Source: an uncultured Pelagibacteraceae bacterium
GTDB lineage: Bacteria; Pseudomonadota; Alphaproteobacteria; Pelagibacterales; Pelagibacteraceae
Reading direction: 5' to 3'
NCBI GenBank assembly: GCA_902552985.1
Contig: CACDII010000003.1
Location: 62,001-126,000, forward strand
Length of the DNA stretch: 64,000 nucleotides
The notes under the pieces are model-generated. The model saw only the letters and a list, made by a program, of their open reading frames with translations. It was not told where the DNA came from and searched no databases. The translations under genes were made by a program, and so were the position numbers. Below are positions 1 through 64,000 of this stretch, piece by piece. Each line of letters opens with the position of its first letter. The stretch's first letter is position 1.

Positions 1-1754
1 GAATCTTTAATTCTTAAACTTATTCTTGCTTCATTATCTTTAATGGAGATGTAGGGATCAACAATTTCCTTTTTTATAGAGTCAGGAATTTTACCATATA
101 GGACTCCCATCTCTAAAGTTCCCAGAGGTTTATTGTTATTTAATTGAGCTCCAACTTTAAGAATTGAAGAAAAAGATAATACTTTACCAATAAACGGCAA
201 TTCTTCTAAATAATTATGAACTTTTTCAATTTTATCAATTTTATCTCTTGTGAACCAATATTTATTACTATCTTGTTCTTCATCTTCCCAATCATCAAAT
301 TCATCATCAGTTTCACTTTTTTCAATAGAAGGAAATTTAAGAATTATTTCAAGTGGAGTAGTGCCTCCCAATTCATCGTCAATAAGTTTCATACCTTTGT
401 AAATTTCAGTTTTTTTACTAAAGTAATTAATAAAACTATTTTCGACTTCTAATCGACTTATGCCGATTATACTTAAAACAATAATTAATCCAGTGATTGA
501 AAAAATTGATATTTTATTATTTATAGAAACTTGACCTAAAAATTTAGTAATTTTGGAATCTTTTTCATCTTTGATAATTGTCTTTTCAGAAGATAAAAAA
601 TTTAAAATTGTAGGCAATAAAGTAAAAGTTATTATAAATGAAGTGATCAAACCTAATGACATCATCCAACCAAAGTCAATAATTGGTTTTATTTCACTAA
701 AAATTAAAGATAAAAAAGCACAAATAGTAGTTAATACAGTATAAATTATAGGCCAAAACATTTTATAAGTAGTCATTGAAATTATTTCAGAATTTTTTAA
801 TTCAGGATTATTTTTTTTTAGTTGCAAAAAGCGAGTACTAACATGAATATTCATTGCCATTGTTAAAATTAACATTAAAGCGATAAAGTTTGACGATATA
901 ACTGTAACTTTCCAACCCAACAAACCAAGAAGCCCCATCATAATTAAGACGGAAAAAAAACAACTACTAATAGGTACTATGATCCATATAATGTTTCTAA
1001 AAACAAACCAAAGGGTTGCAATTATAAACAACAGAACACCTATTCCAAAAACAATAATGTCACTTTTAATAAACGACATCATGTCGTCAGCAATCATTGG
1101 TATTCCACCTAAGTGTATTTTTCCTACATTATTGTAGCTTTTAATTACTTCTCTTATCTGAAGTATGTTTTCGTGATTTTTTTTCTTCAAGTATTCTTTA
1201 TAATCTTCAATTTCTTCTTTATTTTTTAAATTTTTTAATTTTTCATCTTTTTTAATATTAACAATAATACCTGTTGTTTTTCCATTTTCGCTTATTACAA
1301 AATTTCTAAAAACAGGACTATTTAGAATTTCATTAAAACCTTTTTCTTTATCAATACCTTCACTTTTTAGAGTGCTAAAATTTTTAAGTTTTTCACTTAA
1401 AGTTTCATCTGTACTGCTGAGCAGAGGAATATCTAATAAAGTTATAACGCTATGTACCCAATTTAAACTTTGTATTTTGTATTTTAAACTTAGAAGATTA
1501 TTCATCGAAATCTCCGAAGTCATTGGCTCTGTAGGCGTATAGGTTAAAACTAAAAATTCTTTTGCTCCATATCTTTCTGTTATTTCTCTTAAATATTTTA
1601 GATCTGGATCACCTTCGATCAAAAGAGTATCTGAAGAAGCATCAAGTTTAAAATCTTTAGAAAAATATCCTAATCCTATAAGTGCAATAAATAATAGTAA
1701 TAGAACTGCCTTAGGCTTATTAAGAATAGTTTTTTGATAAAAATCAGCAAACAT
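1..1754 (-). CDS. RND/MMPL-superfamily exporter, partial (C-terminus beyond window edge)
   Basis: Hand translation from ATG at 1754 on the minus strand gives an open frame to the edge (MFADFYQKTILNKPKAVLLLLFIALIGLGYFSKDFKLDASSDTLL...), with hydrophobic TM clusters typical of MMPL/RND exporters. Missing from the ORF track because it runs off the edge. Confidence 0.85.
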   Translation of the reverse strand, partial: MFADFYQKTILNKPKAVLLLLFIALIGLGYFSKDFKLDASSDTLLIEGDPDLKYLREITERYGAKEFLVLTYTPTEPMTSEISMNNLLSLKYKIQSLNWVHSVITLLDIPLLSSTDETLSEKLKNFSTLKSEGIDKEKGFNEILNSPVFRNFVISENGKTTGIIVNIKKDEKLKNLKNKEEIEDYKEYLKKKNHENILQIREVIKSYNNVGKIHLGGIPMIADDMMSFIKSDIIVFGIGVLLFIIATLWFVFRNIIWIIVPISSCFFSVLIMMGLLGLLGWKVTVISSNFIALMLILTMAMNIHVSTRFLQLKKNNPELKNSEIISMTTYKMFWPIIYTVLTTICAFLSLIFSEIKPIIDFGWMMSLGLITSFIITFTLLPTILNFLSSEKTIIKDEKDSKITKFLGQVSINNKISIFSITGLIIVLSIIGISRLEVENSFINYFSKKTEIYKGMKLIDDELGGTTPLEIILKFPSIEKSETDDEFDDWEDEEQDSNKYWFTRDKIDKIEKVHNYLEELPFIGKVLSFSSILKVGAQLNNNKPLGTLEMGVLYGKIPDSIKKEIVDPYISIKDNEARISLRIKD

Positions 1755-1775
1755 ATGCTTATTATATATTTTATA

Positions 1776-3194
1776 TTAACTCGTTTGAGTATCTTTAAAT
1801 TTGGTAAACATTGCCTCAAACTCAAGCATTATGTTTCCAGTAGGTCCGTGTCTTTGTTTTCCAATAATTATTTCAGCTAGATTTGACACTTCATTCATCT
1901 TTGCTTGCCATTCAGCGTGTTCAACAGTAGCTGGTCTTGGCTCTTTTCTTTCAAGATAGTATGATTCTCTATAAACAAACATTACAACATCAGCGTCTTG
2001 TTCTATAGATCCCGACTCTCTTAAGTCTGATAATTGTGGTTTTTTATCATCACGTTGCTCAACCGCTCGAGATAATTGAGAAAGCGCAAGAACTGGTACA
2101 GATAATTCCTTTGCTATAGCTTTTAAACCTTGTGTGATTTCTGAAATTTCTTGAACTCTTCCATCTTTATTATTAACAGAAGCTCTCATTAATTGAATAT
2201 AATCAACAACAATTAAATCTAGGCCATGTAACCTTTTTATTCTTCGAGCTCTGTTACTTAAAGCTGCAATGCTAATAGCTGGTGTTTCGTCAATAAACAA
2301 TGGAAGCTCTGAAATATTTTTAGAGATTTCAATAAATTTATCAAATTGTTCCTCTGATATTCTCCCTCTTCTGATATCATTAGATTTTATTTTAGATTGC
2401 TCAGCTAAAATTCTTGTGGACAATTGTTCAGAAGACATTTCAAGAGAAAAAAAAGCGACTGATGTTTTTTTTCCTGACTCTTGCATTTTTTGAGCTGCAT
2501 TAAATGCAATATTTGTTGCAAGCGCAGTTTTACCCATTGAAGGTCTACCAGCAATTATAACCAAATCAGATTTATGAAGCCCTCCCAACCTATCGTCTAA
2601 ATCTCTTAATCCTGTAGGAACGCCAACGATACCTTCTTCATTTTTATATGCGTTTGAAGCCATCTCTATGGTTAATTTCATTGCTTCATCAAATTTAAGT
2701 AGCGCGGAACTTGATGAACCTTTTTCTGCTAGATCAAACAATAACCTTTCAGAATTTTCTATTATATTTTGTCCACTCACATTTAAATCATTTAGCTTGG
2801 CAGTATCAATTGTGTTTTCTGATATTTTAATTAATTCTCTTCTTACAAACATGTCATAAATAATTTTAGAATATTCTATAGCTTGTCTAGACGATGTAGA
2901 AAATTTTGTAATTTTAACTAAATATTCTGGAACATTAAGGTCATCTTTTTCATTTTCAAAATAATTTTTAAGAGTAATTGGGTTAGCGAGCATTCCTTTA
3001 TAAATAAGATTTTCAATAGCACTAAAAACTTTTTGGTGCATAGGATCAAAAAAATTTACACTAGTGATTATTGTGTTTACTTCATCGAATATTTCGTTAG
3101 AAACTAATATTGATCCAATTACAGATTGTTCAGCTTCTATATTGTTTGGCAATTCTTTAAAATTATCTTTAACTATGCTTAACCCAGTATTCAT
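1776..3194 (-). CDS. dnaB: Replicative DNA helicase DnaB
   Basis: Walker A GRPSMGKTA, LIVVDYIQLM and SLEMSSEQL motifs; full length 472 aa. Confidence 0.98.
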   Translation of the reverse strand: MNTGLSIVKDNFKELPNNIEAEQSVIGSILVSNEIFDEVNTIITSVNFFDPMHQKVFSAIENLIYKGMLANPITLKNYFENEKDDLNVPEYLVKITKFSTSSRQAIEYSKIIYDMFVRRELIKISENTIDTAKLNDLNVSGQNIIENSERLLFDLAEKGSSSSALLKFDEAMKLTIEMASNAYKNEEGIVGVPTGLRDLDDRLGGLHKSDLVIIAGRPSMGKTALATNIAFNAAQKMQESGKKTSVAFFSLEMSSEQLSTRILAEQSKIKSNDIRRGRISEEQFDKFIEISKNISELPLFIDETPAISIAALSNRARRIKRLHGLDLIVVDYIQLMRASVNNKDGRVQEISEITQGLKAIAKELSVPVLALSQLSRAVEQRDDKKPQLSDLRESGSIEQDADVVMFVYRESYYLERKEPRPATVEHAEWQAKMNEVSNLAEIIIGKQRHGPTGNIMLEFEAMFTKFKDTQTS

Positions 3195-3261
3195 TTTTAA
3201 ATTTTATATTAAAAAAACTTAAAAAAAATAATTAAAATTTACTGGGGAAAAAATTGTATAA

Positions 3262-3720
3262 TTATTGAGTAATCTCTGCTGGCAAAACTTCAATTAAAAT
3301 TTCTGATTGAATATCAGAATGTAAATTTATTTTTACTTTAAATACACCAAGAGATTTAATTTCTTTTTCTAGTTGTATTAAAGACGGTTTGATTTCTAAT
3401 TTTTCCTTTTCTAAAATTATTTTTGATATTTCTGTTGGTTTAACTGATCCATATAATTCTTTATTTTCTGTGCTAAGTTTTTTAATTGAATATTTTTTTC
3501 CGTTAATTTTTTCAGAAGTTCCTTTTGCTATTTTTTTTCTTTCTTGATCCTTTTTTGATAGTTCAGATTTAATTTTTTCAACCTGAGCAATATTTTCTTT
3601 TGAAGCATATAATCCTTTTTTATTAGCTATAAGATAGTTTCTTGCAAAACCTCTTTTAACATCAATTACTTCTCCGATTGATCCGATTTTTCTAATATTT
3701 TCTAACAATATAATTTTCAT
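3262..3720 (-). CDS. rplI: 50S ribosomal protein bL9
   Basis: N-terminus MKIILLENIRKIGSIGEVIDVKRGFARNYLI; next to rpsR/rpsF. Confidence 0.97.
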   Translation of the reverse strand: MKIILLENIRKIGSIGEVIDVKRGFARNYLIANKKGLYASKENIAQVEKIKSELSKKDQERKKIAKGTSEKINGKKYSIKKLSTENKELYGSVKPTEISKIILEKEKLEIKPSLIQLEKEIKSLGVFKVKINLHSDIQSEILIEVLPAEITQ

Positions 3721-3996
3721 CTAAATTAAAGCTAAATTTCTTGCCCTTTTAATTGAAATAGAAAGTTCACGTTGTTTTTTTTGACTTACACTTGTAATTC
3801 TTGAAGGTAATATTTTGCCATTTTCTGATGTATACCTTTTTAATAATTTAATATTTTTATAGTCGACTATAGGAGCACCTTTAACTGAAAGAGGGCATGA
3901 TTTTTTATACTTATATTTATTAGGTTGAAAAATACTTAATTTAGAAAAAGTACTTTGTTTATTTTTTTTGTTATAACCTTTTTTCTTTTTTAGCAT
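3721..3996 (-). CDS. rpsR: 30S ribosomal protein bS18
   Basis: IDYKN-like core and [32 protein letters not shown]-terminus. Confidence 0.96.
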
Positions 3997-3998
3997 AA

Positions 3999-4352
3999 TT
4001 AGGATTTATTATTTTTCTTCTTTTCAAATTCTTCTTTTTTTTCAAAGTAATTAGTTTCAAGATCAAATTTTTTGACTTTAACAGTCATGTATCTTAATAA
4101 ATTACTATCAATACTTTCATTTTTTTCTAATTCTTTTATAATTTTTCCACTTCCTTTAATTTTAAAATGGACATAGTTACCTTTTTTATTTTTTTTAATT
4201 ATGTATGCTAAGTTCAGTAATCCCCAATTTTCAGTTTTAACAATATCTCCATCATTTTTTTCAACTATTTTTGCGTATTTTTCTGTTAATTGCTTTAATT
4301 GACTAGGCGATACGTCTTGTCTAGCTACAATCGTATGTTCGTATAAATTCAT
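3999..4352 (-). CDS. rpsF: 30S ribosomal protein bS6
   Basis: [22 protein letters not shown]...[19 protein letters not shown]; synteny. Confidence 0.96.
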
Positions 4353-4439
4353 ATTTGTTATTTATTAAAAAATGAGGATATACTATTATAATTGTTTAAT
4401 TACAACAGTTAAAACCATAATATATTTTGAAATAAACAA

Positions 4440-5372
4440 ATGTTTTCAGTTATTTTTCCAGGTCAGGGCTCGCAATTGGTAGGCATGGGAAAGGATTTAT
4501 ATTTAAAATTTGAAATTGTTAAAAAATTATTTAATGAAGCTGATGAAATTTTGAATTTTCCAATTTCCAAATTAGTCCTTGAAGGACCTAAAAATGAACT
4601 AGATTTAACTGAAAATACTCAGCCAGCAATTTTTTTAGTTGGTTACTCTATATTCCAACTTATAAAAAAAGAATTTAATATTGATCTAAACAAAGCAAAT
4701 TTTTTTGCTGGACATTCTTTAGGAGAATATACAGCATTAGCATCAACTGAATGCTTAAGTTTTTCTCAAACTTTAAAAATACTAAAGGCAAGAGGAAATG
4801 CCATGCAAAGTGCCGTTCCAAAAGGCGAAGGAGGTATGTTAGCTATATTAGGTTCGGACTTAATAAAAATTGAAAATATTATTGAAGAAAATAAAAATAA
4901 ATATGAATGTTTTATAGCAAACGATAATTCAGTAGGACAAGTTGTAGCTAGTGGAAAAATTAATGATATAGATAAATTTGCCTCTGATTTAAAATTAAAT
5001 AATATTAAAAATATCAAATTACCAGTTAGCGCTCCTTTTCATTGTAACTTAATGAGTAAAGCTACTGAAATAATGAGTAAAAAGATTGAAAATCTAGAAT
5101 TTAAAAATCCAAAAAATATTTTAATTTCAAATGTTACCGGAAAAGAAATTTCAGATCCAGAATTAATAAAAAATTCATTAATTAAACAAATTGAGAGTAG
5201 AGTACGTTGGAGAGAAAGTGTTTTACTAATGATAGCAAAAGGAACTAATCAATTTATTGAGATTGGACCAGGTAAAGTTTTATCTGGATTAATTAAAAGA
5301 ATTGATAAAAATGTAAAAGTTAGTGCAATAAATACAGAAGAAGATATAAAGTTAATAAATATAAATGAATAG
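4440..5372 (+). CDS. fabD: Malonyl-CoA:ACP transacylase
   Basis: FPGQGSQ, GHSLGEYTA motifs; followed by fabG and acpP. Confidence 0.97.
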   Translation: MFSVIFPGQGSQLVGMGKDLYLKFEIVKKLFNEADEILNFPISKLVLEGPKNELDLTENTQPAIFLVGYSIFQLIKKEFNIDLNKANFFAGHSLGEYTALASTECLSFSQTLKILKARGNAMQSAVPKGEGGMLAILGSDLIKIENIIEENKNKYECFIANDNSVGQVVASGKINDIDKFASDLKLNNIKNIKLPVSAPFHCNLMSKATEIMSKKIENLEFKNPKNILISNVTGKEISDPELIKNSLIKQIESRVRWRESVLLMIAKGTNQFIEIGPGKVLSGLIKRIDKNVKVSAINTEEDIKLININE

Positions 5373-6102
5373 TTTTGAAAATAAAAGAGTAATTGTCACT
5401 GGGGCTACAGGAGGAATAGGAACTTCTGTTGTTGAAAAATTTATCGAAATGAAAGCTACAGTTTTAGCAACTGGTAGAAATGTTAGTAAACTAGAAGAAT
5501 TAAAAAAGAAATTTAAAAATTTAAAAATTCTTAACTTTGATACATCCAAACACGATGAGATTGAAAAATTTATCGATAGCTCATCTAGCGAGTTAGGAGG
5601 AGGTGTTGATATTTTAATTAATAATGCTGGTATCAATCAAGACAATCTATCTATTAGAATGGATATTGAAGAGTGGAAAAAAGTTATCGATATAAATTTG
5701 ACTTCAACTTTTTTGTTATCAAAATTTGCTATAAAAAAAATGCTTAAAAATAAATATGGAAAAATAGTTAATATAACTTCAGTAATAGGGCATACCGGAA
5801 ATGTAGGCCAGTCTAATTACGCAGCATCAAAAGGGGCTATTATTTCAATGTCAAAAAGTTTAGCTCTTGAATACGCAAAAAAAAATATCAACGTTAACTG
5901 TATATCACCAGGCTATATAACAACAAATATGACTGACCAAATTAATGAAAAATGGAAGGAAATTATTAAATCAAAAATACCGATGGATAAGTTTGGGTTA
6001 CCCAAAGATGTTGCAAATACAGTAATATTTTTATCTTCGGAGGAAGCAAGCTACATTACAGGACAAACTATACATGTTAATGGGGGCATGTATATGTCTT
6101 GA
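5365..6102 (+). CDS. fabG: 3-oxoacyl-ACP reductase
   Basis: SDR motif TGATGGIG, YAASKG, GGMYMS C-terminus; synteny. Confidence 0.97.
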   Translation: MNSFENKRVIVTGATGGIGTSVVEKFIEMKATVLATGRNVSKLEELKKKFKNLKILNFDTSKHDEIEKFIDSSSSELGGGVDILINNAGINQDNLSIRMDIEEWKKVIDINLTSTFLLSKFAIKKMLKNKYGKIVNITSVIGHTGNVGQSNYAASKGAIISMSKSLALEYAKKNINVNCISPGYITTNMTDQINEKWKEIIKSKIPMDKFGLPKDVANTVIFLSSEEASYITGQTIHVNGGMYMS

Positions 6103-6150
6103 CAAAGCTACTTTTTAATTTATTAAGAAAATATAACAAAAGGTAACAAT

Positions 6151-6390
6151 ATGTCTGATGATATTTCAAGCAAGGTAAAAAAAATCGTAGCCGATCATTT
6201 AGGAATAGACCAAGGGAAAGTAACAGATGAGTCAAGTTTTATAGATGATTTGGGCGCCGACAGTTTAGATACTGTTGAATTAGTAATGGCTTTTGAAGAA
6301 GAGTTTGGTTCGGAGATTTCTGATAGCGAGGCAGAAAAAATTCTCACTGTTGGTGACGCAATTAAATTTATTGAGAGCAAAAGTAATTAA
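6151..6390 (+). CDS. acpP: Acyl carrier protein
   Basis: [22 protein letters not shown] phosphopantetheine site. Confidence 0.98.
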
Positions 6391-6399
6391 AAAAAGTAA

Positions 6400-7032
6400 A
6401 TGTCCTTAAACAAAGATGGGATAATGATAATATTATCATCTCCATCTGGGGCTGGAAAAACAACGCTTACAAAATTATTGTCATCTACAAGAGATTTTGA
6501 AATTTCTATTTCACATACAACACGTAAACCAAGGATAAATGAAGTTGATGGTAAAGATTATTATTTTGTAAATAACGATAAGTTCCAAGAACTGATAAAA
6601 CAAGAAGAGTTTTTAGAATATGCAAAAGTATTCAATAATTATTATGGATCATCTAAAACACCAATAATAGAAAAACTAAAAAAAGGTAAAAATGTTCTTT
6701 TTGATATTGACTGGCAAGGCACTGAACAAATTAAAAGAAAGAAATTAGAATTTAAATCTATAACCTTTTTTGTATTACCTCCAAGTAAAGAAACTTTGTA
6801 TAAAAGACTTACAAATAGAGATATGAAAGATAAGTTAATTGTGGAAGAAAGAATGAAAGAGTTTAAGAAAGATCTTTTGCATTGGAAAGAGTATGACTAC
6901 GTAGTGATAAATGATAATTTAGAAACTTGTTTTAAAGAAATATCCAATCTGATCGACTCTGCAACAAATAATTCTTCAAATAAATATGATAAAAATTTAA
7001 TAGCAGAGCATGTGAAAAAATTAACTTCTTAA
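6400..7032 (+). CDS. gmk: Guanylate kinase
   Basis: [12 protein letters not shown]-loop, [21 protein letters not shown]. Confidence 0.97.
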
Positions 7033-7812
7033 ATTCTCATACTCTTTAGTTATTTTATAGTAGGTTTCAGAAGAAATATTTTGAGGTCGGAGATTTAAAT
7101 CAATATCAAGTTTTTCAGAGATAGTTCTATAGTTTTTAAAAATTTTTTTAAAAGAATTTTTAATTTTTTTTCTTCTTTGACTAAAAAATATTCTTGTAAT
7201 CATTTCTAAATTTTTTGAATAATTAATAGAAAAATATTTAGCTTTTGGAGTAAATTTCAATAAAGTACTTTCAACTTTTGGTTTAGGGTAAAAACATGAA
7301 GAACTTATATCCATGACCTTTTCGACGTTTAGTCTCCAGTTTGATATAATTGATAATCTTCCATAATTTGTTGAATTTACTTTAGCAATAATTCTATTAG
7401 CAACTTCTTTTTGAAACATAAGAACTAGGCTTTTGAACCAATAATTTTTTTTGGTAGAAATAATCCATTTAGTTAATATTTTTGTAGAAATGTTATAAGG
7501 AAGATTTCCAAAAACAATTAATTGACTGTCTGAAATTTCATTTTCAGAAATTTTTAATATATCATTTTCAATTATATTAATTCGATCTTCGAATTTTTTT
7601 TTTAAAACTTCAATTAAATTTTTATCTTTCTCAATTACAAAAAATTTTTTCGGATTTTTTTTTAATATAAACTCAGTTAAATTTCCGGTTCCAGGACCAA
7701 CCTCTAAAATAAAATCATCGGAATTTATATGTTCTAATTCAACAATTTTTTTAATTATATTTTTATCAATTAAAAAATTTTGACCTAAACTTTTTTTTGG
7801 TTTAATTCGCAC
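7021..7812 (-). CDS. rsmA: 16S rRNA dimethyladenosine transferase (GTG start)
   Basis: [31 protein letters not shown] motifs. Confidence 0.97.
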
Positions 7813-8782
7813 TTACTTTTTTTATAAATTTAAATGCTTCTATTAAACTTGATGGATCAGATATTTTTTTTCCAAGCATTTTATTGTTTGTTCCATGATC
7901 TGGGGATATTCTAATAAATGGCAGACCTAGTGTTATATTTATAGCTTTAAACTCATATAATGTTTTAATCGGGGTAAGAACTTGATCATGGTACATGCCT
8001 ATTATTACATTAAATTTTTTTCTATTTTTCGATAAAAACATTGTGTCAGCAGGAAATGGACCTTCAATATTTATCTTTTTTTTCTTTAGTATTTTAATAG
8101 CAGGTAAAATTATTTTTTTTTCCTCATTTTCAGGATTTTTAGTTTCACAATGAGGATTTAAACCGGTTATAGCAAATTTTGCTTTCTTGTTGAGTTTATT
8201 TTTATAAAAAAAATTAATTGCTTCAACTTTTTTAACTATTTTATTAATACTAATATTTTTAATAACATTTTTTAAAGATATATGGGTAGTAATAGGACTT
8301 ACAGATAGCTTTTCATTATAGATAAGCATCACTTCACTTCCTAATTTATTAGTTTTTTTAGATAAATATTCAGTAATACCTGGGTATTTTTTGCTTAAAA
8401 AATGTGTTTTTGAAACTGGTCCATTTATTAATACCATACTTTTTTTCTCTTCTAATAATTTCATAGCTTTTTTAAAACATTGTTCAATATAATTTTTTGA
8501 ACTTCTTGAAATTGTATCGATTATTTTTTTTTTATTAAAATCAATATTAATTAAGTTTATTTTTTTTGAAGAAGGTTTTAATTTGTTAATTTTTTTTTCA
8601 TTTACTAAATATATTTCATATTTATATCCTAGCTTTTTCATTTGACCTATTAAATTTTTTTTTGAAGCAATTAAAATTATTGGGAATTTTTTTAAAACAT
8701 TAGATTTATATGATTTAAAAAAAATTTCTAAAAAAGTACTATAAGGTTCTCCAGCAACTATTATAATAGGTTTAATTTTCAT
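7802..8782 (-). CDS. pdxA: 4-hydroxythreonine-4-phosphate dehydrogenase
   Basis: GLNPHCE, GPFPADTMF, MYHDQVLTPIK, SPDHGT motifs. Confidence 0.96.
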   Translation of the reverse strand: MKIKPIIIVAGEPYSTFLEIFFKSYKSNVLKKFPIILIASKKNLIGQMKKLGYKYEIYLVNEKKINKLKPSSKKINLINIDFNKKKIIDTISRSSKNYIEQCFKKAMKLLEEKKSMVLINGPVSKTHFLSKKYPGITEYLSKKTNKLGSEVMLIYNEKLSVSPITTHISLKNVIKNISINKIVKKVEAINFFYKNKLNKKAKFAITGLNPHCETKNPENEEKKIILPAIKILKKKKINIEGPFPADTMFLSKNRKKFNVIIGMYHDQVLTPIKTLYEFKAINITLGLPFIRISPDHGTNNKMLGKKISDPSSLIEAFKFIKKVSAN

Positions 8783-9719
8783 TTATTACAGAATCTTTTT
8801 CAACTTTTTTATAATAAATTTGTGAAAATTGATTTAGTTGTTTATTTTTTTCGTAATTAATTAATTTTTGCAATTCTTCATCAAAATCAACTTGAACTTT
8901 TTCCTCTTTAATATCATCTATTTTTAATATTAAAAAACCACCTGGCACAGTAATTGGTTCAGCAGTATATTCTCCAACTTTTAATAGTGATATTTTTTTA
9001 TAAATATTAGAAGATAGCTGACTACCTTTAATCCATCCAATTTCACCCCCAAATTTGGCGGAACCTGAAATACTAAAAATATTTGCAGTATTGTTAAAAC
9101 CAATGTCTTCAATGCTTTTTAATATTTTTTGTTTTTTTTCATCTATCTCTTCTTTAGTTAAAACATTAAAAAAAATTTCAGATAAAAAATATGATTTTGT
9201 TGGTTTTAAATCGTTAATCTCGCTTTTTAATCTATCTCTGAATAATTCTACATCAATGATTACTTTATCCTGGTATTTATTAAAAACCAATTGATTCCAA
9301 AGTGTTTCTATTTCTATTTTTTCCCTCATTTCATTTTCAGTAATATTAGCTATTTCTAAGAATTTTTTTACATCTAAATCATTTTCAATATTTAATTTTT
9401 TATAAAATTCATCAACATATTTATCTAATGAACTTGAAGTATAATTTGGTTCATAATATTTCAATATCTCGTCTCTTTTAACTTCTTGTCTTATTAGTGA
9501 GTTTTTAGCTATAGTATATAATTCATCTACTTTTAAATTTTTTAAGCTTTCATTATATGCAGTTAATAGTTTTTTTTCATTTTCAATATCTGATTTTGTA
9601 ATTATTTTATTATTCACTTTAACTTCTATGTAGTTTTTTTCTAAAGAATAACTTTTTGCAAGTAAAAGAAAAAATATAACTAAGAAAAAAATTACAGTTT
9701 TTTTTTGGTTAATTAGCAT
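8772..9719 (-). CDS. surA: SurA-like periplasmic chaperone / peptidylprolyl isomerase
   Basis: Signal peptide, SurA N-domain pattern, parvulin-like GGEIGWIKGSQL; adjacent to lptD and pdxA. Confidence 0.85.
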   Translation of the reverse strand: MLINQKKTVIFFLVIFFLLLAKSYSLEKNYIEVKVNNKIITKSDIENEKKLLTAYNESLKNLKVDELYTIAKNSLIRQEVKRDEILKYYEPNYTSSSLDKYVDEFYKKLNIENDLDVKKFLEIANITENEMREKIEIETLWNQLVFNKYQDKVIIDVELFRDRLKSEINDLKPTKSYFLSEIFFNVLTKEEIDEKKQKILKSIEDIGFNNTANIFSISGSAKFGGEIGWIKGSQLSSNIYKKISLLKVGEYTAEPITVPGGFLILKIDDIKEEKVQVDFDEELQKLINYEKNKQLNQFSQIYYKKVEKDSVINEN

Positions 9720-12120
9720 TTTTAATGTTTGGAGTGTTCACTTTTGTAAATGGAACAATTGTTACTGAAAAATATATTTGTTCATCAGGTTTTAAGTCTG
9801 CATCGTTGTAGTATTCTTTGTTATATTCAATTGCTGCTGTTAAACAATCATTTTTATATTGATAAATCAAATTGTAATATTCAGTAAGATTTGTCTCTTT
9901 ATTTTTTCTTGTTCCAAATTTAATGGAATTTTTATCGTTAAAATTAATACTTGTAGTATTTCCCCAATAGCTTTTTTTACCTAGTTCTTCATTTTCTTCT
10001 AAAAATTCAAAAGAAGTTACAAAATTGTTTATACTTATATCTGCTTTTAAAAAATCATAATGTGATCTGTCCAGATCGTCTCTCAACGAAAAATTGTAAT
10101 CCAATCTTAAATGTTCATTTGGTGTAAATTTTAAATTACCAAAATAATTGGATTGTTTTTTCCCTATTGTGCTCGTGGTCGGCAAATGATCATCCTCGTC
10201 ATCACGGAAAACTGTTGCAATTCCAAGATTAAATAGTTCACCATGGTCTTTATTTGTTATTTTATAATCAGTATTTAAAGTAACTGATTGACCACCTTCC
10301 ACAGCTTCACTTGATCCAAGTCTATTAAATGAATTAACATTACTTACATCAATTCTTAAGTCTTCATCCTTAAAATTTCTAGTTTTATTTGGACTATATC
10401 TGAAAGATATTTTGGGGGTAAGAAAACTATCAAAAAGTTCTCCTGTTTTTTTAAGAGGATATGAAGATGTAAACATTAAAGCAGAAAAAAATTCTGAATC
10501 TGTTTTATTTTTGTATTTAGATGAATTTTCACCATCAGTGTTCACATTTTTTAAAATGAAATTATATTTATTTAAAAGTCCGGATTTTGAAAACAAATTG
10601 TTAGATTCATATACAATATCATTAATAATAGATGTTTCATTTACGTTAGTGTCATATTGTCGTTTAGTTGCATTAGTTTGAAAGAATAAATTACCCTTAA
10701 TATCATTTTTAGTATTAATTTTTTTAACCAATTCAAAATTAGGGAAAATATATTCGTATTTATCAGTATCATGTTTGCTTAAATCTTCAAAAACTTCAAG
10801 ATCAGTTTTTACTGAAAGATTTTCGTTTGAAGCTTCAAAATTTAAAAATGAATTTAAAGTAGTTGTGTTATTAATTATAGGAGAGCTTAAATCATAGGTT
10901 TTTAAATAAGTTTTATTGGATGTTTGTTGTATTTGGAGATCAACTTTACCAAAATCAAAATTTTCAAGATCTAAATCAAAATCTGATTTTGAAAAAAAAT
11001 GAGATTTTGTGCCTGAGCCACTGTCCAATGCTCCTTTAGTTCTGTTAAAACTAAAATCGAAAATATGATTAGAATCTTTATTTACTTGTCTATATTCAGT
11101 GTCAAAAATAAAATTACCATTCGTATATAATCTTGGTTTAAAAGTAAAATCTTTGTTATTCGAAACTACTTTGTAATAAGGAATTTCAAAAGATGTACCT
11201 AATGAGTTACTAGATAATAATTTAGGGATTAAAAAACCAGATTGTCTTTTGACAGTTGGATCTGGATGAAAAAACTTAGGAAAATAGAATACAGGTTTAT
11301 CATAAATTTTGAGCCAAGCATTTTTATATTCTATTATTTTTTTTGTTTTATTATGCTTAACTTCTCCTGCATGCATTACCCAAGGGGGACACTTATCTTT
11401 ATTCTTTTTACATGTAGTAAAAACTCCATTTTTTACAATAGTTAAATCATCTTCAACAGTTACACTTGTACCTTTTAATCTAGGATCCTGATTTATATTT
11501 CCAAAAGTTCTTTTGTTAAAATTGAGATGAAAATCCTTACCTAAGATTTGTTTATCTGTTAATCTAACAATGGCATTTTTAAATATATATTCATTATTGT
11601 TATTATCCAAAAATATTAAATCTTCTCCATTAAACAATTTATCAGAAATAATAAATTTGAATTTATTCACAACAAATGAGTTACCATCTGTATCTTTCAT
11701 CTTAGTTTTATTATTTGATTGTATTATTTTATCTTTTGTTAAATATTCGATTTTATTTGCTTCAACAAAATATTTTTCAGCAATATTAATGCCTGTAGTA
11801 TCTTCAGAGATGATTTTTTCTTCATTTTTAAAATAAGTAAAGCTATCTCCAGTAATATAAATATCATTTTTTTTATCTATAATTACTACATTGCCTTTTA
11901 CATAAGCGATTGATTTAATTTTGTCATATGAAAATTTATCTGATTTAATTTCAACACCGTTACTTGCTTTTATTTTAGTTTCATTTTTTGCTTCAATATA
12001 ATTACCATCCTCTTTAATTATGATTTCTTTTGCTTCGAACTTTAATTCATCACCATAAATTTTATTTATAGGAATAAAAAATATTATTGTTAATAAAAGT
12101 AATATTATTTTATTTTTCAT
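9709..12120 (-). CDS. lptD: LPS-assembly protein LptD
   Basis: Signal peptide, OstA-like N-domain, PVFYFPKFFHPDPTVKRQSGFLIP motif; synteny. Confidence 0.95.
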   Translation of the reverse strand: MKNKIILLLLTIIFFIPINKIYGDELKFEAKEIIIKEDGNYIEAKNETKIKASNGVEIKSDKFSYDKIKSIAYVKGNVVIIDKKNDIYITGDSFTYFKNEEKIISEDTTGINIAEKYFVEANKIEYLTKDKIIQSNNKTKMKDTDGNSFVVNKFKFIISDKLFNGEDLIFLDNNNNEYIFKNAIVRLTDKQILGKDFHLNFNKRTFGNINQDPRLKGTSVTVEDDLTIVKNGVFTTCKKNKDKCPPWVMHAGEVKHNKTKKIIEYKNAWLKIYDKPVFYFPKFFHPDPTVKRQSGFLIPKLLSSNSLGTSFEIPYYKVVSNNKDFTFKPRLYTNGNFIFDTEYRQVNKDSNHIFDFSFNRTKGALDSGSGTKSHFFSKSDFDLDLENFDFGKVDLQIQQTSNKTYLKTYDLSSPIINNTTTLNSFLNFEASNENLSVKTDLEVFEDLSKHDTDKYEYIFPNFELVKKINTKNDIKGNLFFQTNATKRQYDTNVNETSIINDIVYESNNLFSKSGLLNKYNFILKNVNTDGENSSKYKNKTDSEFFSALMFTSSYPLKKTGELFDSFLTPKISFRYSPNKTRNFKDEDLRIDVSNVNSFNRLGSSEAVEGGQSVTLNTDYKITNKDHGELFNLGIATVFRDDEDDHLPTTSTIGKKQSNYFGNLKFTPNEHLRLDYNFSLRDDLDRSHYDFLKADISINNFVTSFEFLEENEELGKKSYWGNTTSINFNDKNSIKFGTRKNKETNLTEYYNLIYQYKNDCLTAAIEYNKEYYNDADLKPDEQIYFSVTIVPFTKVNTPNIKNAN

Positions 12121-13192
12121 TTATTCTAACCAATCCAATTGCACATGATAAAAAAATTAATAATATAGGTGTCCATACAGAAATGTATGAAGGTAAGCTA
12201 AGATTCTGACCGAGAACTGCGCTAAAGTAATTTATATAATATATGACAACCGACAATATAATACCAAATATCAATGAAAATAGTTTTGGTCTATTATGCT
12301 TAATATTCATCATTATTATCGCAGAAAATAAAGCCATTATTATTAAATAAAAAGGGTAGGCAAAAATTTTCTGTATATGAACATCAACTTCATCTGTTGA
12401 GTAACCAAGATTTTCATAATTATTTTTTATATTTTTTAATTTAAAAAAAGATAAAGAAGACATATCAGAAAATAGATTGTTAATTTTTTCTGAGTTAAAA
12501 TTTGATTCAAATATTAAATCTTCATTAGTAGATTGATTAAAGTTATTTTGAGAAATTATAGCGTTATTAATTTTCCAATTATAATTCTTAATATTAATTT
12601 TTTCAGCAAGTATGCTTTGGTCAAAAATAAAATTTTTATCAAACTGAATAATTTCAACATTGATTAAAAAGTTCTCTTCTATTTTTTCTGCATTGATAAT
12701 ATTAATTTTATTATTAATTTCATCTTTTATCCAAAGGCCGTTTTCAGTAATAACAGCCAGATATTTATTATCCTTTGCATAATCATTTTTTATATCTAGA
12801 TATAAAAATTTTAAATTTGAGGAAATATTATAGAAAATAATATTAATAAAGAACGCAATTAAAGCTGAGGTTATTATTATAACTTTTAAAACTTGAGTAT
12901 TAGTAATTCCGTGTTTTTTAAAAACAAGTATTTCTTCTTTATCTATTAATTGAATAAAAAAGAATTGAGTTGAAATTAAAAAAATAAATGGAAATATTTC
13001 ATAAAGCACTGAGGGTGAATTTAAAAAAGTTAAAGTTAATGGCAAATAAATATTAGAGTCTGTATCTTTAAAAAAATTTATTTCTTCAAAAATATTCATA
13101 ATGAATATTAGACAATAAAAAATCAGACTTATTTTTAGCAAAGTACCGATGAAGTTTTTAACAATATAATTTTGATAAATTTTGGTAATCAT
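12110..13192 (-). CDS. lptG: LPS export permease LptG
   Basis: YjgP/YjgQ-type membrane protein; position next to lptD and lptF. Confidence 0.9.
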   Translation of the reverse strand: MITKIYQNYIVKNFIGTLLKISLIFYCLIFIMNIFEEINFFKDTDSNIYLPLTLTFLNSPSVLYEIFPFIFLISTQFFFIQLIDKEEILVFKKHGITNTQVLKVIIITSALIAFFINIIFYNISSNLKFLYLDIKNDYAKDNKYLAVITENGLWIKDEINNKINIINAEKIEENFLINVEIIQFDKNFIFDQSILAEKINIKNYNWKINNAIISQNNFNQSTNEDLIFESNFNSEKINNLFSDMSSLSFFKLKNIKNNYENLGYSTDEVDVHIQKIFAYPFYLIIMALFSAIIMMNIKHNRPKLFSLIFGIILSVVIYYINYFSAVLGQNLSLPSYISVWTPILLIFLSCAIGLVRINEK

Positions 13193-13193
13193 T

Positions 13194-14324
13194 TTAATTT
13201 AAATTTCTTTTTAATTTCATATTCATTAAAAAATAAGTAATTATAAATAAGAAAAACGGCATAGATATAAAAAACAAAGCAGTAAAATTTTCTTTGGTAA
13301 TATATCTTATAGACATTTCAGAAATTATAATTAGCAAAACACTCCCAAGAAAAACTTTAGATTTTGATTTAGAGTATGTAAATTTATCTTTTGAAGTTAA
13401 AATTAATGTTGAAACAAATAAAGCTAATAATGGTATATAAAAAGGTAATAAAAATCTTCTAAAGAGTTCTCTTTGCAATGGATCAATAGTTTTTAAATTA
13501 CATTTTAAAAATTTGTAATTAAATTCTTTTACTAAATTATTTTGCTTTAAAAATAATAAACATTTAATCAAAACAAAAGTATCGATTTCTTGTATTTTAG
13601 GGAATGTAGTAGTTTTTGTTTCAAATTTAGATAAATTAAATTGAGTTGAAGAAAAATTAATTATATCGGTACTTTTTTTATCTTTATTAATTATTGTTCC
13701 TTCAGATAAGATCAAGAAATATTTATTATTTTTTTTTATAATTTCACCTTGATCTGCATAAATAATTTGTGATTTTGTTTTGTCAATTTCATCTTTAAGG
13801 ACAATATTTTTGAATATTCCCTCATCACTTTTTTCATCTACATAAAGTGTTAAGTTAGACACTGTATCAATAAATTTTTTTTCTTTGATTAAATTAGGAA
13901 AAGAATCAATATTTGATGATCTAATAAAAGATCTTGCTAAATCTTGAGTTGTTGGAATTAAATATGATGATAAAAATAACTGTATAAATAGAAAAATAAT
14001 TGAAAAGACTATTAGAGTATTTATAAATTTTATTTTTTTAATTCCATTTAACCAAAATATCACGAGCTCATTTTCTTCTTCATATTTGACTAAAATATAA
14101 AAAACTGAAATAAAGAACATAAAGGGTAAAACCCTACTTATAATCTTAGGTAAGTTAAGAAGCGTATATAAGAAATATATTTTGAAACTATGACCATCCT
14201 CCGACACGAAGTCTAGGTAATTAACTGCTTGAATTACCCAAATGATTATCGATATACTGAAAACAGAAATAACAAAAAAATTAGTAATATCTTTTAAAAG
14301 TTTTTTAAAAATTAATTTTTTCAT
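13194..14324 (-). CDS. lptF: LPS export permease LptF
   Basis: YjgP/YjgQ-type membrane protein; QRELFRRFLLPFYIPLLAL motif; synteny. Confidence 0.9.
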   Translation of the reverse strand: MKKLIFKKLLKDITNFFVISVFSISIIIWVIQAVNYLDFVSEDGHSFKIYFLYTLLNLPKIISRVLPFMFFISVFYILVKYEEENELVIFWLNGIKKIKFINTLIVFSIIFLFIQLFLSSYLIPTTQDLARSFIRSSNIDSFPNLIKEKKFIDTVSNLTLYVDEKSDEGIFKNIVLKDEIDKTKSQIIYADQGEIIKKNNKYFLILSEGTIINKDKKSTDIINFSSTQFNLSKFETKTTTFPKIQEIDTFVLIKCLLFLKQNNLVKEFNYKFLKCNLKTIDPLQRELFRRFLLPFYIPLLALFVSTLILTSKDKFTYSKSKSKVFLGSVLLIIISEMSIRYITKENFTALFFISMPFFLFIITYFLMNMKLKRNLN

Positions 14325-14385
14325 TGAAATATGATAATTTTGAACATATATAACATTTCAACCATAAGTATATATTTAAAAATCT

Positions 14386-15849
14386 ATGACTGTTCAAGTT
14401 GTCTATAAAAATAAAGCTAAATCAAGCAATTCAGGAATAATTGCCTTGTTTGTAGATGAGAAATTTCAAATCAAAAATAGAGGTGGTTTCTTATCAAATA
14501 GCGAAATTTCATATATTGAAAAAATTTCAAAAAATAAAAAAAATACTAAAGATAATATAATTTCTTTTAATATAAATGAAAAAACTACTATCATTTTAAT
14601 TGCATTAAAAAAGAATCTTAAAAGCTTTGATGTAGAAAATTTAGGTGCAAATTTTTATAATTTCATAAAAAAAAATTCTTTTAAAGATATATCGGTAATA
14701 AGCGATAGCCTGAAAGCTAAGCCTGGAAAAGATTTTATAGGCCGTTTTATGCATGGTCTAAAGTTAAAATCTTATGAATTTAATATATACAAATCTAAAA
14801 AAACAAAAAATATAATTAAAGTTAATTTAGTTGGTAAACAAACTACAGTATCATTAAGAAATAAGTTAATGTTCAGAGCTTTAGAAGAAGGAGTTTTTTA
14901 TACAAGAGATTTAGTTTCTGAGCCTGGAAATATTTTACATCCTGATGAATATGCAAAAAGATTACTAAAGTTAAAAAAGTATGGATTAAAAGTTACAGTT
15001 TATGATCAAAAAAAATTAAAGAAATTGGGATGTAATGCTTTATTAGGAGTTGGACAGGGAAGTATAAGAGGTTCTTATCTAGTAACTGTTGAATGGAAAG
15101 GAAGTAAATCAAAATCAAAACCTTTAGCATTTATTGGAAAAGGAGTTTGTTTTGATACTGGTGGTTATTCTCTTAAACCTGCAAGATTTATGGAAGATAT
15201 GACTTACGATATGGCAGGGTCTGCTGCAGTAGTAGGTTTGATGAAAACTTTAGCTTTAAGAAAAACAAAAATTAATGCAGTTGGTGTTGTAGGTCTTGTT
15301 GAAAATATGGTAAGTGGAAATGCTCAGAGACCTGGTGATATTGTAAAATCTTATAGTGGAAAAACTATAGAGGTTTTGAATACTGACGCAGAAGGCAGAT
15401 TAGTTTTAGCAGACGCTTTAACTTTCACTGAAAAAAAATTTAAACCTGAATTAATGATCGATTTAGCAACCTTAACTGGTGCTATTATTGTTTCTTTGGG
15501 GTCTGAATATGCGGGACTTTTTTCTAATGACGACAAACTATCAAAGCAGTTAATTGAAGCTGGAGAAAGAGTTGAGGAAAAATTATGGAGGATGCCACTT
15601 CACAAAAACTTTGATAAACTTATGGACTCAAAAAATGCTGATATGCAAAATATAAATTATGTCGGGGGAGCTGGTTCCACAACTGCAGCACAATTTTTAC
15701 AAAGATTTATTTTAAACAAAACATCTTGGGCTCATTTAGATATTGCTGGGATGGCATTTTCAAAATATGGAGGAGCAATAAATCCAACTGGGGCAACAGG
15801 TTATGGTGTGAGATTATTAAATAAATTTGTGGAGGATAATTATGAGTAA
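14386..15849 (+). CDS. pepA: Leucyl aminopeptidase
   Basis: GKGVCFDTGGYSLKP, NTDAEGRLVLADAL motifs. Confidence 0.98.
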   Translation: MTVQVVYKNKAKSSNSGIIALFVDEKFQIKNRGGFLSNSEISYIEKISKNKKNTKDNIISFNINEKTTIILIALKKNLKSFDVENLGANFYNFIKKNSFKDISVISDSLKAKPGKDFIGRFMHGLKLKSYEFNIYKSKKTKNIIKVNLVGKQTTVSLRNKLMFRALEEGVFYTRDLVSEPGNILHPDEYAKRLLKLKKYGLKVTVYDQKKLKKLGCNALLGVGQGSIRGSYLVTVEWKGSKSKSKPLAFIGKGVCFDTGGYSLKPARFMEDMTYDMAGSAAVVGLMKTLALRKTKINAVGVVGLVENMVSGNAQRPGDIVKSYSGKTIEVLNTDAEGRLVLADALTFTEKKFKPELMIDLATLTGAIIVSLGSEYAGLFSNDDKLSKQLIEAGERVEEKLWRMPLHKNFDKLMDSKNADMQNINYVGGAGSTTAAQFLQRFILNKTSWAHLDIAGMAFSKYGGAINPTGATGYGVRLLNKFVEDNYE

Positions 15850-16252
15850 CCTAGAACAAACTTTGTCAATTATAAAGCCTGATGCAGTTGAAAGAAACTT
15901 AGAAAATGAAATAAAAAATATTTTTTTAGAAAATAAATTTAAAATTATAAAAGATAAAAAAATACATATTACAAAGGCAGAAGCAGAAGAATTTTACAAA
16001 GTACATCAAACTAAACCTTTTTATAATGATTTATGTTCATATTTATCCTCAGGACCTATAGTTGTAATGATACTAGAGAAAGAAGACGCTATTTTAGGCA
16101 ATAGAAAAATTATGGGAGCAACAGACCCAAAAAAAGCAGATGAGGGTACAATTAGAAAAAAATTTGGGATTTCTATTGATAAAAACTCAGTTCATGGATC
16201 AGATAGCATTGAGAACGCAAAAATAGAAATCAATTTTTTTTTCAAAGATTAA
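15842..16252 (+). CDS. ndk: Nucleoside diphosphate kinase
   Basis: EQTLSIIKPDAVERN, VHGSDS motif. The internal ATG at 15842 gives a better N-terminus than the track start at 15827. Confidence 0.96.
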   Translation: MSNLEQTLSIIKPDAVERNLENEIKNIFLENKFKIIKDKKIHITKAEAEEFYKVHQTKPFYNDLCSYLSSGPIVVMILEKEDAILGNRKIMGATDPKKADEGTIRKKFGISIDKNSVHGSDSIENAKIEINFFFKD

Positions 16253-16827
16253 CGTAAAATTTTTTTAATAGCAGCAGGATAAAGTTTGTGTTCTTTTTTA
16301 AGAACTTTCCTTTTTAAGGAAAAAGTAGTGTCTTTTTTAGTAATTTTAACTTTTTCTTGCATTATTATTTTTCCTGAATCAAGTTTTGAGTTAACAAGAT
16401 GAACTGTACATCCAGAAAATTTATCTCTGTTTTGTAAAGCTCTAGCATGTGTATTAAGACCTTTGTATTTAGGTAGTAAAGAAGGGTGAATATTTAGTAT
16501 TTTTCCTTTAAATTTTTTAATAAAATTTTTAGATAAAATTTTCATAAAACCTGCAAGACAAATAAAATTAATTTTTTCTTTAAATAAAATTTTTAATATT
16601 TTTTTTTCCGCAAATTTATGATTTTTAAAATTTATAATTTGTTTTTTAATTTTATATTGATTTGAATATTTTAATCCTTTTGCTTTTTTATTGTTTGAAA
16701 TAATAATTTTTATAGATATAGGAGAATTTATTTTATGAGAAAAATTTATTAGATTTTTTAAATTAGTACCTGTACCAGAAATAAAAACTGCAGATCTAGT
16801 TTTTTTCAACCCAATTAATTTTTTCAT
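16249..16827 (-). CDS. purN: Phosphoribosylglycinamide formyltransferase
   Basis: SGTGTNLKNLI, LAGFMKILS, NIHPSLLPKYKGLNTH, GCTVHLV motifs. True start may be internal to the track start. Confidence 0.96.
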   Translation of the reverse strand: MKKLIGLKKTRSAVFISGTGTNLKNLINFSHKINSPISIKIIISNNKKAKGLKYSNQYKIKKQIINFKNHKFAEKKILKILFKEKINFICLAGFMKILSKNFIKKFKGKILNIHPSLLPKYKGLNTHARALQNRDKFSGCTVHLVNSKLDSGKIIMQEKVKITKKDTTFSLKRKVLKKEHKLYPAAIKKILR

Positions 16828-17818
16828 TTAACTTAACTTTATTTTTACCTGAAATTATTTCTCCAATAATATAGGGTTTATAATCATTATTAAAAAATTT
16901 TTTTATTTTATTTAAATTTTTTTGCTCGACTATAATACAAAAACCAACTCCACAGTTAAATGTTTTAAGCATTTCTTTATCATTAATTTTATTTTTTTTA
17001 ATCCAATTAAATATTTTTTTTGTTTTAATTTTATTTAAGTGAATATTTGCTGTTAATCCATTTGGTATTATTCTTTTAACGTTATCTTCAAGACCACCAC
17101 CAGTTATATTTGCACATCCATTAATTAAGTTTTTCTTATGCAGACCCAATATTTCTTTTACATAAATTTTTGTTGGTTTTAATAATTCATTTTTAAGAAA
17201 TTTATTTTTTGTAAAATTAATTTTTTTTTTACTAAGTATATATCTTATTAAAGAATATCCATTTGAATGAACTCCACTTGAAGGTATAGCTAAAATCAAA
17301 TTATTTTTTTTAATTTTTTTTTTGTTTAAAATTTTACTTTGATCAACAACTCCTATTGAAAAGCCTGCTATGTCAAATTTACCTTTTTCATAAGTACCTG
17401 GCATTTCAGCTGTTTCACCTCCCACTAATTCACAATTTGAAATTTTGCATCCTTTTACAATACCTTTGATAATTGATTTAAGTTTTTTTAAATCAATTTT
17501 ATTAATAGATATGTAGTCTAAAAATAATAATGGTTTTGCACCTTGAACTATTAAATCATTTACACACATGGCAACTAAATCGATTCCAATAGTGTCAAAT
17601 TTTTTTAGAGCATTCGCGATTTCAATTTTGGTTCCAACCCCATCAGTACTAGCAACAATTTTAGGTTTTTTGTAATTTTGAGGTATATTTGATATTGACC
17701 CAAAACCACCAATGTTTTTATTATTTTTACTTGAAATTTTAGATATAAATTTAACGAAATTGTCAGCAGCTGTAATATTTACGCCACTTTTTTCGTATGT
17801 AAATTTATTTTTTTTCAT
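16796..17818 (-). CDS. purM: Phosphoribosylformylglycinamidine cyclo-ligase
   Basis: ASTDGVGTKIEIA, VGGETAEMPG, SSGVHSNGYSLIR motifs. Confidence 0.97.
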   Translation of the reverse strand: MKKNKFTYEKSGVNITAADNFVKFISKISSKNNKNIGGFGSISNIPQNYKKPKIVASTDGVGTKIEIANALKKFDTIGIDLVAMCVNDLIVQGAKPLLFLDYISINKIDLKKLKSIIKGIVKGCKISNCELVGGETAEMPGTYEKGKFDIAGFSIGVVDQSKILNKKKIKKNNLILAIPSSGVHSNGYSLIRYILSKKKINFTKNKFLKNELLKPTKIYVKEILGLHKKNLINGCANITGGGLEDNVKRIIPNGLTANIHLNKIKTKKIFNWIKKNKINDKEMLKTFNCGVGFCIIVEQKNLNKIKKFFNNDYKPYIIGEIISGKNKVKLNEKINWVEKN

Positions 17819-17829
17819 TAGTATAAATT

Positions 17830-18909
17830 ATGCAAATTAAAAAAAATTTAAATAGTTTAGATAAACTTTATATAATCTTTTTTTCAATCGTTCTATTTAT
17901 AAATTTATTTATAACCGCAACTTCACGTGCAAGTATATTTGAAATAACTGACGTTGAGATTATCGAGCCATTTAAACTAAATTTTAATAAGGAAAAAGTT
18001 ATAGACAAAGGTTTTAAGAAAGCATTTGTAAGATTGATGGCTGTTATCACAACCACTGAAGATAAAAATAAAATTAAAAATACATCCTTATCAACAATTA
18101 AAAGACTTGTTGATTCTTTTACCATGAGCAATGAAACATTTATAAATAATGAGTATCACGTAAAATTTGATGTAAATTTTAGTAAAAAAAATACTTTAAA
18201 TTTTTTAGAAAGAAAAAATGTATTTCCTTCAATACCTAAAACAAAAAAAGTATTATTAATTCCTGTTTTGATAGACTTGGAACAAGATAAAGTTTTATTC
18301 CACAGTGATAATATTTTTTACAAAAAATGGAATAAAGAAACTAAAAAACATTTTTTACTAGAGTATATTCTGCCAAGCGAGGATTTAGAGGATATTAGTA
18401 TTTTTTCCAAAAATATGTCTTCCATCGAAGATTATGATTTTGAAGAGGTGATAAACAAATATGATATTAATGATTACATAGTAACAATTATATATAAAAA
18501 TAGTGATCATTTAAGAATTTTATCAAAAATTAAATTAAATCAATTATTCAAAGTAGATAATCAAAAATTAGAAAAAATAGATTTAGCTAGCGAAAAAGAT
18601 ATAGATTTTACACTTTTGAAACTTAAAAATGTATACGAAAATTATTGGAAAAAAATAAATCAAATAAACACATCTATAAAACTACCAATAACAGTTTCAT
18701 TAGATTCAAAGTCTTATAAAAAAGTTGAACATTTTGAAAAAATTTTAAATAAAATTGACCTAATATCTCAAGTGGAGATACTTAAATTTAATAATCAAAA
18801 TATTTATTATAAAATAATTTATAATGGATCGCCCAAAAAATTTTTAAACGATATGGAAAATAAAAAAATAAAAATATCAACCCAAAATCAAATTTGGGAA
18901 GTTCAATGA
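17830..18909 (+). CDS. DUF2066 domain-containing protein
   Basis: Signal-anchor N-terminus and DUF2066-like core (GFKKAFVRLMAVITT...); located between purM and hda. Confidence 0.7.
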   Translation: MQIKKNLNSLDKLYIIFFSIVLFINLFITATSRASIFEITDVEIIEPFKLNFNKEKVIDKGFKKAFVRLMAVITTTEDKNKIKNTSLSTIKRLVDSFTMSNETFINNEYHVKFDVNFSKKNTLNFLERKNVFPSIPKTKKVLLIPVLIDLEQDKVLFHSDNIFYKKWNKETKKHFLLEYILPSEDLEDISIFSKNMSSIEDYDFEEVINKYDINDYIVTIIYKNSDHLRILSKIKLNQLFKVDNQKLEKIDLASEKDIDFTLLKLKNVYENYWKKINQINTSIKLPITVSLDSKSYKKVEHFEKILNKIDLISQVEILKFNNQNIYYKIIYNGSPKKFLNDMENKKIKISTQNQIWEVQ

Positions 18910-19568
18910 AAAATTTAAATCAACAATTGTTAAATTTTGGATACACTCAAAATTTTAAAGATGAAGATTATTATGTAAGTAATTGTAATTATTATGCATT
19001 TGAGTTAATAAATAGTTGGCCAAAGTGGGAAAAGAATTTTTTAAATATACATGGTGAAAAAAATTCTGGAAAAACACACTTGGCAAGTATTTTTTTAAAA
19101 AAAAGTAAAAGCAAAATTATAGACGCCCATTCTTTTAGCAACGAAGATTTAAGGGATATTAAAATTTATCAAAATATAGTATTAGATAATTTCGATATTA
19201 ATATTAACGAACGTTTAATTTATTCATTATTCAATATCATAGATCAAGATAACAAATATTTAATTATAAATTCCTTAGTTCCGATTAATCAAATCAATTT
19301 TAGTTTAGATGATTTAAAATCTAGAGCAAATAACTGTTTGTTTGCTGAAATTGGAAAACCAGATGACGAGTTGATGTTTGCATTAATTTTAAAAAATTTT
19401 TCTGACCGTCAGATTACAATTGATAAAAAATTGATTGATTTTATTATTAAAAGAATAGATAGATCATATAGCAAAATATCAGAATTCATATATAAAATTG
19501 ATGAGATCAGTTTAAAAAAGAAAAAACCAATTGATTTAAAAACTATTAAAGAGGTATTGAAGGTATAA
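18906..19568 (+). CDS. hda: DnaA-like regulatory ATPase (Hda family)
   Basis: WPKWEKNFLNIHGEKNSGKTHLASIF P-loop and DnaA-like AAA organisation; in-frame ATG at 18906. Confidence 0.8.
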   Translation: MKNLNQQLLNFGYTQNFKDEDYYVSNCNYYAFELINSWPKWEKNFLNIHGEKNSGKTHLASIFLKKSKSKIIDAHSFSNEDLRDIKIYQNIVLDNFDININERLIYSLFNIIDQDNKYLIINSLVPINQINFSLDDLKSRANNCLFAEIGKPDDELMFALILKNFSDRQITIDKKLIDFIIKRIDRSYSKISEFIYKIDEISLKKKKPIDLKTIKEVLKV

Positions 19569-19569
19569 T

Positions 19570-21354
19570 TTGAATAAATATAGAACACATAATTGTGCTG
19601 AATTAACAAAAAAAAATAAAGATCAATCTATAATTTTATCAGGATGGATTAATAAAAAACGAGATCACGGAAATCTTTTATTTATTGATCTGAGGGATAA
19701 TTATGGTTTAACGCAATGTGTTATAGATAAAAGTAATAAATTTTTTAAAGACTTAGAAAAAATTCAGCTTGAGAGCGTTATTAAGATTAAAGGAACAGTT
19801 GTCGAGAGAAGTAAAGAAACAATTAATTCTGATCTTAAAACAGGAGAAATAGAAATAAATATAGTTTCATTTGAATTACTTGGTACTTGTAAAGAATTAC
19901 CAATGCCTATTTTTAGTGACCAAGACTATGCAGAAGAAATAAGATTAAAATATAGGTTTTTAGATTTAAGAAGAAAAAAAATTCATGAAAATATAATTTT
20001 AAGATCTAATGTTATTTCTTTTATAAGAAATAAAATGCAAGAACTAGATTTTTTAGAATTTCAAACACCAATTTTAACTTCATCAAGTCCTGAAGGTGCT
20101 AGAGATTTTTTAGTTCCTAGCAGGTTAAATCCAGGAAAATTTTACGCACTTCCACAAGCTCCGCAACAATTTAAACAATTGGTCATGGTTTCAGGTTTTG
20201 ATAAATATTTTCAAATAGCACCATGTTTTAGAGATGAAGATGCAAGAGCAGATCGAAGTCCAGGAGAATTTTATCAACTAGACTTAGAGATGTCTTTTGT
20301 TGAACAAGAAGACATATTTAATGTTGTTGAAAAACTAATGGTTAGTTTATTTAAAAAATTTTCATCCAAAAAAATAATTAACGAAAACTTTCCTAGAATT
20401 TCATATGAAGATAGTATGCTTAAGTATGGCACAGATAAGCCAGATTTGAGAAATCCTTTATCAATAAGTGATTTAACAAATATATTTACACGTGAAGATG
20501 TTAAATTTGATATATTTAAAAAGTTAGTTAGCAAAGGTTCAAAAGTTCGATCAATTTTAACAAAAAAAACTAAAGATAAACCAAGAAGTTTTTTTGATAA
20601 CATTGATAAATGGGCTAAAGAAGAAGGTGCATCAGGTTTGGCTTATTTTACTTTTGAAAAAGATAAACAAATCACAGCTAAGGGACCAGTAGGAAAGTTT
20701 TTTTCTGAAGAGTCATTAAAAGAAATAATGAAAATTACTTCAGCAGAAGTAGGGGATAGCATATTTTTTGCTTGCGGAAAAATAAATGAAGTTGAAAAAA
20801 TTTCTTCTTTAGCAAGAGATAAAATCGCTAAAGACTTAAATCTAATTAATGAAAATGAGTTTTCTTTTTGCTGGATAATTGATTATCCAATGTTTGAAAA
20901 AGATCAAATAACCAATAAAATTAAATTTAGTCATAATCCATTTTCTATGCCTCAAGGAGATATCAAAAATATAGATTTTAAAAATCCTTTAAATATTAAG
21001 GCTTATCAATATGATATAGTTTGTAATGGTGTTGAACTTTCGTCTGGAGCTATTAGGAATCATATTCCTGAATTAATGTACAAACTATTTTCAGTTGCTG
21101 GATATGATAAAAAAGAGGTTGATGAAAAGTTTAAAGGAATGATAAATGCCTTAAGTTATGGCGCACCTCCTCATGGTGGCATTGCACCTGGTATAGATAG
21201 GATAGTCATGTTGTTAGCAAACGAAAAAAATATTAGAGAGGTAACAATGTTCCCCATGAATCAAAATGCTCAAGATTTAATGATGAATGCACCTTCAGAA
21301 ATTTCTGAAAATCAGTTGAAAGAACTTAATTTATCTTTAAAGAAGAAAAAATAA
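19570..21354 (+). CDS. aspS: Aspartyl-tRNA synthetase
   Basis: RTHNCAELTKK, FLDLRR, class II motifs, PPHGGIAPGIDRIVML; initiator TTG. Confidence 0.98.
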   Translation: MNKYRTHNCAELTKKNKDQSIILSGWINKKRDHGNLLFIDLRDNYGLTQCVIDKSNKFFKDLEKIQLESVIKIKGTVVERSKETINSDLKTGEIEINIVSFELLGTCKELPMPIFSDQDYAEEIRLKYRFLDLRRKKIHENIILRSNVISFIRNKMQELDFLEFQTPILTSSSPEGARDFLVPSRLNPGKFYALPQAPQQFKQLVMVSGFDKYFQIAPCFRDEDARADRSPGEFYQLDLEMSFVEQEDIFNVVEKLMVSLFKKFSSKKIINENFPRISYEDSMLKYGTDKPDLRNPLSISDLTNIFTREDVKFDIFKKLVSKGSKVRSILTKKTKDKPRSFFDNIDKWAKEEGASGLAYFTFEKDKQITAKGPVGKFFSEESLKEIMKITSAEVGDSIFFACGKINEVEKISSLARDKIAKDLNLINENEFSFCWIIDYPMFEKDQITNKIKFSHNPFSMPQGDIKNIDFKNPLNIKAYQYDIVCNGVELSSGAIRNHIPELMYKLFSVAGYDKKEVDEKFKGMINALSYGAPPHGGIAPGIDRIVMLLANEKNIREVTMFPMNQNAQDLMMNAPSEISENQLKELNLSLKKKK

Positions 21355-21355
21355 T

Positions 21356-22183
21356 TTATTTTTTACCTTTTAAATTAATTTTAATATCTGACAAATCAAC
21401 TAGGTTTTTTTTATAATTACTTCTAACAAAACCTTTACTAGTAATATCTTTAACAAGTTTTAAAAACTGGTTTTGATCATCTGAATTTTCTCCATCTTCA
21501 TCAATATTAATTTTTTCTGTATTGCCTATTGAAGGAGTATGTGCCAAATCTTCTCTGTTTTGATAAGAGATAGCAAGTTCTCTAAATATATAATCCAAAA
21601 TAGATGAAGCGCTTAATATTCTATCGTTACCATGTACTTTTCCCGAAGGTTCAAATTTAGTATCAACATAAGCATTTATAAACTCATCAAGAGGAACTCC
21701 ATATTGAAGACCTAGAGAAATGGCTATGGCAAAATTATTCATTAAAGCTTTTACTAATTCTCCTTCTTTACTTGTGTCAATAAAAATTTCACCAATTTTT
21801 CCATCCTCATATTCTCCAGTGTGTAAATAAACTTTATGATCTCCTATAGATGCTTTTTGAATATAACCTTTTCTCCTATCAGGCATACTAAATCTTTTAT
21901 TAACTCCTTCATTGATTTTTTTTGTGAATTTTTTGTTTAAGTCTCCCGATGTAATTTTTTGTTTTGATATATCTGTTACTATATCTATTTTTTGGTTATT
22001 TAAATTTTGGTTTTTAGGATCTAAACTCTTTGTTTTTCTACTATCTAGCTTAACATCTAAAATCTCGAATTTTCCATCATCTCTTTTTTCTAAGTTAGAC
22101 AGTTCTGATTCACTAATATTATCCAAATAATGATTAACCTTAAAACTGCATGTATAATAAGTTTCTATTAAGTATTTGGCCAT
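21356..22183 (-). CDS. Stand-alone protein resembling the C-terminal (TSCPD-type) region of B12-dependent ribonucleotide reductase NrdJ
   Basis: [82 protein letters not shown]...[13 protein letters not shown] resembles the NrdJ C-terminal region; no catalytic barrel in the 275 aa. Confidence 0.75.
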
Positions 22184-22296
22184 TATTCCTTAAAATATTT
22201 TTTTTTGAGTCTTAAGATAAATATTGTATATACAAATTATTGATTTAGTCTAATTTATTTTTTACAATTTTAAATTGAAATAAATAATAAAATTTT

Positions 22297-22656
22297 ATGT
22301 TGACATTTATTAAGCAGATTTTCATTTGGTGGAATCAACAGACCCTAGGAACAAAAATTCAAACATTTTTGTTTGGTAAATTTGTAGGCAAAGATTCTTT
22401 TGGTAACAAATATTACCAAAACAAATCAGGAAAAAGATGGGTAATTTATAAGGGCGAGATTGATGCGTCGAAAATTCCAAACGAATGGTATTCCTGGATG
22501 CATTTTATTAATAATAAAATAGAAAACTCTCATGATTTAAAAAAATATAAATGGCAAAAGCCACACCAACCAAATCAAACTGGAACTGCAAACTCTTATC
22601 ATCCAAAAAAAAATAATCATGAATTTGATAAAAAATACAAAAGTTGGAATAGCTAG
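22297..22656 (+). CDS. NDUFA12-family NADH:ubiquinone oxidoreductase accessory subunit
   Basis: TLGTKIQTFLFGKFVGKDSFGNKYYQNKSGKRWVIYKGEIDASKIPNEWYSWMHF. Confidence 0.92.
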   Translation: MLTFIKQIFIWWNQQTLGTKIQTFLFGKFVGKDSFGNKYYQNKSGKRWVIYKGEIDASKIPNEWYSWMHFINNKIENSHDLKKYKWQKPHQPNQTGTANSYHPKKNNHEFDKKYKSWNS

Positions 22657-23026
22657 TTTCTTAAAATTTATTATAATTTTTGCAGCAATTATATCACCTT
22701 TAAGTTATGCTGAAGAGTCGAGTTTTCTTTTAGGAAATTTTGTTGAAATAAAAATACTAGATAAAGTAAGTTCTAAAAATGAATTACTAAAAATAAAAAT
22801 TGGCAAAAATGTCAAATTCAAAGATATTTCAATTAAAGCTTTGAAGTGTAAAAATTCAGAATTTGATGACAATCCTGAGATAACCGCCTATCTTCAAGTA
22901 AAAGATTTGGATAACAAAAGCAATGATGAAGTTTTTGTATTTAATGGATGGACGTTTTCCTCAAGTCCTACAATAAATCCTTTTGATCATCCAGTTTATG
23001 ATATTTGGCTTACAAAATGTTATTAA
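22619..23026 (+). CDS. DUF2155 domain-containing exported protein
   Basis: Signal peptide; FNGWTFSSSPTINPFDHPVYDIWLTKC C-terminal signature; position between NDUFA12 and accC. Confidence 0.85.
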   Translation: MNLIKNTKVGIASFLKFIIIFAAIISPLSYAEESSFLLGNFVEIKILDKVSSKNELLKIKIGKNVKFKDISIKALKCKNSEFDDNPEITAYLQVKDLDNKSNDEVFVFNGWTFSSSPTINPFDHPVYDIWLTKCY

Positions 23027-24360
23027 ATAATTTTTTCTTTATCTAACCAACTGACATTAAAGTCAGAATCAATAAATTTTTTATGTGTCAATAATTTCTT
23101 ATGTAGTCCAACCGTTGTTGTTATTCCTTCAATTACAAATTCATCTAATGAACGCAACATTCTTTGAATTGCTTCAGTTCTATTTCTACCTTGGCATATA
23201 AGTTTACAAATCATACTATCATAATACGGACTTACTGTATAACCTTGGTATATAGAACCATCAACTCTAGTTCTAAAACCTGATGGTTGATGACATATTC
23301 CAATTGTTCCTGGGCAGGGTTGAAAATTTTTACTTGGGTCTTCTGCATTTATTCTACATTCAATAGCATGACCTCGAGGTTTTATATCATTTTGAGTTAA
23401 TGCTGTTTCACCTGTGAAAGCTATATGAATTTGTTCTTTAATAATATCTATACCAGTAACCATTTCTGTAACTGGGTGTTCTACTTGAACCCTCGTATTC
23501 ATTTCTAAAAAGTAGAATTTTCCATCTTCATAAATAAACTCTACAGTTCCTGCTCCCTCATAGCCAATTTGATTTACCATATTTACTGTTTTTTCAAATA
23601 AATCTTTTCTTATTTTATCTGTTAAGACTGGGCTTGGAGTTTCTTCAATAAGTTTTTGGTGTCGTCTTTGCACTGAACAATCCCTTTCATGTAAATGAAC
23701 AGTTCTATTTTTTCCAGACAAAACTTGAACTTCAATGTGTCTAGGATTTTGAAAGAATTTCTCTATATAGACCTCATCATTAGCAAAAAATTTAAGAGCT
23801 TCAGTTTTGGCTGCTGAAAACAATAAATCAAAATCTTTTTGGTTATGAACAATTTTCATTCCTTTACCACCACCTCCTCCCGCTGCTTTTATTAAAACAG
23901 GAAACCCGATTTTTTTTGATATTTCTTTAGCCTCTTTTAAATCTGATATTCCTCCCTCCGAACCTTCTATTACGGGCAAACCAAATTTTTTTGCGACTCT
24001 TTTTGCTTCAATTTTATCACCCATCATTTTTATTAATTTTGAAGAAGGACCAATGAATTTAATTTTATTTTCTTCAAGTATTTTTGCAAAGTTTGCATTT
24101 TCAGATAAAAAACCATAACCAGGGTGAACAGCTTCAGCATTAGTTAATTCTATTGCAGACATAATAGCAGGTATATTTAAATAGCTATTAGCAGGTTGGT
24201 AAGGCCCAACACAAACACTTTCGTCTGCTAATTTTACATGCATACTTTTTTTGTCGACATCTGAGTGAATTGCTACAGTCTTAATTCCCCATTCTTTACA
24301 AGCTCTTATCACTCTAACAGCAATTTCACCTCTATTTGCTATCAATATTTTTTTAAACAT
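23023..24360 (-). CDS. accC: Acetyl-CoA carboxylase, biotin carboxylase subunit
   Basis: MFKKILIANRGEIAVRVIRACKE, HERDCSVQRRHQKLIEE, EMNTRVQVEHPVTEM. Confidence 0.98.
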   Translation of the reverse strand: MFKKILIANRGEIAVRVIRACKEWGIKTVAIHSDVDKKSMHVKLADESVCVGPYQPANSYLNIPAIMSAIELTNAEAVHPGYGFLSENANFAKILEENKIKFIGPSSKLIKMMGDKIEAKRVAKKFGLPVIEGSEGGISDLKEAKEISKKIGFPVLIKAAGGGGGKGMKIVHNQKDFDLLFSAAKTEALKFFANDEVYIEKFFQNPRHIEVQVLSGKNRTVHLHERDCSVQRRHQKLIEETPSPVLTDKIRKDLFEKTVNMVNQIGYEGAGTVEFIYEDGKFYFLEMNTRVQVEHPVTEMVTGIDIIKEQIHIAFTGETALTQNDIKPRGHAIECRINAEDPSKNFQPCPGTIGICHQPSGFRTRVDGSIYQGYTVSPYYDSMICKLICQGRNRTEAIQRMLRSLDEFVIEGITTTVGLHKKLLTHKKFIDSDFNVSWLDKEKII

Positions 24361-24725
24361 TAGTCTAAAGTGACAATTGTTTGTCCGAATTCAACAGGTT
24401 GACCGTCTTCGACGCAGATTTTTTTTACAACACCATCAGATGTAGCTGGAACATGGTTCATAGTTTTCATGGCTTCAATAATCATTACAGTTTCGCCTTT
24501 TTTAATTTTTTTCCCAACAGAAATAAAAGGTTTTGCTCCAGGTTCTGGAGCAAGATATGCAGTTCCAACTATAGGGGTTTTTATAGCTACTTTATATGAC
24601 TCAATTTTTTCTTCTTTTTTTTCTTCTGTATTTTTTACGTCACTTATTTGATCAGGATTTAAAGATTTTTTTAAATCCTCTAAAGCTTCTATTAATTTTT
24701 TAACTACTTTTTTATCTATTTCCAT
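24360..24725 (-). CDS. accB: Biotin carboxyl carrier protein
   Basis: Biotinylation motif IIEAMKTMNHV; upstream of accC. Confidence 0.97.
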   Translation of the reverse strand: MEIDKKVVKKLIEALEDLKKSLNPDQISDVKNTEEKKEEKIESYKVAIKTPIVGTAYLAPEPGAKPFISVGKKIKKGETVMIIEAMKTMNHVPATSDGVVKKICVEDGQPVEFGQTIVTLD

Positions 24726-25161
24726 TTTTTAGCAATTCTTGCATTGCATTTATGGCCAAAATATAACCGTTTGCTCCTAATCCACAAATAACTCCTGTTA
24801 CGACACCACTGATCATAGATTTGTGTCTAAATTCTTCTCTTTTGTATATATTTGATATGTGAAGTTCAATTATAGGTTTTTTAAAAATAGTTAAAGCATC
24901 ACGAATAGCAACAGAAGTGTGTGTAAATCCTGCGGCATTAATAATTATGCCATCACATTTATTTCTTGCATTTTGAATGAAGTTAACTATTTCCCCTTCG
25001 ACATTTGATTGCAGAAAATCTAAATTTATATTTAATTTTTTTGCCTGTTCCGAACAAATTTTCTTAAGATCATCAAAAGTTATGCTACCATATTGTGATT
25101 GTTCTCTTTCGCCTAATAGATTAAGATTTGGACCATTAATAATTGTAATATTATTATTCAT
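24712..25161 (-). CDS. aroQ: 3-dehydroquinate dehydratase type II
   Basis: INGPNLNLLGERE, IINAAGFTHTSVAIRDAL. Confidence 0.97.
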   Translation of the reverse strand: MNNNITIINGPNLNLLGEREQSQYGSITFDDLKKICSEQAKKLNINLDFLQSNVEGEIVNFIQNARNKCDGIIINAAGFTHTSVAIRDALTIFKKPIIELHISNIYKREEFRHKSMISGVVTGVICGLGANGYILAINAMQELLKNGNR

Positions 25162-25177
25162 TCAACACTTATATAGT

Positions 25178-25396
25178 ATGAAAAAAATAAACAAAATAAA
25201 AATAATAGTAAATGGCAAAATATCAAGAATTAAAGATGATTTAAGTTTATTAAGTTATGTAAAAAAATTAAAAATTCCAATTAAAAAAGTCGCTGTTGAA
25301 CTAAATGAAGAAATAATAGATAAAAATAAATTAAGTAAAATTAAGCTTAAAAATAATGATAAAATTGAAATTGTTCATTTTATTGGTGGAGGATAG
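25178..25396 (+). CDS. thiS: Sulfur carrier protein ThiS
   Basis: 72 aa with ThiS-type fold pattern and C-terminal IGGG. ATG at 25178 used; the track start at 24977 lies antisense in aroQ. Confidence 0.85.
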
Positions 25397-25398
25397 AA

Positions 25399-26172
25399 TT
25401 GAAAAAAGATTATTTAAAAATTGCCGGTAAAAAATTTGTTTCTAGATTAATAGTTGGGACCGGAAAATATAAAAGTATGTCAGATTGCGCAAAAGCTATT
25501 CATATTTCTGGAGCCGAAATTGTTACTGTTGCAGTTAGAAGAGTAAATATATCAGATAAAAAAAAACCATTATTAATGGATTATATAGATCCAAAAAAAA
25601 TAACATACTTACCGAATACAGCTGGATGTTTTACGTCAGATGATGCTTTAAGAACCCTGAGATTAGCAAGAGAAATAGGAGGTTGGAAATTAGTTAAATT
25701 AGAAGTTTTAGGAGATAAAAAAACATTATATCCTGATATGATCGAAACATTAAAATCAACAAAAATTTTAACTAAAGAAGGTTTTAAAGTTATGGTTTAT
25801 TGTACAGATGATCCGTTAATGGCAAAAAAATTAGAAGATGTAGGAGCATGCGCAATCATGCCCTTAGCTGCGCCAATTGGCTCAGGCTTAGGTATTCAAA
25901 ATAGAACAAATATAAAAATCATAAGAGACCAAACAAAACTACCTCTAATAATTGATGCTGGTTTGGGTCAAGCTTCTGATGCTACAATTGCTATGGAATT
26001 AGGTTGTGATGGAGTATTAATTAACACTGCGATTGCAAAAGCAAAAAATCCTTTTCAAATGGCAAAAGCAATGAAGTATTCAGTAATCGCAGGAAGAGAA
26101 TCTTATCTATCTGGAAGAATTGAAAAATCTTTATATGGGAGTCCTTCTTCACCGAAAGCAGGTATTATTTAG
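25399..26172 (+). CDS. thiG: Thiazole synthase
   Basis: [38 protein letters not shown] start. Confidence 0.96.
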
Positions 26173-27928
26173 TTTTTTTTTTAAAATATTTTTTTTTAAA
26201 ATATTTCTTTTTTTTATTCAATTTAATAGAGTCGGTTTTTTTATTTTCAATTCTAATTTCGCTCAAAGTTTTTAATTTTCTAAAAGACTCAACTCTTTCT
26301 AAAATTTTTTTACTTTTATTTTGTAAATCAATTACATAGTCAGGCACGATAAGAGAATTATCTGAAATTATATCAATTTTGATCTTATTTTTTTTTTCAA
26401 AATATTTTAAATCTTCTAAAAAGTTGTCTTTAATGAAATTTGATACCTTTTCAGCAATTCTAAGTTTAACAAATTTTGCTTTTCTTAAAATAGATTTTAA
26501 TTCAATTAATTTTAAAATTTTTAAAGCAAAAGACTCATCTGTTAAAGAAACTTCCCATTTAATAGAACTCTCCCTTAGTCGTTGTCTTGACATTTCAAGT
26601 AATCCAAAATTACTAATTCTTCCAATTTGTATTCTAGCTCTATCAGTTCTACATTTTTCTTTTAATTTTCTTTCGACTAGTCTTCTATTTCCAAAATTAA
26701 TCATGTCGATAAAATCTATTATTATAAGGCCTGATAAGTCTCTAATTTTAATTTGTCTTGATATTTCTTCTGCAGCTTCTAAATTTGTGTCTAAAGCAGT
26801 GCTTTCAATGTTTTTTTGTTTGATTGACTTACCTGAGTTTACGTCAATAGAAATTAAAGCTTCGGTAGGGTTTATAACTAAATAACCACCAGAGTTTAAT
26901 TTAACTTTTGTTTCAAAAATTTGATTAAGCTTTTCTTCTATATTTTCTTTAAAAAACAAAGGAATTTTATCTCTATATTTTTTAATTTTTTTAACATGGC
27001 TTGGCATCATCATTTTCATAAAATTTTTTGCTTTTTGATATCCATCATTACCTTCAATAATTACATTTTGAGTTGTCTCATCATACATGTCTCTTAAAGT
27101 TCTTTTAATGATCTCGCTTTCTTGATGTATTAATGCTGGAGCTATAGAGTCCATTGCATTATCTTTAATAGAATTCCAAGTTTTAATTAAATTTTCTAGA
27201 TCGTGAGTTATTTCGTTTTTTGTTTTGTTTGAACCTGCAGTTCTTACAATTAGCCCCATTTCTTTAGGAATTTGAATTTCATTTAAAATACTTCTAATTT
27301 TTTTTCTTTCAGCTGGATTAAATATTTTACGGGATATACCCCCACCTTTTGGAGTATTAGGCATTAAAACTATATATTTTCCCGCAATTGAAATAAATGT
27401 GCTTAAAGCAGCACCTTTTAAACCTCTCTCATCTTTTAAAACCTGCACAAGAATAACTTGATTTGGTTTTATAACTTCTTGAATTTTATATCTTTTTTTA
27501 TGATATATTTTTTCAGGTTTTTTAACTTCTTCTGTTATCGTCTGATCATTTTTTTTATCAACAGGATCATCTATTTCAAGATTGCCTTCCTCTATATTTT
27601 TTTCTTCTTTTTCTTCACTTTCTTTTTGCAATTCTTCTCTTGCTTTTTCCTCTTCTTGTTTTATTTTATCTAAATCACTTTGAGGAAGTTGATAATAATC
27701 TGATTGAATATCATTGAATGGTAAAAAACCATGTCTTTCTCTTCCAAAATCAACAAATGCAGCTTGTAGTGATGGTTCTACACGACTCACTTTTCCTAAG
27801 TAGATATTATTTTTTATTAGAGCGTTTTTTATGCCTTCGTATTCGTAATCTTCAATATTTCCATTTGATTTAAGAACAACTCTAGTTTCATTTGGATGCG
27901 ATGCATCAATGTATAAATTCTTTTCCAT
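26165..27928 (-). CDS. rne: Ribonuclease E/G
   Basis: S1-like region, [36 protein letters not shown]; Lys-rich C-terminus. Confidence 0.93.
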
Positions 27929-28031
27929 GTTATTTTAATTAATTGTTTCATTTGTTTTTGTTTAATTACTTTAATTTTGTTAAAATTCTATGCCTTATGT
28001 TTAACAAATTCGTATATTAATTAATACTAAA

Positions 28032-30371
28032 ATGAACAAAATTTTTAAAAAAATATTAATACTCGTTTCTAGCGCTTTTTTGATAACAAGCTTTTCTATA
28101 CTTGCAATTTTATGGGCATTTTCCAATAATTTGCCTAATTATAAATTTCTAAAAAATTACAAACCTCCGGTATCAAGCAAAGTTTATTCCGGTGAAGGTG
28201 AGCTGGTCAGTGATTTTTCTTCCGAAAAGAGAATTTTTATACCTTATAAATCAATACCCAAAAAAGTGATTTATGCTTTTTTATCTGCAGAAGATAAAAA
28301 TTTTTTTTCTCATCCAGGTGTTGATGCAAAAGGAGTTATAAGGGCAACCATAAATAACATTTCTAACATAATTTCTTCAAAGAGATTAGAAGGTGCTTCA
28401 ACAATTACTCAGCAAGTAGCAAAAAATTTTTTATTAACTAATGAGGTAAGTTTAAGTAGAAAATTAAAAGAGGCTATATTGGCATTTAGAATTGAAAGAG
28501 CTTTAACAAAGGAAAGAATTTTAGAATTATATCTTAACCAAATATACTTAGGTGAGGGATCATACGGTATAGCATCAGCAAGTCTTGTATATTTTGATAA
28601 GCCAATTAATCAATTGAATTACCCAGAAGCAGCTTTATTAGCAGCTCTACCTAAAGCGCCAAGCAGGTATAATCCGTACAAAAATTCTAAAACTGCTAAA
28701 TTTAGAAGAAATTTAGTTATTAAAAATTTATTACAAAATAATTATATTACTAAAGAAGAATACAAATCTTTTACGAAAAAAGAAATAATTTTAAAAAAAA
28801 GAAGAAAAATCTATTTAGAAGACACAAGATATTACGTAGAAGATGTTCGAAAACATATAGTAGATGAATTTGGTTTTGATAGAGTTTATAAACAAGGTTT
28901 TAATGTAAAAACACCATTAAATATAAAATTACAAAATATAGCAACCACTACTTTGAGAAATGGATTGTTAGATTATGATAAAAGAAAAGGTTGGAGAGGA
29001 CCTCTAATAAATAAAAAATATTCAAAAAATTGGACAAAAGGATTAAAAGATTTCAAATTAGAAAAATCTATAAATTGGAAACTAGCAATCGTTAAAGATA
29101 TTAGTCAATTTTTTATTGAAATAGAGACCGAAGATAAAATTGAGGGAAAAATTAATTATAATTCAATCTCGTGGACAAAAAAAGAATTCGATGAGTTATT
29201 TAAAGTAGGGGATGTGATTTATGTTAAAAAAATTAATAATAATGTTTATGATTTAAAACAATTACCCAAAGTAAATGGAGGAATTGTAGTTATGGATCCT
29301 TTTACTGGCCGAGTTGTTGCAATGAGTGGAGGATTTAGTTTTAAAAAAAGTGAATTTAATAGATCATCGCAAGCGTTAAGACAACCTGGTTCAGCTTTTA
29401 AACCTTTTATTTATGCGCTTGCATTAGAAAATAATTATACACCGTCTTCTTTAATTCTAGATGCACCATTGGTTTTGGAACAAGGTTCTGATTTAAAAAT
29501 GTGGAAACCAGAAAACTATGGAAAAAAATTTTACGGTCCATCGACTCTAAGAATGGGATTAGAAAAATCTAGAAATTTAATGACCGTTAGAATAGCTCAG
29601 GACTTAGGTTTAAAAAAAATAACTGATTTTTCTAAAAAAATTAAAATTTATGAAAATCCGGACGAGCTTTTATCTATTTCACTCGGTTCTAAAGAAACAA
29701 CACTTTTAAAACTAACATCAGCTTATTGTTCATTTGTTAATGGAGGAAAGTTGGTTGAGCCAATTTTAATAGATAGGATTCAGGATAGTGAAGGTAATAC
29801 AATATTTAATTCTGAAAAAAGAAAGTGTAACAAATGTGACCAAATATCTTTTTTAAATAATGATGTGCCAAAAATTTCAGATAATTTTATCCAAATATTT
29901 TCTCCTGAGACAGCATATCAAATGACTTCAATATTAGAGGGAGTTGTTAAAAGAGGAACTGGAAAAAAATTAAGAGATTTAAATTTAGATCTAGCAGGCA
30001 AAACAGGAACAACTAACAAAAATACAGATACGTGGTTTGTTGGTTTCACTTCTAAGTTGGTAGTAGGGGTTTATGTAGGTTTTGATGAACCGCAATCTTT
30101 AGGAAAATTTGAAACTGGTGCAAAAACAGCTATGCCTATATTTAAAGAATTCGTTAAAAAAGGTATTAAAAAGAAAGATGCTAGACCATTTAAGGTTGCC
30201 GATAATATTATTATGATGGTTGTTGATCACACAACAGGCAAAAAGGCAAATTTTGCTTCTAAAAAAACAATCATAGAAGCATTTAAAAAAGATAAACTCA
30301 ATTTTAAAGACAATCAGAATTTGGATATTAATAATAGATTTAAAAACAATAATATATTAAAGTTCTACTAA
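28032..30371 (+). CDS. mrcA: Penicillin-binding protein 1A
   Basis: Glycosyltransferase EDKNFFSHPGVD, GASTITQQVAKN; transpeptidase GSAFKPFIYA, AGKTGTTN. Confidence 0.97.
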   Translation: MNKIFKKILILVSSAFLITSFSILAILWAFSNNLPNYKFLKNYKPPVSSKVYSGEGELVSDFSSEKRIFIPYKSIPKKVIYAFLSAEDKNFFSHPGVDAKGVIRATINNISNIISSKRLEGASTITQQVAKNFLLTNEVSLSRKLKEAILAFRIERALTKERILELYLNQIYLGEGSYGIASASLVYFDKPINQLNYPEAALLAALPKAPSRYNPYKNSKTAKFRRNLVIKNLLQNNYITKEEYKSFTKKEIILKKRRKIYLEDTRYYVEDVRKHIVDEFGFDRVYKQGFNVKTPLNIKLQNIATTTLRNGLLDYDKRKGWRGPLINKKYSKNWTKGLKDFKLEKSINWKLAIVKDISQFFIEIETEDKIEGKINYNSISWTKKEFDELFKVGDVIYVKKINNNVYDLKQLPKVNGGIVVMDPFTGRVVAMSGGFSFKKSEFNRSSQALRQPGSAFKPFIYALALENNYTPSSLILDAPLVLEQGSDLKMWKPENYGKKFYGPSTLRMGLEKSRNLMTVRIAQDLGLKKITDFSKKIKIYENPDELLSISLGSKETTLLKLTSAYCSFVNGGKLVEPILIDRIQDSEGNTIFNSEKRKCNKCDQISFLNNDVPKISDNFIQIFSPETAYQMTSILEGVVKRGTGKKLRDLNLDLAGKTGTTNKNTDTWFVGFTSKLVVGVYVGFDEPQSLGKFETGAKTAMPIFKEFVKKGIKKKDARPFKVADNIIMMVVDHTTGKKANFASKKTIIEAFKKDKLNFKDNQNLDINNRFKNNNILKFY

Positions 30372-31469
30372 TGGATTCTGAATTTTTAACTCACAAAACC
30401 GAAATAGAAAAAATTTTACAGAGAATTAAGGAGTATCTTTGATAAAAATAAAATTTACATTAAGCTAGAAGAAAATAATAAAAAAGTTTTAGAAACTGAT
30501 TTTTGGAAAGATAGATTATCAGCGCAAAAAATAATAAAAGAAAAAAAGCTACAAGAAGATCTGGTAGTTTCATATGAAAATTCAAAGAAAGAAATTAAAG
30601 AGCTCTTTGAATTATACGAACTTGCTTTTGAAGAAAAAAATCAAGCAGTCATCTTAGAAACATTAAAAAAAGTTCAACAACTAAAAGATAAATCAAAAAA
30701 AAATGAAACTAAATGTTTCTTATCGAAGGAAAGCGATGGCTTAGATTGCTATTTAGAAATACATGCCGGTGCAGGAGGTACAGAAAGTCAAGATTGGGCT
30801 GATATGCTGAGACGAATGTATATGAAATGGGCTTCAAGTAAAAATTTTAAATCTAATCTTATTAGCGAACATAAGGGAGATGAAGCTGGTATTAAATCTT
30901 CTACTATTAAAATTGAAGGTGATTACATATATGGTTTACTTAAATCTGAATCTGGAATTCATAGATTGGTAAGAATCTCTCCATTTGATTCTGGAGCGAG
31001 AAGACATACAAGTTTTGCAAGTGTTTGGGTTTATCCTATTGTTGATGAAAATATAGATATAAATATTAAAGAAAGTGAATTGAGAATAGACACTTATAGA
31101 TCTAGTGGAGCTGGAGGCCAGCATGTTAATACAACTGATAGTGCAGTTAGAATTACTCATATTCCAACAAAAATTGTTGTACAATGTCAGAACGAAAGAT
31201 CTCAGCATAAAAATAAAGAAACTTGCATGAACATGTTGAAAGCAAGATTATATGATTTTGAGATTAAAAAAAGAGAACAAGAAACAAAAAATATTGAAAG
31301 TTCAAAATCTGAAATTGGGTGGGGACATCAAATAAGATCATATGTTCTTCATCCATATAGGTTGGTTAAAGACAATAGAACAAGTTATGAAAGTTCAAAT
31401 CCTGATAAAGTTTTAGATGGAGAAATTGACGATTTTTTAGAAAGTTCCTTATACAAAATAAATGTTTAA
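30371..31469 (+). CDS. prfB: Peptide chain release factor 2 (programmed +1 frameshift)
   Basis: Zero-frame MDSEFLTHKTEIEKILQRIKEYL then in-frame TGA at 30440; shifting +1 gives DKNKIYIKLEENN... through the RF2 GGQ motif (SSGAGGQHVNTTDSAVR) to 31469. Confidence 0.95.
30430..30442 (+). promoter_or_regulatory. prfB: prfB +1 programmed frameshift element: GGAGTAT CTT TGA with SD-like AGGAG
   Basis: ...AAGGAGTATCTTTGAT...: SD-like AAGGAG then slippery CTT (30437-30439) and TGA (30440-30442), matching the known RF2 element. Confidence 0.95.
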
Positions 31470-33669
31470 AAAAACTATTATAATATTTTTATATATATTA
31501 ATTTTTATATTATTAAGCCTTGTTTATTTAACCTATTTTGGAATTGAAACAAAAAGATTTAATCAAGCTATCAAAGAAAAAATTTTAGAAAATAATAATA
31601 AAATTAATATTGAACTAAATAAAGTTAAAATTGTCTTAAATCCTGTAAATTTTACAATTGCAGTAAAAACAAAAAACCCAGATATAATTGTTGAAAATAA
31701 GAAGATTAATTTAAAAAAAATTAGTGCAAATTTATCCTTAGGCGCTTTATTTAAAAAAGAATTTTCGATTAAAAATGCAAAGATATCTACAAAAGAGAAT
31801 AATTTAAAAGAAATATTAGATGTAGCGAGAATTATTCAAAATTCACCACAATTATTTATTATAGATAAAATGATTAAAGCAGGCAGAGTTTCTGCTGATA
31901 TTGATTTTAACTTTGATGACAAGGGGAAATTAGTAAAAAATTATAATATTAAAGGATTAGTTAAAGATGGAAAGGTCAGATTACTAAATAAAAAAAATAT
32001 TAGTAAAATTAATTTAAATTTTGATATTGATGATAAAAAATATTTATTAGAAAATTTAATAATAGAGTATGAAAAAGTAAAAATTTCATCTAGGAAAATA
32101 AAAATTAATAATAAAGACAATTTTTTTTTATTTGAAGGTGATTTTTCAAGTTTTAAAGGATCAAATAATTCTAACTTATTAACTTTAATTCTAAAAAACG
32201 ATTTAAAAAATCTTGGAATAGATAAATTAAATTTTACTTCTAATAATAATTTTTCCTTTAAATTAAGTAAAAAAATTAAAGTTTCAAATTTAAAAATTAA
32301 TTCTACAATTGATTTACACAATTTGATTTACAAAAAAAAAAATGATTTTTTAAAAAAATATATTTCGAACTATGATAATATTATTGAACTAGTTGATCAT
32401 AAAATTGAATTATCTTTAGATAAAAAAAAGTTAGCTATTAAAGGAAATGGTAAATTTTTAATTGATAATAATCCTGATAAAATTAATTATGAGGTTAAAT
32501 CAAATAAAGATAAGTATAATTTTAATAGTCAAATAGAATTAAATAACGTTCCTTTAAAAATAAAATTATTTAATTATATAAAAAAAGAAAAAGTAAATTC
32601 ATCATTATATTTAGAAGGGTTATATGAAAAAAATAAAAAGACTTATTTGAAGGAAATTTATTTAAAAGAGGCAGAAAATGGTTTTAAGATAAAAGGACTT
32701 AGTTTAAATCAAGACTACAAAATCAATTTTATTGAAGAAATATCTCTTAATTTTTTAAATGAGAATAAAAAGAAAAATAAAATATTGCTTCGAAAAAATA
32801 AAAAAAACTATGAATTATCTGGAAAATCTTTTGATGGAACTTATCTTTTAAACGAGCTTTTAAATTCTGAAAATGAAGGGAATCCTATTAATATTTTAAA
32901 TAAATTTAACTCAATTGTTAAAATTAATTTAACCAAAGTATTTATTGATGATGTTAATTACTTAAATAACCTCAGTGGAATATTAAAATTTAAAAAAAGC
33001 AATTTAAAAACTGCAGATTTAAAGGCTCATTTTCCTAAAAATAGAAAGCTTACTTTCACTATAAAAACAAACCAAATGGATGAAAAAATTACAACATTAT
33101 TTTCTGAATATGCAAAACCATTAGTTCAAAGATATAAATTTATAAAAGGGTTTGAAGAAGGAAATATTGATTTTCAATCAGTCAAAAAACAAAACATATC
33201 AAATTCCCAACTTAAAATTTATGATTTTAAATTAAAAGAGGTACCAGCATTAACTAAAATTCTTACTTTAGCATCATTACAGGGCATAGCTGATTTATTA
33301 ACTGGAGAAGGAATTAGATTTAATGAATTTGATATGAAGTTTAAAAATGAAAAGAAAGTAATGACGATTGAAGAAGTGTATGCGATTGGACCAGCTATTT
33401 CGGTTTTGATGGATGGATATGTGCAGCCTAATGAACTGATTAGTCTAAGAGGAACATTGGTCCCTGCAACTACATTAAATAAAGTTGTAGGATCTATACC
33501 TTTCTTAGGAAATATTCTAGTAGGTAAGAAAGTAGGAGAAGGGGTTTTTGGCGTTAGTTTCAAAATTAAAGGTCCACCTAAAAATTTAAAAACAACAGTC
33601 AATCCAATTAAAACATTAACTCCAAGATTTATTACTAGAACTTTAGAAAAAATAAAAAAAGCTAATTAG
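31462..33669 (+). CDS. AsmA-like / DUF3971 C-terminal domain protein
   Basis: N-terminal TM anchor, long beta-rich body, C-terminus FIRG-like VPALTKILTLASLQGIADLLTGEGIRFNEFD...GYVQPNELISLRGTLVPATTLNKVVGSIPFLGNIL. Confidence 0.85.
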   Translation: MFKKTIIIFLYILIFILLSLVYLTYFGIETKRFNQAIKEKILENNNKINIELNKVKIVLNPVNFTIAVKTKNPDIIVENKKINLKKISANLSLGALFKKEFSIKNAKISTKENNLKEILDVARIIQNSPQLFIIDKMIKAGRVSADIDFNFDDKGKLVKNYNIKGLVKDGKVRLLNKKNISKINLNFDIDDKKYLLENLIIEYEKVKISSRKIKINNKDNFFLFEGDFSSFKGSNNSNLLTLILKNDLKNLGIDKLNFTSNNNFSFKLSKKIKVSNLKINSTIDLHNLIYKKKNDFLKKYISNYDNIIELVDHKIELSLDKKKLAIKGNGKFLIDNNPDKINYEVKSNKDKYNFNSQIELNNVPLKIKLFNYIKKEKVNSSLYLEGLYEKNKKTYLKEIYLKEAENGFKIKGLSLNQDYKINFIEEISLNFLNENKKKNKILLRKNKKNYELSGKSFDGTYLLNELLNSENEGNPINILNKFNSIVKINLTKVFIDDVNYLNNLSGILKFKKSNLKTADLKAHFPKNRKLTFTIKTNQMDEKITTLFSEYAKPLVQRYKFIKGFEEGNIDFQSVKKQNISNSQLKIYDFKLKEVPALTKILTLASLQGIADLLTGEGIRFNEFDMKFKNEKKVMTIEEVYAIGPAISVLMDGYVQPNELISLRGTLVPATTLNKVVGSIPFLGNILVGKKVGEGVFGVSFKIKGPPKNLKTTVNPIKTLTPRFITRTLEKIKKAN

Positions 33670-34901
33670 GTTAATTTCAAAATTACGTGATTTTTCTTAC
33701 CATGGGAAAGTTTAAGCATTTTTTTGTTATCGAAATTATCTATCGAGATTTTTAATTTATCGTCTTCTACAGCTATATTATTTAATTTTATACCTTTGTT
33801 TTTAATTGTTCTTCTTACTTCGCTTTTAGAACCAAGTAAGTTTGCTATAACAACCAAGTCTACAATATTTAAACCATTAGATATATCATTACTGTTTATT
33901 TTTATAACGGGCAGATCATCTCCTATTGATCCTTTTTCAAAAGTATTTTTTGCAGTTTTTTCTGCATTAGCAGCAGCAACTTTTCCATGTAATAATGAGG
34001 TAGCTTCATTTGCTAAAATAATTTTTAATTTGTTTATATTTTCGTTTTTTAATTTCTCAATTTTATTTAATTCTAAATCTGTAAACATTTTTAAAAATTT
34101 TATTACATCTCTATCGTCAGTATTTCTCCAAAATTGCCAATAGTCGTAAGTAGATAAAAGTTTATTGTCTAGCCAAACTGCACCTTTTTCAGTTTTTCCC
34201 ATTTTGGCTCCTGAAGCCAAAGTTATTAATGGAGTTGTTAGCCCAAAGACTTGTTTGCTGGAATATCTTTTTATAAGTTCCACACCGTTAACGATATTAC
34301 CCCATTGATCTGAGCCACCTATTTGCATTAAACAATTTTTACTTTTATTTAGTTCAAGAAAGTCATAAGCTTGTAAGATCATATAATTAAATTCCATATA
34401 GCTAAGCGATTGTTCTCTTTCCAATCTTAGTTTCACACTATCGAAGCTTAACATTTTATTAATTGTAAAATGTTTTCCAATTTCCCTTAAAAATTTTATA
34501 TAATTCAATTTACCAAGCCATTTGTAGTTATTTACAAAAATAGGTTTTAATTTTGAGTTTGTTGTTTTTAAATATATTTTAAAAACTTTTTCAATATTTT
34601 TAATATTTTTTTCAATTTGTTTTTCTGAAAGAATTTTTCTAGTTTCCTCTTTGCCAGAAGGATCTCCGATTCTTGTTGTTCCTCCACCCAATAAAACAAT
34701 TGGCTGATGACCATGTTTTTGTAATAATCTTAAGCACATTATTTGCAGTAAGCTCCCAACATGCAGACTAGGTGCAGTACAATCAAATCCTATATAAGCT
34801 CTAATTTTTTTTTTATTCATCAATTGTTCCAATTCTTCCGAATTAGTACATTGATTAAAATATTCTCTTTCCCTGAACTCGTTTAGAAATGAATTTTCCA
34901 T
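33666..34901 (-). CDS. tyrS: Tyrosyl-tRNA synthetase
   Basis: IGFDCTAPSLHVGSL, GGSDQWGNI, KMGKTEKGAVWLD; S4 C-terminus. Confidence 0.98.
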   Translation of the reverse strand: MENSFLNEFREREYFNQCTNSEELEQLMNKKKIRAYIGFDCTAPSLHVGSLLQIMCLRLLQKHGHQPIVLLGGGTTRIGDPSGKEETRKILSEKQIEKNIKNIEKVFKIYLKTTNSKLKPIFVNNYKWLGKLNYIKFLREIGKHFTINKMLSFDSVKLRLEREQSLSYMEFNYMILQAYDFLELNKSKNCLMQIGGSDQWGNIVNGVELIKRYSSKQVFGLTTPLITLASGAKMGKTEKGAVWLDNKLLSTYDYWQFWRNTDDRDVIKFLKMFTDLELNKIEKLKNENINKLKIILANEATSLLHGKVAAANAEKTAKNTFEKGSIGDDLPVIKINSNDISNGLNIVDLVVIANLLGSKSEVRRTIKNKGIKLNNIAVEDDKLKISIDNFDNKKMLKLSHGKKNHVILKLT

Positions 34902-34957
34902 ATTTTTAAAAAAAAGTGTAGAATCAATATACTTTATTTAAAATAATTAAAAAATAT

Positions 34958-36061
34958 ATGAATAAAACCTATTATAGCCTTGGTTTAATGAGCGGAACCT
35001 CAGGCGATGGAATAGATGCATCCTTAGCTATTTCTGATGGTAAAACGAAATTAGATATAATTGACAATAAATATGAAGGGTATTCAAATGATATTTGTGA
35101 AGAATTTCACGAATTAAAGGGAAAGATTCACAAAATAGAGGATATTGAAAAATTTTCTAAAGAATTAAAGGATCTAGAAAGAAAACTAACACTTAATAAC
35201 TCTACTGCAGTTGAAGTTATGAAAGATAGATTATTTAAGAAAAAAAAGGAAAAAATTGATTTAGTAGGATTTCATGGTCAAACAATTTTACATCTTCCGG
35301 AAAAAAAATTTTCATTACAATTAGGAGATGCTAAACTTTTATCTCAAATAACGAATACAAAAGTTATTTATAAGTTTAGGGAAAATGATCTAAAAAATGG
35401 AGGACAAGGAGCACCACTTGCTCCAATTTTTCATAAGTTACTAATCAATAATAAAAAACTTGAACTTCCAACAATAATATTGAATCTAGGAGGAATAGCA
35501 AATATTACATCAGTTGATAAAAATAATAAAATTTCTAGTCAAGATATTGGTCCAGGAAATTGTCTTATAGATAATTGGATTAGGTTAAATTCTAAGAATT
35601 TATTTTTTGATGAAGAAGGAAGTCTTGCTAGATCAGGCAAAATAAATAAAATAATACTAAATCAATCTTTAGAAAATTTTTATGATAATCAAGTTAGTAA
35701 AAAAAAATCTTTTGACACTAGAGATTTTGATTTATCTTTTGTAAGAGGTTTATCTTTAGAAGATGGTGCAGCAACATTAACAGAATTTACAGCAGATATA
35801 TGTTCAAAAAAAATTACTAATGGCAACGTTTATGTTTGTGGAGGTGGTAGAAAAAATAATTATTTAATTGAAAGAATAAAAAAAAAAATATCTAATAAGA
35901 TTGATACAATCGACACTCTTGGTATAGATGGAGATTTTGTAGAGTCTCAAGCCTTCGCATATCTTGCAATAAGATCTTATCTTAATTTACCAATCTCTTT
36001 TCCAGAAACAACAGGATGTAATAATCCATGTTCTGGTGGAGAGTTGATTGGAAAGAATTAA
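34958..36061 (+). CDS. anmK: Anhydro-N-acetylmuramic acid kinase
   Basis: GLMSGTSGDGIDA, FHGQTILH, NLGGIANIT, CGGGRKN. Confidence 0.97.
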   Translation: MNKTYYSLGLMSGTSGDGIDASLAISDGKTKLDIIDNKYEGYSNDICEEFHELKGKIHKIEDIEKFSKELKDLERKLTLNNSTAVEVMKDRLFKKKKEKIDLVGFHGQTILHLPEKKFSLQLGDAKLLSQITNTKVIYKFRENDLKNGGQGAPLAPIFHKLLINNKKLELPTIILNLGGIANITSVDKNNKISSQDIGPGNCLIDNWIRLNSKNLFFDEEGSLARSGKINKIILNQSLENFYDNQVSKKKSFDTRDFDLSFVRGLSLEDGAATLTEFTADICSKKITNGNVYVCGGGRKNNYLIERIKKKISNKIDTIDTLGIDGDFVESQAFAYLAIRSYLNLPISFPETTGCNNPCSGGELIGKN

Positions 36062-36714
36062 AAAAGAGTTGTTTCTTTTTTAAGATATTTATCTAACGTC
36101 TTCACTAAATCGCTTTCAGATTTAGTAAAAAAATGATTAGCATCTGGAACTGATTGGAATTCTACTTTTATTCCTTTTTGTGAACTGAGTCTTTTATCCA
36201 TCTCCGATATATGACTGTATGGAACTAATTCATCCTTTTTTCCATAAACTACCAAACCTGAGGTAGGACAGGGAGATAAAAAAGAAAAGTCATAAACATT
36301 AGGTTGAGGTGAAATTGCAATAAATCTATTTATTTCTGGTCTTCTCATTAGCAATTGCATTGCTATTAATGAACCAAAAGAAAAACCAGATATCCAACAT
36401 TGTGAATTATCGAAATTTTCTCTTTCTAACCAGTCTAGAGCCGCTGCTGCATCGGCTAATTCTCCTTGTCCATTATCAAATTCTCCATCACTTTTTCCTA
36501 CACCTCTAAAATTAACTCTACAAACTGAAAAATTATTATCTACAAATGCGTTAAAAGTTTCCACAACTACTTTGTTGTTCATCGTTCCTCCATATTGAGG
36601 ATGTGGCTGTAAAACTAATGCAATTGGAGAAATATTTTTTTTACTTTTAAAATATTTTGCTTCTAACCTTCCAGCTGGGCCTGGTATAAAAATTTCAACA
36701 ATTTTATTATCCAT
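36058..36714 (-). CDS. Alpha/beta hydrolase
   Basis: VLQPHPQYGGTMNNKVV, NFRGVGKSDG, SGFSFGSLIA, DANHFF catalytic motifs. Confidence 0.9.
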   Translation of the reverse strand: MDNKIVEIFIPGPAGRLEAKYFKSKKNISPIALVLQPHPQYGGTMNNKVVVETFNAFVDNNFSVCRVNFRGVGKSDGEFDNGQGELADAAAALDWLERENFDNSQCWISGFSFGSLIAMQLLMRRPEINRFIAISPQPNVYDFSFLSPCPTSGLVVYGKKDELVPYSHISEMDKRLSSQKGIKVEFQSVPDANHFFTKSESDLVKTLDKYLKKETTLF

Positions 36715-36797
36715 AAAGATTGATTATTATTCTCAAGTAATAATTATATTTTTCTATCAAAATTGAGCGACAAAAAGCAAGTCCTTAAATAAGTTAT

Positions 36798-36822
36798 AAA
36801 CTTGACTAAAATACTCAGGTAT
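36798..36822 (+). promoter_or_regulatory. Putative IscR type-1 operator upstream of iscR-suf operon
   Basis: AAACTTGACTAAAATACTCAGGTAT fits 23/25 positions of the E. coli type-1 IscR consensus ATASYYGACTRWWWYAGTCRRSTAT by hand alignment. Confidence 0.75.
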
Positions 36823-36848
36823 ATATAAAGCCTTAAATTGCAAGGAAT

Positions 36849-37271
36849 ATGAAATTATCAAGTAAAGGAAGGTATGCCGTAATGGCTCTAGCGGATCTTG
36901 CTAAGTTTGATCCTAATGAGCCAGTTTCTCTTAGAGATATATCTCTAAGACAAGGAATTTCTTTACTTTATTTGGAACAATTATTCTTAAAACTAAAAAA
37001 AAATAAAATCGTTAAGAGCGTAAGAGGAAACAAAGGAGGATATGTTTTAAATAAGAATGCGTCTGACATAAAAATTTCTGAAGTATTTTTTGCAGTAGAA
37101 GAAAAAATTAAAACTATTGGATGTGAAAAACATTCTAAAAAAGGATGTAATGGAAAAAGCGTTAAATGTATTACTCACAACCTTTGGGATGAGCTTGAAG
37201 TTTATATTAATAGTTTTTTTGAAAGAAAAAAAATAAGTGATTTAATAAATGAAAAAGATAATAGAATTTAA
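36849..37271 (+). CDS. iscR: Rrf2-family Fe-S regulator IscR
   Basis: MKLSSKGRYAVMALADLA; Cys cluster IGCEKHSKKGCNGKSVKCITHNLWDEL; immediately upstream of sufB. Confidence 0.93.
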   Translation: MKLSSKGRYAVMALADLAKFDPNEPVSLRDISLRQGISLLYLEQLFLKLKKNKIVKSVRGNKGGYVLNKNASDIKISEVFFAVEEKIKTIGCEKHSKKGCNGKSVKCITHNLWDELEVYINSFFERKKISDLINEKDNRI

Positions 37272-38708
37272 ATGAGAGAAAAAGAGTTAAATAAATTAAA
37301 AGATTACAAGTATGGTTTTACTACTGATATTGAGAATATTAGAGCACCCAAAGGTTTGAATAAGGAGGTTATCGAATTTATATCAAAAGCAAAAAAAGAA
37401 CCCAAGTGGATGTTAGATTGGAGAATGAAAGCTTTTGAAAGATTAAAAAATTTGAAAGAGCCAAATTGGCAAAAACCAAAATATCCAAAAATTGATTATC
37501 AAGATATTTATTATTATTCAGCACCCAAGAGTGCAAGTGAAAAACCAAAAAATTTAGATGAACTAGATCCAAAACTTTTAGAAACTTATAAAAAACTTGG
37601 TATTCCACTCCAGGAACAACAAAGGCTTAATGGTATCGCTGTAGACGCAGTGTTCGACTCTGTTTCCGTTGCCACTACATTTAAAGATAAATTAAATGAA
37701 GTTGGTGTAATTTTTTGTTCAATATCCGAGGCAATACAAAAACATCCAGAACTTGTAAAAAAATATCTAGGTTCAGTAATTCCTTTGACAGATCATTATT
37801 TTGCAACATTAAATTCAGCAGTTTTTACAGATGGTTCTTTTGTTTACATTCCAAAAGGAGTTAGATGTCCAATGGAACTTTCAACATATTTTAGAATTAA
37901 TGCTTCCCAAACAGGACAATTTGAAAGAACTTTAATAATTGCTGATGAGGGAAGTTATGTAAGTTATCTAGAAGGATGTACCGCTCCAATGAGAGATGAA
38001 AATCAACTACACGCAGCCAATGTTGAGTTAATCGCATTGGATAATGCTGAAATTAAATATTCAACAGTACAAAATTGGTATCCAGGAGATGAAAACGGAA
38101 AAGGAGGAATATATAATTTTGTTACAAAAAGAGGTTTGTGCAAGGGTAAAAATTCTAAAATTTCATGGACTCAGGTAGAGACAGGGTCCGCAATTACTTG
38201 GAAATATCCTAGCTGCATTTTAAGAGGTGATAATTCAGTTGGAGAATTTTATTCAATTGCGATAACAAACAATCATCAGAAGGCAGACACAGGAACTAAA
38301 ATGATCCATTTAGGAAAAAATACACGAAGTAAAATTATATCAAAAGGTATAAGTGCTGGCTTTTCTGATATGACATATAGAGGTTTAGTTGATATTTCAT
38401 CTAAAGCAAAAAATTCTAGAAATTATACGCAATGCGATTCTTTGCTTATGGGTAATAAATGTGGAGCTCATACAGTACCATATATTAAAAATAAAAATTC
38501 AGACTCTAATATTGCTCACGAAGCAACAACGTCAAAAATAAGTGAAGAGCAATTACATTATTGTCAGCAAAGAGGACTTAATCAAGAAGAGGCTGTTGGT
38601 TTGATAGTAAATGGTTTTTGTAAGGAAGTTTTGCAACAATTACCAATGGAATTTGCTGTAGAGGCACAAAAGCTAGTGGGAATAAGTTTGGAAGGTAGCG
38701 TAGGTTAA
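37272..38708 (+). CDS. sufB: Fe-S cluster scaffold SufB
   Basis: [55 protein letters not shown]. Confidence 0.98.
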
Positions 38709-39443
38709 ATGCTTAAAATAAATAACTTAAATGCCAAAGTTGATAAAAAATCCATTTTAAAAGGGTTTACATTGGAAATAAAGCCTGGTGAAGTGCATGC
38801 AATAATGGGTCCAAATGGATCAGGAAAAAGTACTTTATCGAACATATTATCTGGTAAAAAAGGTTATGACGTATCAGGAGAAATTTTATTCGAAAATAAA
38901 GATTTATTTAAATTAGAAACTGAAGAAAGAGCACATAAGGGTATTTTTTTAGCTTTTCAATATCCTCTTGAGATACCCGGGGTAAACACAAATATATTTT
39001 TAAAAACATCTTTAAATGCAATAAAAAAGGCAAGAGGTGAAAAGGAGCTTGATGCTTTAGAATTTTTAAAACTCGTTAAAGAGAAGGCAAAAGAATTAAA
39101 ATTTGATGAAGAAAAATTAAATAGACAATTAAATGTTGGTTTTTCTGGTGGAGAAAAAAAAAAGAACGAAATATTACAAATGTCTATTTTAAATCCTAAA
39201 CTTTCTATTTTAGATGAAACAGACTCAGGTCTAGATATTGATGCGCTTAGAACAGTAGCTGATGGAGTGAATTCTTTAAGAAAAAAAAATAATTCATTTT
39301 TAATCATAACTCACTATCAAAGATTGTTAGACTATATTAAACCAGATTTTGTTCATGTTTTAATGAATGGAAAAATTGCTAAGTCAGGTGGACCTGAGCT
39401 AGCATTAGAACTTGAAAAAAAAGGATATGAAAGTTTTAATTAA
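38709..39443 (+). CDS. sufC: Suf ATPase SufC
   Basis: GPNGSGKSTLSNIL, NVGFSGGEKKKNEILQMS, LDETDSGLDIDAL. Confidence 0.98.
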   Translation: MLKINNLNAKVDKKSILKGFTLEIKPGEVHAIMGPNGSGKSTLSNILSGKKGYDVSGEILFENKDLFKLETEERAHKGIFLAFQYPLEIPGVNTNIFLKTSLNAIKKARGEKELDALEFLKLVKEKAKELKFDEEKLNRQLNVGFSGGEKKKNEILQMSILNPKLSILDETDSGLDIDALRTVADGVNSLRKKNNSFLIITHYQRLLDYIKPDFVHVLMNGKIAKSGGPELALELEKKGYESFN

Positions 39444-40691
39444 ATGACTGATCAATTAAAATTAGATTTTGAAAAAACCTTAAAAAATATTAATTTTTCT
39501 AAAAACGAAATTGAGACTAGGCAAAATTATTTAAATAAATTTTTAAAAAATGGCATTCCTAACAGAAATCTTGAAAATTGGAAATTTTCTGACTTAAGTC
39601 AAATAATAAAAAAAAATATTGGTGAACTTAGTTTTTATAATGACTATTCTTCTTCAAACAAGATTGATAGTTCAATATTTGTAAGCGGATTAGAACAAAA
39701 TAAAATAGTTTTTGTAAACGGGAGAGTAGAAAAAATTGATTTTCAACACGAGGAAAAAGATAAAATTGAAATAATAGAGAATACAGAATTAAATCATAAT
39801 TTAAAAAATATTAATTCTCTTGTAGATTTGAATAATGCATTCACTAATAAACATTTAAAAATTATTATTAAAAATAATTATGAACTAAAAAAACCATTAA
39901 TTATTTACCATTCGACAAACCAAAAAATAAAATCTAAAAATATTAATACAAGATTAGATTTTTTATTAGAGAAAAACAGTTGTTTAAAAATTATTGATAT
40001 ATTTAACGATTCTTCAGAAAAAAATTTTGTGAATATTTTTTATAATTTTGATTTAAAAAAAGACTCAATTTTGAAAAATTATAAAATAGATAAATTAAAA
40101 AATAATAATATTAAATATTCTTATAATAATATAGATCAGGATGACAACAGTGTATCAGAAACATTCATTCTTTCTGCGGGCTCTAGCTTTTTAAAAAATG
40201 AGATAAACTGTAATTTAAGCGGTAAATATTCATCTGCTTTTGTAAATGGAATATTTTCCCTTAAAGATAAAAATCACCATGAAATTAGAACAAGTATTAA
40301 TCATTTAATTGAAAATACAAAAAGTTATCAATTAATTAAAAGTGTATCTGAGGATGATACTAAAGCTGTTTATCAAGGTAAAATTTTTGTGAATTCTAAA
40401 GCGCAAAAAACTGATGGCTATCAATTAAGCAAAGCAATACTTTTAGATGAAAAAACAGAGTTTAATGCGAAGCCAGAATTAGAAATTTATGCTGATGATG
40501 TGAAATGCTCTCACGGATCTGCATCTGGAAGCTTAGATGATAATTCAATATTTTATTTAATGTCCAGAGGTCTTAATTATAAAGAAGCAAAAGAACTACT
40601 TATAAATGGATTTTTATTAGATGTAGTTAATAAAATTACTGATCCAGAAATAAAAAATTTAATAAAAAATACAATAGGATTAAAAGAATGA
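39444..40691 (+). CDS. sufD: Fe-S assembly protein SufD
   Basis: AVYQGKIFVNSKAQKTDGYQLSKAILL, KPELEIYADDVKCSHGSASGSLD. Confidence 0.97.
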   Translation: MTDQLKLDFEKTLKNINFSKNEIETRQNYLNKFLKNGIPNRNLENWKFSDLSQIIKKNIGELSFYNDYSSSNKIDSSIFVSGLEQNKIVFVNGRVEKIDFQHEEKDKIEIIENTELNHNLKNINSLVDLNNAFTNKHLKIIIKNNYELKKPLIIYHSTNQKIKSKNINTRLDFLLEKNSCLKIIDIFNDSSEKNFVNIFYNFDLKKDSILKNYKIDKLKNNNIKYSYNNIDQDDNSVSETFILSAGSSFLKNEINCNLSGKYSSAFVNGIFSLKDKNHHEIRTSINHLIENTKSYQLIKSVSEDDTKAVYQGKIFVNSKAQKTDGYQLSKAILLDEKTEFNAKPELEIYADDVKCSHGSASGSLDDNSIFYLMSRGLNYKEAKELLINGFLLDVVNKITDPEIKNLIKNTIGLKE

Positions 40692-41905
40692 ATATTGATA
40701 ATATTAAAAAGGAATTTCCGATTTTTAATAACAAAGTACAAAATAATGATCTTGTATATCTAGATAGCGCAAATTCATCACAAAAACCTCAGTTAGTTGT
40801 AGATAGAATTTATGATTTTTACACTAAAGAGTTTTCAAATGTTGGAAGAAGTGTTCACTATCTTGCTGTTGCAGCTACAAATTTATATGAAAATACAAGA
40901 GTTTTAGTTCAACAATATATAAATGCCAAAGATAAGAATGAAATTGTTTTTACCAAAGGAGCAACAGAAGCGATAAACCTAGTAGCAAATACTTTTGGTC
41001 AAAAATTTCTTAGTAAAGGAGATGAAATTTTATTAACGGAACTCGAACATCACTCCAATTATGTTCCTTGGCACTATTTAAGACAATCAAAGGGAGTAAA
41101 TATTAGATTTGCAGAAATAAATGAAAACGGAGATGTCACTATAGAGAGTATTGAAAAAAATATAACAAAAAAAACCAAAATAATCGCTATAACACATTTA
41201 TCAAATGTAACTGGTGCAATACTACCTATTAAAGAAATTATAGATTTGGCACATTCAAAAAATATTCCTGTATTGATTGATGGTTGCCAAGGAGCACCAC
41301 ATTTAAAACTTGATATGCAAGAGTTGGATTGTGATTTTTATGCGATCTCATGTCACAAAATGTATGGACCAACTGGACTAGGTATTCTATACGCGAAAAA
41401 AAAATGGCTTGAAGAACTTCCACCATATCAAGGTGGCGGAGGCATGATTAGAGAAGTTAAAAAAGAAGGAATTACTTATGGAGACTTACCAAATAAATTT
41501 GAAGCTGGAACTATGGCAACAGCGCAAGTGATTGCTTTCGGAGAGTCGATTAAATTTTTAAATAAAATTGGAATTAAAAATATTGAAAAGCATGAAAAAA
41601 ATCTAACAATGTATGGTGAAGAAGTGCTTAGAAAAAATAATTCTGTAAAACTAATAGGTAATCCAAAAAATAAAGGATCAGTATTATCTTTTACTTTGGA
41701 TGGAGTTCACGCACATGATATCGCTACAATACTAGATGAAGACGGTGTAGCTATCAGAGCAGGACATCATTGCTGTCAAATTTTGCATGACAAATTGGGT
41801 TTATCAGCAACAGCAAGGGCATCACTAGGTGTGTATAATGTGAAGGAAGATTTAGATAAATTAAATGAATCTTTAAAAAAATGTATAAAAATATTTAACG
41901 GTTAA
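40688..41905 (+). CDS. sufS: Cysteine desulfurase SufS
   Basis: VYLDSANSSQKP, SCHKMYGPTGLGILYAKK, AIRAGHHCCQ. Confidence 0.98.
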   Translation: MNIDNIKKEFPIFNNKVQNNDLVYLDSANSSQKPQLVVDRIYDFYTKEFSNVGRSVHYLAVAATNLYENTRVLVQQYINAKDKNEIVFTKGATEAINLVANTFGQKFLSKGDEILLTELEHHSNYVPWHYLRQSKGVNIRFAEINENGDVTIESIEKNITKKTKIIAITHLSNVTGAILPIKEIIDLAHSKNIPVLIDGCQGAPHLKLDMQELDCDFYAISCHKMYGPTGLGILYAKKKWLEELPPYQGGGGMIREVKKEGITYGDLPNKFEAGTMATAQVIAFGESIKFLNKIGIKNIEKHEKNLTMYGEEVLRKNNSVKLIGNPKNKGSVLSFTLDGVHAHDIATILDEDGVAIRAGHHCCQILHDKLGLSATARASLGVYNVKEDLDKLNESLKKCIKIFNG

Positions 41906-42378
41906 TGAATTTAAAAGAACTATATCAAGAAATTATTTTGGATCATGGTAAAAATCCTAGAAATTTAAGAAAAACAGACAATTTTAATAAAGATGCTAAA
42001 GGACACAATCCGCTTTGTGGTGATAAAGTACATGTGTATTTAAAACTGGATGAAAATAAAAAAGTAGAAGATATTTCTTTTGAGGGCGAGGGATGCGCTA
42101 TCTCAATGGCTTCAGCATCAATAATGACCGATTTGGTTAAAGGAAAAGATGAAAAAGACGTAAAAGAAATAGTAAGTGACTTTTTACAAATGATTAAAGA
42201 GAAAGATGAAATTCAAACAAATCTTTTAAAAGAGGACGAAAAAACTAAACTAATGTGTTTATCTGGAGTAAAGCAATTTCCAATGAGAGTTAAATGTGCA
42301 ACTTTATCATGGCACACACTAACCTCAGCGATAGATAGATCTCAAAATGAAATTAACACTGAAAATATGGATTTATAA
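41905..42378 (+). CDS. sufU: SufU-type Fe-S / sulfur acceptor protein
   Basis: LYQEIILDHGKNPRN, GHNPLCGDKVHVYL, FEGEGCAISMASASIMT, VKCATLSWHTL with insertion between second and third Cys. Confidence 0.9.
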   Translation: MNLKELYQEIILDHGKNPRNLRKTDNFNKDAKGHNPLCGDKVHVYLKLDENKKVEDISFEGEGCAISMASASIMTDLVKGKDEKDVKEIVSDFLQMIKEKDEIQTNLLKEDEKTKLMCLSGVKQFPMRVKCATLSWHTLTSAIDRSQNEINTENMDL

Positions 42379-42677
42379 TGACTCTAAAAGATAAAGTTAT
42401 AGCTGAAATAAAAAAAATTTATGACCCTGAAATTCCAGTAAATATTTATGAATTAGGATTAATTTATGACATTAAAGTTGATGAAAATAATAATGTTAAA
42501 GTTAATATGACATTAACCACACCTAATTGTCCAGTTGCCGAAAGTTTGCCTAAGGAAGTTAAAGATAGTATAATGGAAATAAAAGGAGTTAATAAAGTTG
42601 ATTTAAGTTTGGTTTGGGATCCACCTTGGGATAAATCAATGATGTCAGAAGCTGCTAAATTAGAATTAAATATATGA
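42378..42677 (+). CDS. SufT-like MIP18/DUF59 protein
   Basis: IYDPEIPVNIYELGLIYDI, LTTPNCPVAESLP, VWDPPWDKSMMSEAAKLELN. Confidence 0.95.
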   Translation: MTLKDKVIAEIKKIYDPEIPVNIYELGLIYDIKVDENNNVKVNMTLTTPNCPVAESLPKEVKDSIMEIKGVNKVDLSLVWDPPWDKSMMSEAAKLELNI

Positions 42678-43009
42678 GCGAACAAATAATTAAATTAACC
42701 GACAATGCTGCAACAAGAATTAAAGAGATAATGTCTGAAGCAAAAAATAATTTAAAAGGTGTAAGAGTAGCTGTTGAGTCTGGAGGTTGTGCAGGAATGG
42801 CATATAAAATGGAGTATGCAAAAGAAATTAATCCGAATGATGAAGTAATTGAAGACAAAGGAGTGAAAGTTTTTATCGATTCAGGAGCAATAATGTATCT
42901 TTTAGGAACCGAAATGGATTATAAAAAAGAGCAATTTTCCTCATCTTTTGTCTTTAAAAATCCTAATGAAACTGAAAGGTGTGGATGTGGTGAATCTTTT
43001 AAGGTATAA
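42674..43009 (+). CDS. A-type Fe-S carrier (SufA/IscA/ErpA family)
   Basis: LTDNAATRIKEIM, VESGGCAGMAYKMEY, CGCGESF. Confidence 0.95.
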   Translation: MSEQIIKLTDNAATRIKEIMSEAKNNLKGVRVAVESGGCAGMAYKMEYAKEINPNDEVIEDKGVKVFIDSGAIMYLLGTEMDYKKEQFSSSFVFKNPNETERCGCGESFKV

Positions 43010-43206
43010 TGTCTTTCATGAGAGATACTAAACATTTAGCAAAGCACTCAAACAAACTTGCTGAAAAAGAAAAAGAAAAAAATCTTTTCAGAAATCAACG
43101 TAAAGCTGTAGAAGCTGGTGCACATGGTACGTTAGAATACACTATTAAAGAAGGTCCTAATAAAGATAAACTGGCTGACGATAAGATTTTAAAAAGTAAA
43201 AAGTAA
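43009..43206 (+). CDS. Uncharacterised 65-aa Lys-rich protein at end of suf operon
   Basis: ORF starts in TAATG overlap with preceding stop; MSFMRDTKHLAKHSNKLAEKEKEKNLFRNQRKAVEAGAHGTLEYTIKEGPNKDKLADDKILKSKK; no family recognised. Confidence 0.7.
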   Translation: MSFMRDTKHLAKHSNKLAEKEKEKNLFRNQRKAVEAGAHGTLEYTIKEGPNKDKLADDKILKSKK

Positions 43207-43209
43207 ATT

Positions 43210-44616
43210 TTAGCAACTATAATACATATCAAATTCAATTGGATGAGGAGTATGCTCGAAATTGTGTATTTCTTCAAATTTTAGAGCAATATAAGCATCA
43301 ATTTGGTCGTCTGTAAAAACTCCACCTTCAGTTAAAAATTTTCTATCGGTATCTAAACTTTCCATAGCTTCTCTTAATGATCCACAGACAGTTGGAATAT
43401 TTTTTATTTCATTTTCAGAAAGGGCATAAAGGTCTTTGTCTAAAGATTTTCCTGGGTTTATTTTATTTTTAACGCCATCTAATCCTGCCATTAACATCGC
43501 AGCAAAAGTTAAATAAGGATTGCCAGATGCATCAGGGAATCTAATTTCACATCTTGCACCTTTTTTATTTAATGTAATTGGAATTCTACAAGAAGCAGAT
43601 CTATTTCGCGCCGAATATGCTAACAGCACAGGTGCTTCAAAACCTGGAATTAATCTTTTATAACTATTTGTTGTAGCATTAGCAAAGGCATTGATAGCTT
43701 TTGCGTGTTTTAAAATTCCACCTATGTAGTGTAAAGCAGTATCTGATAGTCCAGCGTATTTGTCTCCAGAAAAAACCGGTGTATCACCTTTCCATATAGA
43801 TTGATGAGTATGCATTCCCGATCCGTTATCACCTTTAACAGGTTTTGGCATGAAAGTTGCAGTCTTGCCAAATGAATGTGAAACCATATGAACTATATAT
43901 TTATAAAGTTGAACGTTATCAGCTTGGTTTACAAGAGTTCCAAAATACATTCCTAATTCGTGCTGACTTGGAGCTACTTCATGGTGATGTTTTTCAACTT
44001 TAATACCTACGTCTCTTAGGGCTTTCAAATATTCACCTCGCATATCCTGAGCGCTATCAACTGGAGGAACTGGAAAATAACCTCCTTTTATTCCTGGACG
44101 ATGTCCCATATTTCCATTTTCATATTTTCTTCCTGTATTATATGGGCCTTCGGAACTATCTATTTTAAAACTCGTTTCATTCATGTCATTTTTGTATCGA
44201 ACATCATCAAATACAAAAAATTCTGGTTCTGGACCAAAATAAGCCTTATCACCAATCCCTGTAGATTTTAGATATGCCTCAGCCTTTTTTGCTATTCCTC
44301 TTGGGTCTCTTTCATAGGGAGTCTTTTTAACAGCGTCTAAAATATCACAAAAAAGTATTAAAGTGTTATGTGATGTAAAAGGGTCAATAATTTGTCTTGA
44401 TAAATCTGGTTTTAAAATCATGTCAGATTCATTAATTGCTTTCCAGCCTGCTATAGAAGAACCATCAAAAAAAACTCCATCATTCAACATCCCATCATCT
44501 ACGCAAGTAGCATCCATAGTTAGGTGTTGAAGTTTTCCTCTTGGATCTGTAAATCTTAAGTCTACTGACTCAATTTCTTTATCTTTTATTAATTTTATAA
44601 CTTCGCTTGAACTCAT
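43210..44616 (-). CDS. glnA: Glutamine synthetase type I
   Basis: VDLRFTDPRGKLQHLT, DGSSIAGW, KPVKGDNGSGMHTHQSIW, RNRSASCRIP. Confidence 0.98.
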   Translation of the reverse strand: MSSSEVIKLIKDKEIESVDLRFTDPRGKLQHLTMDATCVDDGMLNDGVFFDGSSIAGWKAINESDMILKPDLSRQIIDPFTSHNTLILFCDILDAVKKTPYERDPRGIAKKAEAYLKSTGIGDKAYFGPEPEFFVFDDVRYKNDMNETSFKIDSSEGPYNTGRKYENGNMGHRPGIKGGYFPVPPVDSAQDMRGEYLKALRDVGIKVEKHHHEVAPSQHELGMYFGTLVNQADNVQLYKYIVHMVSHSFGKTATFMPKPVKGDNGSGMHTHQSIWKGDTPVFSGDKYAGLSDTALHYIGGILKHAKAINAFANATTNSYKRLIPGFEAPVLLAYSARNRSASCRIPITLNKKGARCEIRFPDASGNPYLTFAAMLMAGLDGVKNKINPGKSLDKDLYALSENEIKNIPTVCGSLREAMESLDTDRKFLTEGGVFTDDQIDAYIALKFEEIHNFEHTPHPIEFDMYYSC

Positions 44617-44770
44617 TTTTTATAATATTTTCTTTGTTAGGTCTTTAATTATCAAAAAACAATAAAATAATATTGTTTATTATTGAGATATCACATATGC
44701 ATTTCTCACATAGATAAATGGCAATTAATGTGAAAATATCAATTCACAATTTGTTACAATTAATAGTTGA

Positions 44771-45253
44771 ATGGAAAATTTGTTTGAAAAAGAATCAGTA
44801 AAGAGGGTTATTAAAGTTTTAAAAGAATATAACTCTGAATTGAAAGTGGAGGTTTTAAGTAGCTCAGCAAGAACAGCTAATGATGCTGCAAATTCTCTAA
44901 AATGTGAAGTAGGAGCTATTGTGAAGAGTCTTCTCCTAAAGGCAGACAATGGTTTTGTTCTATGTCTTGTTTCTGGTGATAAAAAATGCTCGTTAAATAA
45001 AGTTAAGAAAATTACTGGAAAAAAGGATGTATGTATGGCGAATGCTGAAGATGTTAAAAAAGAAACTGGATATACTATAGGTGGAGTTTCACCAGTCGGA
45101 CACGTTAATACATTAAAAATTATGATTGATGAAAAATTAAATAGATTTCAAGATATTTTTGCTGCGGCAGGACATCCTAATGCAATTTTTAAAATTGACT
45201 TTAAAAATTTAAAAGAAATAACAAGAGGTACAATTTTCGATATATCAGAATGA
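44771..45253 (+). CDS. YbaK/EbsC-family aminoacyl-tRNA deacylase
   Basis: VKSLLLKADNGFVLCLVSGDKKCSLNKVKKITGKK; GYTIGGVSPVGH; AAGHPNAIFKID. Confidence 0.93.
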   Translation: MENLFEKESVKRVIKVLKEYNSELKVEVLSSSARTANDAANSLKCEVGAIVKSLLLKADNGFVLCLVSGDKKCSLNKVKKITGKKDVCMANAEDVKKETGYTIGGVSPVGHVNTLKIMIDEKLNRFQDIFAAAGHPNAIFKIDFKNLKEITRGTIFDISE

Positions 45254-46137
45254 GACAACCAACTTTAACAGATTATATTTTTTTAGTAGTATTAGCTTTA
45301 ATCTGGGCTTCAGCTTTTTTTAATATTAAAATTGCAACTTACTCGTATGGACCAGTTACAATCGCATTTCTTAGAATATTATTAGGCGCTATTCCAGTTA
45401 TTGGACTTTGCTTATTTAAAAAAATTAAAATTGAGGCTTTTTCAAAAGATTGGTACTGGTTTGCATCTATAGGTATTATAAATTTAGTTATACCTTTTTT
45501 TTTAATAGCATATGGGGTTCAAAAAGTTCAAAGCAATCTTGCTGCCATTTTAATGGCAAGTACTCCATTAAGTGCTACAGTTTTAGCGCATATATTTACT
45601 GATAATGAGAAAATAAATTTTATAAAAGTTTTAGGTGTATTAATTGGATTTTCAGGAATAGTTTTTTTATTTTCAGATGATATTTTAATTAATGAAAATA
45701 ATATTTTTTCTGCTCTCTTAATTTTAGGAGGCTCTACTTTTTATGTTATTGGAGGTTTATTAACTTTAAAAGTTAGTAATAAAAAAAATGAAAATGTTAC
45801 AGCATCAATATTAATTTGGGCTACAATATTTTTATTACCAATTACAGCATTCGTTGAACAACCTTGGAATTTACAGCCTCGTTTAGACTCAACAATTTCA
45901 TTAATTTATCTTGGAATATTTTCAACAGGTCTTGCTTGGTTAATGCGTTTTAGAATATTAAAAAATAATGGTTTGGTTTTTCAAGCACAAGTAGCTTACT
46001 TAATTCCAATATTTGGAATAATTCTAGGTTATATATTTTTAAATGAAATAATTACGCCAAAAGTGTTGGTAGCAGTTATTGCTGTAGTATTAGGTATTTA
46101 CTTTGTTAAAAAATCTAATAGTAAAAAAACTATTTGA
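45250..46137 (+). CDS. DMT-superfamily transporter (EamA)
   Basis: About ten hydrophobic helices, two EamA-like repeats; LALIWASAFFNIKIA. Confidence 0.92.
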   Translation: MRQPTLTDYIFLVVLALIWASAFFNIKIATYSYGPVTIAFLRILLGAIPVIGLCLFKKIKIEAFSKDWYWFASIGIINLVIPFFLIAYGVQKVQSNLAAILMASTPLSATVLAHIFTDNEKINFIKVLGVLIGFSGIVFLFSDDILINENNIFSALLILGGSTFYVIGGLLTLKVSNKKNENVTASILIWATIFLLPITAFVEQPWNLQPRLDSTISLIYLGIFSTGLAWLMRFRILKNNGLVFQAQVAYLIPIFGIILGYIFLNEIITPKVLVAVIAVVLGIYFVKKSNSKKTI

Positions 46138-47050
46138 GTTTAGCAATCTCCTTAATATGATCAGGTTTTGTTTCACAACATCCTCCAAGAATAGTTGCCC
46201 CATTATCTAAAATTTTTTTTGCAAAATTATAAAAAACTTTTCCAGTTACATCATCTCTTTTTCCAAGTCTAATATTTGGGTTTTTACCAATCTCATTAAA
46301 TTTAGCTGTATTAAAAGCATGAACTGGCAAAGGTTCTTCAACCCCCCAAAGGTTCGCCTTAAAACCGTAGGGAATATTTAAATTTTTAAACTCTAAGCAT
46401 GATTTTTCAACTATTTCTAAAGATACACATGCAGCAATTAAGCCAATCCAATTATTATTTTTATATTTTTTTACTATTTCAGTGATAGTTTCATCAGAAG
46501 GTAGCTTACCATTTTTTTTAATATGTAAACCAACTAGTACAGGCATGTTAAGTTTTTCTGTAATATTAAGAGCAGCTTCTACTTCATTACCACTTGAAAT
46601 TACATCAAGATAAAAAAAATCTACGAAAGGTTTAATTAAATTAGCTTGATCAGCAAAGTCTTTTTTAATTACATTCATTTCTCTTAAGTCAGAAACATAG
46701 GTATCGTTTTGTGCGGGCAAACAACCAGCTATATAAATGTTTTTTTTTGACTTTTCTCTGGCTTTAACAGCCAATTCTCCAGCTTTAATATTTAAATAAT
46801 CAAATTTGTTTTCAACTTTATTTTGTTTTAGTCTTTGTCTTCTACTACTAAAATTATTTGTAACGATTACATCTGCACCAGAATTTATAAACGATAAGTG
46901 AGTATTAACAACTAGATCGTGGTATTTTTCATCGAGTAAGGCAGTAGAAGACCACAAAGTCCCTTTACCAACTAAACCATTTGCAAGAAGTTCTTGACCC
47001 ATTCCCCCATCAAGAATTTTAGTTTTATTAAAAAAATTTTTATTTATCAT
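46130..47050 (-). CDS. Homocysteine S-methyltransferase family protein
   Basis: ILDGGMGQELL, ADVIVTNNFSSRRQRL, C-terminal GGCCETKPDHI zinc motif. Confidence 0.92.
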   Translation of the reverse strand: MINKNFFNKTKILDGGMGQELLANGLVGKGTLWSSTALLDEKYHDLVVNTHLSFINSGADVIVTNNFSSRRQRLKQNKVENKFDYLNIKAGELAVKAREKSKKNIYIAGCLPAQNDTYVSDLREMNVIKKDFADQANLIKPFVDFFYLDVISSGNEVEAALNITEKLNMPVLVGLHIKKNGKLPSDETITEIVKKYKNNNWIGLIAACVSLEIVEKSCLEFKNLNIPYGFKANLWGVEEPLPVHAFNTAKFNEIGKNPNIRLGKRDDVTGKVFYNFAKKILDNGATILGGCCETKPDHIKEIAKLK

Positions 47051-47058
47051 TTACAAAA

Positions 47059-48375
47059 TTAATTTTTAGATGAAAAATTATCCTTACGTATTTTTAATTG
47101 ATTAGAAAGACTTTGATCAATGTATGAAGAATTAAGGTTATCAGAGTAAATTTTTTTATAACTTTCATCATTAATTTTTTTTGCATAAACTAACCAATTT
47201 CTAATTGACAAAACATCGTGCAAGTTAATTCCAGTTATATGTTTCTTTGAAAATCTTTTACTTATTTTATCTCTTTCTGGGATTTTGTTATCAATAATCT
47301 TTTCTTTTTCTTTCCAATTTTCATTATATTTCATAAAATTTTTTGCTTTTTTATTAGTCTGTTTGTAATCAGGATAAGCTAAACTGAATTCAGAACATCC
47401 TCTTTTAATCCATATTTTATTATTTTTATCTATAAACTTAGAATATAGTTTTTCTAATTTAATTTTTACTTCGTTTGCTTCTTCAAAAGTATAACAGTAA
47501 ATATTACCTACATATGTAGATGCAACGTAAGGTCTAATTTCACAAAAAGTTTTTCTATTATTGTTATTTTTTAAATCTAATCTATCAAAAATTAAATATA
47601 GTTTGATCAAATCAACAACATTTTTTGGGTTAGCTTGAACCTTGTAGCAACCAAAACAATTTTTTGGAATTGCTTTAAATGTATTAAAAACTTTATGATG
47701 TCGTTCGCAATTTAGGTCATCTGTTTGAAGTCTATATATATGTGAATAATTATATTCAAGATCGTTTAAATATTTTTTTGCTATTTCTATCCATTCATTG
47801 AACATGGTTTTAATTTTTAAATCAGACATTTTTTTTTCATTAAATTGAATTTTTAAGCTTTGTAATTTTTTACTTGCTAATAAAAATTGATTAGCATCTG
47901 TTTTTTTTGGACTATGAAATGCAAGAGTTTTTACAATATTGCTTTTAGCATTTTTAAAATCTGAATTGATATTTAAAGATTTAAAATAATAATTGATAGC
48001 CTCATCAAATTTACCTAAATCTTTAAAAGTATTTCCAATATTATTTAAAATTTCTGCACTATTTGGATTAATTTTTAATGCATTTTTATAACTATCGATA
48101 GATTCTTTAAATTTTCCAACATAACTTAACGAGGTAGCTAAATTATTATGAGCTTCATAGTTATTTGGATTAATTTCAATAGCTTTTGAAAAAAACTCAG
48201 AAGCTTTTTGAAAATTACTTAAATTAATATAAGCCATTCCAGAAATATTATTTACGAAATAATCTTTTGGATTATCAATTAATAAAATTTCAGATTTTTT
48301 TAATAGTTCTTCAAAAGATTTATTTTTATATAAAGAAACTAATTCATTAATATCTTTTTGATTAATTAAAGACAT
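47059..48375 (-). CDS. TPR protein with uncharacterised Cys-containing C-terminal domain
   Basis: TPR units (NNYEAHNNLATSLSYVGKFKESIDSYKNALKINPNSAEILNNIGNTFKDLGKFDEAINYYFKSLNIN) then domain with KNCFGCYKVQ...FCEIRPYVASTYVGNIYCYT. Confidence 0.85.
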   Translation of the reverse strand: MSLINQKDINELVSLYKNKSFEELLKKSEILLIDNPKDYFVNNISGMAYINLSNFQKASEFFSKAIEINPNNYEAHNNLATSLSYVGKFKESIDSYKNALKINPNSAEILNNIGNTFKDLGKFDEAINYYFKSLNINSDFKNAKSNIVKTLAFHSPKKTDANQFLLASKKLQSLKIQFNEKKMSDLKIKTMFNEWIEIAKKYLNDLEYNYSHIYRLQTDDLNCERHHKVFNTFKAIPKNCFGCYKVQANPKNVVDLIKLYLIFDRLDLKNNNNRKTFCEIRPYVASTYVGNIYCYTFEEANEVKIKLEKLYSKFIDKNNKIWIKRGCSEFSLAYPDYKQTNKKAKNFMKYNENWKEKEKIIDNKIPERDKISKRFSKKHITGINLHDVLSIRNWLVYAKKINDESYKKIYSDNLNSSYIDQSLSNQLKIRKDNFSSKN

Positions 48376-48447
48376 ATTTATAAATTATATTAAAGAAAGT
48401 TGATTACATCAAAAAATAAAAGTAGTATAAACCAACAATAATTTAAC

Positions 48448-48524
48448 GGCGGGGTAGCTCAGTTGGTTAGAGCGCGGGACTCATAAGCCCGAGGTCAGTG
48501 GTTCGATCCCACTTCCCGCTACCA
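48448..48524 (+). tRNA. tRNA-Met (CAT anticodon), elongator-like
   Basis: Cloverleaf by eye: acceptor GGCGGGG/TCCCGCT, D-arm GCTC/GAGC, anticodon loop CTCATAA, T-arm AGTGG/CCACT, encoded CCA. Confidence 0.95.
48475..48524 (+). repeat. 50-bp direct repeat copy 1 (3' part of tRNA-Met); putative att site
   Basis: CGGGACTCATAAGCCCGAGGTCAGTGGTTCGATCCCACTTCCCGCTACCA, identical to 49824-49873. Confidence 0.97.
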
Positions 48525-48545
48525 TTCTAGAAGGTTTCCAAATTA

Positions 48546-48568
48546 TTGCTCCACTGGTGCTCCAATGA
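48546..48568 (+). repeat. 23-bp imperfect direct repeat TTGCTCCA-CTGG-TGCTCCAATGA
   Basis: 19/23 identical to 49737-49759; each copy holds two TGCTCCA words. Confidence 0.8.
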
Positions 48569-48580
48569 TAAAGTACTTTT

Positions 48581-48862
48581 ATGCGTAAGCTAATTATATT
48601 TTTGGTCACGGGAATGTTGTTAAGCAGCAATGCTCTTGCATTAACTAATGATCAAAAAGAAATGTACGAAGGTTGTGTTGAAGATGCAACACATCTAGAA
48701 CAGAGTAGGGCTAAACAATACTGCAAGTGTATAACTATAATGATCACGGATAAATATTCTATTGATGAAATATTAAGAATTTCACAATCTAGTACAGAAG
48801 AATATCTTGAAAAATTTGGCTTCGCAGTTAATTATTGCAACGTAAATGCAAACGCACCTTAG
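48581..48862 (+). CDS. Small putative secreted 4-Cys protein (93 aa), island cargo
   Basis: Sec-type signal peptide MRKLIIFLVTGMLLSSNALA; mature part Cys at GCVED, YCKC, NYCN. Confidence 0.7.
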   Translation: MRKLIIFLVTGMLLSSNALALTNDQKEMYEGCVEDATHLEQSRAKQYCKCITIMITDKYSIDEILRISQSSTEEYLEKFGFAVNYCNVNANAP

Positions 48863-49414
48863 ATGAAGAAAAAAACTAAATCAATGAGTCCAAAGCAAAT
48901 ACTAGCATACATTGCTTTTATAATTGCTATTGTATGGACTTTAAAATTTGTATTTGAACTTTCAAGTTCGGGTGTAAAACAAATTACAAATTCAGGATCG
49001 AAACAAGTTACAAGTTCATCTGAAACAAAAAATGAAACCGAAACTCCAGCTAATAAAATAACTATAACTTGTAGTTTTATGAATGGACACGCAATTATAC
49101 AAGGCGATATGATAAATGTTCCTAAGGGTTTCAAGGGAACACATGATATTGCAATTGTTTTAGATTTAACAAATAAGGAAATTTATAAATTTGATGAGTT
49201 ATCAGGATTTTTATATGCAAAAAATACTATTTTTTCTGATACTAGAATATATTGGCGCTGGATTATGGATGATAATTCTAGCACTTATACTTATACTGAT
49301 TATTATTTAAGCAGGACAACTGGCGAGTTAAAAGTATTATTCGAATCTAAAATATCTAAATATGGATCGACAGCCTACACATATAACTGCAACAAAGCAT
49401 CTCAAAAATTTTAA
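48863..49414 (+). CDS. Putative membrane-anchored protein (183 aa), island cargo
   Basis: N-terminal TM segment, Ser/Thr-rich linker, C-terminal globular region; start abuts preceding stop (TAGATG). Confidence 0.65.
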   Translation: MKKKTKSMSPKQILAYIAFIIAIVWTLKFVFELSSSGVKQITNSGSKQVTSSSETKNETETPANKITITCSFMNGHAIIQGDMINVPKGFKGTHDIAIVLDLTNKEIYKFDELSGFLYAKNTIFSDTRIYWRWIMDDNSSTYTYTDYYLSRTTGELKVLFESKISKYGSTAYTYNCNKASQKF

Positions 49415-49452
49415 TTGTTGATACAACAATCATTAAATTGTAAAATATTTTT

Positions 49453-49662
49453 ATGAATAAAATATATAAAGTTGTAGCTGCATTTGCATTTATAGCTACA
49501 GCAATGATTTATCCAGCGAAACTAGCTAACGCAGAAACTTGCTTCTTTCAATATGAACAAATTTCTGGTTTGAACAAAATATGTCATTACAGCTGCACAA
49601 CAGGCAATTATGCAATAACAATAGCCTCTTATCAACTTTGTCCTATACATATTCAAAAATAA
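49453..49662 (+). CDS. Putative small secreted 4-Cys peptide (69 aa), island cargo
   Basis: Signal peptide MNKIYKVVAAFAFIATAMIYPAKLANA; short mature part ETCFFQ...KICHYSCTT...QLCPIH. Confidence 0.55.
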   Translation: MNKIYKVVAAFAFIATAMIYPAKLANAETCFFQYEQISGLNKICHYSCTTGNYAITIASYQLCPIHIQK

Positions 49663-49736
49663 TCTGTAGCAGTTTAAAATTATTTTAAAAAAATCCACGG
49701 GACTACTTCAAAGCATTCCCGCAGAATCTTTAATTC

Positions 49737-49759
49737 TTGCTCCATATATGCTCCAATGA
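49737..49759 (+). repeat. 23-bp imperfect direct repeat TTGCTCCA-TATA-TGCTCCAATGA
   Basis: Second copy of 48546-48568. Confidence 0.8.
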
Positions 49760-49823
49760 CTTAGCAAAAATTAAAAATATTAGATTGAAAAGTTAAGCAA
49801 TTACTTATAAAAAATAATTGGTA

Positions 49824-49873
49824 CGGGACTCATAAGCCCGAGGTCAGTGGTTCGATCCCACTTCCCGCTACCA
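49824..49873 (+). repeat. 50-bp direct repeat copy 2 (tRNA-Met 3' fragment); putative distal att site
   Basis: Perfect copy of 48475-48524 with no 5' tRNA half upstream. Confidence 0.97.
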
Positions 49874-49909
49874 CAAATGGTTATTTAAAAAATATTAGTT
49901 AACGTCAAT

Positions 49910-50668
49910 ATGAGTGAAATTTTTAAAAATAAGAAAGTATTTGGAATAGTAGTTTGTTATAATAGTTCACCAGTAATAGAGGAATTATATAACAGAATTG
50001 ATAAAAAATTATTTGATAAAATATTTTTTTTTGATGATAACTCTAAAGACAATTCATATGAAATAGCAAAAAAATTTGATTGGACTGTTATTAGAAATGA
50101 TAAAAATCTTGGACATGGTGGGAATTTAAAAAAAGCCATTAAAACTGCATTTGATCATGGTGCTGATTATGCTGTTGAAATTCATGCAGACAATCAATAT
50201 GACCCAAATTCAGTAATCTTAGCAAAAAGTTTTTTTGAACAAGACTTTGATTTAATTATAGGGTCTAGATTTGTTAATAAAAATCCATTTATTAAAGATG
50301 GAATGCCTTTTCTTAGGTATTTTACAAATAAACTGATGAGCGGTTTTACTAGCAACTTATTAAAAATTAATTTAACCGAATTCCATACTGGCTACAAAAT
50401 CTTTGGACGTAATTTTTTTGAAAAAGTTCCTTTTTTAAATTGTTCTGATAATTATTTGTTTTCTTTTCAGATTATATTACAGGCAAAATATTTTAACTTA
50501 AAATATGGTGAAATAAGCATTTCCTCATCTTATGAAGGTTTTAAAACTTCATGCAACTATATAAATGGATTTATATATTTAGTACAAAATTTTAAAGAAA
50601 TATTAAATTTTATTCTAGCGCAAAAAAATATTAAAAATAATAAGATTTTTCCGAAGAATACTATTTAA
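49910..50668 (+). CDS. Glycosyltransferase family 2
   Basis: VVCYNSSPVIEELYNRI, DDNSKDNSYEIAKKF, NLGHGGNLKKAIKTAFDHGADYAVEIHADNQYDP. Confidence 0.93.
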   Translation: MSEIFKNKKVFGIVVCYNSSPVIEELYNRIDKKLFDKIFFFDDNSKDNSYEIAKKFDWTVIRNDKNLGHGGNLKKAIKTAFDHGADYAVEIHADNQYDPNSVILAKSFFEQDFDLIIGSRFVNKNPFIKDGMPFLRYFTNKLMSGFTSNLLKINLTEFHTGYKIFGRNFFEKVPFLNCSDNYLFSFQIILQAKYFNLKYGEISISSSYEGFKTSCNYINGFIYLVQNFKEILNFILAQKNIKNNKIFPKNTI

Positions 50669-51386
50669 TTATTTTTTTTAATTTATTAAGATTCATTAAA
50701 CTATTTAAGGGGATAATATTTTTTTTAATATTTTTAATTTTTTTTTTATTTATAAAAGGATTATCTTTTTTAGCAAAATTATATACTGATTTTGCAGGGC
50801 CTCCAACATTAAGGACGCCAAATTTATTATAAACTTTATCTAATATTTTAATTAAATCTTTATGATAAATAAAATTAGTATACATGTTTGTATAAGCAGA
50901 CTTATGAATAAATGGATATTCTGTCATGCAAACTCTTAAAATAAGTGAATTTTTATATAACTTTACAGCACATTCACCACCAAGTTTTGACCAAGCGTAA
51001 TTATTAGACGGATTAACAGGATCAGTTTCTTTGTAAAAACCTTTTTTATAAGGATAAACATAATTAGTTGAAAAATAAATTAATTTTATATTAAGCTTTG
51101 AGCAAACAGTAACAATATTTGAAGTTCCAATAATATTTAAATTAATGCTTTTGTTTATATCTTTATCATGAATTTTCATCGGTCTAGACAATCCTGCTAA
51201 GTGCAGCAAAATTTTTGGTTTTTTTCTTTTTAAATATTTTTGAATCGAATTAATATTCAAAATGTTAAGCTGTTTTTTAGATGGAAATAGATAATTTTTA
51301 TTCTTAGATTTAAAATTTTTTAAAATTGAACCAAATCTTCCGCTTCCACCCGTAACTACTATCAAGCTAGATTTTGACATTAGCAA
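50661..51386 (-). CDS. NAD-dependent sugar reductase, RfbD-like
   Basis: VVTGGSGRFGS, LIYFSTNYVYPYKKGFYKETDPVNPSNNYAWSKLGGE; follows rfbC-like gene. Confidence 0.8.
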   Translation of the reverse strand: MLMSKSSLIVVTGGSGRFGSILKNFKSKNKNYLFPSKKQLNILNINSIQKYLKRKKPKILLHLAGLSRPMKIHDKDINKSINLNIIGTSNIVTVCSKLNIKLIYFSTNYVYPYKKGFYKETDPVNPSNNYAWSKLGGECAVKLYKNSLILRVCMTEYPFIHKSAYTNMYTNFIYHKDLIKILDKVYNKFGVLNVGGPAKSVYNFAKKDNPFINKKKIKNIKKNIIPLNSLMNLNKLKKIIK

Positions 51387-51885
51387 TACTTATTCCGTTT
51401 AAGTCTTTTTTTGAAATTATTTTTTTAGATTTAGGCCAATTTATATTTAGTTTACTATCGTTCCACTTTATTGTTATTTCATGATTTGCTGATCTATAAT
51501 TACTATTACCGTAAAAAACTATATTTTCTTTTGCCAGTGTTAAAAATCCATGCGCAAAACCAGCTGGGATATAAAGTGATTTACAGTTTTGGTCTGAAAG
51601 TATTATCTTAAAATGTTTTCCATAAGTTTTTGACTTTTTTCTACAATCTATAACAACATCAAGAATTTTACCTTTTACAACAGATATAAATTTAGCTTGA
51701 GGATTTTTTGTTTGAAGATGTATTCCTCTAAGTACATTTTTTTTAGATTTGGACATACACCAAAAGATTAATTTTTTTTTTAAAAAATTATCTTTATAAA
51801 CTTCTCTAAAATATCCTCTAGAGTCATTAAATTTAATACCTTTATAAATTTTTAAATCTTTAAATTTAGTTTTTTGATATTTCAT
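51367..51885 (-). CDS. rfbC: dTDP-4-dehydrorhamnose 3,5-epimerase-like protein
   Basis: DSRGYFREVYKDN, NVLRGIHLQTKNPQAKFISVVKGKILDVVIDCR, YIPAGFAHGFLTL. Confidence 0.93.
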   Translation of the reverse strand: MKYQKTKFKDLKIYKGIKFNDSRGYFREVYKDNFLKKKLIFWCMSKSKKNVLRGIHLQTKNPQAKFISVVKGKILDVVIDCRKKSKTYGKHFKIILSDQNCKSLYIPAGFAHGFLTLAKENIVFYGNSNYRSANHEITIKWNDSKLNINWPKSKKIISKKDLNGISIANVKI

Positions 51886-51897
51886 TTTAATAAACTT

Positions 51898-52932
51898 TTA
51901 CTTCGTAAAAGTTTCATTAAATTGGTTTGATACTCTTACAAATGTTGTACATTTACTTAATTGTTTTAAAGATGGAGCTCCAACGTAAGTGCAGCTACTT
52001 CTTATTCCTCCAAGAATATTTAAAATTGTATCTTTTATTTTTCCTCTATATTTAACTCTTACAGTACGTCCTTCACTACTTCTATACGTTGACAAACCAC
52101 CATAGTGTTTTTTATTTGCAATATCTGAGCTAGATCCATAAAATTCAATATATTTACTTCCATTATTTTTTATAATTTTACCTTTTCCTTCATCATGACC
52201 TGCAAACATTCCTCCAAGCATAACAAAATCAGCGCCACCACCAAAGCCTTTTGCGACATCTCCAGGACATGTGCAACCACCATCAGCAATAATATGAGCA
52301 CCTAAACCATGAGCGGCATCAGCACATTCCATCACAGCGCTTAATTGAGGATATCCAACGCCGGTTTGTATTCTTGTTGTACAAACACTTCCAGGACCAA
52401 TGCCAACCTTTACTATATCCGCTCCACTTAAGACTAATTCTTGAGTCATGTCTGCCGTTACGACATTTCCAGCAATTATTGTTTTTGTTGGGTATTTATC
52501 TCTTACAGATTTTATAAAAGCACTAAAATGTTCGGAGTATCCATTTGCAACATCAACACAAATAAATTTAATAAATGAAAATTCTTTTAAAACTTTATCA
52601 AGTCTATCAAAATCTTCTTTTTTTATTCCAATACTTAAAGAAATGTTTTTATATATTTTTTTTAAATTTTTAAATTTTTCTAGCTTTTTCACATCATGCT
52701 GCTTGGTTAGACATGTTATCATTTCAAATTCTGATAAACTTTCAGCAACACCTAGTTCACCAACACCATCCATATTAGCTGCAACAATTGGAATACCTGA
52801 CCATTCGTTTTTGCTATATTTAAATTTGTAAGTTCTTCTTAAATCAACATCTTTTCTACTTGATAAAGTGCTTCTTTTAGGTCTGAATAAAACATCTGAA
52901 TAATCTAGTTTTATATCTTCTTCAATTCTCAT
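51898..52932 (-). CDS. guaC: GMP reductase / IMPDH-family protein
   Basis: KLDYSDVLFRPKRSTLSSR, VGIGPGSVCTTRIQTGVGYPQLSAV, ADGGCTCPGDVAKGFGGGADFVMLGGMFAGHDE. Confidence 0.93.
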   Translation of the reverse strand: MRIEEDIKLDYSDVLFRPKRSTLSSRKDVDLRRTYKFKYSKNEWSGIPIVAANMDGVGELGVAESLSEFEMITCLTKQHDVKKLEKFKNLKKIYKNISLSIGIKKEDFDRLDKVLKEFSFIKFICVDVANGYSEHFSAFIKSVRDKYPTKTIIAGNVVTADMTQELVLSGADIVKVGIGPGSVCTTRIQTGVGYPQLSAVMECADAAHGLGAHIIADGGCTCPGDVAKGFGGGADFVMLGGMFAGHDEGKGKIIKNNGSKYIEFYGSSSDIANKKHYGGLSTYRSSEGRTVRVKYRGKIKDTILNILGGIRSSCTYVGAPSLKQLSKCTTFVRVSNQFNETFTK

Positions 52933-53013
52933 TTTATTAGTAAGATATTAATATCTAACATAATATCAATTTAATAATTGCTTGTGGATAAAATTTTATT
53001 TTTGATTTAATGG

Positions 53014-53886
53014 TCATTTAGATATTAACTTTTTCAAGTAATTTGAATAAGAGCAATTACCATAAAATTTTATTGCCTTTAAAATATGTTTTTTATTTAT
53101 CCAATTGTTTAATAAAGATATTTCTTCCAAGCAAGCAATTTTAAAACCTTGTCTATTTTCAATAGCAGAAACAAAAGTACTTGTTTTATAAAAATCTTCT
53201 ATAGAACCAGTGTCAAGCCAAGCACCACCTCTACCTATGTAATCAGCAGTAAGTTTTTTCTTTGATTTATATTTGTTTAATAAATCGGTAATTTCAATTT
53301 CACCTCTTTTAGATGGTTTTAGTGATTTTGAATATTTTATTACTTTATTGTCAAAAAAATATAAGCCAGTAATTGCTAAATCAGAAATATATTTTTTTGG
53401 TTTTTCTTTTATTGAAATAATTTTATTTTTACTATTAACTTTTGCAACGCCATATAATTCTGGCTTAGATACCTTATGCAAAAGAACTTTAGCGCCACTC
53501 GTTAATTTGCAGCATTGATTAAGTATTTTTGTTAAATTTTGACCATAGAAAAAATTATCACCTAAAATTAAAGCTGTATTACTTTTTCCAATAAACTTTT
53601 CACCCAATATAAATGCATCTGGCAATCCTACGGGTTTTTTTTGTTCTTTAAAAGTTATCTTAATTCCAAGATTATCACCGTTCGGAATTATCTTTTTATA
53701 TTGATTTAACTGTCCTTTATTAACAATTATTAAAATTTCTCTAATTTTTGCCAGCATTAAAATTGATAATGGGTAAAAAATTAGAGGCTTATCATAAATT
53801 GGAAGCAAATGCTTATTTACAGCTTTGGTTAGTGGACTCATTCTCGTTCCCATTCCACCTGCTAAAATAATTCCTTTTTTTATCAT
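53014..53886 (-). CDS. rfbA: Glucose-1-phosphate thymidylyltransferase
   Basis: KGIILAGGMGTRMSPLTKAVNKHLLPIYDKPLIFYPLS; LGDNFFYG. Confidence 0.96.
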   Translation of the reverse strand: MIKKGIILAGGMGTRMSPLTKAVNKHLLPIYDKPLIFYPLSILMLAKIREILIIVNKGQLNQYKKIIPNGDNLGIKITFKEQKKPVGLPDAFILGEKFIGKSNTALILGDNFFYGQNLTKILNQCCKLTSGAKVLLHKVSKPELYGVAKVNSKNKIISIKEKPKKYISDLAITGLYFFDNKVIKYSKSLKPSKRGEIEITDLLNKYKSKKKLTADYIGRGGAWLDTGSIEDFYKTSTFVSAIENRQGFKIACLEEISLLNNWINKKHILKAIKFYGNCSYSNYLKKLISK

Positions 53887-54911
53887 TAATATTTTTGACC
53901 TAATCTTTTAGTAATATCAGTTTTTTTCAACTTAGAATAATAGTTTTGGTTATTTAGATACCACTCAAAAGTTTTTTCAAGTCCTTTTTTTAACCCTGTA
54001 GATGATTTCCATCCTAATTTTTTTTTAATTTTGTTGCTATTAAGAGCATATCTAAAATCATGTCCAGGCCTGTCTTTAACAAATTTAATTTTTACATTTT
54101 TCCCAGTTTCAATTTTTGTCTTTGCAATTTTAATAAGTAATTTTGCTATATTTAAATTATTTTGATTAAGATTAGATCCAATATTATAAAACTCTCCATT
54201 TTTTCCACTTTTAAAGATTTTAAGTAAAGCATTACAATGGTCATCTACATAAATCCATTCTCTAGAATTTTTACCATCACCGTATAAAGGAACATTTTTA
54301 TTATTAATACAGTTATAAATTATTTTAGGAATAAGTTTTTCAGGATGTTGTCTTGGTCCGTAGTTATTCGAACAATTGGTTACAATTGCATTTATTTTGT
54401 ATGTTCTGACATAGGAATAAACAAGATGATCCGAAGATGCTTTAGTTGCAGCATAAGGAGAGCTAGGTTTATATGTATCATTTTCTTTAGATCTGTTTTT
54501 TAAAATATCCCCATAAACTTCATCTGTAGAAATATGAATTAATCTAGACTTTTTATTTTTTTTAGAAAATTTTTTAAAACATTCTAGCAAGTTAAAAACG
54601 CCTAAAATATTACTTTCTATAAATTCTTTTGGACTATCAATTGATCTATCTACATGAGTTTCGGCAGCTAAATTAAATATGCATAAAGGTTTATATTTAT
54701 TTAAAATATTGTTAATTTTTTTTGAGTTATTTATATTACATTTTATAAATTTATAATTTTTTTTAACATTAAAATCTTTAGTATTATAGAAATTTGAAGA
54801 GTATGAAATTTTATCTATATTAATAACTTTAAAATTTTTTTTTAGTAATAACTTAATCAAGTTACTACCTATAAAACCAAGGCCTCCAGTAACAATAACA
54901 TTTTTTTTCAT
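53886..54911 (-). CDS. rfbB: dTDP-glucose 4,6-dehydratase
   Basis: VTGGLGFIGSN, AAETHVDRSIDSP, STDEVYGD, PYAATKASSDHLV, RPGHDFRYA. Confidence 0.96.
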   Translation of the reverse strand: MKKNVIVTGGLGFIGSNLIKLLLKKNFKVINIDKISYSSNFYNTKDFNVKKNYKFIKCNINNSKKINNILNKYKPLCIFNLAAETHVDRSIDSPKEFIESNILGVFNLLECFKKFSKKNKKSRLIHISTDEVYGDILKNRSKENDTYKPSSPYAATKASSDHLVYSYVRTYKINAIVTNCSNNYGPRQHPEKLIPKIIYNCINNKNVPLYGDGKNSREWIYVDDHCNALLKIFKSGKNGEFYNIGSNLNQNNLNIAKLLIKIAKTKIETGKNVKIKFVKDRPGHDFRYALNSNKIKKKLGWKSSTGLKKGLEKTFEWYLNNQNYYSKLKKTDITKRLGQKY

Positions 54912-54923
54912 ATTAAAATAAAC

Positions 54924-55925
54924 CTATATTAATTTTTTTTTCCATGTTTCTGGAGTTATCTCATTATTTATCTCTAAAGGTAAATTATATTCAAATGTTT
55001 TTACTCCTCTAGATTTAATAAAATGAGCAGTTTTTTTTATGGAGTTTCTTAAACTTGTTTTTGTTTCATATCCAAGAATTTTTCTTGCTTTATCAGCACT
55101 ACACGATGCTAATTTTACCTCTTTTGGTCTTTCGGGAATGAATTTTGGATTTCCATTAAATCCAACTTCATTTGCAACTAAATTAGCAACTTCTTTTATA
55201 GATACAGTTTCTTCATCAGGTCCAACGTTTACAATTTCTTTAGTTATGTTTTTATCTAAACCTAATTTTATTAAACAAAAAATAACATCATCAATATAAG
55301 AGAAACATCTTTTTTGCTCACCATCGCCATAAATTATAGCAGGCTTGCCTTGCAAATTTCTGTTTATAAAAATTGAAACAACATTTCTATATGGATCATC
55401 ATATTTTTGGTTAGGTCCGATTATATTGTGGGGTACTGCAATATTCCATTCCATTCCATTTAAATCTGCTAGATGCATTAAGCATTTTTCACTTGCAACT
55501 TTTGCTATTCCATATGGATCTACAGGTTTGGTATCCATATCTTCTGTAAAAGGAGTTTTTTGTTCCCCATATCTGGCCATAGATGAACAAAAAACAAATC
55601 TTTTTATTTTGTTAATAATACTAGCGGTTATTACTGATGTGCTGGCTAAATAAATATTTTTTGTAATAAAATTTGGAGAAAATACTGATAATCCCTCATG
55701 TGCTGTAGCTGCACAATGATAAATTATTTCACTTCCTTTTGTTATTTCAGTCATTTTTTTTAAATCAGTACAATCTTCTTTATAAAAAATAATTTTTTTT
55801 GAAATATTTTCTAAATCACCACCAATCATGTTGTCGTTACCACTAACGTCGTGGCCTAAATTAATTAAATGTTTAGCTAAATGACTTCCTAAAAAACCAG
55901 CTATTCCAGTAATAAATATTTTCAT
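54924..55925 (-). CDS. NAD-dependent epimerase/dehydratase
   Basis: ITGIAGFLGSHLAKHLI, CSSMARYGEQKTPFTEDMDTKPVDPYGIAKVASEK. Confidence 0.93.
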   Translation of the reverse strand: MKIFITGIAGFLGSHLAKHLINLGHDVSGNDNMIGGDLENISKKIIFYKEDCTDLKKMTEITKGSEIIYHCAATAHEGLSVFSPNFITKNIYLASTSVITASIINKIKRFVFCSSMARYGEQKTPFTEDMDTKPVDPYGIAKVASEKCLMHLADLNGMEWNIAVPHNIIGPNQKYDDPYRNVVSIFINRNLQGKPAIIYGDGEQKRCFSYIDDVIFCLIKLGLDKNITKEIVNVGPDEETVSIKEVANLVANEVGFNGNPKFIPERPKEVKLASCSADKARKILGYETKTSLRNSIKKTAHFIKSRGVKTFEYNLPLEINNEITPETWKKKLI

Positions 55926-56005
55926 AAAAAATATAATGTGTTTTTTGGCTTATATGTAATATATTAAAATATTTTGCAATTAAATTTAATATTAATGGCC
56001 AAAAT

Positions 56006-56902
56006 ATGTTTCCAGTCAATGATTTAACAGTTTTGATAGTTACTTTTAAAACTAATCATAAAATTTTAGATGATTGTATTAAATCTATAGATGGTAAATC
56101 AAAAATAATAATAGTTGAAAATTCTAATGATCAGGAATTTAAAAAAAAATATGAAGAGAAATTTTCTAATATTGAAGTTTTTTTATCTGGAAAGAATTTA
56201 GGTTACGGTGTAGGAAATAATTTTGGGTTAAATTTAATTAAAACTAATTATGCCCTAATCTCAAATCCAGATGTTGTTTATGAGAAGGAATTTTTTTCTT
56301 CTATAGATCATTACATTAAACAGGACACTGAATTTGATATTATTGGTCCCATGTATAGAAAAGAGGATTATGCAAGTTATGGTCATTTTGAAGATCTAAA
56401 GAAAATTTCACCTATTACAAATGAAGGTTCATTGTTTAGTGCCCATTGGATAGTTGGATGTACAATGCTTTTAAATTTAAAAAAATTTAAGAATAGAAAT
56501 TTATTCGATGAAAACTTTTTTTTGTATTTTGAAGAATTCGATTTATGCCGAAATGTTATTTTACGGCAAGGAAAAATATATGCTAGTAACAAGCTTTACG
56601 TAAATCATTTAGGACACAAAGGGTCAGCTGCTACAGATCCTAATTATTCAATTGAAACCGAAATGTTTAGAAATTGGCACTGGATGTGGTCATCATTTTA
56701 CTTTTATAAAAAAAACTATAATTTTTTTTATGCTATAAAAACTATGTATGGAAAATTTTTTCGATCTCTTTTTAAAATGATTTTTTTTAGGATTTTTTAT
56801 AACGAAAAAAAATATACAATGTACTATGCTCGCTTTAGCGGAATATGGAATAGTTTTTTAGGAAGAAAATCTTGGTATAGAGTTAAATCTTTATTTCAAT
56901 GA
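56006..56902 (+). CDS. Glycosyltransferase family 2 (rhamnosyltransferase-like)
   Basis: TVLIVTFKTNHKILDDCIKSI, NLGYGVGNNFGLNLIKTNYALISNPDVV, FDENFFLYFEEFDLCRNV. Confidence 0.92.
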   Translation: MFPVNDLTVLIVTFKTNHKILDDCIKSIDGKSKIIIVENSNDQEFKKKYEEKFSNIEVFLSGKNLGYGVGNNFGLNLIKTNYALISNPDVVYEKEFFSSIDHYIKQDTEFDIIGPMYRKEDYASYGHFEDLKKISPITNEGSLFSAHWIVGCTMLLNLKKFKNRNLFDENFFLYFEEFDLCRNVILRQGKIYASNKLYVNHLGHKGSAATDPNYSIETEMFRNWHWMWSSFYFYKKNYNFFYAIKTMYGKFFRSLFKMIFFRIFYNEKKYTMYYARFSGIWNSFLGRKSWYRVKSLFQ

Positions 56903-57423
56903 CCTGGGAATTCAATTAAATTTTCAATTTTATAATCTTGTTTTAAAAGTTTATCACAACCTCCCAAATCAAACAGATTAATAACAAAAATAAAACCTGC
57001 AACATTTCCTTTGGAAATTTTAATAAGCTTTGCGGCAGCTTCTGCCGTACCACCAGTAGCAATCAAATCATCTATTATTAAAACATTATCTTCATTATTA
57101 ATTGAATCTTTGTGTACTTCAATTGTAGCTTTTCCATATTCTAGTTCAAAATCTACTGAATGTGTTTCAGCCGGAAGTTTATTTTTTTTTCTCAACAAGA
57201 TAAATGGTTTATTAGTTATGTATGAAACTGCAGATGCAAACACGAAACCCCTAGATTCAACCGCGGCTACTTTATTGAATTTAAAATTTTTAGATCTTTC
57301 AACGATTTGATTTATACAATGAACAAAAGCTTTTTCATTTTTTATTAGGGTTGTAATATCTCTAAATAAAATTCCCTTTTTAGGATAATCAGGTATTGAT
57401 CTAATATAATCTTTTAAATCCAT
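56896..57423 (-). CDS. apt: Adenine phosphoribosyltransferase
   Basis: IRSIPDYPKKGILFRDITTL, AVESRGFVFASAV, VLIIDDLIATGGTAEAAA. Confidence 0.97.
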   Translation of the reverse strand: MDLKDYIRSIPDYPKKGILFRDITTLIKNEKAFVHCINQIVERSKNFKFNKVAAVESRGFVFASAVSYITNKPFILLRKKNKLPAETHSVDFELEYGKATIEVHKDSINNEDNVLIIDDLIATGGTAEAAAKLIKISKGNVAGFIFVINLFDLGGCDKLLKQDYKIENLIEFPGH

Positions 57424-57463
57424 ATATTTTTAAGTTATAAATAATTAAATCATTTTAAATAAT

Positions 57464-58333
57464 ATGACAAACAAATTAGCAATCATAGGGGGCAGTGGTT
57501 TGTACGATGTTGAAGAGTTCAAAGAACGTGAACTTTTAAACATTAAAACCCCATGGGGACCTCCATCTGATCAAATTCTTAAAACAAAATTTAACAACAA
57601 AGATGTTTATTTTTTACCAAGACATGGAAGGGGACATTTTATTTCACCATCTAAAATAAATTTTAGAGCTAATATAGATGCTTTAAAACAACTTGGCATC
57701 ACAGATATAGTATCAGTATCAGCTGTAGGATCATTAAAAAATGAATTGCCACCTGGAAAATTTGTTATTGTAGATCAATTTATCGATAGAACATTTGCTA
57801 GAAATAAAACTTTTTTTGATGATGAAATAGTAGCTCATGTTTCTATGGCCCATCCAACATCAAATGGTTTAATGAATGCTTGTGAAGAGGCAATAAAAAA
57901 AGAAAATATAGAATATCAAAGAGGAGGGACATATGTTGTTATGGAAGGACCTCAATTCTCTACTCTTGCAGAGTCAAATCTTTATAGATCATGGAAAGCA
58001 GACGTAATTGGTATGACTAATATGCCTGAGGCCAAATTAGCTAGAGAAGCTGAAATTAGATATGCTTCGGTTTCAATGGTAACTGATTATGATTGTTGGC
58101 ATCCAGATCATGAAAACGTAGATGTTCAACAAGTAATAAAAGTTCTTTTAGGAAATGCTGCTAAAGCAAAAAATATGATTAAAAATTTAATAGAAAATTT
58201 TGAAAAACATATAGATCCTAAAGATCCAACAAATAATTGTTTAGACGTAGCAATTATTACAGCTTCTGAAAAAAGAACTCAAAAAACTAAAGACAAACTA
58301 AAAACAATAGCTGGTAGAGTTTTAAATAAATGA
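57464..58333 (+). CDS. mtnP: S-methyl-5'-thioadenosine phosphorylase
   Basis: AIIGGSGLYDVEEF, PRHGRGHFISPSKINFRANI, EGPQFSTLAESNLYR. Confidence 0.96.
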   Translation: MTNKLAIIGGSGLYDVEEFKERELLNIKTPWGPPSDQILKTKFNNKDVYFLPRHGRGHFISPSKINFRANIDALKQLGITDIVSVSAVGSLKNELPPGKFVIVDQFIDRTFARNKTFFDDEIVAHVSMAHPTSNGLMNACEEAIKKENIEYQRGGTYVVMEGPQFSTLAESNLYRSWKADVIGMTNMPEAKLAREAEIRYASVSMVTDYDCWHPDHENVDVQQVIKVLLGNAAKAKNMIKNLIENFEKHIDPKDPTNNCLDVAIITASEKRTQKTKDKLKTIAGRVLNK

Positions 58334-59400
58334 GAATTGAAGGCAAAGAATATCGAACAATATGGTTTGAAAATAATGTTGTTAAAATTATTGATCAAAC
58401 AAAACTTCCACATAAATTTATAATTAAATATCTAAAAACAGTAAAAGATTCTATTAATGCAATTAAAACTATGGAAGTTAGAGGCGCACCTCTTATTGGA
58501 GCTACAGCGGCTTATGGATTAGTTTTAGCTATTATTGAAAATAATGATCAGTCATTTTTAAAAAGATCCGCAGAAGATTTAATTAATTCAAGACCAACGG
58601 CTATAAATTTAAAGTGGGCTGTTGATAGAATGATAAAAAAATTATCAGGTGTTAATAGTGATAAAATTTTACAAATAGCATTAAATGAAGCAAAAGAAAT
58701 TTGCGAAGAAGATATAAAATTTTGTGAAAATATTGGATTAAATGGTCTTAAAATAATTGAAGAAATTTATAATAAAAAAAAAGATACAGTTAATATTTTA
58801 ACTCATTGTAATGCCGGATGGCTTGCAACAATTAATTGGGGAACAGCAACTTCTCCAATTTATCATGCACACAAAAAAGGCATTCCAGTTCATGTTTGGG
58901 CCGATGAAACTAGACCAAGAAACCAAGGTGCAAATCTTACATCTTATGAATTAAATGAAGAGGGAATTAAAAACACAATCATTGCAGATAACACTGGTGG
59001 TATTTTAATGCAAAGGGGTGAAGTTGATATGTGTATTGTTGGAACAGACAGAACTTTAGCTAATGGTGATGTTTGTAATAAAGTTGGAACTTACCTTAAA
59101 GCACTTGCTGCTTATGATAATAATATTCCTTTTTATGTAGCATTACCTAGCTCAACAATAGATTGGAATATCAAAGACTATAAAGATATTCCAATTGAAG
59201 AAAGAAACTCTGAAGAATTGTCTCATATAGAAGGTTTAGATGAACAAGGTAAGGTACAAAAGATACAAATATATCCCAAAAATAGTAAGGCGATGAATTT
59301 AGCTTTTGATGTTACCCCAGCTAAATATATAACAAGATTAATTACTGAAAAAGGAGTTTGCGAAGCATCAAAGAAAGGATTAAATAATTTATTTAAATGA
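58330..59400 (+). CDS. mtnA: Methylthioribose-1-phosphate isomerase
   Basis: MEVRGAPLIGATAAYG, LTHCNAGWLATINWGTATSP, WADETRPRNQGANLT, IVGTDRTLANGDVCNKVGTY. Confidence 0.97.
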   Translation: MRIEGKEYRTIWFENNVVKIIDQTKLPHKFIIKYLKTVKDSINAIKTMEVRGAPLIGATAAYGLVLAIIENNDQSFLKRSAEDLINSRPTAINLKWAVDRMIKKLSGVNSDKILQIALNEAKEICEEDIKFCENIGLNGLKIIEEIYNKKKDTVNILTHCNAGWLATINWGTATSPIYHAHKKGIPVHVWADETRPRNQGANLTSYELNEEGIKNTIIADNTGGILMQRGEVDMCIVGTDRTLANGDVCNKVGTYLKALAAYDNNIPFYVALPSSTIDWNIKDYKDIPIEERNSEELSHIEGLDEQGKVQKIQIYPKNSKAMNLAFDVTPAKYITRLITEKGVCEASKKGLNNLFK

Positions 59401-59735
59401 GTCCATTAATTTTATCATTAGTATGTTTAGTCTCCGTTGGTATATCTGGTAATCTTTTAGGTATTGTTAAAAATAATAAAATTTTTTTATATATATCTAT
59501 AATTCCGTGTATTTACATATTTGTTTATGGGATATACCTAACATTTGGCCCTGTTGACTTATACGAAGATGGAACTACAAATTTTTTTTTAAAAAATCCT
59601 GAAGAAAAAGAGTTACCAACTTTATTTATTATATTAAAACTTTACCAATATATATTAATTGTTATAGGAGCAATCTTTAGCTATTTATATTTTAGATATT
59701 TAAAAAATTTAAATAATAAATCAGACAGTATTTAA
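59397..59735 (+). CDS. Hypothetical membrane protein (about 3 TM)
   Basis: Hydrophobic 112-aa ORF overlapping mtnA stop (ATGA); no family recognised. Confidence 0.7.
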   Translation: MSPLILSLVCLVSVGISGNLLGIVKNNKIFLYISIIPCIYIFVYGIYLTFGPVDLYEDGTTNFFLKNPEEKELPTLFIILKLYQYILIVIGAIFSYLYFRYLKNLNNKSDSI

Positions 59736-60656
59736 TTTTTTTCCAGATAATAAATAATCTGATATTTGATTAGCAACCATTTCGGCAACCACAATAGATG
59801 CTTCCTTTGTTGAAGCTGCGATATGAGGCGTAAGTATGACTTTTGGATTATTAAATAAAACATTTTCTTTAGCTGGTTCTTTTGAAAAAACATCAACGGC
59901 AGCACCAGCAATTAAATTTTCATTCAGAGCTTCATTTAAATCTTTTTCATCAACTATATTTCCTCTAGCAGCATTAATTACATATGAGGTTGGTTTCATT
60001 TTTTTGAAATGTTCTTTTGTAAGCATAGGTTTTCCATCTGCAGCAGCCTTACAATGAAAGCTAATAATGTCACTTTTGGTTATTAAATCATCGAAATTAG
60101 TATTTTCTACATGAGGGTAGTCTTTTTTTCTAGACTCTAAAGATTTTGAGTTTACTAATATTTTCATATCAAAACCTTTAACAAGGTTACTTAATCTTAC
60201 TCCAACATTTCCAAATCCAATTATCCCTAAGGTTTTTTTTGAAAGTTCAGTACCCTTAATATTTTTTTTCTCCCATTGACCTTTATGAGTAGTTTCATTT
60301 GCAAATGGTGTTCTTCTAAGTACAGACATTATTAGTGCAAATGCATGTTCGGCTGTTGCGTTTGCGTTTCCACCAGGTGTGTTCATAACAATCATATTTT
60401 TTGCTTTAGCCGTTGGAACATCGATATTATCAACTCCAGCGCCAGCTCTTCCTATTACTTTTAAATTTTTTGCAGCTTCGATTATTTTTTTTGTTACTTT
60501 TGTAGCTGATCTAACTACCATTCCATCATATTCAGGAATAATTTTAATGATTTCATCTTCAGATAAACCTGTTTTAACATCTACAGTAATATTATTTTTT
60601 TCAAATATTTTTTGAGCTACATTGCTCATTGAGTCTGAAATTAAAACTTTAGGCAT
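59721..60656 (-). CDS. serA: D-3-phosphoglycerate dehydrogenase, short form
   Basis: VVRSATKVTKKIIEAAKNLKVIGRAGAGVDNIDV, TLGIIGFGNVGVRL, VINAARGNIVDEKDLNEAL; no C-terminal ACT domain. Confidence 0.92.
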   Translation of the reverse strand: MPKVLISDSMSNVAQKIFEKNNITVDVKTGLSEDEIIKIIPEYDGMVVRSATKVTKKIIEAAKNLKVIGRAGAGVDNIDVPTAKAKNMIVMNTPGGNANATAEHAFALIMSVLRRTPFANETTHKGQWEKKNIKGTELSKKTLGIIGFGNVGVRLSNLVKGFDMKILVNSKSLESRKKDYPHVENTNFDDLITKSDIISFHCKAAADGKPMLTKEHFKKMKPTSYVINAARGNIVDEKDLNEALNENLIAGAAVDVFSKEPAKENVLFNNPKVILTPHIAASTKEASIVVAEMVANQISDYLLSGKKLNTV

Positions 60657-61803
60657 TATTTTTAATTGAGTGATAAGCCCAATCTATCCAAGGTAGCAGT
60701 GCCTTTATATCACTATTTTGCACAGTAGATCCTCCCCAAATTCTTATACTTGGCGGAGCTTTAGGGTAACCGTTAATATCATTTGCAACACCTTCTTTTT
60801 CTAGAATTGAAAATAATTTTTTTAACAATCCTCTTTGATCCTCTTCATTATGTTTAGCGAACCACTCATCTTTAACTAAGATTGTAATACTTGTTGATGA
60901 TCTTAATTTTTTATCAGCACACATGAATTTGAAATTTTCGCTTTTAGATATCCAATCTTCACAAATTTTAAGATTTTCATTAGAAATTTTTATCAGTCCC
61001 TTTGTACCGCCTACAGACTCAACCCACTTTAAAGCATCAAGAGCATCTTCAACACATATCATTGAAGGTGTATTTATTATTCCACCTTCAAATATTGCTT
61101 TAATTAGTTTTTTTTTATTCGCTAGTCTAAATAGTTTTGGAACAGGCCAGGGTGGAACGTAAGTTTCAAGTCTTTCTACAGCACGTGGAGATAAAGCCAC
61201 CATTCCATGCGCTGCTTCAGCACCTAAAACTTTTTGCCAAGACCAAGTGATAACGTCTAATTTTTTACAATCTATGTCCATCGCAAAAATTCCTGACGTG
61301 GCATCACATATTGTTAAACCTTCTCTATCATCTGGAATCCAGTCACCATTTGGAATTCTTACACCGGCAGTTGTGCCATTCCATGTAAATACTACATCAT
61401 TTTTAAAATTTACTTTAGTAAGATCAGGTAGCGTTCCATAATCAGTTACATGGCTATTTACATCCTTCAATTTAAATTGGTCTACAATATCTATAACCCA
61501 GTCTTTACCAAAATTTTCCCACGCAAGCACATCAACACCTCTTTGCCCTAATAGAGACCACATTGCAGCTTCTAAAGCACCTGTATTAGATCCTGTCATT
61601 ACTCCAACTAAATATTCATCAGGTAAATTTAAAATTTTTTTTGATTTAACAATTGCTTCATTTAATCTTTCTTTACAAACTTTATGTCTATGCGATCTTC
61701 CAATTGGAGAGTCTTTTAAAACATCAATAGTCCAACCAGGACGTTTTGAACATGGACCACTTGAAAAATTTGGATTCTGAGGTTTTTGGCTAGGTTTATC
61801 CAT
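60649..61803 (-). CDS. serC: Phosphoserine aminotransferase
   Basis: NFSSGPCSKRPGW, GVMTGSNTGALEAAMW, CDATSGIFAMDIDCKKLDVITWSWQKVLG. Confidence 0.95.
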   Translation of the reverse strand: MDKPSQKPQNPNFSSGPCSKRPGWTIDVLKDSPIGRSHRHKVCKERLNEAIVKSKKILNLPDEYLVGVMTGSNTGALEAAMWSLLGQRGVDVLAWENFGKDWVIDIVDQFKLKDVNSHVTDYGTLPDLTKVNFKNDVVFTWNGTTAGVRIPNGDWIPDDREGLTICDATSGIFAMDIDCKKLDVITWSWQKVLGAEAAHGMVALSPRAVERLETYVPPWPVPKLFRLANKKKLIKAIFEGGIINTPSMICVEDALDALKWVESVGGTKGLIKISNENLKICEDWISKSENFKFMCADKKLRSSTSITILVKDEWFAKHNEEDQRGLLKKLFSILEKEGVANDINGYPKAPPSIRIWGGSTVQNSDIKALLPWIDWAYHSIKNNA

Positions 61804-61899
61804 AAAATAAATTTAGATATATTGTTTTTTTAAAATATGTCACTATTTTTTTTATATATATTTTTTAGCAATAAATAATGAATAATTGACGCGGTAATT

Positions 61900-63102
61900 T
61901 TATTCAAAATCGTACGCAACTAAACCATCCAAAGGTTTGGGGTCAAACCAAGTTGATTTAGGGGGCATATTTAATTTTTTATCTGCAAAACTAATTACAT
62001 TTTCCATTTGAGTGGCAAATAATGCAAAACCAACTTTCGCTTCGCCAGAATCTACTTTTTTTTCTATACCTTCCAATCCATGGAAACCTGCTAAAAAATC
62101 AATTCTATTATCATATCTTGGATCTCCAATTCCTAAGGTTGGTTCTAATAAATAATAGTGCAATAAATTTATGTCTAAATTAATAATATGAAATAAATTT
62201 TGGTGTGGTTTCTCCTTAAGCTCCAAAGAATACCATTGTTTTTCTAAATACATTCCAAATATCTGAGATTTTTCTGGTTTATAAGAAGAGCTTTGCTTTT
62301 CTACTTTAAATTTTTTTTTAACTTCCTTGATAAAATCAGAAGGTGAATACCCATACAAATCTTTTATAAGTCTATTATAATCAAGTATTCTTGCTTGACT
62401 TGTTGGAAAAATTGCTATCATAAAATAATTATATAATTCACTTCCAGTATGATCATGGTTTTTATGTTGTTTAAATTTTGAAAGTTTTAATAATGCGTCC
62501 ATTCTATGATGTCCATCTGCAATATAAATTCTATTTATAGAATTAAATAAATCAGATATTTTTAAAACTTTATTTTCTTCATCAACAACCCACATCTCAT
62601 GCTTACTTTGGTCCATACCATTAAATGAGTATTCAGGAGAATTAGCTAATTCTTTTTCAATTAAATCATTGAGTTGTTTATTATCAGGATAAACAGCATA
62701 TATAGGACCTATTTGTGCGTTTAAATTATCCATCTGTTTCATTCTTTTTTGAGATCTTTCAAAAAAAATTTCTTCATGACCTCGTATATGTAAATTATCG
62801 TAAGCAGATAATTTTGCAGTACCAACTATGCCTACTTGCGAATGTTCACCTGTTGATATTTTATAAATATAAAATGAATTCTTTTTATCTTTTGTTAAGA
62901 TTGATTTTTTTTTCATTAATTCAAATTGCTCTTTAGACTTAGAATTATCTTTTTCAGCAAAAACGTTTAAATAACTCCAAGAATTATTTTTTTTATGATC
63001 TTTTATAGAGTCTTTTGATAAATGATCAGTGCTAGAAACGGCAACTGTCGAAGCGTTTTCTTTTGTTGGCCTTAAGGCTTTAAATGGATTTATAAAATAC
63101 AT
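61900..63102 (-). CDS. DUF1015 family protein
   Basis: FKALRPTKENA, YPDNKQLNDLIEKEL, IYIADGHHRMDALLKL, HYYLLEPTLGI motifs of DUF1015. Confidence 0.9.
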   Translation of the reverse strand: MYFINPFKALRPTKENASTVAVSSTDHLSKDSIKDHKKNNSWSYLNVFAEKDNSKSKEQFELMKKKSILTKDKKNSFYIYKISTGEHSQVGIVGTAKLSAYDNLHIRGHEEIFFERSQKRMKQMDNLNAQIGPIYAVYPDNKQLNDLIEKELANSPEYSFNGMDQSKHEMWVVDEENKVLKISDLFNSINRIYIADGHHRMDALLKLSKFKQHKNHDHTGSELYNYFMIAIFPTSQARILDYNRLIKDLYGYSPSDFIKEVKKKFKVEKQSSSYKPEKSQIFGMYLEKQWYSLELKEKPHQNLFHIINLDINLLHYYLLEPTLGIGDPRYDNRIDFLAGFHGLEGIEKKVDSGEAKVGFALFATQMENVISFADKKLNMPPKSTWFDPKPLDGLVAYDFE

Positions 63103-63178
63103 ACAGTTATTTAATTGATCATATAAATTAGAGCAAATCTATTTTTTAGATATAATTATTAAATATTTAATTATTTTT

Positions 63179-64000
63179 TTAAGCGATTTTTGGCAGTTTT
63201 TCTAAAGCTTTATTAACCCCAGCTTCATCATAACTGTCATCTGAAAGTTTATTGTCAAAGTAATCACCGTAAGCTTGCATATCAAAATGACCATGGCCGC
63301 ATAAATTAAATAAAATAGTTTTCTTCTGGCCATTTTTTTTACATTCAATAGCAGCATCTATCGCCCCTTTAACAGCATGAGTTGCTTCCGGCGCAGGGAC
63401 AATACCTTCTGTTTTTGCAAATTTTACACCAGCCTCGAAACATTCTTTTTGTCCAAATGCTTTTGCTTCGATTGCACCAAGATCTACTAAATGACTAAAC
63501 ATTGGAGCCATTCCATGATATCTCAAACCACCAGAATGAGTTGACGGTGGCATAAAAGATGATCCCAAAGTGTGCATTTTTACCAACGGAGTGAAGTTAC
63601 CTGTGTCTCCAAAATCATATGCAAACTTTCCCTTAGTTAAAGATGGACACGATTTAGGTTCACATCCTATAACTTTTATATCTTTACCTTCTCGAAATTT
63701 TTTTCCTAAAAAGGGAAATGCTAGTCCTGAAAAATTACTTCCTCCACCAGTACATCCAACCAAAATATCAGGATAGTCATTTGCCATTTCCATTTGCAAT
63801 ATGGCTTCATTACCTACAATTGTTTGATGCATTAAAACATGATTTAAAACACTTCCTAAAGAATATTTTGTTTTTGGATCCTGAACTGCCATTTCAACAG
63901 CTTCAGAAATAGCTATTCCTAAGCTACCAGTATTATTTGGATCTTTTTCTAGAATTGCTTTACCTGTTTTTGTTCTATTTGATGGACTTGGAAAACAATT
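63179..64000 (-). CDS. TrpB-like PLP enzyme (TrpB2 type), partial at window edge
   Basis: Frame stays open past the track start to the edge (NCFPSPSNRTKTGKAILEKDPNNTGSLGIAISEAVEMAVQDP...); GCTGGGSNFSGLAFPF, GLRYHGMAPMFSHLVDLG. Confidence 0.92.
   Translation of the reverse strand, partial: NCFPSPSNRTKTGKAILEKDPNNTGSLGIAISEAVEMAVQDPKTKYSLGSVLNHVLMHQTIVGNEAILQMEMANDYPDILVGCTGGGSNFSGLAFPFLGKKFREGKDIKVIGCEPKSCPSLTKGKFAYDFGDTGNFTPLVKMHTLGSSFMPPSTHSGGLRYHGMAPMFSHLVDLGAIEAKAFGQKECFEAGVKFAKTEGIVPAPEATHAVKGAIDAAIECKKNGQKKTILFNLCGHGHFDMQAYGDYFDNKLSDDSYDEAGVNKALEKLPKIA

Follow-up and report, generated by a model that had tools for sequence, protein, structure and literature searches.

The window, the whole 64-kb stretch of SAR11 (Pelagibacter) DNA analysed here, holds a small island at a tRNA-Met gene, with 1.3 kb of DNA and three small ORFs (93, 183 and 69 aa) lying between two exact copies of a 50-bp tRNA-Met 3' repeat (48475-48524 and 49824-49873). 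No third copy of the 50-mer occurs in the 64-kb window, even at three mismatches, and shuffled sequences give an expectation of 0, which rules out a chance repeat. ARAGORN makes a single call, tRNA-Met(CAT) at 48448-48524. Both the exact duplication and the lack of a tRNA 5' half in the right copy had been claimed in the original prediction and are confirmed by these analyses. A direct repeat of a tRNA 3' part with an intact tRNA at one end is the arrangement seen in tRNA-targeted integrative elements. The features of the locus, with ORFs defined by length and start codon only, are as follows.

48448..48524, + strand: intact tRNA-Met(CAT), regenerated at the left junction (attL); ARAGORN.
48475..48524, + strand: left copy of the 50-bp att repeat, from the anticodon stem to CCA; repeat search and shuffles.
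48480..48486, + strand: anticodon loop CTCATAA, likely crossover region, as judged from lineage II islands.
48525..48616, + strand: conserved lineage I left end (TTCTAGAAGG..., arm pair, first-ORF start with shared signal peptide); by eye against G538, G367 and G505.
48547..48564, + strand: left arm-type pair TGCTCCA-CTGG-TGCTCCA; pattern search, with the same layout in phage attP and before integrase genes.
48581..48862, + strand: cargo ORF 1, 93 aa, probably secreted, its signal-peptide start within the conserved left end; ORF list and end comparison.
48863..49414, + strand: cargo ORF 2, 183 aa; ORF list.
49453..49662, + strand: cargo ORF 3, 69 aa, signal peptide by eye; ORF list.
49695..49823, + strand: conserved lineage I right end (possible hairpin, arm pair, AT-rich spacer to att); by eye.
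49738..49755, + strand: right arm-type pair TGCTCCA-TATA-TGCTCCA, in the same orientation as the left pair; pattern search.
49824..49873, + strand: right copy of the 50-bp att repeat (attR); repeat search and shuffles.

Family searches returned no convincing match for the cargo: ORF 1 has no Pfam match and ORF 3 matches phrog_4641 weakly (E 0.0036). ORF 2 was modeled as one helix and a beta-rich domain at low confidence (mean pLDDT 50), too poor for a functional assignment, and no convincing homologue of this 183-aa protein was found in 200 other genomes of the genus. The ten matches listed between the island and a phage collection comprise only tRNA genes or unannotated DNA. Pfam and PHROGs searches detected no integrase or recombinase among the three ORFs, in agreement with the earlier reading of the 1.35-kb segment; the island contains neither an excisionase nor a phage gene and does not encode the site-specific integrase expected of a tRNA-targeted integrative element. 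The draft genome that contains the window is 86% complete; a search of it found a single tyrosine recombinase, of the Xer type, and no phage-type integrase.

Just inside each end of the island lies the motif TGCTCCA-N4-TGCTCCA, which the original prediction did not mention. These are the only two such sites in the 64-kb window (0 expected, which also rules out chance), and both have the same orientation relative to the tRNA. Arm-type sites of attP are short repeats bound by the N-terminal domain of the integrase, and an N4-spaced heptamer pair has the layout of tyrosine-integrase arm sites. The predicted circular form of the island comprises, in order, an arm pair, 68 nt, the tRNA-Met core, 22 nt and an arm pair, corresponding to a complete attP.

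Most SAR11 phage-type integrases examined begin shortly 3' of an N4-spaced pair, several of them at tRNA-Met, and SAR11 integrases at several tRNAs come after such a pair; the heptamer varies by element (GGTCGCA, TGTCACA, TGATCACA, GGGCACA). In L062 and L117, two unrelated phage contigs rich in GC, TTGCTCCA pairs separated by 230 bp lie next to a 324-aa integrase. Scanning viral contigs for the tRNA-Met core returned four phage contigs: three (L045, L047 and L048) carry a 424-436-aa integrase beside the core and ACGTACC-type N4-spaced heptamers near it, and the fourth, the short stretch L046, has a heptamer pair without an integrase. Matches to the pair pattern in viral contigs are, in many cases, due to chance or derived from other bacteria. 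No pelagiphage with TGCTCCA arms at this tRNA-Met was found in the viral contigs, where 80 loci were not each checked for arms. Three independent lines lead us to interpret the heptamer pairs as probable integrase arm sites, to which an integrase would bind.

In L045, L046 and L048, the phage attP region holds a complete tRNA-Met-like sequence and not the 3' half alone, reminiscent of tRNA-dependent lysogeny. The viral contig L360 has a tRNA-Met-like attP candidate whose core is flanked on either side by CTCGGCA-N4-CTCGGCA pairs.

We rejected the role of a mere cargo promoter as the main function of the heptamer pair because its orientation tracks the tRNA and not the gene: the cargo genes of G020 and G086 run the opposite way, and the pair still has the orientation of the tRNA. 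A promoter may overlap the pair.

The pair pattern was found in 27 of 399 genomes of the genus, mostly drafts and a sample of it, against one reversed-control match. Counted by hand, 23 of these 27 matches are heptamer-pair islands at this tRNA-Met (at least 23 of the 399 genomes), and the remaining matches seem to reflect chance, another site or a contig that lacks the tRNA. At the family level, 11 of 297 genomes matched, with 0 reversed-control matches, and GTDB representatives scanned for tRNA-Met followed by the pair yielded 15 stretches, all from Pelagibacteraceae. Because the same architecture and the same ends recur in independent assemblies, an assembly error, raised as a concern in the original prediction, is unlikely. 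That prediction also read the absence of point decay in the second copy as a sign of recent acquisition or selection; this argument is weak, as second copies are intact in nearly all other islands too.

The heptamer-pair islands form several lineages, assigned with their loci by reading script output, that have conserved ends and differing cargo. Lineage I, with TTCTAGAAGG-type ends and TGCTCCACTGGTGCTCCA, comprises the islands of the window, G538, G367 and G505 and, by the same ends, those of L464, L465 and L467. Its left end is conserved from att through the start codon to the signal peptide MRKLI(I/M)FLVTG(M/I)L, and the ORF start MRKLI is also present in L464, L465 and L467; the first ORF differs in G505, in one of the two L467 islands and in the second L465 island. 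About 130 bp are conserved at the right end, and the cargo between the ends differs among the window, G538, G367 and G505. Trypsin-like proteases occur in five lineage I islands. The right end of this lineage also contains CAAAGCATTCCCGC, which is the reverse complement of GCGGGAATGCTTTG in the left end of G538 and may form a hairpin or terminator; the corresponding window positions are 49709-49722 and 48607-48617, with GCGGGAATGCTTTG partly kept.

Lineage II, of the TGCTCCAATAG type with the right end GGTTCATGGCGATAGACTCATAAGCC, carries genes for LysE, tautomerase, HxlR-flavodoxin-pirin, dienelactone hydrolase, arylsulfotransferase and ECF sigma factors. Its identity to the tRNA begins at GACTCATAAG, which places the crossover at or after the anticodon loop, so that CTCATAA is the likely crossover region. 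Lineage III, of the TGGTCCA type, has a truncated tRNA-Met at the left and an intact one at the right, and its cargo includes HNH, T5orf172 and a 1090-aa ResIII helicase similar to restriction enzymes. A 55-56-aa ORF (MKIIIQSIKNYFKSKKDRGLEPVFFEKIGD...) without a PHROGs match lies near the right end of lineage III islands (L034, L181, L184, L321, L322, L323, L325). Behind one lineage III island, in L188 (G182:C1, reversed, 9113 onward), a likely prophage has a 425-aa integrase directly after tRNA-Met. The heptamer of the G020 island is TGACACA.

In the backbone that has an MKDIYI... gene after tRNA-Met, the locus is empty in G022 and filled in six others, with inserts from three lineages measuring 1803 (G367), 879 (G505), 622 (G669), 2009 (L456), 2009 (L470) and 1848 bp (G640); L456 and L470 have identical sets of cargo genes. 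An unoccupied allele therefore exists for the locus and for sister islands, not for the window's own flanks. In G599, tRNA-Met is directly followed by a glycosyltransferase gene 73% identical to the one downstream of the window island. The same cargo sets (LysE, HxlR-flavodoxin-pirin, ECF-sigma and DUF2061-like) are present in different hosts. These empty and alternative-cargo alleles argue against a content fixed among relatives, and they support the earlier proposal of site-specific integration at the tRNA 3' part with regeneration of the tRNA.

Left flanks of the filled loci are 73-96% identical to those of empty G022 and right flanks 86-92%, and SAR11 recombines a lot. Such identities between carriers and the empty site are enough for homologous exchange and would suit a scenario in which the islands, inserted once by an integrase, now spread only through recombination of their flanks at a hypervariable locus. 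However, islands also occur in tandem in L465 (three left ends), L467 and L309/L468. The junctions between them are tRNA-Met att copies; in integrons and CALINs, attC sites lie between the cassettes. These arrays, together with three insert lineages at exactly the same tRNA position, require repeated site-specific insertion. We consider spread by flank recombination alone improbable, and homologous recombination of flanking DNA could be moving some islands.

The tandem islands with att copies at their junctions also bear on the alternative that a larger prophage or satellite has decayed to the window island, lost its mobility and retained genes that happen to be useful to the host. They fit such a remnant poorly, as do the conservation of both ends around different cargo and the intact arms at both ends, and we regard this explanation as very unlikely, even with (i) no integrase in the island and no phage-type integrase found in the genome and (ii) an integrase fragment adjoining the sister island of G538. 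Among the origins first put forward, a stripped remnant is thus disfavored and an element mobilised in trans, carrying cargo, fits best. As read from sequence, the boundaries are exact, the arms are intact, the ends are conserved around different cargo, and empty and tandem alleles exist.

A candidate helper lies at the same tRNA-Met in L473 (Ca. Pelagibacter MAG AI_MB285), in an element with ~6.4 kb between att copies, where a TGCTCCA pair is followed 13 nt on by a 327-aa integrase gene. The left end of this element matches the G086 island at 63/68 nt. At the right end, alignments of 126-139 nt with lineage II right ends have 117-122 identical positions (84-97%, gaps uncounted), with a lower value for G661 (96/115); the right pair has a variant sequence (TGCGTC). 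L473 has its ends, along with the tRNA and the left heptamer pair, in common with the sister lineages and not with the window lineage, and the genus genomes searched yielded no element that combines an integrase with lineage I ends. Sequence comparison thus shows that a related element with an integrase gene occupies this tRNA and has the TGCTCCA heptamer.

The closest relatives of the L473 integrase in the 399 genomes are 43-44% identical and sit at the same tRNA-Met in L487, with an AAA primase/helicase-like protein and a terminase small subunit, and in L488, with a primase; both elements look like phage satellites. Relatives in the phage collection show ~33% identity among the matches listed. 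Other integrases at tRNA-Met occur in G123, G510 and G572. The same sample contains 23 pair-bearing islands versus 2 integrases of L473's closer group.

We conclude, with a probability of roughly 0.77, that positions 48475-49873 of the window are a mobile cassette in integrated form, which has no integrase gene of its own and would be moved in trans by integrases of satellites or phages. Closure of the cassette at the 50-bp repeats would give a circle with the full attP. A tyrosine integrase encoded by a different element at this tRNA-Met, such as a phage satellite, would act in trans by binding the heptamer arms and the tRNA core of the cassette. The circle would integrate at the anticodon loop with restoration of the tRNA, excision would be the reverse, and cargo would be exchangeable between the conserved ends. 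DNA would also pass between cells, and transfer by phage capsid is plausible given that two relatives of the L473 integrase sit with a primase and one of them also with a terminase small subunit.

A stronger claim, compatible with this explanation, is that the cassette bears a packaging signal and is a true phage satellite, packaged in minimal form. The primase and terminase genes beside related integrases at the same tRNA are consistent with packaging, as is the conservation of right ends beyond the arm sites, but the island has no phage gene and the right-end sequences of lineages I and II gave 0 matches in viral contigs, and we hold packaging of the cassette itself to be rather doubtful.

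Comparison with known systems places the integrase-less cassette within a kind already known. As in Islander-type tRNA-targeted islands (PMC4383910), a tRNA 3' part is duplicated and an intact tRNA is regenerated at one end; unlike the islands described there, the window island has no integrase, spans only ~1.3 kb and carries only cargo genes. It resembles CALIN arrays and MITEs, 'hitcher' elements that retain recombination sites, have no recombinase and depend on a helper (PMC11389934), whereas its sites are a tRNA att and arm pairs instead of attC or transposon inverted repeats, and its cargo lies between two att copies. With no recombinase and with recombination sites that are complete if the arms function as predicted, the island is hitcher- or CIME-like, and we view it as a new variant of hitcher elements.

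PICMI phage satellites (PMC10803314) are marine, occur in Vibrionaceae and have int, alpA, primase and fis as core genes. Integrase and primase are also present in L487 and L488, whereas the window island has none of the four genes and, more broadly, no integrase with replication or packaging genes as in PICMI or PICI satellites. A marine setting is shared with PICMIs, VEIMEs and tycheposons, all described as phage satellites; tycheposons combine a tRNA border with an encoded tyrosine recombinase, which the window island lacks. In additive flexible islands of Methylophilaceae, tRNA-Lys end repeats likewise bound variable cargo of at least 330 bp, and the portion of that report available does not describe arm sites, conserved ends, integrase-bearing counterparts or empty sites (PMC10872708). 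Repeated arm motifs are also found in attP of ICEMlSymR7A, which, in contrast to the window island, is conjugative and has its own integrase; five IntS arm sites are needed there, and attP and IntS suffice for integration (PMC11963761), making trans mobilisation of the cassette plausible. The damaged left and intact right tRNA-Met of lineage III recall tRNA-dependent lysogeny (PMC10865867), whereas regeneration at the window island follows the usual 3' mode. We found no description of such cassettes in SAR11 in the literature searched, which mostly excluded subscription papers.

Mini-islands with heptamer pairs are not confined to tRNA-Met. In a tRNA-Leu mini-island of L514 (4802-5883), 42 bp of the 5' tRNA part are exactly repeated and ACTAGAGCC-type pairs lie close to either end, and another in L513 (2080-4017) has CTGTTAC pairs. 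Separately, a header of ~30-40 nt, ATGAAAAAACTTTTAGGGATCGTGGTTCTGGGTTTGTTG (signal peptide MKKLLGIVVLGLL), is conserved at the DNA level before unrelated genes in 45 of 151 genus genomes, with 0 control matches, an apparent conservation inflated by selection through the search pattern. Its sites include L512 (G369:C26), L513, L514, L515, L516, L517 and L518 and the islands of G538, L464, L467 and G020; ten copies stand in a row beside tRNA-Thr in L512, and none was found in the window's genome. At 18 of the 59 distinct sites the header does not stand at the start of a long reading frame, and it therefore resembles a cassette junction at the DNA level. We raise, tentatively, the possibility of integron-like exchange in SAR11 without integrons, in which tRNAs would be docking sites, integrase-less cassettes would outnumber integrase carriers, satellite integrases would act in trans, and a second, DNA-level junction (the signal-peptide header, in arrays of up to ten genes) would shuffle cargo.

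SAR11 bacteria, with their streamlined genomes, are among the most abundant cells on Earth, and little is known of the ways in which they acquire genes. Integrase-less cassettes that bring different genes to one tRNA are a likely route of gene exchange in SAR11, and cassettes this small give integrase-based search tools for islands or prophages few features to recognise. The cargo sets at the locus include secreted proteases, quinone-stress enzymes, a restriction-like helicase and an ECF sigma factor. With empty, single and tandem states and candidate integrases at one locus, gene exchange in SAR11 becomes testable from reads. Our data also suggest layered parasitism, in which a phage is exploited by a satellite and a cassette borrows the satellite's integrase.
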